From assembly GCF_000473895.1 (NCBI RefSeq), contig NZ_ASSJ01000076.1, forward strand, positions 1 through 64,000: a stretch of DNA of 64,000 bases. Reading direction: 5' to 3'. Source of the stretch: Rubidibacter lacunae KORDI 51-2. GTDB taxonomy: Bacteria; Cyanobacteriota; Cyanobacteriia; Cyanobacteriales; Rubidibacteraceae. Of the stretch, positions 1 through 64,000 are shown piece after piece. Below the pieces are notes generated by a model, which saw nothing but the letters and a program-made list of their open reading frames with translations, made no database searches and was not told the origin of the DNA. The number at the start of each line of letters is the position of its first letter. Positions within the stretch are counted from its first letter, which is position 1. The position numbers and the translations under genes were made by a program.

Positions 1-244
1 AAATCAGGCTTTCGCCATCTAGCCCCAGATTTTCGCCCCTAGATCTCGGCTCAAGTGCAAGGGTTTTGAGGCTCTAGCAACCATAACCTTGCACTTCTCA
101 GACGCAAAAAACGCTGGAACCTTCTCGCTGAAACAATTCCAGCCTTTTTCAGCAAGCCCGATGTAGCGGGTCATAAGCATCTGCGACTCAGGTGGATGCA
201 GCTCCCAGGGCAGCTCCAGCGCAAGCGAAGCCGGCACCAACGTT

Positions 245-282
245 AAAACAAAGCTCCCCAGGTTGCGATCTGAGGAGCTTTG
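245..282 (-). terminator. Rho-independent terminator of psbX
   Basis: Arms at 249-261 and 270-282 pair over 13 bp (one G-T wobble) around an 8-base loop. Read on the minus strand, the stem is followed directly by TTTTAA. It lies about 35 bp beyond the psbX stop codon, so psbX is probably a one-gene transcript. Confidence 0.85.
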
Positions 283-316
283 CCGTTCGTAAAGGGAGTG
301 TATATCCGGTCGAATT

Positions 317-439
317 TTACCGGGAGCGGCGGATGCGATCTTTCCAGCTGATGAAGGAAAGGGCAATTGTCGCCGGGATGACCACAATGAGCGTACCAGC
401 CAGCAGGCTGTAAAGGAAGTTAGCCAGAGACGGAGTCAT
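317..439 (-). CDS. psbX: Photosystem II protein PsbX
   Basis: A 40-codon gene for PsbX, a single-helix subunit at the edge of photosystem II in the thylakoid membrane, near cytochrome b559 and the quinone exchange side. The translation starts [13 protein letters not shown], has one hydrophobic helix at about residues 9-29 and ends in the basic tail [10 protein letters not shown]. Start motif and length match the cyanobacterial family (about 40 residues). The gene diverges from yggT with 167 bp between the two starts, which must hold both promoters, and a strong terminator follows. It is easily missed because of its size. Confidence 0.93.
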
Positions 440-606
440 GGGAGCTACAAACCTCGTTAAATGTAAAGTTCCGTTCGCGTTTATTAATTGATTTTAGAGG
501 CTCTCCTGCCAAAAGTCAGGGTGTGTGTCGGAGAAGCTGCCGGCCGCGCGGCGGGCGCTAAAATCGATTCCGAGTACAAACGCTTACCGTCACTACATTC
601 CGTCCG

Positions 607-894
607 ATGGCATCCACCGGTATCTTGCTTCTGAGCCTCAACCTCCTGTTCGGGTTGCTGGCGATCGCCTTTATCTTTCGCATCGTCCTGACCTGGTACC
701 CTCAGGCTGACTTGCGTCGCTTCCCGTTTGTGTTGGTGGCACTGCCGACCGAACCGCTGCTGATTCCCGTTCGTAAAGTCATCCCGCCCCTCGGCGGTGT
801 CGATATCTCCCCCGTTATCTGGGTAGGCATCTGTACGCTGTTGCGCGAACTGCTGTTAGGTCAGCAAGGTTTGCTGACGATGGCGTTGCACTAG
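607..894 (+). CDS. YggT/Ycf19 family membrane protein
   Basis: A 95-residue integral membrane protein of the YggT (Ycf19, CCB3-like) family. The family is linked to cytochrome b6f heme attachment in chloroplasts and to osmotic tolerance or nucleoid organisation in bacteria; the role here is not settled. Two hydrophobic segments (about residues 5-29 and 66-90) flank a conserved middle with FRIVLTWYPQ and PLLIPVRKVIPPLGGVDISP, the hallmark of YggT domains. The start ATG opens directly into the first helix. It is divergent from psbX. Confidence 0.88.
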   Translation: MASTGILLLSLNLLFGLLAIAFIFRIVLTWYPQADLRRFPFVLVALPTEPLLIPVRKVIPPLGGVDISPVIWVGICTLLRELLLGQQGLLTMALH

Positions 895-1494
895 TGACGC
901 GCCAGTCCAAACTCTTCGGGTCGCGATCGCCGCAGAATGCTTCAAAGCTTCGACTTGGAAGGTGCCAACCGTAACTTTTCAGCTCGATATAGAATCCGCC
1001 AAAACACTACTGAAAAATAATCGGCGAAACATCTCGGTGTCGAATAACTCTGCCTTATGGCACTGACTTCAGGAAGCTCGAATCCACGAGAACTAATCCA
1101 GGTTGGGATTTTAGGCGCGTGAGCAGCGGTCCTCCTGTGTTGTTCGGAACATTACGGCAAGGTCCTGAGCCGATCTCCACCCTTATCCTGCTGTTGAGCT
1201 GAGGTTGCCGGAGCAAAGATGTCAAGCCCTCAACCCCTCTTGCAACTGGGTTTTGGCTTCAGTCACTGCCATTCATCTCGGTGTCCGATATTGAGGAAGC
1301 TGGATGTGATGAACGCCCTCCAAATTCGGCATGAAAGTGATTATGCAGATTTGATACGGCAGAGCTTCAAGCAGCTGACTCTCAGATCCAACCAATGTAG
1401 GGATGCCGAAGTTCAGCTTCAATACCATAGGTCGTCACCATAGGTCGTCCAACTTCTCAGGCAAAGCAAGTGACCCGTCCTTGATACGAACTTG
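895..1494. other. Intergenic region without a convincing gene
   Basis: About 600 bp between yggT and the convergent polysaccharide-export gene. No reading frame has recognisable protein character. A 13-bp tandem duplication (ccataggtcgtca) lies at about 1426-1450. No obvious terminator was found for either flanking gene. Confidence 0.5.
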
Positions 1495-2949
1495 CTACTC
1501 GAACGGATTGTCGTTGAAGATGCGGCCGACAGCGAACACCCGCCCAACGGGGTCGAGCACGGATGCCACAGAATCCGAGATTAAAGCAAAAATGCTGCGA
1601 CTCACAACAATCGTGTCGTTGTTTTGCAGACGCGGATTCTCCTCGTCGTCAATCGGCGCGTCGAAATCTACGCTGTACTTCTTGCGCGTGACCGTCCCGT
1701 CGGGATTAAGACGCACTAGTTTCACAGAACCGCGGCGTGCCCGATTCGAGAACCCTCCTGTTGATATCAAGGCGTGACTCAAGGGGGTATTTGCAGGAAT
1801 TTGGACCGTTCCTCTGCCCCGTCCCTCCCCAACGATATTCACGGAGATCGTTTCAGGTGCAAAGCTGGCCGTAGCGAGCGCTTCAGCTTCATCGATCTTC
1901 TGATTCTCAGCGCGCGGAACGACGATCGCGTCGCCGGCCTGTAGGATGATGTCTTGGCGGAGATCGCCCTCTGAGATGAGTTTCCAAAGATCGACCGGAA
2001 TCACCTGCTCTTCGCCGGTACTCGTGAGTCGCCGGACCTCAACGTTGCGAACGTCGGCAAAGTTCGTAATCCCCCCTGCCTCACCAATCGCTACTGTTAC
2101 GGTTACCGGGTTGGTCGGACTGCCGCCAGGCAGAGAAAAGGGACCGCGACGAAAGACTTCTCCCACCAGCGAGACTTCGATTGGTTGTTGCTCAATTGGG
2201 GTAAAACTCGCAGCAGATAAACGGCGCTGGCGAGCGAGGTTCAATGAGTCGAGGTCCGGAATAAAGATGCGATCGCCATCGCGCAACGATACATCTTGAG
2301 CGAGTTCGCTTTCTTGGAGTAACTTCCAGAGATCGACGAGGATGATACGCTCTTGCCCTTGAAAGAAACGCCGGATTTGGATCGCGCCGACATCTGCTGC
2401 CTGCGTCAGTCCGCCGGCTTGCTTGATGACGTCGCTGAGCTTAGGGAACTGTCCTTCATTTAAGGGGGAAACCGTATACGTGCCGGGACGAACGATCTCG
2501 CCCCCGAGGGCAATTCTAAGCGGCCGCGGAGTTGCCACACTGACGGTAACGATCGGCTGCTGGAGGACGGGTGTAAACCGTTCGATAATGAATTCTGTTG
2601 CCTCGGGGACCGTCAAATTCTCTACGTCAAATGACCCGATAATCGGCACGCTAAGCGTCCCATCCACTGATACCAGATAGGTTCCACTGTATTCGGGCAC
2701 ATTAAAGATCTCAACCCGTAACAGGTCTCCCGGACCGAGCGTATACGGCGACTCGATACGCTCGAATTCGGTTGCACTGGTCACCGGAAGTTCGAAGAAG
2801 TCACGCGGCTGCGTATTTTCATTTACTCCTTGGTCCGGAGAGGCAGGAAACGCTAGTGGCGATAGGCTCTGAGCGTGGGTGGTACTCGCGCTCGTCCACC
2901 ACGCGACCAACATCAACCCCGATGCAGCTATCACTCGTCGTCCGTTCAT
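1495..2949 (-). CDS. Polysaccharide export outer-membrane protein (OPX, SLBB domains)
   Basis: A 484-residue exported protein of the Wza/KpsD-type OPX family, which forms the outer-membrane exit for capsule or exopolysaccharide. Residues 1-26 are a signal peptide ending in THAQ. There is no lipobox cysteine, unlike Wza. A poly_export domain starts at about residue 68 (YTLGPGDLLRVEIFNVPEY). Three SLBB-like segments follow at about 148-230, 255-345 and 370-455, with repeated patterns such as VSLVGEVFRRGPF, GDAIVVPR and NDTIVVSR. No other polysaccharide export genes (Wzc, Wzx, glycosyltransferases) are adjacent, so the exported polymer cannot be told from context. Confidence 0.9.
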   Translation of the reverse strand: MNGRRVIAASGLMLVAWWTSASTTHAQSLSPLAFPASPDQGVNENTQPRDFFELPVTSATEFERIESPYTLGPGDLLRVEIFNVPEYSGTYLVSVDGTLSVPIIGSFDVENLTVPEATEFIIERFTPVLQQPIVTVSVATPRPLRIALGGEIVRPGTYTVSPLNEGQFPKLSDVIKQAGGLTQAADVGAIQIRRFFQGQERIILVDLWKLLQESELAQDVSLRDGDRIFIPDLDSLNLARQRRLSAASFTPIEQQPIEVSLVGEVFRRGPFSLPGGSPTNPVTVTVAIGEAGGITNFADVRNVEVRRLTSTGEEQVIPVDLWKLISEGDLRQDIILQAGDAIVVPRAENQKIDEAEALATASFAPETISVNIVGEGRGRGTVQIPANTPLSHALISTGGFSNRARRGSVKLVRLNPDGTVTRKKYSVDFDAPIDDEENPRLQNNDTIVVSRSIFALISDSVASVLDPVGRVFAVGRIFNDNPFE

Positions 2950-3470
2950 CGCAGTACTGTCCTTGCTGGTGTCCGTTCTCTTGCGTCCTCGGGTATAAGA
3001 ACCACTCGGACTACCTCAACTGCGAGCCAAGTCTAGCAGATCCAAGAAATCGCTCCCAACAAAAATACTAGATTCGCTTCTAGCGCCTGCTTGGCATAAC
3101 GATGACGGCGCTTCAGACGCAACTTCCGATCGGGTGGATAGAATTTAGCGATCGGAGAGAGTCCGGCCGAAATCTTCGTGCTCTGCTATCCGGTGGATGA
3201 CAGATTTGAGTGCTTCAAACCATCAGTCCAGTCTCTGCAATGAGTGCGAGATAGTGGCGTGCAGAACTTCCTTGGTTTTAGTCCATTTTGCTGGGAAATT
3301 TCGCGAGAAATTCGGGCTGTCTCAAAAAAGAAGCTGCCGAAAAAACCGTCAGTTAATTTTCGAATCGGGACCGAACTGAAGCGTATCGGAACCCGAAAAT
3401 ATTTAACTTATTCGATCAATGGCATTATAAAGATTCAAGCATCCCGAATCGTCCTGCCATGGTAAGCGGG
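2950..3470. other. Intergenic region, nothing recognised
   Basis: About 520 bp upstream of the OPX gene. Part from 3300 on is AT-richer than its surroundings. It presumably holds the OPX promoter near 2950-3100. No protein-like frame, hairpin or repeat stood out. Confidence 0.5.
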
Positions 3471-3695
3471 CTAGTCACCAGAACAGGCGCTGCAATAGGT
3501 CGGGCGCGTAAAGCGGAGCAGCAGCAGTAAACCGAAGAGGTGGATAGACCAATGCGCGATCGCAAAGCCCCAGATCAGACCGGGCAAAGTTAAGCTAACT
3601 GCTAACGCGCGGTAGATGTCATTAGCCGTGCGTTGGTACCAAAGAGTGCTGCCAAACGCAAGGATGAGCAGAACAATCGGCATCAGCGGGAGCAT
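3471..3695 (-). CDS. Small membrane protein of unknown function
   Basis: A 74-residue frame whose product is mostly hydrophobic. Two or three membrane segments (about residues 2-18, 28-46 and 48-62) are joined by a polar stretch with WYQRTANDIYRAL. The composition and lack of low-complexity sequence suggest a real small protein, but I do not recognise a named family. It sits alone, downstream of and in the same direction as the pil chemosensory operon, about 117 bp past the pilL stop. The cysteine-containing tail YCSACSGD is unusual for such a peptide. Confidence 0.5.
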   Translation of the reverse strand: MLPLMPIVLLILAFGSTLWYQRTANDIYRALAVSLTLPGLIWGFAIAHWSIHLFGLLLLLRFTRPTYCSACSGD

Positions 3696-3812
3696 AAGAT
3701 CGGACCCCCTACGGTCGATGCAAAACGTTTTTACTAAGGTGGCTTATTATTGCCCCGATACCCTAATCTTAACGACTGAGCCCATCGGTGGCCGCGATCG
3801 CCGATACCGCAA

Positions 3813-6548
3813 CTACTTCGAAGGTTTGCTCCAACGGGCGATCGCGGCAACGAGTTCCTGGGGTCGGAACGGTTTACCGAAATAGTCTGTCGCACCGAGA
3901 CGTCGGGCTGTCTCGCGATGGCGGGGATTGTCGCGTGAGGTCAGCATCACGACGGGCAGATCTTGCCAGCGGGCGTGGGCGCGGATCGCCTGCAACAACC
4001 CAAAGCCGTCGAGTTGGGGCATTTCGATGTCAGTAATCGCCAGAGCGAATGGTTCGAGCGCCTGTTCGAGGGCACTTAAGGCTTCTTTCCCGTCCCGACA
4101 GGCAACCACGCGATACCCCGACTGCTCGAGTATGCGCTCGAGCGACCGCCGTATGGCTACTGAATCGTCGGCGATCAGGACGGTGGTAACCGATGGTGCG
4201 GGTGGGGAAGAGGGTACCCATGCGGGGGAATCGCCCGCGAGCAAATCACCGAGGTAGCTTGGGTTGAGCACTGGTACGATTTCGCCCGACCCCAGCACGG
4301 TACAACCAGACAAGTAGGGCGGGACGGGGACCGTCCCGTCGAAGGGTTTGAGGACGAGTTCGCGCTCGGCTTCCAGGGCGTCGATCGCGACGGCAATAGG
4401 CGTATCGCCAACATCAAGCACCAGTACAAACGCCGGACTGGCGTTGCTCGCGTTTGGTTCGGCGTAAGGAAGCAATTGAGCCAGCGAATTGACCGGAAGC
4501 CTGCGGTTTTCCCAGAGAATCTCGGGCAGCAGAGCCGTGTCTGGAGCAGCGCGGTCGTACGAGTTGCTGTTGGGGTTGCCGCTCAGGCTAATGGCTTTCA
4601 AAACCTGGCTTGACGGAATCGCAAAGGCGCGTTGTTGGGACCGACACAGCAACAGCGGCAGAATACTTAGAGCGACTGGCAGGGCGAGCACGAAACGCGT
4701 GCCGCGCCCGAGTTCGGTATCCACGCGCACCGAACCGCGCAGGCGTTCGACTTGTAAGCGCACGACGTCCAAACCGACTCCGCGCCCGGAAAGATCGGTG
4801 GCGGCGCGGGCAGTACTCAGTCCTGGTGCAAAGATGCAGTCGAGGATTTCGCGGCGGGACGGACGGTGGGTGGGTGGGTGCACCCCCCGCGCGATCGCTG
4901 CTTGCCAAACTTTCTCTTCGTCGATACCGCGGCCGTCGTCGGCGATCGCAATTTCTACGCGGCTACCTTGCAAGTTGGCACTCAGGCGGATAGTCGCAGT
5001 CGGGGGTTTACCGGTGGCAATGCGCTCGGCAGGTGTTTCGATGCCGTGGTCGAAGGCATTGCGGAAGAGGTGATTGAGTGGTGCCTGCAGCTGTTCCAGG
5101 ACGACGCGATCGACGAGGGTATCCTCACCGCTGACCTGTAGGACGGCATCTTTTTGGTAGCGCTGGTTGAGCGAGCGGAGGGCAGTATCGAATTTCTCGA
5201 CGCCAGTGCGAAACGGGATGAGACGCGCGTCGGTCAGGTCGGAGCGCATCTGGCTGAGGGCCGCGCGCAGATCTTCAAGGGATTCTTGGTAGTCGCGGTC
5301 GATCGCGTCGAGGTCGGCGCGGTTTTCCTGGACCTGCACCATAAGCTCCTGCAATTCCTGGAGCGGTTGGTGGAGGTCGCTGTAGCGATCGAGTTGCAGC
5401 GGGTCGAAGTCGTCGCGCGTTCCAGCCGTCCTCTCGCGATCGCCATTCGCGTCGGCGCGATTGACGCGCGCGTCCGTTGCCAGGAGGTCGTAGAGTGTCT
5501 GAATGCGGTCGTTAATCGGAGCAAGTTGCTCGGCACGGCGCTTGAGCGAAAGGCTGGTTTGCTGCAGTTGCTCCCCGAACAGAACAAAGCGCTCGTAGCC
5601 AACGAGTAGTTCCCCGAGCGTGTTGTTGAGGCGATCGAGTCGCGCGACCGGCATCCGTGCCTGCAACCCCGGCACGTCTGCCGGATGGGATGCAACAGAC
5701 GACGGTGCTGTTGTTACAGCTGCAGATACAGTTTTGGCGACAGATTTTGCTGCCGTTCCCGGTGAAGATGCGGGCGATGCGGATTCGACCATTGCACTCA
5801 GGACCCGATCGCGTTGCTGGCGGACGTGAGCGACTGTCTTGCCGGCGATCGCAGGGAGGGCGGCCAGACGTGCCTCGGTTGCTTTGCTCAGCGGCAGTAC
5901 GGCGGCACTAAGCCATTGCTGCTCGAGCGTTTCGCCGAGTAAGGCACATTCGTCGCAGAATCCCTGGAGCGCCGGGACGAGTTCGGCAACTGACAATTGC
6001 AACTGTAGGGCAGCGTCCGCGCGCTGCAGGCAGTCCTCTAGATCGACGGTCAGCGCGGTTTTGACGACGTGCGGGTAGGGTCTGGCACTACTGACATCCG
6101 CAGCCGCTAACTGGGGAGGTGGCGCGCTCGGCAATGCCCGGACGAACGCATCGAACTCCGCACAGATGGACGTCAGCGCGGGCGTTTCCAGCGGATCGTT
6201 GCTATCGGCGCGGGCAGCAGCGGCAAGCGCGACATCGATCTGAGCCACGCCGCGCTCGAGGAGGCGGTAGGCGGCATCCGGATCCGGTACGCGATCGAAC
6301 GTTTCCAGCAGATCCTCGAACTTATGTGCCAGGCGACTGAGTTCGGGAAATTGTGCGATGCCCGCTCCCCCCTTGAGCGAGTGTGCCGCTTTCATCAAAC
6401 TCGCGATCGCGGCTGCAGTATTTTGCCCCGTCTGTAGCTGCGCGAGACCGCCCGTTAATTCGGCTTGGTAGTCGGGCGCGTCCTCAAACAGGAAACAGTT
6501 GCGGGTTTCGCGCGCGATCGCTTCAAGACTGTTCGCATCCAGAACCAT
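3813..6548 (-). CDS. pilL: CheA-type hybrid histidine kinase PilL
   Basis: The 911-residue kinase of the type IV pilus chemosensory pathway, which autophosphorylates in response to receptor PilJ and controls twitching or phototaxis. Domains in order: an HPt domain with phospho-accepting His56 in AAHSLKGGAG; a Pro/Ala/Ser-rich linker; a CheA dimerisation region (about 290-430); an HATPase domain with HLFRNAFDHGIE and IADDGRGID; a CheW-like regulatory domain (about 600-740); and a C-terminal receiver (about 765-905) with DD, AITDIEMPQLDG and the Lys of YFGKPF. It is the last gene of the operon, starting 33 bp after pilJ ends. The fused receiver is typical of cyanobacterial PilL/HmpE proteins. 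Confidence 0.94.
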   Translation of the reverse strand: MVLDANSLEAIARETRNCFLFEDAPDYQAELTGGLAQLQTGQNTAAAIASLMKAAHSLKGGAGIAQFPELSRLAHKFEDLLETFDRVPDPDAAYRLLERGVAQIDVALAAAARADSNDPLETPALTSICAEFDAFVRALPSAPPPQLAAADVSSARPYPHVVKTALTVDLEDCLQRADAALQLQLSVAELVPALQGFCDECALLGETLEQQWLSAAVLPLSKATEARLAALPAIAGKTVAHVRQQRDRVLSAMVESASPASSPGTAAKSVAKTVSAAVTTAPSSVASHPADVPGLQARMPVARLDRLNNTLGELLVGYERFVLFGEQLQQTSLSLKRRAEQLAPINDRIQTLYDLLATDARVNRADANGDRERTAGTRDDFDPLQLDRYSDLHQPLQELQELMVQVQENRADLDAIDRDYQESLEDLRAALSQMRSDLTDARLIPFRTGVEKFDTALRSLNQRYQKDAVLQVSGEDTLVDRVVLEQLQAPLNHLFRNAFDHGIETPAERIATGKPPTATIRLSANLQGSRVEIAIADDGRGIDEEKVWQAAIARGVHPPTHRPSRREILDCIFAPGLSTARAATDLSGRGVGLDVVRLQVERLRGSVRVDTELGRGTRFVLALPVALSILPLLLCRSQQRAFAIPSSQVLKAISLSGNPNSNSYDRAAPDTALLPEILWENRRLPVNSLAQLLPYAEPNASNASPAFVLVLDVGDTPIAVAIDALEAERELVLKPFDGTVPVPPYLSGCTVLGSGEIVPVLNPSYLGDLLAGDSPAWVPSSPPAPSVTTVLIADDSVAIRRSLERILEQSGYRVVACRDGKEALSALEQALEPFALAITDIEMPQLDGFGLLQAIRAHARWQDLPVVMLTSRDNPRHRETARRLGATDYFGKPFRPQELVAAIARWSKPSK

Positions 6549-6581
6549 AATCTCGTCCTCCGGATTGAGCTCTCGTATCGA

Positions 6582-9278
6582 TTACGGATGCGCCGACTGG
6601 AGCGTTGCTGCCTGCTCGTCTGGTCGGGAAGGTCCCTCCACGCGATCGCTCCCGCTCGTTCCCGCCACTGCGCCTGCTGGTGAGTCGTCGATCCGGAATC
6701 TCGATACCGACTGCTGCAGCTCGGATGCCAATGCGACCAGTTCTTGCAGGGCGACAGCCACCGTTTGCGACTCACCGGATGTTGTTTGAGCAATACCGGC
6801 AACTTGCTGCATCGCTCCAGTCACTGTTTGAGAAGTGTGTGCCTGAGAAACGGCACTGGCTGAAATCGACTGCAACAGTTCGTCCGCGGTCTGCCCGATT
6901 TCTGCGAGGCGGTGCAGACTTTGCTTGGTACTGCTGACCAACTGCGTGCCAGCAACCACCTCCTCCGTGGTCGCTTCCATAGTTTGCAGCACTTCTGCTG
7001 TCTCGGTTTGAATGCTCTCGACCACCTGTTCGATTTCTTTCGCTGAAGACGTGACTCGTTCTGCCAAGCGGCGGACTTCATCGGCAACGATGCGGAAGCC
7101 CTGACCGTGTTCGCCGGCGCGGGCGGCCTCAATCGAGGCGTTAAACGCCAGGAGGTTCGTTTTCTCGGAAATACCAGAGATAATCCCGATAATTTTTGAG
7201 ATCTCTTGCGAGGACTCCGCCAAGCGCTTGGTTTTCTTAGAGGCGGCCGCCGCGATCGAGCGGATGTTATCGATGTTCTCGACGGTGCGGTCCATAGCCG
7301 CTTCGCCTGCTTGGGTAGACTCCCGAGTCTGCCGCACGATCGCCGCAGCTTCCTGTGCCGAATCTGCCACCGACTGTACCGAGCGACTCATCTCTTCGGC
7401 CGCGGTCAGCGCTGCCGTCATCGCGCGCGCTTGGGTCATAGCTTCACCCGAGAGAGACTGCACGGACCCTGCGCTTTCGGCGGCGGATTGCTGCAAGCGG
7501 TCGGTGGCAAGCTGCACGCGCGTTACCAGTTCTCGTAGGCTGTTGATAGTGGAATTAAAGGCGTCAGCAACAGAGCCCATTTCCCCTTCTTCAACGTTGG
7601 CGCGGACTGTTAAGTCGCCACGCTTCGCCGCTTCGATTTCTAGTAACAGCTGTAGGACACTCTGCTGCAAGCGCTCGCGTTCTTGGCGCTGGAAGTTAGC
7701 TTCTTGTTGCCGCAGGTTCGACTGCTCCAGCGTGGCAGCTTCCGAAGCGGTAATACTATCAGCCATCTCGTTGAATGATTCGGCCAATTCGCCGATCTCG
7801 TCACCGGACACGACCGCCGCGCGTGCGGCGCGATCGCCAGTGACAAATCGTTGGGTCGTATCGCGCAAGATCCCTACCGGGCGGGCAATCGCGCCAGCAA
7901 TACCGCGCGCCAACAGCATGTCAGCCAAAATAGCTACGACCGCGACGCCGAGCAAGAAGAGTAGCGATCGCTGCAGTTCCTTGTTGAGGGCAGCGACCGA
8001 CGTGCCGCGCACGAGCACGGCAACAGGCTCATTAGCATTGTTGACGATTGCCTGGGCTGCTACCGCATAGGTTCGATTGTCCAGATCGATCCAAAAATTG
8101 TCGATGAGAGAGGTCGGTGCGTCGATCGCGGACTGCAGAATAGTTGTGTCGTCAGGTATCGGAAAGTTTGCTTGCGACTCTATACTGGCTTCCTCGTTCC
8201 CGAGATCGGCTCGAAGCAGCTGCGAGGTTTCCAGTTCGAACATGTCGTCGGGCGCCACCAAATACACCGCACTATAGCCGTCTCCGAAAGACTCGTTGGT
8301 CGTAGCAGCGACTGGCAGCTTGACCACATCGCCCGAGACGAGCCCGCCAACGATCTCCGAGTTCGGCGCGCGAACTGGCGTGACCGTGTAGCGCACCAAA
8401 AAATCCGGTGCGTCGGCAGGATCGACACCTCGTTCGCGAGCGCGCAATTCAGCTAAGCGCGCGCTCGTGGCTGCAAGTTCTTCATAGGAAAGAAGCTCGG
8501 TAGTTTTGATCTGCTCGCCGGTTTTTAAGGCCTTCTCCACCAAGCCATTCGGGTTAAACTCGCTGCCGGGTGAGAGTTGGCCTGCATCGACCACAACGCG
8601 TCCGGACGTATCAACGAGTGTGGCAAACTCGATTTCGCGGCTCCAAATTTCGCTAAGCAAGATGGTTTTGACCGTCCCATCGCCGGCACTACCGCTGACA
8701 GCCGCTTCAACGATTGCCGTGTTTTCCGACTGACCGCGGAAGCCGAAGGCCATCTGGTCGATTTGGAGGTTGTAAGAAATCTCGGCAACCCCCAACTCGG
8801 AAACGCTTTGTTGAACGAGCCGATCGCGCAGGCCGAAATACAGCAACAGCGAACTAACACCGACTAGCGACAGGGATATTAGCTCGGAAACACCCAGCGT
8901 CAGCAGTTGTTTCTGACCGATAGGCAAATTGTTAAACCAACCGCGCCGCAGAGGTGCGGCTGGAGCGGGAGCGGCAGCCACTTCAGAAGCAAGCATCGCG
9001 CTAGGCTCGAGCGCTGCTGCATCAACCACCCCGTGTTCCACATCCAAGGCTTCGAGGGCTTTGCGCGCACTCGCCCCGAGCCCCCCGCCCGGATCGGCAC
9101 GCGCAACCGACTGATAAATCCGTCTAGCAGCATCAAGTTCGCCAGCTTCTTCCAGGGCGTTTGCCTGTCCGATTTGGGTCACGAGCCGGTCGTAATCGAG
9201 TTCGCTGGGAGCAGACGCGGCAGCAGCTTGCCCGTTGATTTGTCCGTTAGGTTTTGGGGAATCGGAAGCGTTAGTCAT
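6582..9278 (-). CDS. pilJ: Methyl-accepting chemotaxis protein PilJ
   Basis: The 898-residue chemoreceptor of the pilus operon. A cytoplasmic N-terminus of about 115 residues with a short TPR-like helix pair precedes membrane helix 1 (about 118-143). A periplasmic sensory region of some 290 residues follows, then helix 2 (about 432-455), HAMP segments (one containing [17 protein letters not shown]), and a long signalling hairpin whose tip reads [18 protein letters not shown]. The C-terminus ([12 protein letters not shown]) lacks the NWETF-type CheR tether. The start overlaps the stop of the cheW-like gene by 4 bp, so the two are translationally coupled. The ligand or light-sensing partner cannot be read from the sequence. 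Confidence 0.94.
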
Positions 9279-9766
9279 CGGGATACCTGTGAGTAAACCG
9301 CAGGAGAAACGTGCTGGAGAGACGCCAAGATTGCATCGACGTCGATCGCGGCAATCAAACCGTCGGGCGTTATGCCCATACCGCTGACGAGCGGGCGCAC
9401 GTCAGCTTGCAGGCGCGCGGGTGGCGGCTTAAGTTGCTCGCGGTCGAGCCCGACAACACCCCGCAGCGCGACAACCACACAGCCAAGGCGCGCGCGTCCC
9501 TGGCGATCGCCGAGGATAACCAGCGTCAACCGGTCCTGGGGTCGCGGCAATTCACTCGTCGGCGGTAAACGCAATAGCCGCCCGAGGTCGAGCACCCACA
9601 ACAGTCGCCCGCGCTGGTTGAGAACGCCGAGCAGCGCGCTCGGTACACCCGGCAACGGACAGACTTCGCCGCGCGAGCAGCCAGTCACTTCCACAACGGA
9701 CGCGATCGCGGCCGCTACGCGCACGCCAGATGCAAGTTCGAGTTGGAAATAATCGGTAGTAGGCAT
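9275..9766 (-). CDS. pilI: CheW-like adaptor PilI
   Basis: A CheW-domain coupling protein of about 163 residues that links receptor PilJ to kinase PilL. I chose the ATG at 9766 ([15 protein letters not shown]) because the family begins just before this strand; an in-frame ATG 39 bp upstream only adds a non-conserved leader. CheW hallmarks are [21 protein letters not shown] and [11 protein letters not shown]. It lies 69 bp after pilH and overlaps pilJ by 4 bp. Confidence 0.92.
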
Positions 9767-9835
9767 GGCAGTACGACAGAGTGGCAGCGGCGCTGCAGGC
9801 GGCAAGAAGTCGACGCAAGTGACGACAGTCTGAGG

Positions 9836-10201
9836 CTAAGGAAGCTGTTGGCGAACGACTTGGAGCAGTTCCTTGGGGGTGAAGGGTTTGGTAATATAAG
9901 CGTTCCCACCCTGACGCAGCGCCCAAAAGCGATCGAAGTCCTGATCTTTGGACGAACAGAACACGACCGGGATGTCGGCAAACTGGGGCGTTTCGCGCAG
10001 ATAGCGGCACAAATCTAACCCGCTCGAGCCCGGCATCACGATGTCCAAGACGACTAAGTCGGGAGCGCTCCCAGCGACCAACCCCTGCTTGGCAGCCTCT
10101 GCAGAATCAAAGGGCATGGCATTATACCCGCTTTGCTGGAGCAGCGAGACAATCAAACGCTGTTCGGCGCGACTATCTTCAACGACGAAAACGGTTTTCA
10201 T
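9836..10201 (-). CDS. pilH: CheY-like response regulator PilH
   Basis: A single-domain receiver of 121 residues. The acidic pocket is at VVEDSRAEQR, the phospho-accepting Asp is in LVVLDIVMPG, the Ser/Thr position is FCSSKD and the conserved Lys is in YITKPF. There is no output domain, so it probably acts by protein contact on the pilus machinery, like Synechocystis PilH. Its start overlaps the pilG stop by 4 bp. Confidence 0.94.
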   Translation of the reverse strand: MKTVFVVEDSRAEQRLIVSLLQQSGYNAMPFDSAEAAKQGLVAGSAPDLVVLDIVMPGSSGLDLCRYLRETPQFADIPVVFCSSKDQDFDRFWALRQGGNAYITKPFTPKELLQVVRQQLP

Positions 10202-11343
10202 GGTGCGTCTTTCCCTCCAGATGCAATCGAATGCTTCGCCAAGCTTAGCAAGCGTTGAGGGTCAAACGGCTTCGTAAGGTAGTCGCTTGCGCCGACCATG
10301 CGCGCTCGCAGGCGGTCGATTGCGCCGTCGCGACCGGTCAGCATGACGATTGGCACTGCGCTCAATAAACTCGACTGGCGCAACAGTCTACATAATTCGT
10401 AGCCGCTAATGTCGGGCATGGTGATGTCCATCAACACGAGTGCCGGCCGTTCGCGGGCAAGGATGCTGAGCGCCCGCGCGGGGTCGGTCAGCCCCAATAC
10501 GCGATAACCCGCTGCTTCCAGCACGAGCCTGACTTGGCGTTGAACGGTATGGCTGTCGTCGATACAGGCAATGGTGGGGCGATTGACTGCTGATGCAGTT
10601 GCCGAGTAGGGGAGAACGTCAATCGCTCCCGAGCGAATGCAGGGTTGTAAGTCACTCGCGATCGCCAGCGGGTCGGCTCTAAGCGCGCGAGCAATGCTGT
10701 AGAGACATTGTTGCTGGCGTAGGGCGGGGAGCAGCGTCCGAATGTAGTCGTCGTCTTTAGCAGCGTAGGTGAGCAGTTCGTGGTAGAGCTGCTGTGGTTC
10801 GCGCGTATGGAAGCGTTGCAGCGGTGACTCTACATCGCCGTGAAGTTGCATCCATCTCCCAACTGATTGCCGAACCGGAGCGATCGTGTCCGGAAGAGGC
10901 AGCGCAATCAAGATTGGATCGAGTCCCAGCCTCCTCGAGATATCTATTTTGACGGGCGGTAGCGCAGCGCAGTGAATCAGCGCTTCCTGTGTCACCAGGT
11001 ACAACAAGCGACGAAGCTGCTGGAGCGACAGCACCTCTGTCCGCCATAACTTACAAAGGAAATTGTAGTCGGACGGAGCCGCTGCTAGCTGTTTGAAGTC
11101 GACAGCAATCCCGAATCGCTCGAGCAGATAGGGCAGTCGCTCTTCACAACCAAAGGCTGCTGTTGCGTAATGAATTTTCCCGGCGCCAACATAAATTTTC
11201 CATGCCGAAACGCCACACTTAGGATCGCCTAAGGTCACACACCCAGACTGACGCTTGGCAACGATCTCGTGCAAAGCTTTCATTGCTGCTGTGGCTGACG
11301 AACTAAGAAGTACATTCGCGGCGGCACTTGTGACAGCTGTCAT
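10198..11343 (-). CDS. pilG: PATAN-REC response regulator PilG
   Basis: A 381-residue PatA-type regulator and first gene of the chemosensory operon. The N-terminal ~240 residues form a PATAN/DUF4388-like region (GCVTLGDPKCGVSAWKIYVG, then a helical part). The C-terminal receiver (about 255-375) has CIDDSHTVQRQV, phospho-accepting Asp in LVLMDITMPDISG, MLTGRDG and LTKPFD. In cyanobacteria such proteins bind pilus motor regulators to set the direction of movement. The operon promoter should lie in the region just above 11343. Confidence 0.92.
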   Translation of the reverse strand: MTAVTSAAANVLLSSSATAAMKALHEIVAKRQSGCVTLGDPKCGVSAWKIYVGAGKIHYATAAFGCEERLPYLLERFGIAVDFKQLAAAPSDYNFLCKLWRTEVLSLQQLRRLLYLVTQEALIHCAALPPVKIDISRRLGLDPILIALPLPDTIAPVRQSVGRWMQLHGDVESPLQRFHTREPQQLYHELLTYAAKDDDYIRTLLPALRQQQCLYSIARALRADPLAIASDLQPCIRSGAIDVLPYSATASAVNRPTIACIDDSHTVQRQVRLVLEAAGYRVLGLTDPARALSILARERPALVLMDITMPDISGYELCRLLRQSSLLSAVPIVMLTGRDGAIDRLRARMVGASDYLTKPFDPQRLLSLAKHSIASGGKDAP

Positions 11344-12628
11344 AAAGAGCTGGGTCGCGAGCGAAAAGGTCTACGTCTTCTGCATCCCATATCACCCTAT
11401 CCGTAAAAAAACGTACAGAAGTGTTATCTCGCTTACGAAATGCAAATATCATTCTAATCGTAAAGACGCATAGTGCAAATATTGACTTTAGCCGAATATA
11501 AACCACTTTGCTGCATCAACCACAACCAGCTTTAGAGAGTACCCGTAAATATACTGGACTTTGACAAACGATAACGTCACTGCAGTCGGCTCAGTAAGGT
11601 CATCAGTACCATTTAATAACGCTGGCTGAAGTTGACGCTGTTTACTTCGCTCAACGGCACCGCGATGGATGACTCTTCATCACCGGGGAGCTCTTACGAA
11701 ACAGCATATTTGTCTTAGCTGTCCGACCTCGGGATTTTGCTCGCCGTTGCCCCAACTATGTCGGCGGCGCGGGCACCCGCGCAAGTCACCTGCAGATTAT
11801 TTGCACACTCACGTCTCCTGGACTTAAGCAGACCGTAGCCAAGGCACCGGAAAATACTAAGCAAGTGCCGCCCCGCTCACAACTGACCTTGTGCCACACA
11901 GCTCAATCGCCTCAGTTTACCTTTCGACCCACCTCCGGCGTCTGGAACGCCGTAGTCAGCAGTGGGGGGGTGCTCGAGAAACCGGAAGGGCGCTCTTGCC
12001 CGAATCGTTGACAGTACAGCTGGTAGTCCTGGTGCGCCCGAGAAAGGTCAGCCCGCGGTCCCGGCAAGCATCAGCCCCATCGGGGCTCAGAACGGGTTGC
12101 TCGTGTCGTCGCGAACGCAAAAGCGCACCACATCGAAGGGTAGTTGCCGAACCGGCTTGGACTGGGTGCCTCGCAACCGGACCGGGGGCGTTTTGGGGCT
12201 GACATGGCTATGCGTTCATCCTAGAGTCCATTTCTTTTCTCTCACCATCGAGCTGTTTTTGTCCAGAGCCTAGTAACAGTGAAGATACTGAAAATGAATC
12301 CCCAACGGGTTCGCCAACACGAAGACCGGAAAGAATCCGGTCCCTTTGCCAGGATACTGATGAGTCAGACAGCTCTTGAGGCAGTGCTCATCTCTGCCGA
12401 CGAAAAGCAGTGAAGTTAGGTCCAACTTCTCCAGATCGTCTCCACAACATATCAGTTATGCTCCACGAAGCAAGACAGGAATTTGCTCGAGCTCGCTTGG
12501 GTGGAAGCGATGCAGCGGACTGCAGTTCGGCGCTTCAGGTTGCTCTGGAATTCCTCTTAGAAAGACGGCTTGGAACAGTAGCGACTCTTCGTGCCTCTGA
12601 CCCGTGACCTGTTTGTAGACTTTCGCAG
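11344..12628. other. Long gene-poor region
   Basis: About 1.3 kb between pilG and the flavoprotein gene. 11344-11640 is AT-richer and likely contains the pil operon promoter. The rest has several short frames, none with protein-like composition. A stretch starting GTGCGCCCGAGAAAGG at 12032 superficially resembles a group II intron 5' end, but no domain V or intron-encoded protein follows. I see no tRNA. Confidence 0.5.
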
Positions 12629-13585
12629 CTAGGAATGATCCCAGTCTGGTCTGATCCCTTTGCGTTTGTTGAGTAATCGATCGATCTCCATTGCTGCCAC
12701 ACAACCATCTCCTGCTGCTACCACTGCCTGCTTAAACGGCGTATTTCGGATTTCGCCAATTGCCCATACTCCCTCTACGTTAGTCATCATCGTATCATCT
12801 ACCTTTACACCTCCACCCTCATTAAGTGCTACTTGTCCGCCAATGAAGTCTGTGATCGGTCTCGAGCCAATTTGGTATACGAACACCCCCTTCACCGGCA
12901 AGAAAACTGGGTCCGCTTCTCCCCTGGTTTTAATCGAAACACCTGTAACCCCTGCCTCATTGCCTTCAACTGAAAGCAGGCGAGTGAAGTTCCAATGCTT
13001 CAAATTAGGCTGATTCAGTAGTGACCGAACATGGACGTCTTTCTGCTGCGGGTCCTTGTTCGTCAACCAGTGAACGGTGGATGCAAACTTCGTTAAAAAC
13101 TGTGCTTCCTCAACTGCCTCTAAGTTAAGTCCGGAAACGACAACCTCTTTCTGGCGGTAAGAAGCACCATCGCGTCTTGCGCAGTAGCTTACGCCCCGTC
13201 CTAAAAACTCTAATTCACCCCGAATTGAAGCTTTGCGACCCATAGCACCCGTGGCTAGAACCAGCGCTCGTCCAACAAATACGCCTTCGGGAGTGTAAAC
13301 TTTTTTCAATCCTCCTTTTGCCTCAATGCCGAATACTTGGGCTCGACGATAGGAGGCTCCAAAGGAGATAGCCTGCTCTCGCATTATATCGAGTAATTCA
13401 TTTCCGCTGGTATGACCTACCACTCCTGGATAATTGGCAATCTTATTGGTGATGGCTAACGCTCCCACTGCTGGGTTCTTGTCAAGGACGACTGTCTTTA
13501 AATCAGCACGCGATGTATATATCGCACAACTGCACCCTGCTGGACCCCCGCCAACGATAACCACATCAAACCCATAAACTTCCAA
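12629..13585 (-). CDS. Thioredoxin-reductase-like flavoprotein without the CxxC
   Basis: A 318-residue FAD-dependent pyridine-nucleotide-disulfide oxidoreductase fold. The FAD site is VVIVGGGPAGCSCAIYTSR near residue 8, the middle FAD motif is LVLATGAMGRK, and the C-terminal FAD motif is EGVWAIGEIRN (about residue 270). Close family members have CATCDG at the redox site. Here it reads C135-A-R-R138-D-G, so the second cysteine is lost. The NADPH-domain glycine motif is also degenerate (VVSGLNLEAVEEA). The length is normal and the frame intact. It may be a non-redox relative or a gene beginning to decay. It stands alone between two gene-poor stretches. Confidence 0.85.
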   Translation of the reverse strand: MEVYGFDVVIVGGGPAGCSCAIYTSRADLKTVVLDKNPAVGALAITNKIANYPGVVGHTSGNELLDIMREQAISFGASYRRAQVFGIEAKGGLKKVYTPEGVFVGRALVLATGAMGRKASIRGELEFLGRGVSYCARRDGASYRQKEVVVSGLNLEAVEEAQFLTKFASTVHWLTNKDPQQKDVHVRSLLNQPNLKHWNFTRLLSVEGNEAGVTGVSIKTRGEADPVFLPVKGVFVYQIGSRPITDFIGGQVALNEGGGVKVDDTMMTNVEGVWAIGEIRNTPFKQAVVAAGDGCVAAMEIDRLLNKRKGIRPDWDHS

Positions 13586-14309
13586 AACCCTTGACCCTCA
13601 AAATGTTCTTCCTAGAGCTTGAGTATACATGAGTACCCTAGCTTCTTACTGGCGGACTTTTGGCGATAAAAATCGACGTGCATCGATCTACTAATGCAGA
13701 AGACGCTAGAAAGCTCGTGTAAGTGAGTGTTGCAGGCAGTGGAGTCGTTCGCACGGATCGTCAAAAAAATTGCGATCTCGGCAACACAACTTCAATCGAC
13801 CAAGAAGTGGGTGTTAAGTAAAGTGGTTCCTGCTGCTGAGGCAAACTGTAAAGTAACTTAAATAGCTGTTGTTCGGCCGCCCAGAATGTGTTGCTCTAGG
13901 GTAAGATGCGCGGTTAGATACTTATGTTCAAGCAATGGTTTGTTGCAGGTTTCCCGTGCGCGGAGTTCTGTAAAGCCAAGTCCTTCCACCTTCCTCCCTA
14001 GCAATACTCGAAGCAAGGTTGGCTCCGAACGCGATCGCTCGTACCCGTGCGCCAATGTTTAACAGTGCTGAGTCACTTAACTGGCTGAATGTCAGAGAGA
14101 AGCGAATCGTAGAGCTGCTGCTTCAACGAGCAAGCGCGCCCAGACGCTCTTGCAAATCTTCCTTCACAGCCTCCCAGCTTAGTCTTTGCAATAGCGACTT
14201 CCTGGTTGTGAGCGAATTGCACTTTCTGGCTGGCGGCGTGGATAACGCTGGCGATAATGCCGTCAGCAAAAGCTGGATGCAAGGGCTTAAGCCTTAGGCA
14301 TCAGCTTGA
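13586..14309. other. Intergenic region upstream of an IS remnant
   Basis: About 720 bp with no recognisable gene. The part next to 13600 presumably contains the promoter of the flavoprotein gene. The remainder may be decayed mobile DNA, since a transposase fragment follows it, but I could not align any frame to a transposase here. Confidence 0.4.
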
Positions 14310-14493
14310 TAGTAGTGTGCCGAAAGTAAGAGGGTTTTGTGGTGCAGCTCCGGGGATAGGTAGTGCCAAGAACCTTGCTGCAATGGGGAAACAGCGTCGG
14401 TTCATCAAGGACTACGACCGGAAAATAGCTGAGAGCGAAGCAGTGATTTACTTGACGAAGTTGCCGTTAATGCTGACTCGACTCGTGGTTTAA
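14310..14493 (+). pseudogene. IS5-type transposase C-terminal remnant
   Basis: The frame ending at 14493 reads GKQRRFIKDYDRKIAESEA followed by VIYLTKLPLMLTRL. This matches the end of IS5-family DDE transposases (RYRRLxKDYE...SEAxIYLAMIxxMLRRL). Just upstream, the expected RWVVERTF motif appears only in a shifted frame (VVPRTLLQW near 14360, after a stop codon). The reading frame is therefore broken and most of the protein is missing. No terminal inverted repeats were identified. Confidence 0.65.
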
Positions 14494-14885
14494 TCCTTAT
14501 TTTTACAGGCACTCTCTAAACTCATGCCAGAAATGGCTTTGGACGATCTGGAAAGAAGTCAAAGCAGGATTCTGCCTGGACATAGAAGCTAAATTTTTCT
14601 TGCAGAATAACTAGATGAATATTCGATACGGCGAGAAAAAACCGATCCTGCTTTGCGATCGATTTTTATCTTAGGCTATGTAAATTCTCGGAGTTTTCAC
14701 TTCGTAGCTCAGAAAAAATACGCTTTGCAATCCGGGAGATTACGTATTTAGTTTGGAGACCGTTTATTCAGCTCTAAATCAAGCTCATGGATGCCAGTTC
14801 GCATCCGTTGTTTTTACCCTAAGATTTACTTGAGATTCGCTTGTTTCGATCGATTTCATGCAGGCTCGTAGAAGGGAAGACTACT
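14494..14885. other. AT-rich upstream region of urtA
   Basis: About 390 bp, AT-richer than neighbouring coding DNA, and the likely promoter region of urtA. I looked for an NtcA-type GTA-N8-TAC site and found no convincing one with a suitably spaced -10 box. Confidence 0.4.
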
Positions 14886-16208
14886 GTGGTCATACGTATT
14901 AACCGCCGTCGGTTTCTGGGATATGGCATGGCAACTGCCGGCACCAGCATGTTGTTAAAAGCTTGTAACGCTAACAGCAACTCGCTAGAGGTGCAATCTG
15001 CCCCGAAGCCGAAACCTTCAGGCAGCGATGCTGGCATCCGCGTCGGGTTGCTGCATTCGCTCAGCGGTACGATGGCCATCAGCGAAACCGCAGTGGTCGA
15101 TGCCGAGCGCTTGGCGATCGAGGAAATCAATGCAGCTGGCGGCGTGCTCGGAAAGCAGCTCGATGTGTTCGAAGAAGATGGGGGGTCGGACTGGCCGCAG
15201 TTTGCAGCTAAGGCAGCAAAGCTGATCGATGTGGATCGCGTGGCGACGGTTTTCGGTTGCTGGACGTCGGCTAGCCGCAAGGCGGTGCTGCCGGTGTTCG
15301 AGTCGCGCGATCACCTGCTCTGGTACCCGGTCCAGTATGAAGGGCAGGAATGCTCGCAGAATATTTTCTACACGGGTGCGGCACCCAACCAACAAATTGA
15401 GCCTGCTGTCGAATGGCTGTTGGAGAACAAGGGCACTCGAATGTTCCTAGTCGGCTCGGATTACGTATTTCCGCGGACGGCAAACGCGATCGTTCGCGAG
15501 CAATTGAAGGAGAAGGGCGGCGAGGTTGTGGGCGAGGAGTATTTACCGCTCGGGAGCACCAATGTCGCAGCAATCGTGACGGCAATTCAGGAGACATTTC
15601 CCCAAGGCGGCGTCATCTTCAATACCCTTAATGGCGACAGCAACGTGGCATTTTTCCGTCAGCTGCGCGAGGCGGGGCTCGGTCCCGATACCCATCCGGT
15701 CATGTCGGTCAGCATCGCTGAGGAAGAAGTCCGGCAGATCGGCGTCGAATACTCGATCGGCCATTATGCTGCCTGGAACTATTTCCAGACTGTCGATACG
15801 CCCCGAAACAGCCAGTGGGTTTCCGATTTCCAAGCGCGCTACGGCAGCGATCGCGTGACGACCGACCCGATGGAAGCAGCGTACATTATGGTGTACCTCT
15901 GGAAGCAAGCTGTGGAAAAGGCTCAAACCGCTTACGACATTGCTGCCGTTCGCCGTGCCGCGATCGGTCAGACCTTCGACGCTCCGGAAGGTCCGGTCAC
16001 CATCAATGCCAACCATCACCTCAAGAAAGCTGTCCGCATTGGAAAAGTTCGCCCGGACGGTCTTTTCGAAATTGTTTATTCAGATGACCCCGTGGAGCCT
16101 AAGCCCTGGAACGATTTTGTACCGACATCAAAAGGCTTTAAGTGCGACTGGTCCGATCCGAGCCTTGGCGGTAAGTACCGCCCCGAAGATATCCCCGACA
16201 ACACATGA
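14886..16208 (+). CDS. urtA: Urea ABC transporter substrate-binding protein UrtA
   Basis: The periplasmic urea-binding lipoprotein of the high-affinity urea transporter (type I periplasmic-binding fold, FmdD/UrtA family). A twin-arginine-like leader NRRRFLGYGMATAG ends in the lipobox LLKAC. The mature protein follows with VGLLHSLSGTMAISE, GCWTSASRKAVLP, WYPVQYEGQECS and GDSNVAFFRQL, all typical of UrtA. I prefer the GTG at 14886 because GAAGGGAAG lies just upstream and the leader then starts near the Arg pair; an ATG at 14841 would add 15 residues. urtBCDE do not follow; a sulfotransferase does. The remaining transporter genes must be elsewhere. Confidence 0.93.
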   Translation: MVIRINRRRFLGYGMATAGTSMLLKACNANSNSLEVQSAPKPKPSGSDAGIRVGLLHSLSGTMAISETAVVDAERLAIEEINAAGGVLGKQLDVFEEDGGSDWPQFAAKAAKLIDVDRVATVFGCWTSASRKAVLPVFESRDHLLWYPVQYEGQECSQNIFYTGAAPNQQIEPAVEWLLENKGTRMFLVGSDYVFPRTANAIVREQLKEKGGEVVGEEYLPLGSTNVAAIVTAIQETFPQGGVIFNTLNGDSNVAFFRQLREAGLGPDTHPVMSVSIAEEEVRQIGVEYSIGHYAAWNYFQTVDTPRNSQWVSDFQARYGSDRVTTDPMEAAYIMVYLWKQAVEKAQTAYDIAAVRRAAIGQTFDAPEGPVTINANHHLKKAVRIGKVRPDGLFEIVYSDDPVEPKPWNDFVPTSKGFKCDWSDPSLGGKYRPEDIPDNT

Positions 16209-16493
16209 ACGCCTTGCAGCACGGGAGGGCGTCGGCAGATCATACGAAATGTTGCGGTTGCACCATCGTACCGCGATCGCCCGCAAGCATAACCGTCGTA
16301 GTAATTTCTTCGCGTCCAACCCGCTCATCGATTGCTGTTGACTGTCTCTGTGACTGTCAATAATTGGCTCTAAGTTACAGGTATGAAATTCTTTTGAACC
16401 TCCTCAGCAAAGGGAATGGGAGGTTCTAGCCGCCGAGAAGCATCAACGGTAGGATGAGGCATTCTGGCTTATCTCGAACTCGCCTTCGCTGAC

Positions 16494-17363
16494 ATGCGTC
16501 AACCGGACTTCATCATTATCGGAGCCATGAAGTGCGCCACCAGTTCGCTACACGAGCAACTGGCACGACAACCCGGCATCTTCATGACCGACCCCAAGGA
16601 ACCTGACTTTTTTAGCGACGACCAGCACTACGCGCGCGGATGGGGTTGGTATTGCTCGCTCTTTGCTGCTGCCGCACCGGGCGATCTCTGCGGCGAATCC
16701 AGCACTCACTACACTAAACTCCCGACCTATCCGCAGACCGTCGGGCGCATGCACGCATCCCTGCCGGAGATCAAGCTCGTCTATATCATGCGCCATCCGA
16801 TCGAACGCCTGGTTTCCCAGTACGCACATGAATGGAGCGTAGGGGCGATCGCCGCCGATACCGACATTAACGTCGCCGTTCTCAAACACCCCGAATTAGT
16901 CGCATATAGCCGCTACAGTTACCAGCTGCAACCCTATCGCGACACCTTGGGCCGCGATCGCATTCTGCCCGTCTTTTTCGAGCGTCTGCTCAGCGCCCCG
17001 CAAGACGAACTCACTCGCATCTGCCACTTCCTCGACTATCGCGGTACCCCCACATGGGCTGACCTCGACGCCCAAAATGTTTCCAAAGAGCGCTGGCGGC
17101 GCACCCCGCTCCGCCAGTTCCTCTTAGACAATCCGCTCTTAACAGAATTGCGTCGGCGTCTAGTTCCTAAAACGTGGCGCAATCGCGTGCGGCGATCGTG
17201 GACATTGAAGACTCAACCCAAGCTCGACCCACAGGTTATCATCGACCTTGAAAGCTTATTCGATGCAGACCTGGAAATCCTAGGGGAATGGTTGGGATTA
17301 TCCTTAACTTGCTCCACCTTTAAAGAAACCGCGCGGACGGCAGTCCCAAACTGGGTTACTTAA
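16494..17363 (+). CDS. PAPS-dependent sulfotransferase
   Basis: A 289-residue cytosolic or membrane-associated sulfotransferase of the heparan-sulfate-type family, which moves sulfate from PAPS to an acceptor. The 5'-phosphosulfate loop is FIIIGAMKCATSSLHEQL at residue 5, the 3'-phosphate motif is YIMRHPIERLVSQYAHEW at about residue 97, and SRYSYQLQPY follows. Length is usual for bacterial members. The acceptor is unknown; polysaccharide is a common guess. No PAPS synthesis genes are adjacent. It is followed convergently by the DUF3155 gene. Confidence 0.88.
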   Translation: MRQPDFIIIGAMKCATSSLHEQLARQPGIFMTDPKEPDFFSDDQHYARGWGWYCSLFAAAAPGDLCGESSTHYTKLPTYPQTVGRMHASLPEIKLVYIMRHPIERLVSQYAHEWSVGAIAADTDINVAVLKHPELVAYSRYSYQLQPYRDTLGRDRILPVFFERLLSAPQDELTRICHFLDYRGTPTWADLDAQNVSKERWRRTPLRQFLLDNPLLTELRRRLVPKTWRNRVRRSWTLKTQPKLDPQVIIDLESLFDADLEILGEWLGLSLTCSTFKETARTAVPNWVT

Positions 17364-17563
17364 CACCCAGCCGATCGACGAAGCAGCAGGTCAATAGCTG
17401 AATTTCAAAAGAGCGGGCCCGACGAGGGAGCTCGGAAAGCTTAAGATGAAAAGCCGTTTTGCCGCCCTCCCCCTTCATATAATGAGTGCCCGCACGGGGC
17501 GGACATAGCAAGCGATCGCAAACTAGTACGGAGGTTGGAACCCTAGCGCGGGAAATAAGAATG

Positions 17564-17893
17564 TTAACTACGTGCTGCACCCACGACGGCAACTTCCTTG
17601 ACTTCTTCTTCAAGCGATTTCACAAACTGCAGGCTCGGGAAGAGAAAGTGGTTCTCCTCCACGTACTGGGCGCCAAACAGCCCTTTCTCAGCCCAGAAAT
17701 ATCGGTCGGTAGTATGTTCGTTGCGACGGACGACTAGCAATGCCGGGGGAGCTATACCTTGTGTAGCGATGTACTTACGTGCTGCCGTAACCGGCTTGTC
17801 TTCCCCGCTCTCGATGTTGTATTGCGGGACTAGGGCGAGAATCTTCCGTCCCTCCTGACGACGACGGCTCTTGCGCTTGCGTTTCCTTGCCAA
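17564..17893 (-). CDS. DUF3155 family protein
   Basis: A 109-residue soluble protein of the cyanobacterial DUF3155 family, of unknown function. It opens with the strongly basic MARKRKRKSRRRQEGRK. The conserved core SGEDKPVTAARKYI, VVRRNEHTTDRYFWAEKGL and GAQYVEENHFLFP follows. The basic start suggests nucleic-acid or ribosome contact, but that is inference. It is convergent with the sulfotransferase and divergent from the histidine kinase, with about 296 bp of shared upstream DNA. Confidence 0.9.
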   Translation of the reverse strand: MARKRKRKSRRRQEGRKILALVPQYNIESGEDKPVTAARKYIATQGIAPPALLVVRRNEHTTDRYFWAEKGLFGAQYVEENHFLFPSLQFVKSLEEEVKEVAVVGAARS

Positions 17894-18189
17894 GTTCCTA
17901 CCTCCTTTACCCTATGAGTTTGTAGTGGCGGTTACAAACTTCGCGAGTAGTATAACCAGACTCAACTGTAAAGATCAATCCCCTTGTTACAAGCAAGAAC
18001 ATTGTCCGTAGCGCCTGCTACAACGGAACTTTGAGAAGCTTAAGATAAGATGAAGCCAAAATTCACATCGAGAAATTTTAACAAATCGTAACAACTTGCC
18101 GCATCGATCGCGAGCGTTTATGGTGCTTGTTTGCCGGGGAATAAAGTCTTGTCAGTCCTAGCGTTATTGCCAGTTAGGCTCATCGGTTT

Positions 18190-19623
18190 GTGACTCGTTT
18201 CAATCGCACGCTATTCTCTGCCAGCTCCGAATTTGTCTCGTTGTGCCAATCGCAGCTTGTTGGGCTGGTGCAGGATTTAGGGGCAGCACGCGGGGCTGTC
18301 TACCTTGCTTGCGAACCCAAAGCGGGTGCCCGCGAGCTCATTCCCATTACCTCTTACCCCGAGGTTGCACCGGCTCGCGAAGCCGATCGCCTGCCGTTAC
18401 TGCCTGCTGCAGATGGTGTCGACGACGACAAACTGCTGCCAACTACGCGTTTACTCACTGCCGCCAGGCGATCGCTGCCTGCAGCTACCAATACCGAGCG
18501 CGAACGCGCGGCAACCGGGCCCGCTGCCGACACCGATCGCCAACTCGTCCTACCGCTGCTTTACAAAGATGCAGTACTCGGAATTTTAGTGGTCGGGCGC
18601 GAGGACCGGGACTGGGGCGATCGGGAGTTCGCCCGTTTGGAGCGGACGGCGGATACCCTAGCACTAGCCGGTGCAATGGACCAACGGCGGGGACATTGCG
18701 AGCAAACCCTGCAGGATCTGCAACGCCGCCAGCAACGACATGGCGATCGTCTCGACGACCTACTGCACCAATTGCGCAATCCGCTGGCGGCCTTGCGCAC
18801 GTTTGGGAAGTTACTCGTCCGGCGGTTGGACGGTGCTGCCCCCGACGCAGCAGCCCGCGCGCGGAATCTCTCGATCGCTGCAGCGATTGGTCGCGAGAGC
18901 GATCGCCTGCAGGAACTATTCGGACAGTTCGGTCATTATGTTGACGCGATGGCTCAAGAAGCGGTCTCGGAGGGTGGCGCTTCCCCGGCAATAGATACAG
19001 GCGCTCCCCCAGCACTAGCGACAATAGCAACCGAAGCGATGGACCCAACTGATGTTGAGGAATCAGAGGCTGTCGCTACGTACTTGCTGCCCGGGCTGAC
19101 CCTAGTGCCTGTCGACGTGGCCGCGATTCTCTCACCGTTGCTGTCGGCAGCCGAAGCGATCGCGCAGGAGCGCGGGATCTCCTTAAAATATAATGTTCCC
19201 GACTGCTTGCCCCCTGCACGAGCAGATGCTCGGGCTCTACGGGAAGTCATCAGCAACATCCTAGATAATGCTGTTAAATACGCACTCGATGGCGGTGCGG
19301 TTGATGTGCGCGCCGGATTGCTCCCGCCCAACGACGTCAACTTCCAGGGAATTGCCATTGGCGACGACGGGCCGAGCATCCCAACGGCAGACCAAGAGCA
19401 TATCTTCGAACGGCGCTACCGTGGGGTGCAATCGACCGGCAACATTCCTGGCAGCGGATTGGGATTGGCGATCGCAAAGGAACTTGTAGACCAGATGCAC
19501 GGATGGATTCAACTTGTCAGTCCCACGGGAACGGATGCAGCCGGCAATCCTTCAGGAACAACATTTATCGTGTGGCTGCCCGAAAGTAGAAGAGATGAGG
19601 GCAACCCGTCCGTTGCCCCCTGA
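18190..19623 (+). CDS. GAF-domain sensor histidine kinase
   Basis: A 477-residue soluble two-component kinase beginning with GTG. A GAF-like domain covers about residues 10-165. The HisKA domain has its phospho-accepting His in LLHQLRNPLAALRTFG (about 195). The HATPase domain has N-box NILDNAVKYALDGG, IGDDGPSI, an FERRYRG box and GSGLGLAIAKELVDQMHG. No transmembrane helix is visible, so it senses a cytoplasmic signal. An Ala/Pro-rich insert of about 45 residues (around 265-310) separates the kinase halves. No response regulator is adjacent, so its partner is unknown. Confidence 0.9.
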   Translation: MTRFNRTLFSASSEFVSLCQSQLVGLVQDLGAARGAVYLACEPKAGARELIPITSYPEVAPAREADRLPLLPAADGVDDDKLLPTTRLLTAARRSLPAATNTERERAATGPAADTDRQLVLPLLYKDAVLGILVVGREDRDWGDREFARLERTADTLALAGAMDQRRGHCEQTLQDLQRRQQRHGDRLDDLLHQLRNPLAALRTFGKLLVRRLDGAAPDAAARARNLSIAAAIGRESDRLQELFGQFGHYVDAMAQEAVSEGGASPAIDTGAPPALATIATEAMDPTDVEESEAVATYLLPGLTLVPVDVAAILSPLLSAAEAIAQERGISLKYNVPDCLPPARADARALREVISNILDNAVKYALDGGAVDVRAGLLPPNDVNFQGIAIGDDGPSIPTADQEHIFERRYRGVQSTGNIPGSGLGLAIAKELVDQMHGWIQLVSPTGTDAAGNPSGTTFIVWLPESRRDEGNPSVAP

Positions 19624-19710
19624 CGGGGATGCTGCCGCAGAATGCACCTGCCCTCACCCGCGTTTGCTTCCCAATTAGCACTCGGCAGCAGCAGACACGA
19701 TTGCAGATAG

Positions 19711-20034
19711 TCAGGGGCGATTCAGGTGCGGCATTAGCGACGAGGGCAACAGAGCTCCTTGGAATGCCTCAGGGCGATCGCGACAGAGTTCGATTGCGGT
19801 CAGCCCAATCTCATCGGCTTTCGCAACAGCCGGTAAATTGGAGCAAGAGCGCTGCCAATCGCCAGGCCGGAAAGATGTTGTAGCTGCGTCGATCGCCTAC
19901 ACCAACAAGCGCTCTGCAACAATCTGTTGTTGGTACTCTGGCAGCGCGGCAATCGCGCGGCAGAGCTCGTCTGGATCTAAACCAGGTCTATCGAAGACTC
20001 TCCCTTGCCTATCCCCGGGGCTAAAAAAATGTTT
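19711..20034 (-). pseudogene. Possible interrupted minus-strand protein fragment
   Basis: A 107-codon open stretch with good protein character is broken by one in-frame TAG at 19897-19899. Before the stop it reads FDRPGLDPDELCRAIAAL then PEYQQQIVAERLLV. After the stop it continues in frame with DEIGLTAIELCRDRPEAF and ends with TGA at 19711. No start codon is obvious. It may be the 3' end of a decayed gene or two chance frames. I do not recognise the family. Confidence 0.35.
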
Positions 20035-20389
20035 CTACCGGTTATCCACCCGTAGCAGTTAAAAGTAGCTGCTTTTGCCCAATCTTCTAGACCTAGCTAC
20101 TTAAATCCGTCCAAATCTTTGGTGAGTGCGGCAGGCAGTACTTTCGTGCTCGCTAAAGTTGAGATTGATGGAGAGGAAACCCGATTATTGCGGAAACTCT
20201 AGTAAGTTATGCCAATTTGCTAAGTCTGTCATGGCAATCAGTCTAGGATCTACCGCTACTTAGATTTGTAGTCCGGACAGGCGATCGCGACAATCTGTAT
20301 CAGACCTGCCAACAGCCGGTGCGTAAGCAAAGTAATTTGACACACTAATAAGAATCGAACTTTGAGATCGAGCGTTCGGAGCGACGAAT
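20035..20389. other. Upstream region of the aminotransferase gene
   Basis: About 355 bp, AT-richer than its surroundings, likely carrying the promoter of the aminotransferase gene. No hairpin or repeat was evident. Confidence 0.4.
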
Positions 20390-21583
20390 TTGTTGGAGAA
20401 CAGCGTGGGTATCAAGCTAGCAGGGCGAGTCGATCGGATCAAGCCATCGCTGACACTGGCGATTACGGCCAAGGCCAAGGCGATGAAAGCTGAAGGCATA
20501 GATGTTTGCAGTTTCAGCGCGGGCGAACCCGACTTCGATACGCCGACACACGTCAAAGCAGCTGCCCAACGCGCCCTCGATGAGGGGAAAACCAAGTACG
20601 GGCCGGCAGCTGGCGAGCCCACTCTGCGCGCGGCGCTCGCCCGTAAGCTCGAACGCGACAACGGACTAACTTATGCCCCAGAGAACATCATCGTTACCAA
20701 TGGCGGCAAGCATTCGCTGTTCGAGCTCATTCAAGTTTTGATCGAGCCGGGGGATGAGGTCATCATTCCATCGCCCTACTGGTTGAGCTATCCGGAAATG
20801 GTTGCCTTGGCAGGTGGCAAATCGGTGTTTGTGCCAACAAGTGCCGAAACGGGTTACAAAATCGTGCCCGAACAGCTGCACGCTGCGATTACACCCAACA
20901 CTAAACTTTTTGTTCTTAACTCGCCGTCCAACCCGACGGGAGCGGTGTATGCGCCCGACGAGATTCGCGCGCTGGCAGCCGAGGTCCTCAAGCACAACAT
21001 ACTCGTGGTCTCGGATGAAATCTACGAGAAGATTCTCTACGACAATGCCAAGCATTTCAGTATTGCCGCCGTCAGCCCGGAGCTACAAGCGCGGACGATT
21101 ATCAGTAACGGGTTTGCAAAAAGCCATGCAATGACAGGTTGGCGCGTTGGGTACATTGCCGCTCCCGTAGAGATCGTGAAGGCAATGGCGACAGTGCAGG
21201 GACACAGTACTTCCAACGTTTGCACCTTTGCACAATTCGGAGCGATCGCCGCACTTGAGTCATCGCAGGATTGCGTGAGCGAGATGCTGAATGCTTTTGC
21301 CGTGCGCCGTCGAGCCATACTGAAACACCTAGACGCAATCCCGCCGCTGGGCTGTCCCCGGCCAGACGGTGCGTTCTATGTCTTCGTTGACATCAGTCAT
21401 ACCGGTTATACATCGCTCGATTTCTGTAAAGAACTACTCGAGAAACATCGCGTTGCAGCGATTCCAGGCAGTGCCTTTGGCAACGACAGTTGCATACGTC
21501 TCTCCTACGCAACAGATCTGGCGTCTGTGGAAGAAGGGATGATGCGACTGGCTAAGTTTGTCGAAAAGATAACGGGAGCATAA
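20390..21583 (+). CDS. Pyridoxal-phosphate aspartate aminotransferase
   Basis: A class I aminotransferase of 397 residues that interconverts aspartate/2-oxoglutarate and oxaloacetate/glutamate; many cyanobacterial homologues of this subgroup may also act on prephenate. Motifs: [11 protein letters not shown] near the N-terminus, [35 protein letters not shown], and the PLP-binding Lys in [15 protein letters not shown]. The arginine that binds the alpha-carboxylate is in CIRLSYA. The start is uncertain: TTG at 20390, or GTG at 20405 ([15 protein letters not shown]), which is closer to family starts. The next gene is convergent. Confidence 0.93.
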
Positions 21584-21683
21584 TGTGGCAGGCTCAAACA
21601 TAGTTGCCCCCGGTTAAGAAGACGACCGCTTCAGTCGCAGACCCTGCCTGCCACCAACCGTCGACGCTCGCTGGAGTCGCTAC

Positions 21684-22424
21684 CTAACCAACCCCGGCCG
21701 GCAATCGCTCTAGCGCGCTCGGTCCGGGCGCCACCAATCCATAGGGGCACAGCGCCTCCCATGCCAACACGTCTGCCAGTAATACCCGATAGCCGCCCAC
21801 ATTAGGATGCAAGCCATCCGGACAAAGTTGTGCCTGCCACCATGCCCTCCCGCGCTGCTCCCATAATGCCAATGTGTCGAGATACGGCACCCGCCGGCGA
21901 GCGCAAATCCCCCGCGTTACGTCGCGATATCGTCGTTGCTCTGCCAACGAAAAATACAAGCTCCCGGCAAACGGCATCCGCGTATCGTTCACCGGCACCA
22001 TTCCTACGAACAACACCGGACATACGTCCCGTGCGATCGCCAATAAGTTTTCTAAATCCGTTGCGAAGGTCTCAATCGGCGTATACAAACGCCCGTCTGG
22101 TCGTCCCAACCGGGCCGAGTCATTGACCCCGACCGACACGATCGCCAGATCTGGAACCTGCCGTCTTAGCTCCCCGCGCCCGCATACCTCTCGCTCGAAG
22201 CGCGCGGCTACCTGTCCGACGCGATCGCCGCGCACGCCTAAGTTGTAGACTGCCGGTCCGGGTGCAGCTGGGTCCAGCCACCGACAGCGCAGGCGCTCCA
22301 CCCATCCACCGCCTTCAGAGTCGCCAAAGCCGTAAATCAAACTGTCGCCGATTGCAGCTATTCGCTGTAGGTGGGGTCCCTTACTGCGAACCAACTGTAT
22401 CGGCATCTCCACTGTCACGGTCAT
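21684..22424 (-). CDS. SGNH/GDSL-family hydrolase
   Basis: A 246-residue esterase or lysophospholipase-like protein. The nucleophile serine is in block I (AAIGDSLIYGFGDSEGGGW), the Asn of block III is in VSVGVNDSARLG, and the catalytic Asp-His pair is in CPDGLHPNVGGYRV. A fourth conserved Gly is near YNLGVRGDRV. No signal peptide is visible, so it is probably cytoplasmic. The substrate is unknown. It is transcribed divergently from rpoZ with about 180 bp between. Confidence 0.88.
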   Translation of the reverse strand: MTVTVEMPIQLVRSKGPHLQRIAAIGDSLIYGFGDSEGGGWVERLRCRWLDPAAPGPAVYNLGVRGDRVGQVAARFEREVCGRGELRRQVPDLAIVSVGVNDSARLGRPDGRLYTPIETFATDLENLLAIARDVCPVLFVGMVPVNDTRMPFAGSLYFSLAEQRRYRDVTRGICARRRVPYLDTLALWEQRGRAWWQAQLCPDGLHPNVGGYRVLLADVLAWEALCPYGLVAPGPSALERLPAGVG

Positions 22425-22603
22425 AGTGCGATTGCTCCCTCCTCTTTGAGATCGGTCTTGGCTGTTCCACGCGAAATGTTATGAAGAAGTTTACATCGCG
22501 ACACATTCCTTCACCAAACTTGCTCTTGCCCGATAGCGCACGCGCGCCCGAGCAGAGCCGCTAAGATGAATGCCGAACTGTTTGCCGTTTCCAGAGAATT
22601 CGC

Positions 22604-22834
22604 ATGCTGTATAAGCCCACTTCTTTCGACTCTGAAGAAGTCGTTCAACGAGCTGAAGACTTGATGCTCGCTGCAGCCAACCGCTATCGCATCACCGTCC
22701 AGGTCGCCAGCCGCGCCAAACGCCGCCGTTATGAAGACTTTGACAGCCTCGACGATCCGATGATGAAGCCCGCGATTCGCGCCATTATCGAAATGTCCGA
22801 CGAGCTCACCCAGCCGGAAATCATCGGCGACTAG
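22604..22834 (+). CDS. rpoZ: RNA polymerase omega subunit
   Basis: A 76-residue omega subunit, which assists assembly of beta-prime into RNA polymerase and influences sigma factor use in cyanobacteria. The sequence [16 protein letters not shown] followed by [21 protein letters not shown] is the cyanobacterial RpoZ signature. The DUF1818 gene begins 15 bp after its stop codon, so the two are probably cotranscribed. Confidence 0.93.
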
Positions 22835-22849
22835 GTCGCTCTCTAGCCA

Positions 22850-23242
22850 GTGCCACGCGAACGTGCCAGCGGCTCATGCGAGCGAATTCTTAGAAGAGGG
22901 CCCGGTTGGCGACTCGGCTGGGACCCACATGCCGAGCGCTATCTAGGACTGATCGGTACCGATGACTGGGCGATCGAATTGACCGAGCCGGAGTTAGACG
23001 ATTTCTGTCGCTTGCTCGCAGAGCTCGATGAGACCATTCGACAGCTAGCTAACGTGTTGATGGATGCCGAGCAGGTGACTTGTGAACTTGAAAGCGAATT
23101 GTTGTGGCTGGAAGCTGAGGGCTATCCCCACGCTTACACATTGCGAGCTATATTCACGGGCGATCGGCGCTGTGAAGGTAGCTGGACTGCTGCATCCATC
23201 CCGGGACTCGTGCATGCCGTAAGAGGGCTGCACGTCTTCTAA
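22850..23242 (+). CDS. DUF1818 family protein
   Basis: A 130-residue soluble protein starting with GTG. It fits the cyanobacterial DUF1818 family by RRGPGWRLGWDPHAERYLGLIGTD, WAIELTEPELDDFCRLL and LESELLWLEAEGYP. Function is unknown. It lies immediately downstream of rpoZ, so it likely shares the transcript. Confidence 0.85.
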   Translation: MPRERASGSCERILRRGPGWRLGWDPHAERYLGLIGTDDWAIELTEPELDDFCRLLAELDETIRQLANVLMDAEQVTCELESELLWLEAEGYPHAYTLRAIFTGDRRCEGSWTAASIPGLVHAVRGLHVF

Positions 23243-23646
23243 GCGGTAACTTTGCTTGCGTTCATATCTTCAAGTAGAGTTCGCCAGGCAGGTAATACAC
23301 GAGCAGGTAATGCATACGTTTGCCGTCAAACGGTTTAGCTCACTAAGCACCGCCCATATCTGCGTCGTCGGGATTGGGATTGGCAACGTGCTAGTCAAAA
23401 GATGTATCTCTTTTCGGGACGCCGACTCGACGCGGCAAACCGTCATGCTTCTACTCGTAACGAAATCGCGGCGTTGCTTCCCACCTCGATGCATGTGAGG
23501 CTCCGCGCCACTTGGAAGCACGGTCAGATTGGTCGCGCTCGCAACGGTCGATTCGTTAAGATTCAAGAGTCTGTGGGGCTGAGTGCTCGTCGCGCGACTG
23601 CTGCCCCCGACATCACAGTTGAACTCTTGCGATTCACTTCAACACG
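23243..23646. other. Intergenic region, nothing recognised
   Basis: About 400 bp between the DUF1818 gene and the next small membrane protein. Frames here look like chance readings. It presumably contains the promoter for 23647. Confidence 0.4.
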
Positions 23647-23961
23647 ATGGCTACTGGAAATCGTCCCGATTGGGAACGTCGCTTGCAAGAGCTGGACGCC
23701 GAAATTAATGCTTCGGTGCCCTCCACCTCTCCGGCTTCAGGTGGCTCGTTGACCGCGCGCCTGCGAAACTGGTTCGAGAACCTATCACCCGTCGGAAAGA
23801 CGATCGCCTTTATTCTTGCGTTTGCAGCGATCGCTACCGTTCTCCAAGCCCTGATGCATCTTATTGCAGTTTTATTCGCGGTTGCTGCACTCGGCACGGC
23901 ACTCATCGTCGCTTACCGGCTGTTCCTTGTTCCCAGCGATCGCGTTCCGCCTGCCTCCTAA
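23647..23961 (+). CDS. Small two-helix membrane protein
   Basis: A 104-residue protein with a polar N-terminus (DWERRLQELDAEINA) and amphipathic RLRNWFENLSPVGK. Two hydrophobic helices follow at about residues 52-68 and 70-92, then YRLFLVPSDR at the end. The pattern resembles conserved cyanobacterial hypothetical membrane proteins; I cannot name a family. It probably sits in the plasma or thylakoid membrane. Confidence 0.7.
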   Translation: MATGNRPDWERRLQELDAEINASVPSTSPASGGSLTARLRNWFENLSPVGKTIAFILAFAAIATVLQALMHLIAVLFAVAALGTALIVAYRLFLVPSDRVPPAS

Positions 23962-24069
23962 ATGCACGTGCGAGGGCATCACATAGGCAAACCGTTGTGA
24001 ATCAAGGTCCGAGAGCGAGTTTGGAACGCGCTCTAATGCAGTAGCAACTCTTCAGCAATCTCACCGCTC

Positions 24070-25041
24070 GTGGACAAACAACTCCTCGGCACCTCAGACG
24101 TGCGCATTAGCCAGCTCTTGCTAGGCACTTGGCAAACTGGCAAGACCATGTGGGCTGGCATCGAAGACGATGGCTCGATCGCGACGATCCGTGCGGCCCT
24201 CGATGTCGGTATGACCACGATCGATACCGCCGAAGTTTACGGCAAGGGTCACTCCGAGGTGGTCATCGGTCGAGCTTTGGCAGGAGTACAGCGCGATCGC
24301 TACGAACTTGCCTCCAAAGTCTTCGCCGATCGCCTCGGTCGTGACGATGTCATTGCCGCCTGCGAGCAATCTTTGCAGCGCCTGCAAACCGACTATCTCG
24401 ATCTTTACCAAATCCACTGGCCTGCCGGCAGCTTTGGTACCGAGCGCGTGCCAATTGCTGACACGATGGACGCTCTCACTCGGCTTAAAACCGACGGCAA
24501 GATTCGCGCGATCGGCGTCTCGAACTTCAACCGCGCGCAGCTGGTTGAGGCCGCTCGACACGGCCGCATCGACAGTTTGCAGCCGCCGTACTCCCTATTT
24601 TGGCGGCATGCTGAGGCCGAGCTAATTCCCTACTGCATTGCCAACGATATCTCGGTCTTAGCCTACTCTTCGATGGCTCAAGGTCTGTTAGCCGGCAAGT
24701 TCTCCCGCAACCATCAGTTTGCGGAAGGCGATCACCGCGCCGAAGGCAAGCTCTTTCAGGGTGAGACCTTCCAATGCGCGCTCGATGCGGTCGATCGCCT
24801 GCGCCCGATTGCTGCCCGCCACCATTGCAGCCTCGCACAACTCGCCCTTGCTTGGGTTGTTGCCCAACCCAACACCGCCGCGATCGCCGGCGCGCGATCG
24901 CCCCTGCAAGTCACAGACAACGCTGGCGCCAGTCGCATTTGCTTGTCAGCGATCGATCTAAAAGAACTTGATGCGATCTCGCGGCCGCTCCAGGACCGTC
25001 TCGATCTAAATAACCCTGTTCTATGGGATTTCGTATATTGA
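24070..25041 (+). CDS. Aldo/keto reductase
   Basis: A 323-residue NADPH-dependent oxidoreductase with a TIM-barrel AKR fold, starting with GTG. The catalytic tetrad is visible: Asp and Tyr in TIDTAEVYGKG, Lys in LASKVF and His in YQIHWPA. IGVSNFNRAQL and the C-terminal NADP-binding region with IAGARSPLQV are typical. The natural substrate, probably a carbonyl compound, cannot be told. It stands alone. Confidence 0.92.
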   Translation: MDKQLLGTSDVRISQLLLGTWQTGKTMWAGIEDDGSIATIRAALDVGMTTIDTAEVYGKGHSEVVIGRALAGVQRDRYELASKVFADRLGRDDVIAACEQSLQRLQTDYLDLYQIHWPAGSFGTERVPIADTMDALTRLKTDGKIRAIGVSNFNRAQLVEAARHGRIDSLQPPYSLFWRHAEAELIPYCIANDISVLAYSSMAQGLLAGKFSRNHQFAEGDHRAEGKLFQGETFQCALDAVDRLRPIAARHHCSLAQLALAWVVAQPNTAAIAGARSPLQVTDNAGASRICLSAIDLKELDAISRPLQDRLDLNNPVLWDFVY

Positions 25042-25329
25042 CCGTAAATACTCTGCATCACCTCGCAAGCATATTTTGGTGAATTTTGCGGCGATCGCGG
25101 AGGCGAGCATGACCGATCTGATGTCACAATAGCGTTATCTTATGGAACGCCTACTATGCGACAGAAGTTGCGCTAGGCAGGTCCGTTGGTGGCTCCCTTT
25201 GCCAGCAGCTTTCCGGTGTATGCAACCAGATTGCCAGCGCGGCTGTATGCAATACCTGCGTTACAGGCAATGCGGCACAACTGTCGCCAACCCGCTCGGA
25301 CTATTTGGCTGCCCGACTATGCACGCGTC

Positions 25330-27045
25330 ATGAACACAACGGCCGAACTTCAGTTGCGCATTCACAAGGAAGGCATTCCAGAGCGGATGCTAGACATTGT
25401 GAATGACGAGTTCTTGGTCGGACGGTTGCCGGGCTGCGATCTGTACCTTCCCTTTTCGGAAGTTTCGCGCCACCATTGTCGATTAATGCGTCTAGGAGCG
25501 GGCGAGTGGCTCGTTGAGGATCTCGGTAGCACGAACGGTACGCTCCTCAATCAATTTCGCCTCAAATCAGTGCAGCGAATCAATCACGGTGACGTCATCC
25601 AAATCGGCAACATTTTTATTTTTATTTATCTGCTCAATTCTACTTCAACGCTACCACAGATGTCCGTTGATGCTTCATCCGGTCCGACTACATCGCCGGA
25701 TGACCAGGTGCGTACAATCTTGCGTAGTGCTGAAGAATTGCAACAACAGTGGATCGAGGGCGATGCAAAGAAGGATCCCTTCAGCACCGAACATATTGCT
25801 AATGCGCGACTCAAGTACGTTGTCGAGATTGCAAAAACGCTCAGCAGTGCTGAGTCGATCGACGCAATTTTCGATCGCGTTCGCGACGTTATTTTTCAGG
25901 AAATGAAGGGCATCGAACGCCTAGCATTATTAATCGACGTAAAGGGTACGGGCAACTTAGAGTTGTTTAAAGCAGCCGGCCGGCAGCAGGGATATTCGGG
26001 CATACGAACGCTCAATACAGCAGTCAGCAACGGCAAAAAAAAACAGCTTGTGGCCTTGACACCGAGCGAGCTGCACTCTCTCAACAGCGGCGACTGGATC
26101 AGTCGCAGCATCTGCCAGCAAGTATTTACCGAGAAAGTTGCGCTCAAGACGATCGATGCTCAAACAGACGAGCGGTTCGAAGGCGAGCACAGCATCTTGT
26201 CTAAGGGCATCAGCGGGGCACTTGCAGTGCCGCTTTGGGACGAGAAGCAAATCGTTGGCGTGCTGTACGCTGACGCGCAACTCGGGTTGAGCAAGCTCGA
26301 TCCGTCTGAGGACCAAGACCTGAGTTTCTTTTCAACGATTGCGAACTTAGTGGCTTCGAGCGTTCAGCGATGGTTGCTGACGCGCAAGCTCCAGAATGAG
26401 GAGCAGATTCGCCAGCGACTGGAGCGCTATCACTCGCCGGCCGTCGTCCAGCAACTGATCTCTTTGGGTGCTTCGGAAAATTTTACGCCGGTGGAAGCCG
26501 ATGTCTCGGTCCTGTTTGCCGACCTGGTGGGTTTTACCTCGCTCTCGGAGCGCTTGAGTCCGGAGGAAATTGCCCGGCTCCTCAACGATTTCTTCGAGGA
26601 GATGTTGGACCCGCTTTTCAGCACGGGCGGCACGCTGGATAAATTCATCGGCGACTGCATTATGGCGTTTTTTGGTGCGCCCGAGCCGCAACCCGATCAC
26701 GCCGATCGCGCCGTGGCAGCTGCCTGGGGGATGCTGAAGCGTCTGGAGGCAATGAACGCCCGACAGGTCTGGCCGCAACCGCTGGAACTCCGCATCGCCA
26801 TCAACAGCGGAAAGTCCGTGGTGGGGGACGTAGGCAGCTCCCAGCGTGCGGACTACACGGTATTGGGTGCGACGGTCAATCTTGCCTCGCGCCTGGAAGC
26901 CGTTTGCATGCCTGGAGAGTGCGTAATCGGGGAAGATACCTATCGCCGCCTGCAGCGGCACCATGACGAGTTCGCCCCGGCAGGTGAATGTACCTTCAAA
27001 GGCATCGATCGCGCCATCCAGGTGTACCGGAGTTCGTGGCGTTAA
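25330..27045 (+). CDS. FHA-GAF adenylate cyclase
   Basis: A class III nucleotide cyclase of about 571 residues from the ATG at 25330; upstream in-frame codons lack domain similarity. An FHA domain (about 5-100) has VGRLPGCDLYLP, SRHHCRL and STNGTLLN. A linker leads to a GAF domain (about 160-345), then the cyclase catalytic domain (about 380-560). The metal-binding Asp are in LFADLVGFTS and FIGDCIMAF. The purine-selecting residues are Lys in TLDKFIGD and Asp in RADYTVLG, the adenylate-cyclase combination. VNLASRLE supplies the transition-state Asn and Arg. The FHA domain suggests activation by a phosphothreonine partner, which is inference. Confidence 0.92.
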   Translation: MNTTAELQLRIHKEGIPERMLDIVNDEFLVGRLPGCDLYLPFSEVSRHHCRLMRLGAGEWLVEDLGSTNGTLLNQFRLKSVQRINHGDVIQIGNIFIFIYLLNSTSTLPQMSVDASSGPTTSPDDQVRTILRSAEELQQQWIEGDAKKDPFSTEHIANARLKYVVEIAKTLSSAESIDAIFDRVRDVIFQEMKGIERLALLIDVKGTGNLELFKAAGRQQGYSGIRTLNTAVSNGKKKQLVALTPSELHSLNSGDWISRSICQQVFTEKVALKTIDAQTDERFEGEHSILSKGISGALAVPLWDEKQIVGVLYADAQLGLSKLDPSEDQDLSFFSTIANLVASSVQRWLLTRKLQNEEQIRQRLERYHSPAVVQQLISLGASENFTPVEADVSVLFADLVGFTSLSERLSPEEIARLLNDFFEEMLDPLFSTGGTLDKFIGDCIMAFFGAPEPQPDHADRAVAAAWGMLKRLEAMNARQVWPQPLELRIAINSGKSVVGDVGSSQRADYTVLGATVNLASRLEAVCMPGECVIGEDTYRRLQRHHDEFAPAGECTFKGIDRAIQVYRSSWR

Positions 27046-27122
27046 GACGCAGGGGCAACGTTCGTCCAGCGGGGTGATGAGATGGGATCGCCTGCTCGTA
27101 TAGTTGAAAGGAAGGATTTAGC

Positions 27123-27617
27123 TTGCCTACCGTGTCTGACGCACCGCCTCAACTGCCGCCAACTGACGCCATCCAAAGCCACGCCCTGCAGGCGCGTGCC
27201 GAAGCGCCATGGTTCGAATATCCGGTCCGCGCCCATCCGCACCACACCGACTACGCCGGAAACGTCTGGCACGGTGCCTATGTGAGCTGGCTGGAAGAAG
27301 CTCGCGTTGAATGCTTGCGCTCGATCGGCATCGACTTCAGCGAGCTAGTTGCCCTCGGTTGCGACCTACCCGTTGTCGAACTGGCAATTCGCTACCACCG
27401 TTCGATTCCAATGGGCACCCACGCAATCGTCAAGTGCCGAATGTTGGAGATGGATGGCGTTCGCATCAATTGGGACTGCCGCATCCAAGCAGCCAGCGCG
27501 CGCGACCTGTTTGCCACCGCTACCGTGACTCTTGTTGCCGTCGATCGCGAGCAAGGTAGAATCCTGCGCCAGTTGCCTCCAAGCGTCAAAGCCGCCCTGG
27601 TCAAGCTCTCCGTTTAG
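27123..27617 (+). CDS. Hot-dog fold acyl-CoA thioesterase
   Basis: A 164-residue thioesterase of the 4HBT/YbgC group, beginning with TTG (MPTVSDAPP). The core is YPVRAHPHHTDYAGNVWHGA followed by YVSWLEEARVECL; the catalytic Asp lies in HTDYAGNVWHG. The later strand LAIRYHRSIPMG is family-typical. In cyanobacteria a relative hydrolyses DHNA-CoA in phylloquinone synthesis; I cannot tell whether this gene does that or acts on other acyl-CoAs. It is 100 bp upstream of hisIE in the same direction. Confidence 0.87.
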   Translation: MPTVSDAPPQLPPTDAIQSHALQARAEAPWFEYPVRAHPHHTDYAGNVWHGAYVSWLEEARVECLRSIGIDFSELVALGCDLPVVELAIRYHRSIPMGTHAIVKCRMLEMDGVRINWDCRIQAASARDLFATATVTLVAVDREQGRILRQLPPSVKAALVKLSV

Positions 27618-27717
27618 TAAATGCGGTTAGTCGCCCTCGGCTGGCGCGATTGCGTCGAGATTTGCGTTACAATTCGCGAGCCGATTTCCCCTGCGGTCCG
27701 GGAGACCGCCGCTACCG

Positions 27718-28383
27718 ATGTCCGACTCGATTGCAGCTCCGAACGGTGCCGTTCCCCTCGATCGCATTCGTTACGACGACCGCGGACTCGTGCCGGCAAT
27801 CGTGCAGGATTATCTCGACGGCACGGTTTTGATGCTGGCTTGGATGAACCGCGAGTCTTTAGCCAAGACCCTCGAAACCGGGGACACTTGGTTCTGGAGT
27901 CGTTCGCGACAGGAGTTTTGGCACAAAGGTGCGACTTCGGGTCATTTCCAGCGCGTCAAGACAATTCGCTACGACTGCGACTGCGACGCGCTCCTAGTCG
28001 GTGTCGAGCAAATCGGCGACATTGCCTGCCACTTGGGCGAGCGGAGTTGCTTTCACCGCATTGACTCGCCTCAAGCTGGCGAGAGTCCCCCCCTCCCGCC
28101 GCCAGCCGACACGCTCTCGGAGCTGTATGCTGTTGTGCGCGATCGCCGCGAACGGCCGGCGGAAGGTTCTTATACGAACAAACTGCTTGCCGGCGGCGAC
28201 AACAAAATCCTCAAGAAAATCGGCGAGGAAGCGGCTGAGGTCGTGATGGCCTGCAAAGACGACGACCCCGATGCGATCGCCAGCGAAGTGGCTGACATTT
28301 TCTATCACGTGCTCGTAGCGATGGCATATCACCGTGTAGAACTACGAGAGGTATATCGCAAACTCCAAGCGCGGCGACGCTAG
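27718..28383 (+). CDS. hisIE: Bifunctional HisI/HisE histidine biosynthesis enzyme
   Basis: A 221-residue fusion that performs steps 2 and 3 of histidine synthesis. The N-terminal phosphoribosyl-AMP cyclohydrolase (about 15-115) has [19 protein letters not shown], the Asp/Cys metal site DCDCDALL and CHLGERSCF. The C-terminal phosphoribosyl-ATP pyrophosphatase (about 128-218) has [20 protein letters not shown] followed by [11 protein letters not shown], and [13 protein letters not shown]. The two parts are joined by a Pro-rich linker (SPPLPPPAD). hisA is about 7 kb away, so his genes are dispersed as usual in cyanobacteria. Confidence 0.95.
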
Positions 28384-28830
28384 GTCGCTGGAGCACCCTC
28401 AGCATTCCGCGGCGTTTCGATCGTCGTATTTCGTTAAAGTCCAGGTTCTTGCGCAGAAGATGGCTTCGAAGTCTCGCGGCATAGCTGGTAGCTCGAAATT
28501 CCGCAGGAAGCCGCACAAGAATTCAATTACCGAGAGTAAGATTGCTTAGTTCGCTCGAACTCGGTGGGTTCCTTCACTCACCCTCGCGATCTTGGCGGTT
28601 AGCGACCGTTTTTAGAGCAAAAATTACCACTATACGATACCGATCCCGTTCCGATCGCACTGCCAATGCCTCCGGACCGGACATCGGACAGTGATACTCC
28701 TGAGACATGGGCGACGAGCAAGAGAATGACGGTTTGCTGCTCGTTCGCGGTCGCACTCATTATTCCTGCATCAGCATAGCCAACGCCGCCCCCGGATCGA
28801 ACTGCAGTCGCGATCGCCGGGCAAATCCGC
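28384..28830. other. Intergenic region between convergent genes
   Basis: About 450 bp between hisIE and the convergent ycf37. No convincing gene or terminator hairpin was recognised. Confidence 0.4.
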
Positions 28831-29379
28831 TTAGGAACTGGCAGGATCTACCGGCTTGTTGGGCGCTATGCGCTTGCGTAACGATGCAACGCGGCGCTTG
28901 GCAACACTGTTGCTCGGGTCGAGTGCCAGCGTGTGCTCGTAAGCATCGATGGCTTGAGCCGTGAGGCTCTTGCGCTCGTAAGCATCGGCGAGGTTGTTCC
29001 AGGCAATCGTGTAGTCGGGATAGAGTTTGACGGCTTCTTTGTACTGCCGTATGGCTAGATCGGTCTGCTCCTGAGCGATGTAGGCGTAACCCAGAGCATT
29101 GTAGGCGAGGGCGCGATTCTCTGGTTCGATGCCCTTACCCTTGAGCGCGCGCTGAAGAACTTTACTGGCTTGTACAAAGAGTTTTTTCTGCAGATAGATG
29201 CTGCCGAGTTCGTAAAAATCCTGGGGCGTGCCCTCCTCACTCCGCAGCTTGGACTGTAGTTGCGAAAGGCGACCTTCGTTGCGGCGCGTTCGCCAGACTT
29301 GCCGGAAAACAAAGATTCCAGCGGCACTCAGTAATACGAGCAAAACAATGATATAGATAGCAGGCAACGTTTCGTTCAT
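28831..29379 (-). CDS. ycf37: Ycf37-like TPR protein (photosystem I assembly)
   Basis: A membrane-anchored TPR protein of 182 residues from the ATG at 29379 (MNETLPAIY); an earlier in-frame ATG would add a non-conserved leader across a hairpin. One N-terminal helix (about residues 7-26) is followed by RTRRNEGRLSQLQSKL. About three TPR units come next (QDFYELGSIYLQKKLFVQA, NALGYAYIAQEQTDLAIRQY, WNNLADAYERKSLTAQA). Ycf37 assists photosystem I assembly or stability in Synechocystis. The solute-binding protein gene ends 132 bp upstream on the same strand. Confidence 0.85.
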   Translation of the reverse strand: MNETLPAIYIIVLLVLLSAAGIFVFRQVWRTRRNEGRLSQLQSKLRSEEGTPQDFYELGSIYLQKKLFVQASKVLQRALKGKGIEPENRALAYNALGYAYIAQEQTDLAIRQYKEAVKLYPDYTIAWNNLADAYERKSLTAQAIDAYEHTLALDPSNSVAKRRVASLRKRIAPNKPVDPASS

Positions 29380-29399
29380 GGTAAGGCGGCAGACTATGC

Positions 29400-29435
29400 A
29401 GCTCTCCACCTTGCTGAACCGCACGGTGGAGAGCT
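29400..29435. repeat. Perfect 11-bp inverted repeat upstream of ycf37
   Basis: Arms agctctccacc (29400-29410) and ggtggagagct (29425-29435) form a perfect stem with a 14-base loop. It lies 21 bp before the ycf37 start. No clean T-run follows on either strand, so it could be an attenuator, an mRNA 5' stabilising hairpin or an operator rather than an intrinsic terminator. Confidence 0.6.
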
Positions 29436-29511
29436 TGGCGTTCAATTTTCTATTGTGATTGCTTCCGGTGCTTTGGGTGCTCCAGTGTATAGAGTTGCGA
29501 TCGCCGCGTGC

Positions 29512-30285
29512 CTATAACAAGCCCCAACGCCGGGTTGTGTCGCGCAACCACTCTGAGCTCTGCCACCGAGCGATTGCTTGGTTGACGGACTGATGCAGTC
29601 GCGCGTGCTGTAAGCCTTTTGGCATCGCCACGCACAAGGCAGCTACGGACAGCTGTGCATCAAGGCGGCGATATTCTGGATGTTCCTGCACCCACCCCGT
29701 TAGGATGCTGCGATCGCCTGCAAAGGCATCCGCAGCTTCACTTTCGAGCAAGTCAAAGGCAGCTTGGTAAGAAGATACGCCTACCAGGTCTGCATTCGGG
29801 AAGCGGTAACGGACGATCGCGATCGTGTCGGAGTTCTCGAGGACGGCGATACGTGCACGGCGCAGGTCGGAAACAGCAGCGATCTCGGTGTTGCGAGTGA
29901 CGAAGTCGGTGCCGTCGAGATAGTAATAGTTGCTGAAGGCTACGAGGCGCGATCGCGGGGGGGTGGCACTCAGTCGGGCGATCGCCACGTCAGCGTCACC
30001 CTCGAGGACAGCGCCCAGGCGCTCGCGATTGCTGACATTCAAGAATTCAACCGCTTGGCGGTCTCCAATTAGGGTTTCGGCGAGGTGCCGTGCCACGTCA
30101 ATTTCTAAACCCCGTAGCTCCCCACCCTCGTCACGAAAAGCCAACGGGCGGGCATCATCGTTGATAGCAACGATGAGCCGGCCGCGCGCGCGTATCTCTT
30201 CGAGGTCGGCCGCAATTGCCGCGCTTGATGCAATGAAAGTGGTGGAGAGCGCGGCGATGCTGGTGCGCAGTAGGCGATGCATCAT
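29512..30285 (-). CDS. Periplasmic solute-binding protein (SBP family 3)
   Basis: An amino-acid-type substrate-binding protein of about 257 residues. I place the start at the ATG at 30285 because MMHRLLRTSIAALSTTFI begins a signal peptide ending in SSAAIAA. The mature part opens LEEIRARGRLIVAINDDARP then has GLEIDVARHLAE, SNRERLGAVLEGDADVAIA, VAFSNYYYLDGTDFV and a DAFAGDRSIL hinge region. No permease or ATPase is adjacent, so it is an orphan component or a stand-alone sensor-type binding protein. It follows the rplT terminator. Confidence 0.88.
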   Translation of the reverse strand: MMHRLLRTSIAALSTTFIASSAAIAADLEEIRARGRLIVAINDDARPLAFRDEGGELRGLEIDVARHLAETLIGDRQAVEFLNVSNRERLGAVLEGDADVAIARLSATPPRSRLVAFSNYYYLDGTDFVTRNTEIAAVSDLRRARIAVLENSDTIAIVRYRFPNADLVGVSSYQAAFDLLESEAADAFAGDRSILTGWVQEHPEYRRLDAQLSVAALCVAMPKGLQHARLHQSVNQAIARWQSSEWLRDTTRRWGLL

Positions 30286-30314
30286 AACGGGAGCCACAAC
30301 GACGAGAGAACGCT

Positions 30315-30356
30315 TTAAAACCCGGCTCCAAGAGGAACCGAGTTCTGCCGGGTTCG
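30315..30356 (-). terminator. Rho-independent terminator of rpmI-rplT
   Basis: On the minus strand AACCCGGC (30347-30354) pairs with GCCGGGTT (30319-30326), and the second arm runs into TTTTAAAG. It lies 17 bp past the rplT stop codon and ahead of the solute-binding protein gene, separating the two transcripts. Confidence 0.75.
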
Positions 30357-30370
30357 GACTGATAATATCC

Positions 30371-30730
30371 CTAGCCGTCGGACTTGGTAGCAGCGGTTTC
30401 GACCACTTTGGCAAATGCAGCCGGGTCGAGGACGGCTAGCTCGGCAAGCATCTTGCGGTTGAGTCCGATCTCGGCTTGCTTCAACGCTCCGATTAGGCGG
30501 CTGTAGCTCATGCCGTTCAAGCGAGCGGCAGCGTTGATGCGCGCGATCCACAAGCGTCGAAAGTCGCGCTTGCGGCGCCGACGATCGCGGTAGGCGTTGC
30601 GCAACGCCTTCATTACTTGCTGGTTGGCGGTGCGGAATAGTTTGGAGTGAGAGCCCCGGAATCCTTTCGCTAACTTGAGGATCTTCTTGTGGCGTTTCTG
30701 CCGGACGTTCCCCCGTTTGACCCTGCTCAT
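30371..30730 (-). CDS. rplT: 50S ribosomal protein L20
   Basis: A 119-residue L20, needed for early assembly of the 50S subunit and often an autoregulator of its own operon. The sequence [55 protein letters not shown] and NGMSYSRLI is diagnostic. It lies 106 bp after rpmI and ends with a strong terminator. Confidence 0.97.
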
Positions 30731-30836
30731 CGCTTTACGTTCCTTTCAAACCGTGCGAGTTAAATCCTTGTCATGTCGGTATGGACGTCTGCAGAGCTGC
30801 GATGCACGCTCCAGCCGCTCACGCCCTACCGAGAGA

Positions 30837-31037
30837 TTACTTCATGTACGGCAGCATCTTGCTGATATTGTTGCCATCGCTGTCATCAGCCAATGTCAGT
30901 TGTGACAGGCGACGCTTGCGATGAGAACTCTTGTGCTGCAGGAGGTGATTCTTGTTTGCCTTACGGCGACGGATCTTCCCACTGCCCGTGGTGCGGAAGC
31001 GCTTGGCTGCCGCACGGCAGGTCTTCATCTTTGGCAT
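30837..31037 (-). CDS. rpmI: 50S ribosomal protein L35
   Basis: L35 of 66 residues from the ATG at 31037 ([20 protein letters not shown]); a longer in-frame start would add 11 non-family residues. The basic [20 protein letters not shown] then RKRRL is typical. infC, which often precedes rpmI in other bacteria, is not here. Confidence 0.95.
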
Positions 31038-31158
31038 TCCGACCGAGCCCAATTCGACACGAAATACCAATCTACCTTAACTGAATCGCGAAATGCAACG
31101 ATCGCGTTAAATGTTTGCAACCGAATTGCCCGCTGCCGCATCTGACGCGCTGGCCGAC

Positions 31159-31365
31159 TCAATCGAGTGTGACGGGGAACGCGCGATCGCCGATGGTGAC
31201 GACATCGCCACTGTGGAGCTTGCGTCCGCGACGGGTTTCGACTTCGCCGTTGACGCTGACGAGTCCATCTTGGATCGGAATTTTTGCCTGCCCGCCAGTC
31301 CCTGCAGCACCGACGAGTTTGAGGAATTGGTCGAGTTTGATGGCGCGTTCGGGCATGACGTTCAT
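31159..31365 (-). CDS. S4-domain RNA-binding protein (YbcJ/YaaA type)
   Basis: A small S4 RNA-binding protein of about 68 residues starting at ATG 31365 or 9 bp later. It has IKLDQFLKLVGAAGTGGQAK, then DGLVSVNGEVETRRGRKL and GDVVTIGD, the S4 core of the YbcJ group that binds structured RNA. It lies upstream of rpmI on the same strand with about 120 bp between, so it may share regulation with the ribosomal genes. Confidence 0.88.
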   Translation of the reverse strand: MNVMPERAIKLDQFLKLVGAAGTGGQAKIPIQDGLVSVNGEVETRRGRKLHSGDVVTIGDRAFPVTLD

Positions 31366-31639
31366 GTTGCTAGCGGACAACGCGAAGGAACTACAACTAT
31401 TGTCGCAACACAACCGCGCTTGCCTGGAAGGTCGTGCATGCAGCTCATAAAAAGGTACTACCGAATACCGCCAAGATGCACGGCAATAGAGGACTCCAGT
31501 CTCTCACCCTCGCCGATCGCGCGCCAAGTACTGTGCCCGCACCCAAGTGACTGACACAGTGCTTGCAACTCAAACTCATAACGACTACGCTTAAGGAGGT
31601 GCCGATCGCAATTGTGTCGATGTGCGTCTAGGAGTAATC

Positions 31640-31903
31640 ATGAGAGCAATCCGCGAAATTCCCCTCAACCTCATTCACCGCCCGCTCCCGCGCCAGAACG
31701 ATCCCGAGAAAGTTCGCGTGCTGATGGAGTCGATCGCGCAGGAGGGGTTGCGCGAGCCGATCGACGTCCTGGAAGTTGAAGGTCGGTACTACGGCTTCTC
31801 CGGTTGCCACCGCTACGAAGCGCACCAGCGCCTCGGCAAAGAAACGATCGAATGTCGCGTGCGGCGCGCGCCCAAATCCGTTCTTCAGCACCACTTGGCA
31901 TAA
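31640..31903 (+). CDS. srxA: Sulfiredoxin
   Basis: An 87-residue ATP-dependent sulfiredoxin that repairs over-oxidised (sulfinic) 2-Cys peroxiredoxins. The start ATG at 31640 has GGAG 6 bp upstream and begins MRAIREIPLNLIHRPLPRQN. The catalytic signature FSGCHRYEAHQRLG contains the active-site Cys, and DPEKVRVLMESI is also typical. The S4 gene is divergent. Confidence 0.93.
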   Translation: MRAIREIPLNLIHRPLPRQNDPEKVRVLMESIAQEGLREPIDVLEVEGRYYGFSGCHRYEAHQRLGKETIECRVRRAPKSVLQHHLA

Positions 31904-32087
31904 ACGCGATCGCTGAGCTGACTCGGTACGGATTGCCTTTGCGCCGATGCTGAAGAGGAGACGTCTGCGCCAATTGACGTCAGCGCTAATTCGCTAATTA
32001 TTGTGATAAGTGCACCGATGCGCTAGTACTAACGTTGTTGTGCAGATAGCTTCCCGAGCTCTCCTAAAATGTATGAGTCAGTAATGT

Positions 32088-32783
32088 ATGAGTCAGCCCG
32101 AAACGATTACCTATAACTCAATCGACCGCACTCAATTGCTGCGCGATCGCGCGCGACAGGTGGGCTTGCTCAGTTTGCGGCAAATTTGCCAGCAGGCTGG
32201 GGTCTCCGAGCGGCAGTTGCGCTACCTCCGGCGCGGGCAATGCGATCGCCTGCGGGTCGAGACACTGCAGCGGCTGGCCCGGGTCCTGGAGATACCAACT
32301 ACCGATTTGCTCGCCGAATTCGCCTCTGGTCGCGAATCGGCGTCGGAACCAGCAGTGCTGCAGGAACCGGATCGGGTCTCGAGACCGGAGCCAAATGTTG
32401 CCGATATGCAACGCGAATGCCAAATCCTGCAGCAGCAATTGCTCCGGCAGCACGCAGAACTACAGAAAAACTTCCAGCGCACTAGTTTGCATCTCCTCGA
32501 ACCCTGGCTGCGCCAGTGGCCGAGTGCGATCGCGGGCGTGCAGCGCAATCCCGAATTACCTGCCGCGCGCCTGCTGCCGCTGACCGCACCGATCGACAAT
32601 TTGCTTCGGAGCTGGGAGGTGGAGTCAATTGCTGCTGTTGGTAGCGAATTGCCTTACGACCCGCAATGGCACCAGCTGCTTGAAGGTACTGCCGCACCTG
32701 GCGATCGCGTTCGGGTCCGCTATGCCGGTTATCGCTGGGGCGACAAGTTACTGTTTCGCGCGCAGGTCGGTCCGGTTGATTAA
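32088..32783 (+). CDS. HTH-domain protein with GrpE-like C-terminus
   Basis: A 231-residue two-part protein. Residues 25-80 form an XRE/HTH-26-like helix-turn-helix (LSLRQICQQAGVSERQLRYL, LRVETLQRLARVLEIPTTDL). A coiled coil follows (about 105-135, MQRECQILQQQLLRQHAELQ). The C-terminal ~70 residues look like the GrpE beta domain: DNLLRSWEVESIAAVGSELP, YDPQWHQLLEGTA and YAGYRWGDKLLFRAQV. GrpE is the DnaK nucleotide exchange factor. The join suggests DNA binding under chaperone control, but the C-terminus may simply be a reused fold. Similar architectures occur in cyanobacteria as uncharacterised proteins. The neighbour is sulfiredoxin. Confidence 0.8.
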   Translation: MSQPETITYNSIDRTQLLRDRARQVGLLSLRQICQQAGVSERQLRYLRRGQCDRLRVETLQRLARVLEIPTTDLLAEFASGRESASEPAVLQEPDRVSRPEPNVADMQRECQILQQQLLRQHAELQKNFQRTSLHLLEPWLRQWPSAIAGVQRNPELPAARLLPLTAPIDNLLRSWEVESIAAVGSELPYDPQWHQLLEGTAAPGDRVRVRYAGYRWGDKLLFRAQVGPVD

Positions 32784-32960
32784 AAGGCAGGCGATTGGAT
32801 GGGATCGCACCAGCGGCGATCGCGGAACGAAAGCGCCGGATTGCTTCGCGTATCGTTGCCTACCAAGCCCCGGAAGTCTCGCTCTCTAGAGTCTCGCTCT
32901 CAGATAGACTTTTGCCCTGAAAGCTTCAGCCACTGATCCGTAAAATTCTCGTTAAGAGAG

Positions 32961-33146
32961 ATGGCGATCGTTCCGCGAGTGGGCAACTATGCCGATATCG
33001 AATTCGACAACTTCAACCTTGGCGATCTCGATCGGCTCGATTACATCAAGTTTTGCTATGGTTACTGGCTCTACGTTCTAATCTTGGCTTGCGTTCTGCA
33101 TGCAGACCTCGAGCCGCCGCCTGTTTCAGGCTGGCAACCAAATTGA
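32961..33146 (+). CDS. Possible small protein upstream of cobB
   Basis: A 61-codon frame beginning ATG after an AAGAGAG-like ribosome site. The first 45 residues (VGNYADIEFDNFNLGDLDRL, then DYIKFCYGYWLYVLILACVL) have protein-like composition and a short hydrophobic stretch. I recognise no family. The 478 bp between 32784 and 33261 otherwise contains only the likely cobB promoter; no cobalamin riboswitch core was seen. Confidence 0.3.
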   Translation: MAIVPRVGNYADIEFDNFNLGDLDRLDYIKFCYGYWLYVLILACVLHADLEPPPVSGWQPN

Positions 33147-33261
33147 CCCGCCTGCTCGCCTGGGACAAAACCTACCGGGTGACTTTATTAACCCGTTAAT
33201 AGGCAACCGTTCGGACAGCATCGAACATGCGATCGCACGCCCGAAGCGTCGTGAGGGACTT

Positions 33262-34608
33262 ATGACAGTGGTAATCGGTGCCGATCGCAGCGGTGCGGGC
33301 AAAACAACGGTAACACTGGCGCTGCTTGCCTACTTGGCACAATACGGGTCCGTGCAAGCGTTCAAAGTCGGTCCGGACTACATCGACCCGATGTTCCACG
33401 CGGCAATGACGGCACGTCCCTGTCGCAATCTCGACCCGGTGCTGACAAGCGCGACCTACGTGCAGCAGTGCTTCGCGCGCCACTGCTGGGGAGCGCGCTG
33501 GGCGCTGGTTGAAGGCGTGATGGGCTTGTTCGATGGTGTCCCAATCGCAGACGTCCCCGACTTTGCGTCCACTGCCCACGTTGCCCGCTTGCTCGAGCTG
33601 CCGGTTCTGCTGGTACTCGACTGCCAGCGCCTATCCGGTTCGATTGCGGCGATTGTCAGCGGTTTCTGCAGCTTCGACCCACGCGTGCGCGTGGCTGGCG
33701 TTGTCTTGAATCGCGTTGGCAGCGATCGCCACCTCGAGTTATTGAGCATGGCGCTAGAACCTTTGCAGGTCCCAATCTTGGGTGTCCTGCGCCGCGACGA
33801 CCGCATCGCGATTCCCGATCGGCACCTCGGGTTGGTCCCGACCGACGAGTTAGCCCACCTAGCCGAGTTGCGCGATTGCCTGAGCGACCTAGCAGCAACC
33901 CGGTTCGACTGGGAGCAATTGCTGCCGCTACTAGCCGCTCCCCAACGATCGCATGCCGCCACGACAGCGAGCGTTCGCTTCCCCGCCCGCGTCGGCATCG
34001 CCCGCGATCGCGCCTTCAATTTTTACTACCCCGACAACCTGGATCTCCTTGCCGCTTTGGGTGCCGAACTTGTCGAGTGGAGTCCGCTCTCGGCAGACAC
34101 ACTGCCGGATGTGCAAGGGCTATATCTCGGCGGTGGGTTTCCGGAGGTGTTTGCGGCCGAACTTGCCGCCAATCGGTCGCTGAGGGATTGCTTGCGCGCG
34201 GCGATCGTGTCGAACATGCCCGTTTACGCCGAGTGCGGTGGTTTGATGTTTCTGTGTCGGCAACTCGTCGATTTCTCCGGTCGGGTTTGGGAGATGGTAG
34301 GTGCGTTACCGGCAACAGCAACGATGGGCGCGCGCCTCACCCTTGGCTACCGGCAGGCGATCGCCCTGCGCGACAGTCCACTCTTCCGCTGTGGTGAAGT
34401 AGCCTGGGGACACGAGTTTCACCGCTCGACGCTCGGTCCTGCCCCCGATCGACCGCTTTTCCGGACGCAGGGACTGGCTGCGTCCACTCTGATAATGGAA
34501 GGTTGGCAAACCGCACAGCTGCACGCATCCTACATCCATCTCCACTGGGGCACGCGTTCCGAACTGCCCGCTCGCTTCCTGGAGCGCTGCCAACATTGGG
34601 GCGAGTAA
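33262..34608 (+). CDS. cobB: Cobyrinate a,c-diamide synthase
   Basis: A CobB/CbiA-type enzyme of about 448 residues from ATG 33262. It amidates the a and c side chains of cobyrinate using ATP and glutamine during cobalamin (or pseudocobalamin) synthesis. The P-loop is VIGADRSGAGKTTVTLALL. FKVGPDYIDPMFH and VEGVMGLFDG are family signatures. The glutamine amidotransferase domain has its nucleophile Cys in YAECGGLMFL and a His in ASYIHLHWG. An upstream in-frame ATG (33100) gives a leader without similarity. No other cob genes are near. Confidence 0.94.
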   Translation: MTVVIGADRSGAGKTTVTLALLAYLAQYGSVQAFKVGPDYIDPMFHAAMTARPCRNLDPVLTSATYVQQCFARHCWGARWALVEGVMGLFDGVPIADVPDFASTAHVARLLELPVLLVLDCQRLSGSIAAIVSGFCSFDPRVRVAGVVLNRVGSDRHLELLSMALEPLQVPILGVLRRDDRIAIPDRHLGLVPTDELAHLAELRDCLSDLAATRFDWEQLLPLLAAPQRSHAATTASVRFPARVGIARDRAFNFYYPDNLDLLAALGAELVEWSPLSADTLPDVQGLYLGGGFPEVFAAELAANRSLRDCLRAAIVSNMPVYAECGGLMFLCRQLVDFSGRVWEMVGALPATATMGARLTLGYRQAIALRDSPLFRCGEVAWGHEFHRSTLGPAPDRPLFRTQGLAASTLIMEGWQTAQLHASYIHLHWGTRSELPARFLERCQHWGE

Positions 34609-35122
34609 ATCCCTTCAAGTTGTTGGGATCGAGCATCGAAGTCCCTGCACATTCGGACGCGATCGCGGCTCACCTCACGGCTGGCATCATCTGGTCGAAC
34701 TGAATTTATAGCGTGAATTACCCTCGTGCACTCCAAGGGCCTGGGTCTACAGGTTGAAGGACGTTCTCATTGCATTCGTAAAATGAACGCTGACAACATG
34801 CTTGGATCCCCTGCCTTTACTCTCCTGGGGGGACTTGGAAACGATCTTGGAGTAGTTTTTGGATTCTGTCTACCTTAACGACGCCGAACGTTGCATGCGT
34901 GACCACAACCGTTCGTAATACCCGAAGCAGTTTATATTGTGGACTCTTCGAAAAATCGCGGGATTCTGGCGTGCCGTCGGCTGAAATGCCCATGCTCTTG
35001 TAGCGATCTTCGGTCTAGAGCGAATTCATCTAGGTGCCCTCTCGTTGAACGGTCCGTTTCCACCGGCGCAACCGGCTACACTGCACTAGATAGACAGAGT
35101 CAGCAAGCTTTTCCAGCATCCT
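34609..35122. other. Intergenic region upstream of hisA
   Basis: About 510 bp with no recognisable gene. It presumably contains the hisA promoter. No clear terminator for cobB. Confidence 0.4.
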
Positions 35123-35896
35123 ATGGACGTAATCCCCGCGATCGACCTCCTCAACGGCCAGTGCGTGCGTCTTTACCAAGGCGACTACGAACGATCGCAA
35201 GTGTTCGGCGACGATCCGGTTGCTGTCGCGCGTCGCTGGGAGACGACTGGGGCAGCATCGCTGCACGTTGTCGACCTCGATGGTGCTAAGGAAGGCACGC
35301 CGATCAACCACGACGCGATCGCGGCGATCGTCCGCGCGATCGAGATTCCCGTCCAAGTTGGGGGCGGCTTGCGCGATCGCGATCGCGTTAAGCAACTATT
35401 CGACCTCGGCGTTTCGCGGGCGATCGTTGGCACGATCGCTGTCGAGCAACCGGAACTCGTCGCGCATTTATGCGAAGAATACCCCGAGCAAATTATTGTA
35501 GGCATCGATGCGCGGCAGGGCCGCGTGGCAACGCGAGGCTGGCTGGAGACGTCCGAACTCGCCGCAACCGACCTCGCCCGGCAAGCAGCCGATTGGGGAG
35601 CAGCAGCGGTCGTCTACACCGACATCCACCGCGACGGGACTCTGTCCGGCCCGAATCTCGACGCGCTGCGCGCGCTGGCTAGTGCGATCGACGTGCCGGC
35701 GATCGCGTCGGGCGGCATCGGTTCGGTCTCCAATTTGCTGAGTTTGCTGGCACTGGAACCGATCGGAGTCTGCGGCGCGATCGTCGGTCGCGCCCTCTAC
35801 ACCGGCGACATCGACCTTGCTGAAGCCTTACGTGCCGTCGGTCCCAACCGCTGGCAGGACGTTCCACCAGACATCGGATCGTCTACCTTTGCGTAA
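35123..35896 (+). CDS. hisA: HisA, ProFAR isomerase
   Basis: A 257-residue (beta-alpha)8 barrel that isomerises ProFAR to PRFAR, step 4 of histidine synthesis. The catalytic Asp of the first strand is in [20 protein letters not shown] and the second in [14 protein letters not shown]. Phosphate-binding glycines are in [11 protein letters not shown] and IASGGIGSV. Length matches the family. Very dense in HIP1 sites. Confidence 0.96.
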
Positions 35897-36116
35897 GTTT
35901 GGCTTTCGGGCGCGATCGCAACCGAACCTCGCATCAATATGGGTTCAGACACTGCCGTCGCGATGCGCATCGATCGATTCACTCACGACATTAAGTCGAC
36001 ATTGCAGCACGGGCAATTCAGCCGCCGCTACGCCACAATCCAGCAATTTTTCGAGGTGCCCAGCCGGCGCGCTGAGTTCAGATCGCTTGAATCGGTCGAG
36101 CCTGAAATAGCTGCAA

Positions 36117-36854
36117 TTAAGCTGTTGGTTCTGCTGGAGACGAGCGGACACTGGCTGCTTGGGGGTGGCGTTCGGGCTCGGGCAATGCCGGTCGCAGGCA
36201 CAAATACATCAACGGACCTACTATCGGTAGCAAGCTCACCGCCCAAAACACTCGCGAGGACCGCAGACCTCGCCGCGCCATGTCGTCACCGAGCAGCGCG
36301 GGGAACGCCAGGCAAAGAACGCAAAAGTCCAGACTCATCACGTGAATAAATCGGCTGCTCTGAAACTGCTCTGCGAAATCCACCCAGTTGCCCTTCAATA
36401 AACCAAATCCCAGTAACAGAAATCCCCCCGTTGCAAACGCAATGCCCGTAAGCCGTGCGTCGAGCAGACGAATGAGAATCCCTTTCTTCCCTGGGAATGT
36501 CGCGTTCGGCGATCGCAATGCCAAGTAGGGCAATAGTGCAAAGGCACCCACTGCCATCGATGCAACCGTGAAGAACCACGCCCAGAGTCTTTGCCCGCGC
36601 CCGTCTGCGAGGGTCAAACAGGCGTATGCGAGCGGCCACATGCCCATCAAGTAAAACAGCGCTGCGACCAGTGGGTTGATGCCCTCAATTTTGAAGACGA
36701 CCAGGTCCCGAATCAACACAAATGTTGCTTTGAAATCGACTGGTGGTGCGAAGCGGAAGGCATAGGTCGCGAAGATTAGCCAGAGGACTATCAAGCCTAG
36801 TCCCCGCCCGATCGCCGATTTGCTGTGCGCTTGCATGCTGTTGGTCATCTTCAC
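36117..36854 (-). CDS. Conserved multi-pass membrane protein
   Basis: A 245-residue integral membrane protein with about six hydrophobic segments (near residues 17-33, 58-80, 88-110, 133-150, 170-188 and 203-220). The motifs EGINPLVAALFYLMGMWPLA, YLALRSPNATFPGKKG and DARLTGIAFATGGFLLLGFG look like a conserved cyanobacterial family also present in plastid-bearing organisms. I cannot assign a function. It lies 81 bp after hrcA on the same strand. Confidence 0.75.
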   Translation of the reverse strand: MKMTNSMQAHSKSAIGRGLGLIVLWLIFATYAFRFAPPVDFKATFVLIRDLVVFKIEGINPLVAALFYLMGMWPLAYACLTLADGRGQRLWAWFFTVASMAVGAFALLPYLALRSPNATFPGKKGILIRLLDARLTGIAFATGGFLLLGFGLLKGNWVDFAEQFQSSRFIHVMSLDFCVLCLAFPALLGDDMARRGLRSSRVFWAVSLLPIVGPLMYLCLRPALPEPERHPQAASVRSSPAEPTA

Positions 36855-36935
36855 CTGCCGAACAATGCTGCAGAGATACTAAGCCTGCGAGGATTGGCAG
36901 CAATCGCGACGCCGACTTGCCTACCAATTTGCCGG

Positions 36936-38036
36936 CTAATCGACGCGCAGCACTTCAGTCAGGTAGTCGGCAGCTGTCTCAACTAGGGCGATCGCATTCT
37001 CATATAGCATCCGCGTCGGACCGATAATGCCAACACTACCCACAGGCGTATCGTTGCAGGAGTAATTGGCGGCAATCAGGGTGCAGGTCTGCATCGGTCC
37101 GAGTGGATTCTCCGACCCGATGCGCACCGTCACGCGTCGGGCAGGAGCGTCCGGACGTGGCACTTCAAACACCAGCGGCCACAACCTGTCTTGCTCCTCT
37201 TCGAGTAGGTGCAATAGCATTTGTACCTGATGCAGCTCGGAGAACTCGGGCTGTCGTAGGACTTCAGCGATGCCGCGGACGACAATTTCTGGGGACGGAA
37301 CGGCAGCTTGTTCTTGCACTAACCCCACGAGGACTTGGCGCAACAGCTCCATTGACGTCTGGAAATCCCGGTCGAGTTCGCCCCAGTCGAGTGTTGCCAA
37401 ATCCGTTAGGGATCGCCCGCGCAACTTGCTGTTGAGATAGTTCGATAACATTTGTAACTCGCCGTCGGCAAGTTCGATCGTTGCGCCTGTCGCCGCGCCT
37501 GTTGCCGGACCATCGACCGGCAGCTGCAGCAGCACCGACCGCGTCTCGTAAGCATCGGTCACGAGAATCAACATGACTCGCTCGGAATCAACACGCACGA
37601 GCTGCAGGTGCCGCAAGCATCGGGTAGGGTATCGCGGGCGGGTAATCAAAGCAACGTAGCCGCTCAGGGTTGACAACAGCTGGGTAGCCCCTTGCAACAG
37701 AGCTTCGATACTGCCGCTCCCGTTTTGAAGGGTCTGTGCCAGCAGCTGCTCGATTTCCGGCCCGAACGCGAGATCGGGTGTCATCAGGCGATCGACGTAA
37801 ATCCGATACCCTGAGTCCGACGGGACGCGCCCGGCGGAGGTATGCGGTTGATAGAGCAGACCGGCTTTTTCCAGCCACCCCATCGCGTTGCGGATCGTTG
37901 CCGAGCTGACTGAGAAGTCGTACTCGCTAGCCAACACCTTGGAGCTGACAGGCTCGGCCGTTGCGACGTAGTGACGGACTGTAGCCGAGAGCACCTGCTG
38001 ATGGCGATCGCTCAACTTGGGAGGTCGGGAGGGCAT
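36936..38036 (-). CDS. hrcA: Heat-inducible transcription repressor HrcA
   Basis: A 366-residue repressor that binds CIRCE operators of groESL and related genes, with activity tuned by GroEL. The N-terminal winged helix is RHQQVLSATVRHYVATAEPV, ATIRNAMGWLEKAGLLYQPH, then TSAGRVPSDSGYRIYVDRLM. The GAF-like core has VLILVTDAYETRSV-like strands and the C-terminus IGPTRMLYENAIALVE. No CIRCE inverted repeat was found in its upstream region, so it may not be autoregulated by that route. Confidence 0.95.
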   Translation of the reverse strand: MPSRPPKLSDRHQQVLSATVRHYVATAEPVSSKVLASEYDFSVSSATIRNAMGWLEKAGLLYQPHTSAGRVPSDSGYRIYVDRLMTPDLAFGPEIEQLLAQTLQNGSGSIEALLQGATQLLSTLSGYVALITRPRYPTRCLRHLQLVRVDSERVMLILVTDAYETRSVLLQLPVDGPATGAATGATIELADGELQMLSNYLNSKLRGRSLTDLATLDWGELDRDFQTSMELLRQVLVGLVQEQAAVPSPEIVVRGIAEVLRQPEFSELHQVQMLLHLLEEEQDRLWPLVFEVPRPDAPARRVTVRIGSENPLGPMQTCTLIAANYSCNDTPVGSVGIIGPTRMLYENAIALVETAADYLTEVLRVD

Positions 38037-38180
38037 GGCGGCACGTTGGGGACAACAAACGGCTTGAATGCAGAATGTTAACTAATCATAAAGGTGCGAG
38101 CGAGCGTTTGTAGTTGTCAGCGATCGCGTGATGCAACCGCATCAGCCCCAATGTCCAGCCCATCTCTGTCTCCCCCGGGC

Positions 38181-38534
38181 TTAGTAGCGTGGGACATTAG
38201 CATCGACGCGCGCGGAGTAAGCATCGATACCGCCGATTATGTTCTTAACATTCGCAAACCCCTGTAACCTTAGCCACTGACACATCTGGGCAGAGCGAAT
38301 GCCGTGATGGCACAAAACTAAGGTCGGCCGATCTGGATCGAGGTACTGACCGATCCGACCGGACCACTGCTCGTACTGGCTGAGTGGCAGATGGGTAAAA
38401 CCGGGAATGGCGGCCAATTCAACTTCGTGTGGCTCGCGCACGTCCACTAGCTGAACCGACTCCGAATCACAAGCCGTGGTAGCAAGCAGCTCGGCAAAAT
38501 CTTCTACGGCGATCGCTGTGGCACCAGCTGACAT
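38181..38534 (-). CDS. Rhodanese-domain protein
   Basis: A single-domain rhodanese of 117 residues from ATG 38534 (MSAGATAIAVEDFAELL), which moves sulfane sulfur or acts as a persulfide carrier. VQLVDVREPHEVELAAIPG and the active-site loop with Cys in LVLCHHGIRSAQM are diagnostic, and GGIDAYSARVD closes the domain. It sits between the alpha/beta hydrolase and hrcA, all on the minus strand. Confidence 0.9.
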   Translation of the reverse strand: MSAGATAIAVEDFAELLATTACDSESVQLVDVREPHEVELAAIPGFTHLPLSQYEQWSGRIGQYLDPDRPTLVLCHHGIRSAQMCQWLRLQGFANVKNIIGGIDAYSARVDANVPRY

Positions 38535-38688
38535 AGCAGTCAAACCCTCCAAAAAAGTCCTCTCAATTGCTTTGGAATATCTTAATGGTCGGTCTTCGCG
38601 CGCGGAGCAAAACGCGATCGCCTCAGGTGTGGTTATGGTGACGCCGGCCGACAATGCCAACCCACCTGCGAATGATTTCTACACCCCG

Positions 38689-39588
38689 TTAAACGCCCAA
38701 GAAGGAGCGGATTGCTGCTGCTACTTCTGCAGCTGCTTCAACGTGTGGCACGTGACCCCCGCGCTCGATCCATACAAGTTTGCTGTTGGAAATGCCGCGT
38801 GCGAAGCGATCGGCGTCTTTCGTGCCGAGGATGCGATCGCCTCGTCCCCAGACGATCAGCGTCGGCGGCGCGATCGCTCCAAGGTTGGGTAATACGGAGG
38901 CATATCCACCGCTGCGCGTGAACTCCGCCAGTGCCCTCCGCCAGCCTGGCATGCGCACGTGCAGAGATCCACACAGCTCGGCGTCGGCGGTGACCGAGTT
39001 GGGATCGTGGAATGCTGCCCGACAGATGGCGGCTCGGACGCGCGGGGGTCGCAGAATCTCCGCCGCTAGAGCTGCCACCGGCAGGGGTAAAAACTTTCCC
39101 AAAGCCGGGCCGCTAGCAATACCCGTACTGTCGATTAGCACCAGCTGCGCCACTGCTTCGGGATGCGCCAGTGCGAAGGCGATCGCTGCCGAGCCGCCCA
39201 TTGAGGCCCCCACGAGCACGACCGGCTCTGCAATCGCAGTTTGCCAGAAAGCCCGCAAGTGTTCTGCGATCGCATCGGGACCTAGACGCAAGCCCGGCAC
39301 CCGCTCCGTGAAGCCAAAACCGAGGAGGTCCAAAGCCCATACCTCGCGCTCGGTACTCAGGAGTGGAGCCAAACGGCGGAACTCCAGCAGCGAACTATCA
39401 AAACCGTGCAGCAGGAGCAGCGGCGGTTTGCGTTGCCCTTGCCGCACATACGCGGTTGGAATTGGCTGCGGGTATAGCGGCGTCGGCACGTCCAAGCGCT
39501 CGATCTGCTCGGCGATCGCGAGCGATGTCGGCTCGCTTAATGCGGCCGCTTCCGCCGGCAAGAAGCTCGGGAACTGTTTTTTCTGCAC
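38689..39588 (-). CDS. Alpha/beta-fold hydrolase
   Basis: A 299-residue serine hydrolase. The oxyanion motif is LLLLHGFDSSLLEFR, the nucleophile elbow is VLVGASMGGSAAI, the acid is probably in VWGRGDRILG and the catalytic His in RGGHVPHVEA. The fold resembles chlorophyll/pheophytin-type or haloalkane-dehalogenase-like hydrolases; the substrate is unknown. It starts 20 bp after the band-7 gene ends, so the pair is probably an operon. Confidence 0.9.
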   Translation of the reverse strand: MQKKQFPSFLPAEAAALSEPTSLAIAEQIERLDVPTPLYPQPIPTAYVRQGQRKPPLLLLHGFDSSLLEFRRLAPLLSTEREVWALDLLGFGFTERVPGLRLGPDAIAEHLRAFWQTAIAEPVVLVGASMGGSAAIAFALAHPEAVAQLVLIDSTGIASGPALGKFLPLPVAALAAEILRPPRVRAAICRAAFHDPNSVTADAELCGSLHVRMPGWRRALAEFTRSGGYASVLPNLGAIAPPTLIVWGRGDRILGTKDADRFARGISNSKLVWIERGGHVPHVEAAAEVAAAIRSFLGV

Positions 39589-39608
39589 CGATGTTGTTTC
39601 GCGCCCAC

Positions 39609-40637
39609 CTAGTTGTTCGAGCTTCTCGAACTCGACGGGCTAAAACGCGAGCTAGCGTCCAACGCACGGAACGGCGGCGGGGTATTCGATGCGCCCAATG
39701 AGGGCGATGAGGTACCGAAACTGCTGTTACTGTCGCGCTCGAAAGGAGAGGATGCGCCTGAGGGTGAGGTTTCCTCGGGGCCGGGGCGATCGCCCAAGTC
39801 GTTCAGATCGCCGAGGTTGAACAGAAATGGCACGCTGGCGTTACTATTGCCGCCCATAACCAAGACCTGCGGCATCTGCGATCCCCCCTGACGCCAGGCC
39901 TCGATCGCCTCTTTCTGCAGCACCAGTGCACCGCCTTGAGCGCGCAGGGTTTCGGCAAGCAGTCGCTGGGCTTCGGCTTTACCCTTGGCACGGTTGATTT
40001 CGGCTTGGGCTTGCTGCTCGGCTTCGCGAGCGATGTAGACCGCACGCTGCGCCCGCTGCTCGGCAATTTGTTTGTCTTCAACAGCTTGGGCGAATTCTTT
40101 CGTGAAATTTAGATCGACCACACTGGTATCGAGAACGAGAATGCCGTACTTTTCCAAACGCTCGTTGAGCGCTAGGTCGAAGTCTTCCTTCAGTTCGCTG
40201 CGCTTGGTAATGGCTTCTTCGACCGTACGGCGTGCAGCTGCGGTCTTGAATGCCTCTTGAGTTTGCGGCGCGATAATTTTCGAGACCACGTTCCCCAACG
40301 TGCCTTGGGTACGGCGGATATCGACGACGCGCGTCGGGTCGAGACGGAAGTTAATCGCGAAGCTTGCAGTGAGATCCTGCAAGTCTTTAGTTGCGCTTTG
40401 TGCCGGCACTTCAAACTTTTGTACCGTTACGTCGTACACGTCCACGGTCGAAACCAGCGGAGGTTTGAAGTGGATCCCTTCCAGAAGCGCACCGTCTTGG
40501 GCTTTGCCAAGAATGCTCAGCACCCCGGCTTGACCGGGATTGATGATGACAAAGGAATTGAGTCCTACGAGGACGACAAGTGCTGCGACAATGCCGCCGA
40601 TCACTGCTTGTAAGCTTTGCCCTGACTGACCTGACAA
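39609..40637 (-). CDS. Prohibitin-like band-7 (SPFH) protein
   Basis: A 342-residue membrane-anchored SPFH protein like Synechocystis Slr1106 (Phb1). A single helix (about 10-30) with a short N-terminus is followed by IINPGQAGVLSILGKAQDGA, LEGIHFKPPLV, ASFAINFRLDP and YGILVLDTSVVDLNFTKEF. A coiled coil comes next (KQIAEQRAQRAVYIAREAEQ, repeating Ala/Glu). The C-terminal ~80 residues are Ser/Pro-rich and disordered. Such proteins form large rings in plasma or thylakoid membranes and may protect membrane proteases or complexes. Confidence 0.92.
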   Translation of the reverse strand: MSGQSGQSLQAVIGGIVAALVVLVGLNSFVIINPGQAGVLSILGKAQDGALLEGIHFKPPLVSTVDVYDVTVQKFEVPAQSATKDLQDLTASFAINFRLDPTRVVDIRRTQGTLGNVVSKIIAPQTQEAFKTAAARRTVEEAITKRSELKEDFDLALNERLEKYGILVLDTSVVDLNFTKEFAQAVEDKQIAEQRAQRAVYIAREAEQQAQAEINRAKGKAEAQRLLAETLRAQGGALVLQKEAIEAWRQGGSQMPQVLVMGGNSNASVPFLFNLGDLNDLGDRPGPEETSPSGASSPFERDSNSSFGTSSPSLGASNTPPPFRALDASSRFSPSSSRSSNN

Positions 40638-42046
40638 GATTCCAGTCTCCTCGAAATGTTCGGCCTTTTTTCACTATCAGCCTATCAGGCAGCCGCAAGC
40701 ACTGGCAAAATTGTAGGGCATATCTTGGATTCCCCATATATAGGGGCTTTCAAGTGGGTCGGTGACTACAAAACTCGAATATTGACAGCTATCTAATCAC
40801 TCCCAAGATTCGCAACCAGCTCTAGCTACGACCTCTGAGCTAGTGCGGTTGTAGTATATGGCATGTTACTGGGCAAGGACACCGGGACACCGATTGGGAG
40901 AAGGGATAAGGCTGACATAGAGTCTATTCCTGCGCTTCAGAGCTCATGTCTGAGTCATTTCTCTACTGCCAAGGCAACCAAATCGTCCCTGTCGGCTCTG
41001 CCTCATGTCAGCCCGATCCCTCGGCCCACTGGTCCCCCCTGCCCAATGCTACTGTCACCGCGATTGCGACCGCCGCTTGAATGTTGCACAGGCACACGAT
41101 GTCGGAGTTGTGCACTCTCCTCAAACGAGTCGAACGCAGCTTGAAAATGCGCGCGAAGGCTTGGGCATTCGCGCCAGCGCGCTCGTTGAGTCCGTCTCGC
41201 TCGCCAGCATCATCCTTTAGAGCAGCAACTTGCAGTCCAAAGTTAGGCATAGTCACCGCCGGTGCCCGACCAAGCAGCGATAACGGTGGAGCGCGATCGA
41301 GAACTTACACCAAGCTGGGACGCAATTGCCCTGCTAGTTAAGTCCGGGGTCGACGAAGAGACTACTGGAGCGCGCGAGCTGCTGCTGGATTAGCAGTTGG
41401 AGTGGTCGGTGCAAAGCACAGTTGTTAGCTTAGGCGATGGGTGACTTTTGGGAATGGGCATCTCCAGCGGACATCGTGCGACTATTCGCAGATGGGGAGC
41501 GTCGCTAAAGCCTGGTTCTGTGGGCGATCGCTCATGAAAGGTTGATGCGAGCTAGGGATTGGGGAATAGCTTATCGGAAACTTTGGCGCGAGGGGCTGGA
41601 AGTGGTCTGCGCGGTGAAGAAGTCCCAGGGGCAACCCCCGACGTGTGAGGTGCAAAGCCGAGCATCCGTTCGGGGTCATCAGCGGCGCAGGGGAAGTACA
41701 TGAAAATCATCTGTATACCTTCAATGCCATTCTGCGGCGTCGATGCAGCGCCTACCTTCGGAAGCAAAACGTTATACGAAGAAGGTAGCTGGACACCGAC
41801 GCAGTGTGACTTTACCGGGATTTCCGCACAACCGAGTGCAAGTGCATCCATCGCTAGAGAAGGGAGTACGCCAGCAATGAAGTGGGGCTTAGCCGAGCGA
41901 CCGTTCACAATCGCGGAGATGCGGCTGATAGGAGGCTTGGCTTTTTCCCCCTTAGGCAGCCGGTGTCGCTCGGCTCAAAGCGCATCGCGATAAGGACCTG
42001 CGCTTTTTGGGAATCTTGACCAATCTGGGGCGGTCTAGCGATCGCG
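40638..42046. other. Long gene-poor region
   Basis: About 1.4 kb. 40638-40860 likely contains the band-7 promoter. Frames at 41008-41256 and 41552-41908 (minus) and 41700-41993 (plus) are open but show no family resemblance and overlap one another. No tRNA, transposase fragment or terminator was recognised. Confidence 0.45.
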
Positions 42047-43150
42047 TCACTCCATCTCTTTTCCCTCCAGAGGCGGGCTTGCTAACGGACTGGTGCCATC
42101 GATGACTTCATAGGGTGTGACGCGCAATACAACTTCGACTGGGCGGTGTAAGTCTTCAGATAAACGTGCCTCTATTAGGCGTACTTCTTCGCCATCGAAT
42201 AATCCCTTTGGTGCCCGCAACGAAATCCATAGAAGGATTTTATCTGCCTCCACTACCTGAAATCCCGTGCTCTCAGCTTCAAAGTATTCGGGTCTTTCTT
42301 GAGCTAGCGCGCGCAAACTGCGAATAAGATCGAATTCAAGCGCGCGCTTCTGAAGCGGATAGAATCCGAGCAGTTGAATAATCAGGAGGAGTAAAAGGAT
42401 GACTCCAGTCTGGCCGATCGAAGCCTTTCGCAAACTCCCATAGCCCTGAGAGAGAAAAACCAGTCCTCCGCAGAAAATAATTGCCACTAAGTTTGTTAAA
42501 AATAATACGAAAGCCCCTTGCTCGAGCGAGAACGATGTTTCCAAACCTCGGTATTGGAGGTTGAGTAGTGCCTCGGGGGATAAAGCAAGCCCGATGCCAG
42601 TTACACAGAGGGGTGGTACCAAGGCTACGGCGATAGCAACCCCAGGTAAAGCATTAGCAATAGACCGACGCGTTCTAGCAAAGGTACCCGCACAGCCCGC
42701 AGCAAGAGCGATGCCTAAATCTAATAGGGTTGGCGTCGATCTCGAAAGAATTTCAGTGTTCGTCAGATCGGCTTCCAAAAAAAACGCGATGACGTAGGAG
42801 ATTGCAAGCGTGTATGCAATACCAAGCAACAGCATGACACTGCTGTCCAGCAACAAACGTCGCCTGCCAGTAACTGCGGCGTAGGACAGTGCGAGGATAG
42901 GGTTCATCAGCGGTGCGACGATCATGGCACCTATAATGACACCCGCGCTATTTAGCATTAGTCCTAGAGTTGCAATTGCTGTTGCCAATCCCAGCATCAA
43001 AAAGAACTCAAACTTAGAGTTTGATTCGTTTTCAAATGCTGACTCTAATTCGCTTGCTGGTATGGGTGCTTCGCTGAAACGCTGCCACCACCGTGCTCGG
43101 TGCGGGCGAACGGTTTCGATCGGGGAATGTTTTTCCACTGGCAAGGACAT
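42047..43150 (-). CDS. DUF389 membrane protein (paralogue 1)
   Basis: A 367-residue integral membrane protein of the DUF389 family (TIGR00271-like), of unknown function. The conserved core NSAGVIIGAMIVAPLMNPIL, TPTLLDLGIALAAGCAGTFA and VAIAVALVPPLCVTGIGLA lies within about seven membrane segments. The C-terminal ~85 residues form a soluble domain. A second family member is at 50391-51521 on the same strand. The secreted-protein gene at 43319 is divergent. Confidence 0.9.
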   Translation of the reverse strand: MSLPVEKHSPIETVRPHRARWWQRFSEAPIPASELESAFENESNSKFEFFLMLGLATAIATLGLMLNSAGVIIGAMIVAPLMNPILALSYAAVTGRRRLLLDSSVMLLLGIAYTLAISYVIAFFLEADLTNTEILSRSTPTLLDLGIALAAGCAGTFARTRRSIANALPGVAIAVALVPPLCVTGIGLALSPEALLNLQYRGLETSFSLEQGAFVLFLTNLVAIIFCGGLVFLSQGYGSLRKASIGQTGVILLLLLIIQLLGFYPLQKRALEFDLIRSLRALAQERPEYFEAESTGFQVVEADKILLWISLRAPKGLFDGEEVRLIEARLSEDLHRPVEVVLRVTPYEVIDGTSPLASPPLEGKEME

Positions 43151-43318
43151 AAATCAAACGCTTGTGACAACGACAAGCGGAACCGAAGATGCGATACGAG
43201 TCAGCATAGGCGATCGCTTAGCAGCACGGCAGCAGCAGCACTATGCACTCGATGGCACGTCTGGCAAAGTTGGATCGAGAAGTGCTTTGATAGAGCGGTC
43301 AGTCCCGAATTATCTGCA

Positions 43319-43891
43319 ATGCGTTCGATTTATAAGTTGATTTTGACCGGTGTAGCGCTCTCCTGGAGTCTGCCCGCCCGTGCCCAACAAGTGTCTCTGG
43401 AGCAATTGTGTAGGAGTTTCCCACAAAACTCTCGGTGCGTGCGCGTCGAGCAAGGTTTGCCCTCAGTTGTCTCGGGGGTAGGCGTTCCAGATAATGGTAC
43501 TTGCACGCCGTTGCTGGAAGAGCAGTCGGGCACCGACGAAGTGGTTGCTGGGGGCGGTTCGTTGTTGTCGGGAGTACCGCTCGTTAATATCATCGCCGGT
43601 CGCGGCAATCGCAAGACTAACTTTCTCGTACCTGCAAGTCCACCTTTTTCGTCCTACATCGTCCAACTTCAGGCGTTAATGACGGCGGAGTACCGCATTA
43701 CCCTGACCTTGGACTATCCAAACAGATCCAACGTGGAAATACTGCGCGAAGGCTTGATGTTATTCGAGCAACAACTTCACGGTCTGAGCGGTTCCGCCCA
43801 GACCGGTCAGCCTTCCCGCCTGCGAGTCGACGCAAGCAGCACGAATCGACCATCAGCAACCTATCGATTAGCCGCTTATGGCTGCCGCTAG
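43319..43891 (+). CDS. Secreted protein of unknown function
   Basis: A 190-residue exported protein from ATG 43319. The signal peptide MRSIYKLILTGVALSWSLP ends ARAQ. The mature part opens VSLEQLCRSFPQNSRCVRVE, with paired cysteines that could form disulfides. The C-terminal half has YIVQLQALMTAEYRITLTLD and LREGLMLFEQQLHG, suggesting a small alpha-beta domain. I recognise no family. An upstream in-frame ATG at 43100 overlaps the DUF389 gene and lacks a signal sequence, so I rejected it. Confidence 0.75.
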   Translation: MRSIYKLILTGVALSWSLPARAQQVSLEQLCRSFPQNSRCVRVEQGLPSVVSGVGVPDNGTCTPLLEEQSGTDEVVAGGGSLLSGVPLVNIIAGRGNRKTNFLVPASPPFSSYIVQLQALMTAEYRITLTLDYPNRSNVEILREGLMLFEQQLHGLSGSAQTGQPSRLRVDASSTNRPSATYRLAAYGCR

Positions 43892-44090
43892 CTTCCCGAC
43901 TGGACAGACGTCTCGATCGCCGTTTGGTTAGAACTGCTTGCCGATTGCGCCCTGGAGATTCGCGGGGGATGTTGCGCTCACAATCGGGCGATCGCCGACC
44001 GACGCCCGATCGCAGCGGGCAGTTGCGGAATCGGGTTGGGGTCGCTCCCGTTAGGATGGCAAGCGTGACGAACGAGGGAATGCTAAATCG

Positions 44091-44852
44091 ATGGTCGAGC
44101 GATCGCCTGCCAACACGTTGATCGTCGCGGGGAACCGCGGGATCGGGTTGGGATTTGTGGATAGCTTGCTGGGCGATCCGGCGATCGCGCGCGTCTTTGC
44201 GACCTTTCGTCACCCGGAAACAGCAATCGATCTGCGCGATCGCGAGCGGCGCTCTGAGGGAAAGCTATTCTGCCTGCCCCTCGATGCAACAGATGAAGCC
44301 CAAATCCGCACCACCGTTGCCGAGATCGGCGCAACATGCGATCGCTTGCATTTAGTTGTTAACTGCGCGGGCATCCTGCACGATGCAGAACTGCGTCCGG
44401 AGAAGAGCCTGCGCCAGCTCGATGCCGAGCACCTGTCGCGCTACTTTGCGATTAATAGTATTCCGACCGCACTGCTGGCCAAGCACCTACTGCCGCTCTT
44501 GACCCACGACGAACGCAGCGTGCTGGCAACGATTTCGGCCAAGCTCGGCAGCATTGGCGACAATCACTTGGGGGGGTGGTACGGCTACCGCGCGTCGAAG
44601 GCAGCCCTGAATATGTTCGTGCGGACGATCGCGAACGAGTATCGCCGCAAGAGTCCCCAGGCGATAGTGGTGGCGCTGCACCCCGGCACGACGAACACGC
44701 GCCTTTCTCAGCCCTTTCAGAAAAACGTGCCGCCGGAGAAGTTGTTCCCGATCGAACAGACGGTCGCGCAGTTACGCACGGTTATCGACGGACTCGATAC
44801 CCACTGCTCGGGTGAATTTTACTCGTGGGATGGTTCCCGTTTGCCGTGGTAA
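44091..44852 (+). CDS. Short-chain dehydrogenase/reductase (CsgA-like)
   Basis: A 253-residue Rossmann-fold oxidoreductase. The dinucleotide motif is IVAGNRGIGLGFVDSLL, NCAGIL follows strand 4, the catalytic Ser is in ATISAKLGSIGD and Tyr-Lys in YGYRASKAALNMF, with a downstream LHPGTTNTRLS. It belongs to the C-factor/CsgA subgroup by the short cofactor loop and the PGTTxTxLS segment. The substrate is unknown. A long inverted repeat lies 65 bp downstream. Confidence 0.91.
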   Translation: MVERSPANTLIVAGNRGIGLGFVDSLLGDPAIARVFATFRHPETAIDLRDRERRSEGKLFCLPLDATDEAQIRTTVAEIGATCDRLHLVVNCAGILHDAELRPEKSLRQLDAEHLSRYFAINSIPTALLAKHLLPLLTHDERSVLATISAKLGSIGDNHLGGWYGYRASKAALNMFVRTIANEYRRKSPQAIVVALHPGTTNTRLSQPFQKNVPPEKLFPIEQTVAQLRTVIDGLDTHCSGEFYSWDGSRLPW

Positions 44853-44916
44853 GCTCTGAATCCACAAGTCCTTCAGACCATCGCAGCTCGGCACAAACGC
44901 GACAAAAACAAGAAAT

Positions 44917-44961
44917 GTTACCAAGCTGCGAGCTCGGATAGTAATCTCGCAGCTTGGCAAC
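44917..44961. repeat. 17-bp inverted repeat downstream of the SDR gene
   Basis: Arms at 44917-44933 (tgttaccaagctgcgag plus flank) and 44946-44962 pair with one mismatch; the inner 12 bp, ccaagctgcgag/ctcgcagcttgg, are perfect. A related sequence tcgcagctcggca lies at 44881-44893. No T-run follows, so it may be a transcript-protecting hairpin or a small repeat element rather than an intrinsic terminator. Confidence 0.6.
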
Positions 44962-44962
44962 A

Positions 44963-45480
44963 TCGCTCGTGTATCCTCGCCACAACCTGATGACGTGGCG
45001 CACGCACGAGTTGTGACAATGTTTTCATGACGCGATCGCCAACCATTTGCTATAGATTGCACGATCTCGACTGCTCCGAAGCGTCCTGCGTCGGTAACGG
45101 TTGTTTGGTTGCCAGCTGTAGCTGCCGCAGACACTGCCAGCTCCCCGAAGAATAGGTCCGGCGCGTCGAACGCGCTCAAGTCGAACTGCGGTGCGAGCGC
45201 GCCGGTATCGATGCCCGGTTCGTGGAGAACGCGCAGACGAGTGTCGCTCGGTCCTAAACAGACGCGGTGGGGAAACAGCATCGGCAAGCGGCATATCTTC
45301 CCATTAATTGCGTCGAAATCTGCGCGATCGCTGTCGTAATCTGGCTTACGCCCGGCGACACTAAAGTTAAGCCACGGCCGGACGAATGCCTCGCGATGGG
45401 ATTGATAACTCATCCGTGTTGCCTTGTGTCTCGGTTCGTGAGACCTTTGCCCGATGAGCAATATCTCCTACTAGAGCTAG
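44963..45480. other. Region between the inverted repeat and an IS remnant
   Basis: About 520 bp. A long minus-strand frame covers it but overlaps the SDR gene and has no family resemblance, so I do not call a gene. The DNA may be decayed insertion material. Confidence 0.35.
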
Positions 45481-46130
45481 CACTTCCACGCAGAAATCAT
45501 CTCCAACTGAGTTTGGCTCGTCGGATTCCTTCCCCCTCAGTTTCTGTGACATGGAGAAGATGATGGTCGACCGCGGCATCCAGGTCGCCTACGAGTCGAT
45601 TCGGAAGTGGTGCCGAAAGTTTGCCGAAGCAGAGGCTAACAAAAATTCGCCGCCGTTGCCCCAGACCTGCGATCGGTGGCTTCTTGGCGAAGACCTCATC
45701 AAAATCAACGGCAAGTCGTACTATCTCTGGCGAGCTGTCGACCGGCGCGGTCGGGTCATCGACATTCTGATGCAGAGACGACAAGACGAGGCAGCCGCCG
45801 ACAATTTCTTGCGCAAAACCCTCAAGCCCCAGGAGTGTCCTCCCCGAGCTATCGTCACGGACAAACTCAAGAGCTGCGGTGCTTCGAAAAAGAAGCTGCT
45901 TAAAGGGGGGGGTAATAGCACGAGGGCTCGATCGACCGCGCGGAGAACTTTCACCGAGTAACGCGAGTGGGGAAAGGCGAATGGGTTGGTTCAAATCTCC
46001 AAGTCAAACCCAGGGCCTTCCGGTTGACCAGGGCCTTCCGGTTGACCTTCGAACCGAAACGAGGACATTTCCACTCAGTCAGCACAAACTGAGCGAGCAG
46101 ATATTGGGAGGTCATAAGCCAGCGATGTGA
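45481..46130 (+). pseudogene. IS6-type transposase pseudogene, copy 1
   Basis: A decayed IS6/IS240-like DDE transposase. Upstream frames give EIISN-stop-VWLVGF then PLSFCDMEKMMVDRGIQV, showing a stop and a frameshift in what should be EIISYAVWLYYRFPLSFRD. The longest open part (45551-45961) contains YESIRKWCRKF, DLIKINGKSYYLWRAVDRRG and AIVTDKLKSCGASKKKLL. The frame shifts again before the RAENFHRVTRV motif that should end the catalytic region. An 18-bp tandem duplication (agggccttccggttgacc) sits at about 46011-46046. The zinc-finger N-terminus is missing. Confidence 0.85.
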
Positions 46131-46170
46131 AAGTTGGCGGGAATTGACAGGAATGAACGGGGTGGCGTAG

Positions 46171-46812
46171 TCAACGATCCGATGCTTCCCCGCGATAATT
46201 AGTGTCGATTTTCTGAAGCACACCGTTAAGTTGACAATGCCCACCGGAGGGATTGCTTGTGCTTGTATGGTGAACATCACCAGCGGCACACGTTCGACCG
46301 GTGGTCAGCCAGAACAAGGCTCGGCCGGTGTCGCGCAGGGTTTTAGGTGGAGGTTCGGCTGGCGGATTAACCGATGGTACGACAATCGGCTTGACAGCGA
46401 TACCGCGACTGCCTAAAACAATTTCGCCAACCAGACGTGCGCGCGGCATGTGATGTTTGGAGGTAACAAGGTAGACGCTGTCGACACCGCTGGCTTGCAA
46501 GTCGCCGACGAGGGTCGTGAAATTGGTGACGGTATCGACCGCTCGGTAGTCTAAGTGCAAGCGATCGCGCGCGACACCGGCGTTGCTAAAAATTAGCTCG
46601 GCATACCATGCGGGGCTGCCAGATGATACCCACACCGGCAGTTCGGGATATTGCTTAGCCAGCTGGGCGGCGTAGCGTTCTCGCTCCTCGGCACCACCTA
46701 GGACGAGAACGGCCTTTGGAACGAGCATGACAGAGCGACAGCGCCACCCGGCAATTGCCAAAACGAGCGCTACGAACAGCACCAAATGATAGCGTTTAAG
46801 GTATCGTTTCAT
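46171..46812 (-). CDS. DUF218/YdcF-family membrane-anchored protein
   Basis: A protein of about 213 residues from ATG 46812. An N-terminal helix (MKRYLKRYHLVLFVALVLAI) is followed by the YdcF/ElyC fold: AVLVLGGAEERERYAAQLAK, PVWVSSGSPAWYA, TVTNFTTLVGDL and VYLVTSKHHMPRARLVGE. The family includes SanA and ElyC, linked to envelope or peptidoglycan processes. The last ~35 residues after RALFWLTTGRT are not family-like and may reflect a shifted 3' end next to the IS remnant. Confidence 0.85.
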   Translation of the reverse strand: MKRYLKRYHLVLFVALVLAIAGWRCRSVMLVPKAVLVLGGAEERERYAAQLAKQYPELPVWVSSGSPAWYAELIFSNAGVARDRLHLDYRAVDTVTNFTTLVGDLQASGVDSVYLVTSKHHMPRARLVGEIVLGSRGIAVKPIVVPSVNPPAEPPPKTLRDTGRALFWLTTGRTCAAGDVHHTSTSNPSGGHCQLNGVLQKIDTNYRGEASDR

Positions 46813-47148
46813 CGTTTTTTGGCGCGCTCGCCCGCACACTCCTAAACCATGCTCATCGATCGTCGAACGTAATGCTGGCAATCCTCTCGTAAGGCGTCGC
46901 CCGCCAAGCGCTTTTACCTCTGCCCGAGTTTATCGCGATCGCCACGGCACTGCAGCGAGTTGTACCGACCGAAGCGCATGCTGCTCCCTCCGCAGACGCC
47001 GCAATTGTTGGAACTGTTGCCGACTGTTAATTATGCTGCAGTCACAGTAAGTGAGTAGTTTCATCAGCGCCGGGGCAAGGGCTGCAGTTGGCAATTGCCT
47101 CTAGAGCGGTAAGGTATCCGTATCTGGAGCGCTTGCCACAAGGTTTTC
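46813..47148. other. Divergent promoter region
   Basis: About 336 bp between the DUF218 gene and the DUF4434-like gene, which diverge. No repeat or hairpin stood out. Confidence 0.4.
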
Positions 47149-48054
47149 ATGCTGCATATCACCGGTACGTTTATCGACGAAATCACTCACGACATCCCGG
47201 CCCAGAACTGGGGTGCGAAAGAGTGGGCGCGGGATTTCGATGCCATGCAGGCGATCGGTATCGATACGGTGATTCTTATTCGCGCGGGCTATAAACACCA
47301 GGCAACCTTCGCCTCTGAAGTGCTAAGCGATCGCGTCGGCATTCTGCCTGTCTACACCGACTTAGTGGATTTGTTTCTCACCGAAGCCGAACGTTGCAAC
47401 ATGCGTTTCTTCTTCGGAACTTACGATTCCGGGCATTACTGGCACAGCGGCCAGTATCGGGAGGAAATCGAGATCAACAAAGCCTTCTGCGACGAGTTCT
47501 ACGAACGTTATGGCGATCGCAAGGCATTTGGCGGCTGGTACTTCTGCCACGAAATTAATACTTACGACAATAACGTTATGCACGTCTACGAAGATCTGTC
47601 GCGACACCTGTGCGGATTGTGCGACGTCCCCATTCTGATCTCGCCATATATCAAAGGCATCAAGCAGTTCGGGACCGAAGCGATTTCCCTCGAGCGCCAC
47701 ATCCAGGAATGGGAATCGGTATTTGCCCGTATCGAGGGACTGGTCGATATCGTTGCGTTCCAAGACGGCAACGTGCCGCTTGCCGAGCTGCCCCACTACC
47801 TAGAAGCCAACTGCAACCTCGCCCGTCGGTACGGGCTGCAATCCTGGAGTAATGTCGAAAGTTTCGATCGCGATATGCCTATCAAGTTTCCCCCGATCGA
47901 CTTTCGCAAGCTGCGTTACAAACTCGAACAAGGCGATCGCGCGGGCATCAATAAACTCGTAACCTTTGAGTTCTCCCACTTTCTCAGTCCGAACTCTGCA
48001 TACCCCGCCGCGCATCAACTTTACCAGCGCTACCGTGAGTGGCTGCAGCTTTAA
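47149..48054 (+). CDS. DUF4434-like glycoside-hydrolase-fold protein
   Basis: A 301-residue soluble protein that looks like a TIM barrel of the DUF4434 group. It begins MLHITGTFIDEITHDIPAQN with NWGAKEWARDFDAMQAIGID. GGWYFCHEINTYD supplies a likely catalytic Glu, and DIVAFQDGNVPLAEL and SWSNVESFDRD are later strand ends with acidic residues. There is no signal peptide. Activity is untested for close relatives as far as I know; a sugar substrate is inferred from the fold. Confidence 0.8.
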   Translation: MLHITGTFIDEITHDIPAQNWGAKEWARDFDAMQAIGIDTVILIRAGYKHQATFASEVLSDRVGILPVYTDLVDLFLTEAERCNMRFFFGTYDSGHYWHSGQYREEIEINKAFCDEFYERYGDRKAFGGWYFCHEINTYDNNVMHVYEDLSRHLCGLCDVPILISPYIKGIKQFGTEAISLERHIQEWESVFARIEGLVDIVAFQDGNVPLAELPHYLEANCNLARRYGLQSWSNVESFDRDMPIKFPPIDFRKLRYKLEQGDRAGINKLVTFEFSHFLSPNSAYPAAHQLYQRYREWLQL

Positions 48055-48173
48055 TCGGACAGATCTTGAAGCGAGATCTTCAACACTTGTAAACGTGCAA
48101 CCGCTTCGCCCGAGCGTATCGAGATCGGTTTCGACGTTGATAAAAAATTACAAAAAATAACAAGCAGCAATAA

Positions 48174-48205
48174 AATCGCGAGAGAGTTAGAACTCTATCG
48201 CGATT
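48174..48205 (-). terminator. Hairpin terminator, probably for the CAAD gene
   Basis: Arms of 14-15 bp (48174-48188 and 48191-48205, one mismatch) form a tight hairpin. On the minus strand the stem runs into TTTTATTG, so it would end transcripts of the CAAD gene, whose stop is about 70 bp upstream. It could also slow transcription from the convergent DUF4434 gene. Confidence 0.65.
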
Positions 48206-48276
48206 AGTGATATTACGTTACTGGCATTCGCTCATTTTCATTCGGAGCATCGCGAACCGCACGGCAGTTTGCGGTT

Positions 48277-48723
48277 CTAGGATGCAGCACTGCTTCCGAA
48301 CGTTTCATCAACAAGCTTGCCGAGATTTGCCCACAACTCTTGGCGGGTGTCTTGCTTCCAAAGGTAGCGGAATCCAAACCAGACACTGTAACCGAAGCCG
48401 ATCAGCTCGAAGAGCGGGGAGAGCAATGGGAAACTGTTAAGCGCCCCAAGCAGCGCCCGAGTCATGACAACCGCCACTGCTGCCAGCAAGATAAGTAGCA
48501 GCGTGACGAGAGGCTCGCGAAACTCGACGAAGAACTCGACGACATAACCGCGCAGGTTGCCTAATATATCTTTCGTCGTCTCTGCATATACCTTCCAAGG
48601 TTGATCGGTGGAGGGGGCCGATGCACTTGGGGAGGTGAGCATGCCGCCCACATCTGCATTTGCGAATGCGGGTTTTTGTTCTTCGAACTCCTGCGCCGCA
48701 GCTTGAACGTTGGGATCCACCAT
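48277..48723 (-). CDS. CAAD-domain membrane protein (CURT1-like)
   Basis: A 148-residue protein with a disordered N-terminus (about 1-45) and a CAAD/CURT1 module of two membrane helices (about 72-92 and 95-118). It contains LLILLAAVAVVMTRALLGAL, SPLFELIGFGYSVWFGFRYL and ELWANLGKLVDETFG. CAAD domains are found appended to some cyanobacterial aminoacyl-tRNA synthetases; the stand-alone form is related to thylakoid curvature proteins. Likely thylakoid membrane. Confidence 0.88.
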   Translation of the reverse strand: MVDPNVQAAAQEFEEQKPAFANADVGGMLTSPSASAPSTDQPWKVYAETTKDILGNLRGYVVEFFVEFREPLVTLLLILLAAVAVVMTRALLGALNSFPLLSPLFELIGFGYSVWFGFRYLWKQDTRQELWANLGKLVDETFGSSAAS

Positions 48724-48899
48724 GCTTGACCTATCCTTTTCTAAGTCGAGACATCTTAATATGCCGGATGCTAGCCCTCTTTAGAGGTCGGCCAGCTTTC
48801 TGCCTATATTATCAGAAGCCTCAGAACCTTCAGTGGCTGGCGCGAAGGATTTTCCAACGACACCTAAAACGCAGTTCGGTACGGCGATCGCGATCGCGC

Positions 48900-49772
48900 T
48901 TAATGGACGGCGAAACGCGGCTCTGGTGCTTCGCTCAAGGCAAGTTCGGGGGCAAGCTGGCGGCAGTGAATGGTACAGGAGTTATTGGGACTTTCGATCA
49001 GTTCGATGGTTTCGAGGGTAACGCCTAAGTCCCGCGCGGGGGCCATCAGCAGGCGGGCGATGTAGAGAGCGATATTCTCAGCAGTCGGCACGACCTCGGA
49101 AAAGTAAGGAATGTCCAGGTTCAAGAAGGTGTGATCGAGCGGCTCGGTAACGCGATCGTCGATCGCCTGAATCAGCGCGCCCAGGTCGACGGACATACCC
49201 GTGCGTGGGTCCATATCGCCGGTCACGGTGACCGCCAAGTGGTAGTTGTGGCCGTGACCGTTTGGGCGGGCGCACTTGCCATAGGTGGCGTAGTTTTCAG
49301 CCTCGCTGAAGTCGGAGCGGGCGAGACGATGGGCGGCGCTGAAGTGGGTTTTGTGCGTGAGGGAAACTTGCATGTCGTTGCCTCGGTAATCGACCCAGAG
49401 CTCGGGATGTTCGTAAAGGCGCACTGCCGTAAGCGGCAAGTGCGGCACGAGTCGCTGCCAGATAGCGTACGCGATGTTCTCGGTGGTGGGTAAGGCGGCT
49501 TGAAACTCCGGCCAGACCGTATTCAGGTAGGTATTATCGAGCTGTCGAGTAACGTGTTCGGCGATCGCGGCTTTGACGGCGGACAGGTTCATAACCATGC
49601 CACAGCCATCGATGTCGCCGGCTAGGGAGACGTAGAGAACGTAATTGTGACCGTGACCGGGGAAGCGGCTGCCCGTCCCGAACTTCGCTCGATTTTCGTC
49701 ATCGCTCAGCTCGGGCAACCAGTAGCGGTGACTGGCAAAGAATTGAGCGCGGCGGTTGATAATGCACTTCAT
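48900..49772 (-). CDS. Tandem-domain 6-carboxytetrahydropterin synthase homologue
   Basis: A 290-residue protein made of two PTPS/QueD domains. Domain 1 (about 1-128) has zinc ligands His15 (FFASHRYW) and His40/His42 (GHGHNY), but the position of the catalytic Cys is Gly34 (FGTGSRFPGHGH). Domain 2 (about 135-275) is complete: HFSAAHRL, YGKCARPNGHGHNY with Cys167, and ELIESPNNSC. QueD makes 6-carboxytetrahydropterin for queuosine; other members act in pterin metabolism. The active site is therefore probably only in domain 2, domain 1 being structural. No que operon is near. Confidence 0.87.
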   Translation of the reverse strand: MKCIINRRAQFFASHRYWLPELSDDENRAKFGTGSRFPGHGHNYVLYVSLAGDIDGCGMVMNLSAVKAAIAEHVTRQLDNTYLNTVWPEFQAALPTTENIAYAIWQRLVPHLPLTAVRLYEHPELWVDYRGNDMQVSLTHKTHFSAAHRLARSDFSEAENYATYGKCARPNGHGHNYHLAVTVTGDMDPRTGMSVDLGALIQAIDDRVTEPLDHTFLNLDIPYFSEVVPTAENIALYIARLLMAPARDLGVTLETIELIESPNNSCTIHCRQLAPELALSEAPEPRFAVH

Positions 49773-50033
49773 CGGGTACTTCTACTGGGCACCCTAACGG
49801 GCGCTTTATCCGGATGGCACGTGGCGCGCTGCGCATGTAAAGTTCGGTAAACGCGCACCCTCAGGATAAACGACGGGGGCGGCGTTTGTCTTCCGCAACC
49901 TTTCCTACTACTTCTAAGGGTAGATATCTCGACCTAAAGATCGCTGGGGCAATGTCAACTTAACAGCATGCTTCAGAAAACCGCCGCAATTTTATCGGAT
50001 GAATGCCTCAGTCCGTTGACTACGCAGCCGCGT

Positions 50034-50338
50034 TCATTCATATCCAATCCCGCCAGCTTTTGCATATGACTCGCGACCTCCCAATATTATCCTGCGCTCA
50101 GTTTGTGCTGATGAAGGTGGAAAAGTCCTCGTATCGGTTCGACGTTGACCGGAAGCCGGGGCACGATCTTGAGATTTAAACCGACCCAGCCGACTTTCCC
50201 TCACTCGCGTTGCTCGGTGCGAATTCTCCGCTCGGTTGGCCAAGCCCCTGTACTATGCGTCTTCCATACTTTTGAGGAGCTTCATTTTCGCCGCACCTAG
50301 CTCTTGAATATGTCCGTCACGGTAACTCGGAGAGGCCG
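50034..50338 (-). pseudogene. IS6-type transposase remnant, copy 2
   Basis: The end of the same IS6-like transposase as at 45481-46130, on the opposite strand. The frames read RVTVTDIFKS-stop, then after a shift GAAKMKLLKSMEDA-stop-YRGLANRAENSH and HRATRVRESRLGRFKSQ. The DNA of the last ~190 bp aligns readily with copy 1, including the segment encoding RTFP...ILGG. Only the C-terminal third is present. Confidence 0.82.
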
Positions 50339-50390
50339 CTCAAAGTGGTGTCGTGCTAGCGTCGGGTTTGCGATAACTTCCAAGCAGCCG

Positions 50391-51521
50391 TTATTCAATT
50401 GCCGGTGGGTCCTTTTTTCGTAACTCTTCTTCGCCTTCCGCGGTGATTTCCTCTGTCTCGCTGACGAGGAAAATCAGACGTAAGTCGGTATCGATTTCAC
50501 TGCTGACAAACTCCTGGACTAGGCGAACTTGCTTGGGCGTAATTTCCACCGCCGATTGCACGCTGAGATAGACGAGCGGCGGATTGGCAGTCCAATCCGC
50601 CCGCGTCCGCAGCAACTCTACCTCGGGCTGTCCGATCGTGACCGTGCGGCGGACTAGCGTCTCGGCGATCGCGTTTTCCAGTCGATCTTGTTTGAGAAGG
50701 CGAGCGAAACTCGTTCCCAACGGCGTAAAAAGGAGCAGTGTTAGTGCCAGCGTCCACCAGAATGCGTTGGTAAGGCGGGCGTATCCGGAAAGGACGAACA
50801 CGATCATGCACACCAACACGATGCCTAGCAGGTTGGTCGCGTACAGCAATATCGACCCGCGACCGAATGCCCAGAGATCCTGGGAAAGAGTCAATCCGGC
50901 CACGCAGAGTGGCGGCATCAGCGCCACGGCGATCGCGGTGCCGGCCAGTGTGTCACTGACCTGCGGGCGTAATTTTGCAAAGCCGCTGACCCCACCGGCA
51001 GCTAGCGCGATGCCTAAGTCCACCAAATTTGGCTGCGTGCGCGACAGGACCTCCGAGCCAAACTCCTGGACGTCGAGCAGCTCGCCGGTGCCGTATGCCA
51101 CAAAAAAACCGAGAGCCGTGCCGCCGAGCGTTGCAACGGCAGCCTTGTAAAACAAGCGCGGATCGCCTTCAAGAGCGCCGAACGCAAGAGCCCTAAGCGG
51201 CGTCATTAGCGGTGCGATCAGCATTGCCCCAATGATGACGGCGGTGCTGTTAGAAATCAAACCAAAGGTTGCGATCAGACTGGAGCTGAGAATCGTGACG
51301 ACGTACTCTAACGACCAACTCGCATCTCGCATCAGTTCGTGATGCAGATGCAACCAGCCTTTGGGATGGGTTGTGGGTTGGGGGACTACGTGGGGTACTA
51401 CGCTCCAGACAAGCGGGCGGGCGCGGTCGATCGCGGCGGATATCTCTTGACGATACTGGTTTAGATGCTGGTGCAGCAAGAGCTTGATTCGTTGGAGCCA
51501 GACGACAATTTGCTTGAACAT
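50391..51521 (-). CDS. DUF389 membrane protein (paralogue 2)
   Basis: A 376-residue DUF389 protein with the same core as the gene at 42047: NSTAVIIGAMLIAPLMTPLR, TQPNLVDLGIALAAGGVSGF and GTAIAVALMPPLCVAGLTLS. About seven membrane helices lie between residues 75 and 275. A soluble C-terminal domain of about 95 residues ends in a run of acidic residues (SETEEITAEGEEELRKKD). It has a longer cytosolic N-terminus than paralogue 1. Function unknown. Confidence 0.9.
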   Translation of the reverse strand: MFKQIVVWLQRIKLLLHQHLNQYRQEISAAIDRARPLVWSVVPHVVPQPTTHPKGWLHLHHELMRDASWSLEYVVTILSSSLIATFGLISNSTAVIIGAMLIAPLMTPLRALAFGALEGDPRLFYKAAVATLGGTALGFFVAYGTGELLDVQEFGSEVLSRTQPNLVDLGIALAAGGVSGFAKLRPQVSDTLAGTAIAVALMPPLCVAGLTLSQDLWAFGRGSILLYATNLLGIVLVCMIVFVLSGYARLTNAFWWTLALTLLLFTPLGTSFARLLKQDRLENAIAETLVRRTVTIGQPEVELLRTRADWTANPPLVYLSVQSAVEITPKQVRLVQEFVSSEIDTDLRLIFLVSETEEITAEGEEELRKKDPPAIE

Positions 51522-51884
51522 GGGTCGCTCTCGAACGGATCCGGAGCCGTCGGGATAAAGCTAGTTCGTAAAGTAAACCCTAAGGGACTGGATCGCCTGC
51601 AAGCTCTGAGCTTCTGAGTGAGCTTAGGCGACGTCCAAACCTCAGAAGCTCCCTTACTATCTGCGGACTTCGGTGGAGTTTACGAATCAGTTGTTCGGGC
51701 TACCGAGGTGGCGATCGCGCTATACCCCAACAATACTCTGCCTCACGCGATCGGCCCGCCCCCGTTCGGGGAAATCTTGGCAAGGGCAAGCCTAGCGTTC
51801 GCGCCGCCGAGATTCCCTGATGCGTGGAGTCTCCATCCTCGTCGCGAGCGAGGGCGGTACGTCGAGTTTTTCGGGAAAGCATGT
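51522..51884. other. Intergenic region, nothing recognised
   Basis: About 360 bp. A short plus-strand frame (51618-51899) is open but has no family character. It presumably includes the promoter of the DUF389 gene. Confidence 0.35.
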
Positions 51885-52199
51885 TCAATAGCTACCTGAG
51901 TCGACGCAATTGATCTGCTGGCGCATCGAGGTTCTTGTGTTGAAAGGCGCGCGGTTTATGACCCGCTTTGGGGCTGACGGGCTCTTTTGTCCCTCATGTG
52001 TTGTCACCAACTGGGCGATCGCCTCCTTAAGAGTGCCAATCAGCCCGCACCCCTGCCTGCCGTGCTCGACTTGCCCCTTAGCTGCCCAATTCTCGACCGT
52101 GCGAGAACTGCAGCTCTTGCCAGCCGCTTTGATGAACGCTGCCACCCCGGCTGCTGTGCCGAACTGCTCCACATATTGCAGCCCCGTTTCGACCACCAC
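51885..52199 (-). CDS. Possible small HTH-like protein
   Basis: A 104-residue frame whose first ~70 residues look like a small Cro-type DNA-binding unit: QYVEQFGTAAGVAAFIKAAG, then SSRTVENWAAKGQVEHG and LIGTLKEAIAQL. The C-terminal third is basic and polar without clear structure. The plus strand is also open here, so this is tentative. If real, it could be a regulator or antitoxin for the neighbouring accessory genes. Confidence 0.4.
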   Translation of the reverse strand: MVVETGLQYVEQFGTAAGVAAFIKAAGKSCSSRTVENWAAKGQVEHGRQGCGLIGTLKEAIAQLVTTHEGQKSPSAPKRVINRAPFNTRTSMRQQINCVDSGSY

Positions 52200-52228
52200 C
52201 GCAGCCCCTAGCTTGAATCTCTTTATTT

Positions 52229-52918
52229 ATGAACAGCTCGGGGTGTTCCCACCCCCGGAATGTTGCCCGAACAGGACCCCCGATCGCCCGAGTGCAAGAT
52301 TTTTACAAACTGTCTCACCGCCAGCAGGGAATCCTTGGAACACGAATTCAGTACATTAGTGCTGCAACCAAGGCTGCGCTGGGCGATTGCAGAGAGCAAA
52401 AGCATTGGCAGCGGGAGGCAAAGCGTGCGGCAGGTTCTTGCGACCCTAGGCGTTGTCATCGCCGGTCAGATCTGGGCAATCCCTTCGATCTCCAGGGCGA
52501 TGAGCGGTTGCGCCAAAGGTCTGTCGAGTGCTACCGGATCTGGCTTAAGTCGCTGCTGCGTGCGGCGATTCGAGGCCGGGGGCACGAGGTAGTCGCTCCG
52601 ATCGCGATCGTGCACGACAAAGAATTTGCATGTGACGAGATCTTGGAAACTGGCTATCCGTACCTTGCGCCAAGTTGGAAGCAACCGACCTCCGAAAAAG
52701 TGGTCTACGCCTTGCTAGGCTTGCTCGATCGCCTGCGGGCGGGCGATCGCCTGCAGTTGAATTGCCATTGCAAACTGCCTGGAGAAGACCGCAGATGCCA
52801 CGCAGATGTAATTGTTGGCTGCCTGGAATGGATCGCTCAACACTCCGACGATCGCCCCCTGGTTCGGAGGGGAAAACGCCAACAGTCATCTCCTCGATCT
52901 CGGCGGGTGTCCGCTTGA
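52229..52918 (+). CDS. DUF4326-domain protein, start uncertain
   Basis: The C-terminal ~155 residues match DUF4326, a domain common in phage and accessory DNA. RRSDLGNPFDLQGDERLRQR then SVECYRIWLKSLLRAA opens it, and RLRAGDRLQLNCHCKLPGED with RRCHADVIVGCLEWI ends it with the expected Cys/His cluster. The family function is unknown; nucleotide or deoxyribosyl-type chemistry has been suggested by fold. The first ~75 residues are not domain-like, so the true start may be internal and non-ATG, or the 5' end is altered. Orientation is opposite to the flanking pentapeptide genes. Confidence 0.65.
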   Translation: MNSSGCSHPRNVARTGPPIARVQDFYKLSHRQQGILGTRIQYISAATKAALGDCREQKHWQREAKRAAGSCDPRRCHRRSDLGNPFDLQGDERLRQRSVECYRIWLKSLLRAAIRGRGHEVVAPIAIVHDKEFACDEILETGYPYLAPSWKQPTSEKVVYALLGLLDRLRAGDRLQLNCHCKLPGEDRRCHADVIVGCLEWIAQHSDDRPLVRRGKRQQSSPRSRRVSA

Positions 52919-53014
52919 TGCGATCGCGCGATTGACACCTCGCCAGGCATAGGGGGGGCTAATCCCGCTAATTGTTGCTATGAGCTCTTGTCGCAGGGCA
53001 GTGGTTCCTCGTGC

Positions 53015-53932
53015 TCATCTGACTTCTGGTCTACATCCGCGGAAAATTGCGCCCGGGTAACCGGAGATGAAACAGAGGTTACTGGCTTTACCTAGAGTGT
53101 CTCCCACCAGGTTGGCTCCCACCAGGTTGGCTCCCTCCAGGTTGACTCCCACCAGGTTGGCTCCCTCCAGGTTGGCTCCCTCCAGGTTGGCTCTCTCCAG
53201 GTTGGCTCCCTCCAGGTTGGCTCCCACCAGGTTGGCTCCCTCCAGGTTGGCTGCCCACAAGAAGGCTCCCACCAGGTTGGCTCCCTCCAGGTTGGCTCCC
53301 ACCAGGTTGGCTCCCCCCAGGTTGGCTCCAGAGCGAGCTTCTGTTGCGATCAGTTCCCGGACTTCATCAATGATTTCTTCGTTCTGCCGCTCTTTACCAA
53401 AAAGAGAGAAATAGACTCGCCAGAATTCCAGGACATTGTTTGGATCCAGTGGGATTTGATGGTCCCTTTGTAGCCGCACGGCTCTCTCGATAGCCGTCAG
53501 CCTAGAGTTGGTTGCAAGTTGGGCTGTGATAACCGTTAAGCGCGTTTCAACTGCGTCCCGACGAGCCTCGTAACGACTGAGTGCCAAACTGTAGGCAGCA
53601 AAGTGGATTCCCAGCAGCCACAACAGGAATCCACTCTTTCTGGCGTGCACTAACCGGTCATAAATCAACCCGACCGGAAGGAAATCGAAGAAAAACCAGC
53701 GGCGAACATCCTTCTGGACTATTTGTTTCTCAGCCTCAAGCCAATAGCGATGGCCGCAATCCTCCGGCTTACCGTCTGCCTCCCACAACTGATAGGCAAG
53801 CTTTTCGGTCGCGCGGTGGCGCTTAGCTGCAGCAGAATCCTTCCACCGATCGGCCAAGCTACGGTTGTGTGGGTTCTTTATCCAGTTCCAAAAGTCGTCG
53901 AGCTTGTCCGGTCCGCTATCTCGCCAGCTCAC
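53015..53932 (-). CDS. DUF2934-like/TM/pentapeptide-repeat protein, copy A
   Basis: A 305-residue protein. Residues 40-70 resemble DUF2934 ([31 protein letters not shown]). A hydrophobic region follows at about 78-125 ([16 protein letters not shown], then [18 protein letters not shown]). A coiled-coil-like stretch is next ([20 protein letters not shown]). From about residue 200 come roughly 17 pentapeptide repeats of the type A(N/D)LxG. Such repeats form a right-handed square helix. The topology suggests a membrane-tethered helix facing one compartment. It is a tandem paralogue of 54031-55239. Confidence 0.88.
53095..53330. repeat. 15-bp tandem repeat array coding pentapeptides (copy A)
   Basis: About fifteen near-identical 15-bp units (ggttggctccctcca and variants with ctcccacca) in a row. 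The DNA identity between units is higher than the protein repeat requires, pointing to recent slippage or gene conversion. The repeat number may differ between strains. Confidence 0.85.
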
Positions 53933-54030
53933 TTACTGTTCCTCTCCCCGACATCCCCGCCAGCCTACCAGAGGAGGGGTCTGCGTGCTTTGGCGATCGG
54001 GGGGGTCACTGGTAATACTGATAATGACAG

Positions 54031-55239
54031 TTATGGGCTCTTGTCATAGGGCAGTGGTTCCTTGTGCCCATCTGGTGCCTGGTCTGGGCAGTCTCTGAAG
54101 GAAACTATGCCCGAGGGGAGGTGGGTGTGGCAGAGGTGGGCGGCTTCGCTTAGGTTGGGTGCCCGCAGCTCTGATTCCCCCTGGTTAGCTCCCCTCGGAT
54201 TGGCTCCCAACAGGTTGGCTCTCAACAGGTTGGCTCCCTTAAGATTGGCTCCCTTAAGATTGGCTCCCACCAGGTTGGCTCCCACCAGGTTGGCTCCCAC
54301 CAGGTTGGCTCCCACCAGGTTGGCATCCTCCAGGTTGGCAAAAACCAGGTCAGCTTCCTCCAGGTTGGTTCTCACCAGGCTAGCTTTCTCCAGGTCGGTA
54401 AAAACCAGAAAGGCGTCCTCCAGGTTGGCTCCCACCAGGCTAGCTTCCTTCAGGTTGGCTTCCTTCAGGTTGGCTGCCTCCAGGTTGGCAAAAGCCAGGT
54501 TGGCTCCCACCAGGCTAGCTTTCTCCAGGTCGGCAAAAACCAGGTCGGCTCCCTCCAGGTTGGCAAAAGCCAGCTTGGCTTCCGCCAGGTTGGCTCTTTT
54601 TAGCCCAACTTCACTAACAGCTTCTGCTGCGATCAGTCCCCCGATTTCATAAATAATTTCTTTGTTCTGCTGCTCTTCCCCAAAAAGAGAGATATAGACT
54701 CGCCAGAACTCCTGCACATTGTTTGGATCCAGTGGGATTCGATGGTCCCTTTGTAGCTGCACGGCTCTCTCGATGGTTGTCAGTCTAGAGTCAGTAGCAA
54801 GTTGAGCTGTGATAACCGTTAAGCGCGTTTCAACTGCGTCCCGACGAGCCTCGTAACGACTGAGTGCCAAGCCAAAGGCGGCAAAGTGAATTCCCAGCAG
54901 CCACAACGCGAATCCACTCTTTCTAGCATGCACTAAACGTTCATAAATCAACGAAACTGGAAGGAAATCGAAGAAGAACCAGCGGCAGAAACCCTTTGTG
55001 AATGAAAGGCTGTCGAAGAAGAACCGGCGGCAGAAATGTTTCTGGGATATTTGTTCCTCAACCTCTAGCCAATAACGATCTCCTGAGTCTTCCGGTTTTC
55101 CGTCCGCTCCCCACTGCAGGTACACGAGCTTTCCGGTTGCCTGGTGGTGCTCCACGGCAACTTGCTTCCGCTGCGCTTCCAAGGTTTCCCGAAGCCCCTG
55201 CCCGCCAAGGGGTTCTTCCTTGCTTTTCGTTTCCGCCAC
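54031..55239 (-). CDS. DUF2934-like/TM/pentapeptide-repeat protein, copy B
   Basis: A 402-residue paralogue of copy A with the same order: DUF2934-like segment (TGKLVYLQWGADGKPEDSGD, RYWLEVEEQI), hydrophobic region, coiled coil ([20 protein letters not shown]), NNVQEFWRVYISLFGEEQQN, then about 27 pentapeptides. Some pentapeptides carry F at the centre (LVFADLEKA, LAFANLEAA). It has a short internal duplication before the helix ([21 protein letters not shown]), encoded by a repeat at about 54985-55040. The C-terminal tail (CPDQAPDGHKEPLPYDKSP) is polar. It lies upstream of copy A on the same strand. Confidence 0.88.
   Translation of the reverse strand: MAETKSKEEPLGGQGLRETLEAQRKQVAVEHHQATGKLVYLQWGADGKPEDSGDRYWLEVEEQISQKHFCRRFFFDSLSFTKGFCRWFFFDFLPVSLIYERLVHARKSGFALWLLGIHFAAFGLALSRYEARRDAVETRLTVITAQLATDSRLTTIERAVQLQRDHRIPLDPNNVQEFWRVYISLFGEEQQNKEIIYEIGGLIAAEAVSEVGLKRANLAEAKLAFANLEGADLVFADLEKASLVGANLAFANLEAANLKEANLKEASLVGANLEDAFLVFTDLEKASLVRTNLEEADLVFANLEDANLVGANLVGANLVGANLVGANLKGANLKGANLLRANLLGANPRGANQGESELRAPNLSEAAHLCHTHLPSGIVSFRDCPDQAPDGHKEPLPYDKSP
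54175..54600. repeat. 15-bp degenerate tandem repeats (copy B)
   Basis: The DNA coding the pentapeptides of copy B keeps a 15-bp period (caggttggctccca-type units). It is more diverged than in copy A except for four nearly identical units at about 54263-54325. Confidence 0.75.
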
Positions 55240-55372
55240 AGACCAAACTCACCCACTGCAACATTGCCGTCACCCTACCAGAAGAGGGGGGCACGCGCGT
55301 GCAGTAGCGATCGCCCGTTTGACTCCACCACAGACAGCGTGCGGCAGCAGTGCTTGTTTCTAGCAAGTGTGC

Positions 55373-56257
55373 TTAACGTCCGAAGCGGGCTAAGAACTCG
55401 TCGCGTGTTTGAGTAGCGATCGCTAGTAAGGCTCGCGCTTGTTCGGTCTCTGGAAACTGCGCGATCGCGGTAGCCGCCCGAGCCAATTCGTCGTCGAGGG
55501 TGCCGTAACGTAGCTGCATGAGATTCTCGGCGCTTGCCCGCGCGTTCTCCTGGCGCGCCTCTTGTCTGGTCTCTTCACGCCATCGTAAGTATGCGGGTGA
55601 CAAGTTCATGAGCACTTCCTCGTCGTCCTGGTTTCTATTTTGCCGGACCTCGATGGTGTAGCGCCAGTTCTCAAGCAGCTCCAGCACCCGCGCCACGGTC
55701 GGCGACCCCGGTAGCGCGCGAACCTCCTCGATCGCCGCACGCTGCACTCGCCCGCGACCCAGCTCGCGCAACATCAAGGTTTCTGGCGTTACCGGGAGCT
55801 GGTGGATGGCGATGAGGTTGATGCGGTAGCCCTCGGGTCCGGCGTAGATGCCCGGTAGCCAGTTGGGTCGAGCCGTCGCGCTGAAGCGATCGCGAAAGGC
55901 ATCCGAAAGGGTGGGCGAGAGTACCCAGAGCTGGGGCAGTTCTGCGGGCGTATCCTCACCGCGATCGGACCGTCGGCGCTGGTCGGCACGGAGACCGTAG
56001 AGCTTATTCAGGCTGTCTTCGATGTCGCTGTCTTCGGGGGCGTTCCGGAAGATTTCGAGGGCACAGGGTACGGTGCCGATGCGACCGAATAAGCCCAACA
56101 ACGACGGCGCGTCTGTTGAGGGGGAAGCCGGGACGAAAAAGACATCGACCTGGCGGGTCTCGTCGAAGACGTCGAAGCTGGAGGTGGCGCGACCGAGGGG
56201 TTCGAGGAGGTCGGCGAGGAACTGTTTGGCGAGGTCGTCGTGGGGTTGGCGCGACAT
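55373..56257 (-). CDS. Rpn/DUF4351-like PD-(D/E)XK family protein
   Basis: A 294-residue protein resembling cyanobacterial recombination-promoting-nuclease-like (transposase_31-related) proteins. The N-terminus DDLAKQFLADLLEPLGRATS, then DETRQVDVFFVP and IGTVPCALEIFRNAPEDSD could supply the nuclease-core Asp and Glu. RWREETRQEARQENARASAE is the helical linker seen in such proteins, and the C-terminal helices have QTRDEFLARFGR. The family occurs in many copies per genome and is linked to mobile DNA. Activity is not assured. Confidence 0.7.
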   Translation of the reverse strand: MSRQPHDDLAKQFLADLLEPLGRATSSFDVFDETRQVDVFFVPASPSTDAPSLLGLFGRIGTVPCALEIFRNAPEDSDIEDSLNKLYGLRADQRRRSDRGEDTPAELPQLWVLSPTLSDAFRDRFSATARPNWLPGIYAGPEGYRINLIAIHQLPVTPETLMLRELGRGRVQRAAIEEVRALPGSPTVARVLELLENWRYTIEVRQNRNQDDEEVLMNLSPAYLRWREETRQEARQENARASAENLMQLRYGTLDDELARAATAIAQFPETEQARALLAIATQTRDEFLARFGR

Positions 56258-56701
56258 AGATTGCTTAACGCGATCGCTCCCAGTGTGCCAGATAGGACGC
56301 GATCGCGCAGGTGGCGAGCGATCTCCGCGTTGAGTAACTGGCAGTCAACTTAAAACTGGTGTAGGGTGGTTCGACTCGTTTGAGCTCGGAATTGGCATTT
56401 CTGGCGTTTCAGCAACGCAAAAATTTGGCATTTTAGAATTTTGCGTTGCTGAAATTTTGGATTTTTGCGTTGCTGGGGTTTCAGAATTTTGCGTTTTCGT
56501 ACTACTTTTGCTTGTACTACTGAGAGCGATCGCGGGTTATTCGCAACAAGAAGCGATCGCCTGCTAACCGGAAATAGGCGAACACCCCGTCCTGTTTGGC
56601 TTCCCCCCTCTCGAATTAAAAAATTACGATTATGGGCTCTTGTATTGTCGATCGTTAAAACCCAAGCAGTTAGGTTATGGTGTACCCACTGGTGAAGGAA
56701 C
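56258..56701. other. Intergenic region with a repeat cluster
   Basis: About 440 bp between divergent genes. It contains the AT-rich hairpin cluster listed separately (56407-56500), and at 56630-56643 a ttatgggctcttgt sequence that also occurs near the ends of the duplicated pentapeptide genes. Confidence 0.5.
56407..56500. repeat. Hairpin with repeated GCGTTGCTG units
   Basis: Arms tttcagcaacgcaaaaatt (56407-56425) and aattttgcgttgctgaaa (56437-56454) are inverted over about 17 bp. Partial direct copies follow: tttttgcgttgctg near 56462-56475 and ttttgcgtttt near 56488-56498. It looks like a small dispersed repeat or a regulatory structure. Confidence 0.65.
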
Positions 56702-56937
56702 GTGCAAATTCTTCGTAAGGATGGGTTTAAAGTTCGCGTGTACCCAAACGACCACGAGCCAGCCCACGTTCACGTTTACAAGGCAGGCATGGAGATGAGG
56801 GTTGATATCTCTAGCCTCGAAGACGGGCCGGAACCTCTGGATGTCCAGATGGACAATAAGAACGCGCTCAGAGCACTCAGGCTCATGAAGCAAACCAGAG
56901 TCAGTTGCTCGAGCGGTGGAGGGAGATACATGTCTAG
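56702..56937 (+). pseudogene. DUF4160 gene with a frameshift
   Basis: The frame from GTG 56702 reads RKDGFKVRVYPNDHEPAHVH then VYKAG, the DUF4160 core. The expected end of that family, a helix like ANQSQLLERWREIHV followed by a stop, is found in the next frame: codons from 56881 (AHEANQSQLLERWREIHV) end at TAG 56935-56937. One lost base just before 56881 explains the shift. As it stands the first frame continues into the DUF2442 gene and predicts a fused 220-residue protein. A base-calling error is possible. Confidence 0.75.
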
Positions 56938-57364
56938 TGCACCCTTTGAAGAAGCGCAGATGCTGGATAAGCTGTCCCGCGCAAAGATGGTAACTGAGGC
57001 GTCTGCCGAACCGCGGGCTGTAGAGGCTTGGTATGACGAACCGAGAGATATGGTCGTCGTGTGTTTCGACAATGGCACTGAGTTCGGATTTCCACGCCAG
57101 CTGGGACAGGGGCTTGCAAAGGCGTCTCCTCAGCAGCTTGCGAAGGTAAGGGTTACTCCCCTGGGAACGGGGTTGCAGTGGGAGACCCTTGACGTTGACC
57201 TGAGCATTCCTCACCTGATACAAGGCTTTTTTGGAATGCGTCAATGGATGTCTGAGCTGGGCAAGCGGGGCGGGGCGTCGAAGTCAAGTGCTAAAGCTCG
57301 AGCTGCGAGAAGCAATGGGAAGAAAGGAGGGAGACCGCCGCAACCGAATGCACGCGAAGAGTAG
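56930..57364 (+). CDS. DUF2442 family protein
   Basis: A 144-residue protein from ATG 56930 (MSSAPFEEAQMLDKLSRAKM). The DUF2442 core is EPRAVEAWYDEPRDMVVVCF, DNGTEFGFPRQLGQGLAKAS, then TGLQWETLDVDLSIPHLIQG. The C-terminus is basic with SELGKRGGASKSSAKARAAR and GKKGGRPP, a pattern seen in antitoxin-like DUF2442 proteins. The gene overlaps the end of the DUF4160 frame by 8 bp, the usual pairing for these two families, which are often treated as a putative toxin-antitoxin or mobile module. Confidence 0.85.
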   Translation: MSSAPFEEAQMLDKLSRAKMVTEASAEPRAVEAWYDEPRDMVVVCFDNGTEFGFPRQLGQGLAKASPQQLAKVRVTPLGTGLQWETLDVDLSIPHLIQGFFGMRQWMSELGKRGGASKSSAKARAARSNGKKGGRPPQPNAREE

Positions 57365-57922
57365 AAAGTTAGCTCGAGATAGTTTATTACGCACCCGGTC
57401 TCCGCAGCCCGAACACGATCGCTACCCCACCCAGCACCATCACCCCATATAGCGCCACCGCCACAGCACCAGCCCCACGGTCATCGTCACCACAACTAGC
57501 AGCGATCGCGTCTTCAACTGGCCCACCGCCAGCATCACTGCAAGGGAACCACTCCAGCTCAGGATCTGATGTGCGATCGCTCCCGCACTTCAGGACTTTT
57601 AGGAGCGATTCCGCCTTAGGCTGCACCACGGCAGCGGTCTGGGGTAAGTTGTTGACGATCGAGTTACCCGCGATCGCGTACTTTGCTACTTTCACCACTT
57701 GCCTTTCGCCAGCATATTTCGCTCAGGAATAAGCGATCGCTTTCGAGCTCCCCGGCCGTAACAATTTCGTTGAGGCTGTGATAGGATACCCTCGCTGAGG
57801 GTAGAACTGCAGTTATCGCCTCAAGCTTTTTGGTTGCTCTCACACCTCATCAAATATCAAAAAGAGCTACGTGAGTGCATTGTTGCCCACATTAGATGTG
57901 ACACCAGTCATTTAAACTAAAA
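57365..57922. other. Intergenic region with one doubtful frame
   Basis: About 560 bp. A 103-codon minus frame (57387-57698) ends with a hydrophobic stretch (AVALYGVMVLGGVAIVFGLR) after a polar, cysteine-containing N-terminus; no family is recognised and I do not call it a gene. From 57770 the DNA becomes AT-rich and probably contains the P450 promoter. Confidence 0.4.
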
Positions 57923-59242
57923 ATGTCAAGTGCAATCGATCCCCGTATCGAAGAGAAGCCTCTACCTCCCGGGCAGAATGGCCTTCCGTTGATTGGTGAG
58001 GCGCTTCAGGTTTTTGGCGATAGGAATTTTACAATTGCGCGACACCGAAAATATGGAAATGTGTTTCGGACTCGGATTTTTAAAACACCTACCGTATTCG
58101 TACGTGGCTTGGAAGAGTGTCTCTTTGTGCTGCGCAATGAGGGGCATTATTTTCAAAACTCTTTGCCCGAGAATACCCGAAAGTTATTCGGAGAGCACTC
58201 TCTTGCCAACTCAACTGGGACTGCACTAGCTCACCGTCGAAAGATACTGTCCCGGTCATTCCGACCGCGGGCTCTCGATAGTTATCGCAAATACATTGAA
58301 GAAACGGCTAGCCGCTATCTAAGACTATGGGCTGAACGTCGAGATATAGTCATGTATGACGAGCTGAGTTCGTTCTCACTCGACCTAGCATGGAAATTAT
58401 TTGCCGGGATTGATAATGCAAGTCAGTCTGAAGTTGGCAAATTGCTGAAGACCTGGTTTGCTGGATTGTTTTCATTTGGTCCAATTTTTCCTGGTGGGCG
58501 CGCAGCAAAAGCTTTTCAAGCCCGTCAAAAACTTTTCGATTTTATCAGGCAGGAAATCGATCGACGCCGTCTTGAGGATGATTTTGGAGTTGATATTCTG
58601 AGTATCTTGATTCAGTCTCGCGATGAAAATGGTTGTGAACTTTCAGATCGAGCTATAGTTGACATTTTGTTGAATATCCTAGGTGCAGGCTTCGGGACGA
58701 TGACTTCTGCACTGACGTCTTTCTTCTTATTGGTTGGGCAACACTCAAATGTCGAACAGAAGCTGCGTGCCGAGCAGGATGAACTTGCAAGGGCGCAACT
58801 GCCTAGGGCTGACACGATTGATAGGATGGTCTATTTAGAAGCCACCTTCAATGAAGTTTTGCGACTTTATCCGCCAATTGCCGCAGGCTTTGTCCGCGTC
58901 ATTAAAGAATGCGAAATCGCAGGTTATCAGATTCCTGAGGGATGGATTGTAATTTGGTCGATCGATGCTACTCATCTTGGAATTGAAAACGATCCCAACG
59001 CTTTCCAACCCGAACGTTTTTTGAGTTCACCCCCTACAGATTTTATTCCCTTCGGAGGAGGCATGCGCGAGTGTTTGGGCAGGGAGTATGCCCGATTGGA
59101 GATGAGAGTGCTCTGTTCAAAAGCCTTAGCACATTATGAGTGGGAGCTTCCACGCCAAGATTTCACCATGACGACCTTACCAGTTCCAAAGCCAAAGAAT
59201 GGCTTGAAGGTGCGTTTCCGGCAGCGTGGCGAGAAGCAATGA
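57923..59242 (+). CDS. Cytochrome P450 (CYP120-like)
   Basis: A 439-residue soluble P450 similar to cyanobacterial CYP120, which hydroxylates retinoids. PPGQNGLPLIGEALQVFGD is near the N-terminus, the K-helix ExxR is E311-VL-R314 (TFNEVLRLYPP), the PERF motif is FQPERFL, and the heme loop FIPFGGGMRECLGREYAR has Cys384. The I-helix reads A255-G-F-G-T259 where A-G-(D/E)-T is usual, so the acidic partner of the proton relay is absent. The gene is visibly AT-richer than its neighbours and poor in HIP1 sites, consistent with recent transfer. No redox partner is adjacent. Confidence 0.93.
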   Translation: MSSAIDPRIEEKPLPPGQNGLPLIGEALQVFGDRNFTIARHRKYGNVFRTRIFKTPTVFVRGLEECLFVLRNEGHYFQNSLPENTRKLFGEHSLANSTGTALAHRRKILSRSFRPRALDSYRKYIEETASRYLRLWAERRDIVMYDELSSFSLDLAWKLFAGIDNASQSEVGKLLKTWFAGLFSFGPIFPGGRAAKAFQARQKLFDFIRQEIDRRRLEDDFGVDILSILIQSRDENGCELSDRAIVDILLNILGAGFGTMTSALTSFFLLVGQHSNVEQKLRAEQDELARAQLPRADTIDRMVYLEATFNEVLRLYPPIAAGFVRVIKECEIAGYQIPEGWIVIWSIDATHLGIENDPNAFQPERFLSSPPTDFIPFGGGMRECLGREYARLEMRVLCSKALAHYEWELPRQDFTMTTLPVPKPKNGLKVRFRQRGEKQ

Positions 59243-59531
59243 TGACGCTATCTCTTGGTGTTTGGTCAGCCACTAATTTTCCTATAATTCTGGTGACCTG
59301 CGGCGGAGCAACCCACAGGACATGTCCGATCGCAGTTTAGGCACTGAATCATCTAACAAGTGGGGATGTAAGGGGCGATCGTGTCCGCGCTGTATGCAAA
59401 GTATCAGTGGATGAGTGGGGAAGTTGACTCAACACAAAAACCAAAGTCAAGTCCCATTGAGGCTTGCAGATAGGTAAGTACAAATTTACTTCATTTGCGG
59501 CAGTGCTCGCGCCTAAGTAGGCAACCATTTA
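59243..59531. other. Region downstream of the P450 gene
   Basis: About 290 bp with no gene or terminator recognised. Confidence 0.35.
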
Positions 59532-59700
59532 GACCCGCTTGCGAACTTCGACCGTGCGATCGATCTGGAAGCCGACTTTGTTATTGCCTACGCCAATCGC
59601 GGGACAGTGCGCGGGGCAGTCGGTCAGCAGCAGCTTGCTCGGGAGGACCTGCGAGAAGCATACGTTTGCTGGAAGCTAGCGTTCGAGCTCGTTACCTTAC
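59532..59700 (+). pseudogene. TPR protein fragment
   Basis: The frame beginning at 59532 reads NFDRAIDLEADFVIAYANRG then TVRGAVGQQQLAREDLREAY. This is one complete tetratricopeptide unit (AI.L.P.....AY.NRG......G....A..D...A). There is no start codon and the similarity fades after about 55 codons, so it is a remnant of a larger TPR gene. Confidence 0.6.
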
Positions 59701-59842
59701 GGCATCGAGCAGTCGCGCATCATCATCCTGCGAGAACTCGATTGCCAGCGATCGCTGGAGCACGAAACAGAGCGACCCCGGCAGAACCGAGTTTGGAGGC
59801 ACGCGTGCCGGAGTGCTCTGCATTCACAGCCGTTTAGTGCCA

Positions 59843-60034
59843 CTACTGTCCCTGGACGATCGCGAGCAAACGCAAGGCGACGTCGATGTCAGTCGGAACC
59901 TCGCTTCTGCGATCGGAAAGCGGACGTTGAGACTGCTCTACCAAATAAGCTTGAACGATCTGAGAGGCGAGTTCGGCCGCTTGAAAGAGCGCGACGCCGT
60001 ACTGCTCCTGCATGTTGTCATATGCTTCCGACAT
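59843..60034 (-). CDS. Small conserved-looking protein
   Basis: A 63-residue protein from ATG 60034: SEAYDNMQEQYGVALFQAAE, LASQIVQAYLVEQSQ, then SEVPTDIDVALRLLAIVQGQ. It looks like a compact two-helix protein with a charged linker. A longer in-frame start gives a non-natural leader. I know no function. It is the last of three minus-strand genes after sucC, 202 bp from its neighbour. Confidence 0.55.
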   Translation of the reverse strand: MSEAYDNMQEQYGVALFQAAELASQIVQAYLVEQSQRPLSDRRSEVPTDIDVALRLLAIVQGQ

Positions 60035-60236
60035 ACCACAGCCTCCCAAAATGTGGAATTTCTCCCAACAGCTTACCCTTATCGCACCATTCTGATGCCA
60101 GGTAAATCGGCGGCGATCGCACCAGCGAACTTTCTCCCGTTGGGAGCGCCCAAGATGTACTACGAGGCCCCGAACTCGAAGCAGCAAGCACGCTCAATTC
60201 CGCGGTGAAGGCGCCTTTACCGTCTGCTCCCCAGCC

Positions 60237-60680
60237 TTACCGCTGACTGCGGACGAGGTCGATGGTCAGTTCGCGCAGTTCTTCGAAAAACGGCTTTTGA
60301 CGCTGTACATCCACCAACGGCAGCTTTTGAGTCAGGGTTTTGTAGTGCTTGTCGCGGGGGTTGGGATGATAGGCCAAAAGCAAGCTCAACCACGCGCTCG
60401 TGCTGCGAACCTTCTGCGCGCGATCGCCGGCTCGAGAGTCAGTCCCAATGGTTTCCGCGATCGCGAAGAGGGTATTGCGATAGATATCATGCAAATTTTC
60501 GTGCAAGAACGTCTCCCGTTCTTGGCGCTGTGGTGACTGTCCGGAAAGGGCAAAGACCATCGCGCTCAGCAGAATACCCACCAAGCCACCCACACCAGCA
60601 GCAATGAAAATAACGAGACTGGAATTGCTGTCGAACTCTCCAAACCCGCTGGCAAGGTCGTTTGCGAACGACTCGAACAT
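60237..60680 (-). CDS. Single-helix membrane protein of unknown function
   Basis: A 147-residue protein from ATG 60680. One membrane helix (about residues 20-42, SLVIFIAAGVGGLVGILLSA) follows an acidic N-terminus (FESFANDLASGFGEFDSNS). A soluble helical C-terminus includes ETFLHENLHDIYRNTLFAIA, SAWLSLLLAYHPNPRDKHY and FFEELRELTIDLV. It is conserved-looking but of no family I recognise. It starts 76 bp after the sucC-like gene ends, so they may be cotranscribed. Confidence 0.75.
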   Translation of the reverse strand: MFESFANDLASGFGEFDSNSSLVIFIAAGVGGLVGILLSAMVFALSGQSPQRQERETFLHENLHDIYRNTLFAIAETIGTDSRAGDRAQKVRSTSAWLSLLLAYHPNPRDKHYKTLTQKLPLVDVQRQKPFFEELRELTIDLVRSQR

Positions 60681-60756
60681 GGCTGAATTCCTCGGCAAAC
60701 AGTAAAGGTGGGAATAATCGGCAACGGCGATCGCCACTAGCAGGCGGGATCGTGAG

Positions 60757-62022
60757 TTAGGATTCGGAGCCGTTCGGCGAGCGAACGGCCGCTGAAGATC
60801 CGGCATTGAGGTGCGCGGTCGCGCGCGCGACCGCCGCATCCAGCGATCGCGCTCCGGGTAAAGGGACGGTCGTCTCGGCCGCTGGCGCAGCGGCCAGCAA
60901 GCACGATACGATCGGCGGCGGCATGGCAGCCGGTCGTGCGGTTGTGGTTTCTCGACGGAGCAAGCGCCAGGCTGCTCCAGTGGGACGGTTGACGCGCTCC
61001 TCACCGCCGCGAGCGGTTGCTGCAGTTGTGGGTTGCGATCGCACGCTAATTTGTTCGGCCAGTCGTGTCAGCGCCGGTGCGGTGCCCAGGGCCACCACCA
61101 GAACAACCGCGATCGCCTCGTCGGCAGCAATTTCGTTGAGGGCAGCATCGAATTGGCAGGCGATCGTGCCGGCCGCATCGGCATCGTCGAGCAAGACGCC
61201 CGCTGTGTCCTGAGCGAGGAGGAATCCACTGCTCGGAACGGCTCCGCGTTCGCTGAGGGCATCGCGAGCGGCGAGCACCAGACCGCGACTGGTCCCGATA
61301 ATGGCAACGCGGCCGTCGGCACGGTCCCAGTCGAGGCGGGAGGGAGACGCCGTGGCGGCAACCGGCGCGTCGAGATCGGTTAGCCAGTCGCGGTGGCGGC
61401 CGAGAGCGCTATCGTTGACGTGAATTTTGCCGTCTAGGGCCATGACCTCGCCATCGAGTCCGATGGCAAGTGGGTCGATTTCAACGCGATCGAGGTCTTT
61501 GCTCGCGAGCAGGTAGTACATTTTCTCGACAATCGTGCTGACCGCATGAACGTGCGGTCCGCTTAGCCCCATTTTGAGAGCGAGTTGCCGCGCGTGGTAG
61601 GGGGAAAACTCGCCTTCGACGACCAGATGCTGAAGGGTGCGGGCGATCGCGTCGCGGTCGGTGCCGCCGCAGGCCGAGCCGAGCAGAACGGGTCGTTGGA
61701 GTCGGCAATCGACGACGACCGAGAGAAAGAGCTCGCGCGCGGCATTGTAATGGGCTTCGGCCAGCAGCGCGCGCGGGCGCTCGCCGCGAATCGGCAGATT
61801 GAAAATAGCCTGTGCGGCCGCGATCGCGTCGATCGTATTCTCCACGCGTCGTATGCCACCGACCTGTCCGCGCTCGCCGGCACGTACCTGGGATTTGAGG
61901 ACGACTGGGTAAGGTACTTGCAAGCGCTTGAGATCGGCTGTTGTGTCGATACGCTGGGACGGCAGGATGGGAATGCCGACGGTGCGGAAGAGTTCTTTCG
62001 CTTGGTATTCAAGTAGGTCCAC
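60757..62022 (-). CDS. sucC: Diverged succinyl-CoA synthetase beta-like protein
   Basis: A 421-residue ATP-grasp protein. The N-terminus MDLLEYQAKELFRTVGIPIL, VVLKSQVRAGERGQVGG, YNAARELFLSVVVDC and VEIDPLAIGLDGEVMALDGK matches SucC, which makes ATP (or GTP) from succinyl-CoA. The C-terminal CoA-ligase half is diverged: the usual GGGA phosphate motif is not visible where SGFLLAQDTAG stands. The last 100 residues are Ala/Thr/Arg-rich with a final SLDAAVARATAHL resembling a ligase helix. sucD does not follow. I am sure of the family but not of the activity. Confidence 0.8.
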   Translation of the reverse strand: MDLLEYQAKELFRTVGIPILPSQRIDTTADLKRLQVPYPVVLKSQVRAGERGQVGGIRRVENTIDAIAAAQAIFNLPIRGERPRALLAEAHYNAARELFLSVVVDCRLQRPVLLGSACGGTDRDAIARTLQHLVVEGEFSPYHARQLALKMGLSGPHVHAVSTIVEKMYYLLASKDLDRVEIDPLAIGLDGEVMALDGKIHVNDSALGRHRDWLTDLDAPVAATASPSRLDWDRADGRVAIIGTSRGLVLAARDALSERGAVPSSGFLLAQDTAGVLLDDADAAGTIACQFDAALNEIAADEAIAVVLVVALGTAPALTRLAEQISVRSQPTTAATARGGEERVNRPTGAAWRLLRRETTTARPAAMPPPIVSCLLAAAPAAETTVPLPGARSLDAAVARATAHLNAGSSAAVRSPNGSES

Positions 62023-62255
62023 AGTTTGCGCAGAGTTGGGGCTTGCGAGTACGGATTGTTTTGATTGTGTCAGCCCCTGCCCCGAGCAGCAAGGTTGCCG
62101 TTTGCGTCCAAGTCCGAACTGCCGTGACTCGGGTCGACCACGTTATCAGGATCCAGACGCTCGTAAGAATTGTGATAATGACAGCAGTTTTGCACACGCG
62201 CTCTAGCTTGTCGCGAGACGGCCGTAAGTAACCCCGTTGCCGCGGGCCGATTGAT

Positions 62256-62996
62256 ATGTTGGAGATGCTTAAAGATGGGCTGGACTTCATTCGCAGAGAA
62301 CTCGGAGCGGTGTTTGAGGTTCCGGAGCCAGACGAGAGCGTGCCCCCCCAGCACCCGCCTTACCATTACCACCAGCTGCCACTGGGATATTATCAGCCAC
62401 CGTCAACGCCCAATTATCCACTGCCTCCGACTGCGGCTCCCGAGGCAAGTCCATTACCGGAAACAGCTCCGGTAGCACCGGCAGTTGCAGCTCCACCAAT
62501 ACCTGCTCCGCCCGTTCCCCAAGCAGCCGAGCCGCAGCTGGCCTATCCGACAACAGCTCCTGAGACGCAGGCCTCGCTGGTGCCTCCAACCACGCCCGAG
62601 CCCGCGTTGCCGCCACAGGTAACCCAGCAGCAGCCCTCAACACCAGAGGTTGGGCCGCCACCGCCACCGGTGCCGCCGCCGTGCAAGCTCACGCGCGCCG
62701 ACGGAATGCTTGCGATGTTGCTGGAGAGCGAACTGAGCAAACTGAGCACCCCGCCGTCGGAAACAGCTTCCATCGCGAATCCGGAACTATGGGACACCCT
62801 AGAGAGCGAACTGGGCGATCGCGAGCCAATCGTATCTTCGCCAGTCTGGGGGAGCCTCGAGCGCGAGATCGCCGTCGCCAGGTCGGTCGAGCGCCCCACA
62901 CCTGGACAAGCAACCGTACTCGATCTCGGACTTGATGTCGAATTGCAAGCACTCCTAGCACCCACCGATGAAGGCGACGAAAACGGCGAATTATGA
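62256..62996 (+). CDS. Proline-rich protein of unknown function
   Basis: A 246-residue protein in three parts. A short helical N-terminus (MLEMLKDGLDFIRRELGAVF) is followed by a Pro/Ala/Gln-rich disordered segment of about 110 residues (PPIPAPPVPQAAEPQLAYP and similar). An acidic C-terminus has two related modules, PELWDTLESELGDRE and SPVWGSLEREIAVAR. The paired W-x-L-E-x-E motifs suggest a repeated binding peptide. There is no signal peptide or membrane helix. I recognise no family. It lies 121 bp upstream of the antiporter gene in the same direction. Confidence 0.7.
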   Translation: MLEMLKDGLDFIRRELGAVFEVPEPDESVPPQHPPYHYHQLPLGYYQPPSTPNYPLPPTAAPEASPLPETAPVAPAVAAPPIPAPPVPQAAEPQLAYPTTAPETQASLVPPTTPEPALPPQVTQQQPSTPEVGPPPPPVPPPCKLTRADGMLAMLLESELSKLSTPPSETASIANPELWDTLESELGDREPIVSSPVWGSLEREIAVARSVERPTPGQATVLDLGLDVELQALLAPTDEGDENGEL

Positions 62997-63117
62997 TGCC
63001 AAGGACCGGTTTTGGAGAGCTATAAAGGTCTTTTTGTTACGGTATCGTGCGTTTTCAAGCGTCCCACGAATACCTTAGAAACGTTGCTTTGCCCGGCACC
63101 CTCGAGATAGCAGAATC

Positions 63118-64000
63118 ATGGCAAGTGTATCTTCGGAACTCACATTGATTTTTGACATGGTAACCGTGCTGGGATCTGCGACGATCGCCGGCTACGTTGC
63201 TAATCGTCTCGGACAACCCGTTTTGTTGGGGTATCTCATCGGCGGCATTGTCGTGGGACCTGCCGGCTTGCATTGGGTAGTCGATGAAGAGGAAGTTCAA
63301 GTTCTGGCTGAAGTTGGAGTAGCCCTTTTGCTCTTCGCCCTGGGTGTAGAGTTTTCCCTGAAAGAACTCCTCCGCATGCGAAAGATTGCTTTGGGAGGGG
63401 GAACGCTCCAAATCTTCCTGACAATAATGCTCGGCGGTGCGCTAGCCTACGGTACCGGATGGGTCAGCACGATTCCAAAAGCTATTTTCCTAGGCTCAGT
63501 GCTCTCGCTTTCTTCAACAGCGGTCGTGTTGAAGAGCCTCATCGAACGCAATGAAGTGCAGACAGTTCACGGACAGATCATGCTAGCGTTGCTGGTCGTG
63601 CAAGATCTGAGTCTGGGGCTAATGTTGGCCATTTTACCTGCCTTAACTCAGCCACCGGAGGTGTTGGGGCAAGCCTTGCTTGTTGCTGCGCTTAAGGTCT
63701 TGCTTTTTATCATAGGAGCGCTCGTTACAGGGAAATACGTTATTCCGTGGCTGGTCCGACAACTCGCTCTCAGCGGTTCCCAAGAAATCTTCCTGTTAGG
63801 CATTTTGGTGATTTGCCTTGGGATTGCTCTGCTCAGCGATCGCTTAGGTTTGGGTATTGCGATGGGAGCTTTCGTGGCGGGGCTGACAATCTCCAACGTG
63901 GAATACGCGGATCATGCTCTAGACCTTGTGTTGCCCATGCGAGACGTATTCGCGACACTTTTTTTTGCCTCGATCGGACTGTTGATCGACCCTCTCTTTC
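63118..64000 (+). CDS. KefB-type cation/proton antiporter, 5' part
   Basis: The first ~294 codons of a CPA2-family antiporter, cut by the window edge. The product starts MASVSSELTLIFDMVTVLGS. Family marks are GQPVLLGYLIGGIVVGPAGL, EVGVALLLFALGVEFSLKEL, SLSSTAVVLKSLIERNE, LLVVQDLSLGLMLAI (the conserved Asp of the ion site) and FASIGLLIDPL. At least eight membrane helices are visible. A C-terminal TrkA-N domain, if any, would lie beyond the window. Confidence 0.92.
   Translation, partial: MASVSSELTLIFDMVTVLGSATIAGYVANRLGQPVLLGYLIGGIVVGPAGLHWVVDEEEVQVLAEVGVALLLFALGVEFSLKELLRMRKIALGGGTLQIFLTIMLGGALAYGTGWVSTIPKAIFLGSVLSLSSTAVVLKSLIERNEVQTVHGQIMLALLVVQDLSLGLMLAILPALTQPPEVLGQALLVAALKVLLFIIGALVTGKYVIPWLVRQLALSGSQEIFLLGILVICLGIALLSDRLGLGIAMGAFVAGLTISNVEYADHALDLVLPMRDVFATLFFASIGLLIDPLF

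Follow-up and report, generated by a model that had tools for sequence, protein, structure and literature searches.

What could be the role of two neighboring genes of Rubidibacter lacunae whose products each join a short N-terminal segment, a hydrophobic stretch and a helical neck to a long series of pentapeptide repeats, and did the pair arise by duplication of a whole gene or are the two alike only in their repeats? Both open reading frames, referred to here as A and B, are present within the span stated in the preliminary description, on the minus strand, and are arranged head to tail with B upstream and A downstream in the window (the whole stretch of 64,000 nucleotides that was analyzed). 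The genes adjoining the pair within the window name no pathway. The reading preferred below, to which a probability of about 0.4 is assigned, is that A and B are tandem paralogues derived from a single gene whose product was a pentapeptide-repeat adaptor anchored in the membrane and equipped with a docking module and an arm of variable length.

Gene A (53015..53932) starts with GTG and codes for a protein of 305 residues, in which a DUF2934 domain, a hydrophobic segment, a helical neck and approximately 15 pentapeptides (repeat run, residues 203-277) were recognized from the reading frame, Pfam and the repeat run. Gene B (54031..55239), also with a GTG start, codes for 402 residues, and with the additional help of the alignment to A was found to consist of a diverged DUF2934-like segment, a hydrophobic segment, a neck and approximately 28 pentapeptides (residues 211-350). 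All the positions given here and below refer to the minus strand. The DUF2934 domain (PF11154) of A (residues 43-71; 53720..53806) exceeds the Pfam cutoff with 31.5 versus 22 bits. The corresponding segment of B (55048..55134, borders approximate) aligns with the domain of A but gave no Pfam match in the list up to E 1, and the claim that both genes carry such a segment thus stands by Pfam for A and by alignment for B. A clear hydrophobic stretch of 19 residues is located ahead of the neck in both proteins, at residues 101-119 of A (53576..53632; Kyte-Doolittle 19-residue maximum, 1.61) and residues 109-127 of B (54859..54915; maximum, 1.74), each being a putative transmembrane segment, and a weak one (KD approximately 1.0) precedes the repeats. 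The neck of 20 residues (residues 119-138 of A; 53519..53578), which had been pointed out as common to the two proteins, proved in the protein alignment to be identical in B at every amino acid. The arrays, as counted by Pfam and a regular expression, consist of 15 consecutive units in A (53102..53326) and 28 in B (54190..54609), while the pentapeptide family (PF00805) requires at least eight; A and B match this family with E-values of 2.8e-32 and 6.6e-33 (110 and 112 bits; cutoff, 20.2). In their own genome (4.15 Mb, 99 contigs), matches to the head were located at A and B only, and the whole-genome search gave a single place for DUF2934, that in A, and a total of 105 matches for the pentapeptide family.

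The proteins A and B are 68% identical, and in the head they share extended blocks without any difference. When the repeats were excluded, the head DNA alone gave a blastn match of 379 bp at 88.4% (E 7.3e-132), and a further 144 bp in the DUF2934 part matched at 76%; the similarity is therefore not confined to the pentapeptide parts, and the tandem duplication extends beyond the repeats as had been proposed. Within the arrays, the DNA alignment includes gaps of 45, 75 and 105 bp, each a multiple of the 15-bp unit, the placement of gaps inside repeats not being unique. In addition, B carries near its membrane segment an extra stretch of 45 bp or 15 residues (54997..55041, borders approximate), which resembles the juxtamembrane sequence following it and appears to be an internal duplication. 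Across the gaps the reading frame is kept from residue 41 of A through the array, and before this residue the two N-termini have no in-frame alignment. Another frame of B contains a KNP...PWK stretch slightly like the N-terminus of A, and it is a guess that the start of B may have shifted too. These alignments confirm A and B as tandem paralogues that originated when an entire gene, with its head, was duplicated.

The homology had also been described as extending into flanking DNA on both sides. Two shared segments were indeed detected by blastn, one of 43 bp at the 3' end (88%, E 3e-11) and a weak one of 23 bp at the 5' end, the ctaccag segment (87%, E 0.007), located at 55267..55289 upstream of B and at 53957..53979 upstream of A. 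The 3' segment of B (54032..54074), however, is not flanking DNA but the in-frame C-terminus of B, encoding its last residues, GHKEPLPYDKSP-stop. The 3' segment of A (52979..53021) straddles the stop codon of A, lies mostly after it, and is out of frame through an indel of 5 bp; when read in the frame of B, it gives a similar peptide with a stop at the same place. Most simply, the shared 3' end would represent old coding sequence from which the frame of A has shifted. The relative L006 has a different C-terminus, so that it does not serve as an outgroup for polarizing the shift. Around A and B no promoter-like site was found, and two terminator-like sites were identified, both on the plus strand, versus 3.6 expected by chance. 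The idea that the whole transcription unit was duplicated is therefore unsupported, because the 3' "flank" is coding, a promoter-like site is absent and the terminator-like sites are within chance.

Alignment of the two genes had been recommended for dating the duplication. Over 162 codons of the head, NG86 estimates were 0.116 for dN and 0.434 for dS, with a ratio of 0.27, and the proportions of replacement and silent changes differed (Fisher p 1e-7). By this measure, the copies are old and the duplication is not recent, and the codon comparison shows that after it the head has been under net purifying selection. The silent divergence was not even along the head, pS being highest in DUF2934 (0.74), followed by the membrane part (0.37), the linker (0.21) and the neck (0.11). 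Among the degenerate codons for the same residue, 17 of 42 before residue 101 of A were variable at silent positions versus 12 of 81 after it (Fisher p 0.003), this cut point being one of three examined once the data were known (p 0.005, 0.003 and 0.019, uncorrected), and the longest run without silent change covered 22 codons (permutation p 0.04). The unevenness points to partial gene conversion in the middle part of the head, by which the two heads would have been kept alike; the neck identity would then owe no less to subsequent conversion than to constraint. This explanation, compatible with the other readings, is given nearly an even chance, its cut points being post hoc; against it, RYE, D and ET are retained in both distant relatives of the A/B head, and thus constraint must play a part. 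In view of the possible conversion, the perfect identity of the neck is not by itself proof of constraint.

The distribution of this head, hereafter the RYE head, was examined in overlapping samples of genomes. The single-sequence search (E 0.001) gave matches in three of 60 genomes, the own one, G031 (strong) and G025 (DUF2934 part only), and in none of the eight genomes of the same family. The profile search of 386 genomes of the phylum gave the own genome and one chance match (G100), discarded for its stops. Among 388 genomes of the same order, a total of 17 gave a match at E 0.05, of which three carry the RYE head: the own genome, G031 and G606 (E 4e-30). The other 14 comprise G025 and G530, which match in DUF2934 only, and 12 genomes (E 0.004-0.045) counted as chance or unrelated, several of them with internal stops, nine loci having been inspected (all but L045, L047 and L055). 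One of the nine, L053 of G568, is a DUF2934 piece. Within the family of G606, the profile search identified the RYE head in one of 50 genomes. A tblastn search of 72,556 plasmid records with the head of A gave no match at E 1e-3, and no relative of this head was found in IMG/VR by a search reaching close relatives only. The RYE head is thus rare, as judged from the genomes searched. The protein of G031, a Prochloraceae MAG, consists of 548 residues, with the RYE head before pentapeptides and a C-terminal PDZ domain; its DUF2934-like segment is recognizable in the alignment but absent by Pfam. The protein of G606 (420 residues) also has the RYE head before pentapeptides, without DUF2934 match. 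The profile check that had been proposed for the recurrence of head plus helix is thus positive in G031 and G606, and remains limited to three of 388 same-order genomes including the own one. Since only A among the four RYE proteins seen exceeds the Pfam cutoff for DUF2934, this module is not fixed in RYE proteins.

Such a distribution raises the question of whether A and B are functional at all. The pair could be a lineage-specific duplicate in decay, non-functional or nearly so, the frames of which stay open since changes are tolerated in in-frame pentapeptide DNA. The frame-shifted C-terminus of A relative to B, the lack of in-frame alignment of the N-termini before residue 41 of A, the DUF2934 of B below detection, and the absence of the RYE head from all eight genomes of the same family and from 49 of the 50 searched in the family of G606 are all as expected of decay. 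Both reading frames are nevertheless open, the gaps from residue 41 of A through the array keep the frame, and the dN/dS ratio in the head is well below one, even though this ratio is an average over both copies and cannot show selection on each. Altogether, decay is considered unlikely.

The order of DUF2934, membrane segment and pentapeptides had been regarded as rare. DUF2934 was found in 29 of 376 same-order genomes and in two of 292 genomes of a wider sample, and in nine of these 29, own included, it precedes a hydrophobic segment and pentapeptides, as sorted by eye from the reading frames, so that great rarity of the order is not supported. The nine are the own A, G025 (truncated where its contig ends), G530, G404, G056, G606, G610, and G586 and G617, in which the gene is split by a frame change (G617 with few repeats). 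In 13 of the 29, again by eye, DUF2934 is carried instead by a small protein that in most cases has a Cys motif, and the remaining seven include two with C-terminal DUF2934, two soluble proteins, one two-helix protein, one leucyl-tRNA synthetase and G568 with an N-terminal piece only. G610 and G056 scored 24.9 and 22.8 bits in the genome search and 20.4 and 18.5 bits in hmmscan versus the cutoff of 22. At least four membrane heads were distinguished by eye behind DUF2934: the RYE head of A, the GSGGRIEAL head (G025, G530, G586, G606, G610 and G617), and one each in G404 and G056. When the profiles of the RYE head and the commoner GSGGRIEAL head were compared by hhalign, only the DUF2934 part was aligned; without it, the probability of homology was 1%, the chance level, and homology of the two heads is unsupported.

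The profile of the GSGGRIEAL head from which DUF2934 was removed (A6) matched 40 places in 29 of 214 genomes of the order, and nothing in the own genome at E 1e-6. Among 30 GSGGRIEAL loci, pentapeptide motifs are present in the same open frame in 28, in an adjacent frame in L125 and not in L128, a count biased towards repeats by the reach of the profile into the first repeats. DUF2934 was recognized by our own 10-sequence profile in one of the 30 loci, and L119 gave a sub-threshold Pfam match (E 0.022). Pfam analysis of 20 proteins chosen from the 30 identified pentapeptides in all 20, an N-terminal globin domain in two (L143 and L144) and a C-terminal periplasmic-binding domain in three (L138, L139 and L142). 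In the literature searched, which leaves out most subscription papers, nothing was found that mentions pentapeptide repeats together with a globin domain and cyanobacteria.

The structural data are informative mainly for the repeats. AlphaFold gave a beta-helix for the repeat region (pLDDT 70-78), weakly supported helices in DUF2934 (64-74) and a poor model of the head as a whole (mean 49; residues 73-203 below 50). The "coiled coil" claimed for the latter is helical in the model, but only in the region of pLDDT below 50. One weak match was obtained in the PDB with the head (E 0.064) and none with DUF2934. No characterized domain was found in the head, and DUF2934 has no named function.

The function and the membrane side of A and B can only be inferred from such sequence features. 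Since neither protein has a hydrophobic stretch near the N-terminus by hydropathy, a cytosolic N-terminus is the simpler start, and the C-terminal periplasmic-binding and PDZ domains of relatives fit repeats located outside. Other signs are contradictory. The charges flanking the hydrophobic segment of A are alike on both sides (K+R, three before and four after). In L084, a hydrophobic stretch is located also ahead of DUF2934, like a signal or a first membrane helix, by which DUF2934 would lie outside. In the commoner class, hydropathy of 31 frames gave one membrane helix in 23, two in six and none in two partial frames; the two-helix frames, globin ones included, would place the repeats on the N-terminal side. 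For these three reasons, the topology with the N-terminus in the cytosol and the repeat helix outside, in the periplasm or lumen, is favored only slightly.

The variety of modules at both ends could also mean trans-membrane signaling, in which DUF2934 or globin would be the input or output module and would communicate, by way of the membrane helix and the neck, with a sensor of ligands or peptides borne by the pentapeptide stalk; A and B would be proteins of this type that lack the distal sensor. The N-terminal modules indeed vary (DUF2934 from one to three times, and globin), as do the C-terminal ones (PDZ and periplasmic-binding domain). We consider this unlikely for A and B, which have no C-terminal sensor; moreover, no protein scanned has both a DUF2934 match and a C-terminal binding domain, the likeness of the RYE and GSGGRIEAL heads may be convergent in the light of the unsupported homology, and the topology signs from L084 and the two-helix frames conflict.

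Pentapeptide proteins are abundant in cyanobacteria, where their biochemical functions "remain almost completely unknown", and some pentapeptide domains are scaffolds for protein binding, according to a published account (PMC8145042). The same account describes HglK of Nostoc PCC 7120, a membrane-anchored pentapeptide protein of 727 residues with four predicted membrane helices and 36 repeats from residue 501, involved in septal junctions and glycolipid placement (PMC8145042), and thus the statement on the lack of an assigned function is not supported for membrane-tethered pentapeptide proteins in general. As compared by description, HglK is similar to A and B in being cyanobacterial and in the order of an N-terminal membrane part and an A(D/N)LXX pentapeptide domain, but differs in its four membrane helices before the repeats, against one strong segment plus the weak one in A and B, and in that A has DUF2934. 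RfrA of Synechocystis 6803, a cyanobacterial pentapeptide protein of 398 residues linked to the regulation of manganese uptake, differs in that its repeats are N-terminal (PMC8145042). Also alike in layout are the unnamed anchored proteins of profile A6, with AWQVI...GSGGRIEALEFLN, which share the hydrophobic helix, the short charged neck and the pentapeptide array, some with DUF2934 in front, but they are far commoner, and no homology could be detected between their head and that of the RYE proteins. Four papers (PMC13133039, PMC12285230, PMC9100948 and PMC12502724) mention DUF2934, once each, in passages that state neither a function nor such an architecture, and DUF2934 and pentapeptides were found co-mentioned on separate proteins only, within a literature that leaves most subscription papers outside.

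Several family assignments were rejected by score, the bits for A and B being 52.5 and 96.4 for HetL (NF047416; equivalog cutoff, 260) and 57.5 and 94.4 for the Alr5209 family (NF052603; equivalog cutoff, 125), and at most 64.7 for Qnr and MfpA (cutoffs, 240-500). For anti-phage defense, no significant PADLOC match was obtained: A gave Cas11e alone (E 0.0044), B no match, and the relative L006 Cmr1 (E 0.13). A role in gyrase protection by DNA mimicry, like Qnr and MfpA, is extremely improbable, given that the weak NCBIfam similarity through the repeats amounts to 12.6-64.7 bits against those cutoffs and that a membrane anchor does not fit.

In the adaptor reading preferred here, the N-terminal DUF2934 would be a small, portable helical module for docking to a partner, the single hydrophobic helix would anchor the protein in the membrane, and the short helical neck would cap a square beta-helix, the length of which may vary in steps of one five-residue unit while the fold stays intact. 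The repeat helix would then serve as a rigid binding arm. After duplication the lengths of the arm would have drifted to 15 versus 28 units, and the ends of the copies would have drifted as well, with a shift of the old C-terminal frame of A and the DUF2934 of B now below detection. In view of this divergence in arm length and ends, the two proteins most likely share one kind of anchor but differ in how far they reach or in what they bind. The fact that other genomes have the same domain order, the array gaps in multiples of 15 bp, the net purifying selection on the head, the beta-helix model of the repeats and the published scaffold role of some pentapeptide domains are in favor of an adaptor; the adjoining genes that name no pathway, the unfixed DUF2934 of RYE proteins, the poor head model and the contradictory signs of topology are against it, and the ragged ends and scattered occurrence would equally suit genes that are being lost.

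A wider proposal is that these proteins belong to an undescribed modular class of cyanobacterial membrane proteins, in which the pentapeptide beta-helix would be a rigid stalk of tunable length, with DUF2934 (one to three times) or globin exchanged at one end and binding modules (PDZ or periplasmic-binding domain) at the other, signals or partners being coupled across the membrane via the neck. A and B would then be duplicates adjusted to different stalk lengths. This proposal is considered unlikely. The general kind, a membrane-anchored pentapeptide protein such as HglK, is already known, and the combination is new. The recurring order of a small module, a membrane segment, a neck, a repeat helix and sometimes a binding domain leads to a testable idea, that the helix is an adjustable arm on a membrane protein, and gives DUF2934 a repeated context. 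The tandem pair, moderately interesting by itself, would allow arms of two different lengths on the same anchor to be compared as they occur in nature, and the modular order that recurs is the more promising lead.

The neighbourhood of the tandem genes A (53015-53932, minus strand) and B (54031-55239, minus strand), which encode putative membrane-anchored pentapeptide-repeat proteins, was inspected from position 50391 to 59242 of the window. The neighbours are a DUF389 gene (50391-51521), a DUF4326 gene (52229-52918), a gene for a protein with no Pfam match (55373-56257), a DUF2442/DUF4160 gene (56702-57364), and a cytochrome P450 gene (57923-59242), and none within this interval points to a connection with A or B. 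On the plus strand, two long ORFs (53067-53414 and 54062-54652) lie opposite the pentapeptide arrays. The repeat structure itself seems to have given rise to these ORFs incidentally, and long ORFs likewise lie opposite pentapeptide arrays at L006, a Prochloraceae MAG locus, and at locus L004.

A relative of A and B at L006 (1844-3490, plus strand) carries a PDZ domain at its C-terminus, and is adjoined on the opposite strand by a large pentapeptide gene (3972-6032, minus strand). At L057 (genome G031), a second linker piece of the RYE type, the head type of A and B, lacks a TM segment and precedes a pentapeptide array; no upstream portion of it was detected in the same frame. The R. lacunae genome itself encodes a further anchored pentapeptide protein (L035, on C47), in which an AWQVI neck was recognized by eye; it gave no DUF2934 match and was missed at E 1e-6 by A6, the profile of anchored pentapeptide proteins with the commoner GSGGRIEAL-type head.

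Additional domains were observed on other anchored pentapeptide proteins: a periplasmic-binding-protein domain at the C-terminus in L138, L139, and L142, and, in the single protein at each of L143 (G040) and L144 (G009), two tandem globin stretches that precede a pair of hydrophobic helices, a GSGGRIEAL-type neck, and the pentapeptides.

DUF2934 was also found in other settings. The leucyl-tRNA synthetase of G624 (L085/L087) and G204 (L088) contains two DUF2934 copies in tandem, which in G624 are identical at 95 of 99 bases with a spacing of 36 codons. This pair was detected in two of the 53 genomes of a single genus, and letter-by-letter reading showed it to be absent from the enzyme of three further genus members. 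In 13 of the 29 DUF2934-bearing genomes, a small protein is followed by DUF2934 (L058-L069 and L080), most of these small proteins having a CPG.NCPIK..CYRFTAE-like motif. Three tandem DUF2934-like units, the third recognized by eye, precede the membrane head at L076, L078, and L079, and a frame change splits the gene at L076 and L079. At L084 (G056), hydrophobic stretches flank DUF2934 on both sides; since one such stretch also stands before the domain, DUF2934 of this protein may lie outside the cytosol.
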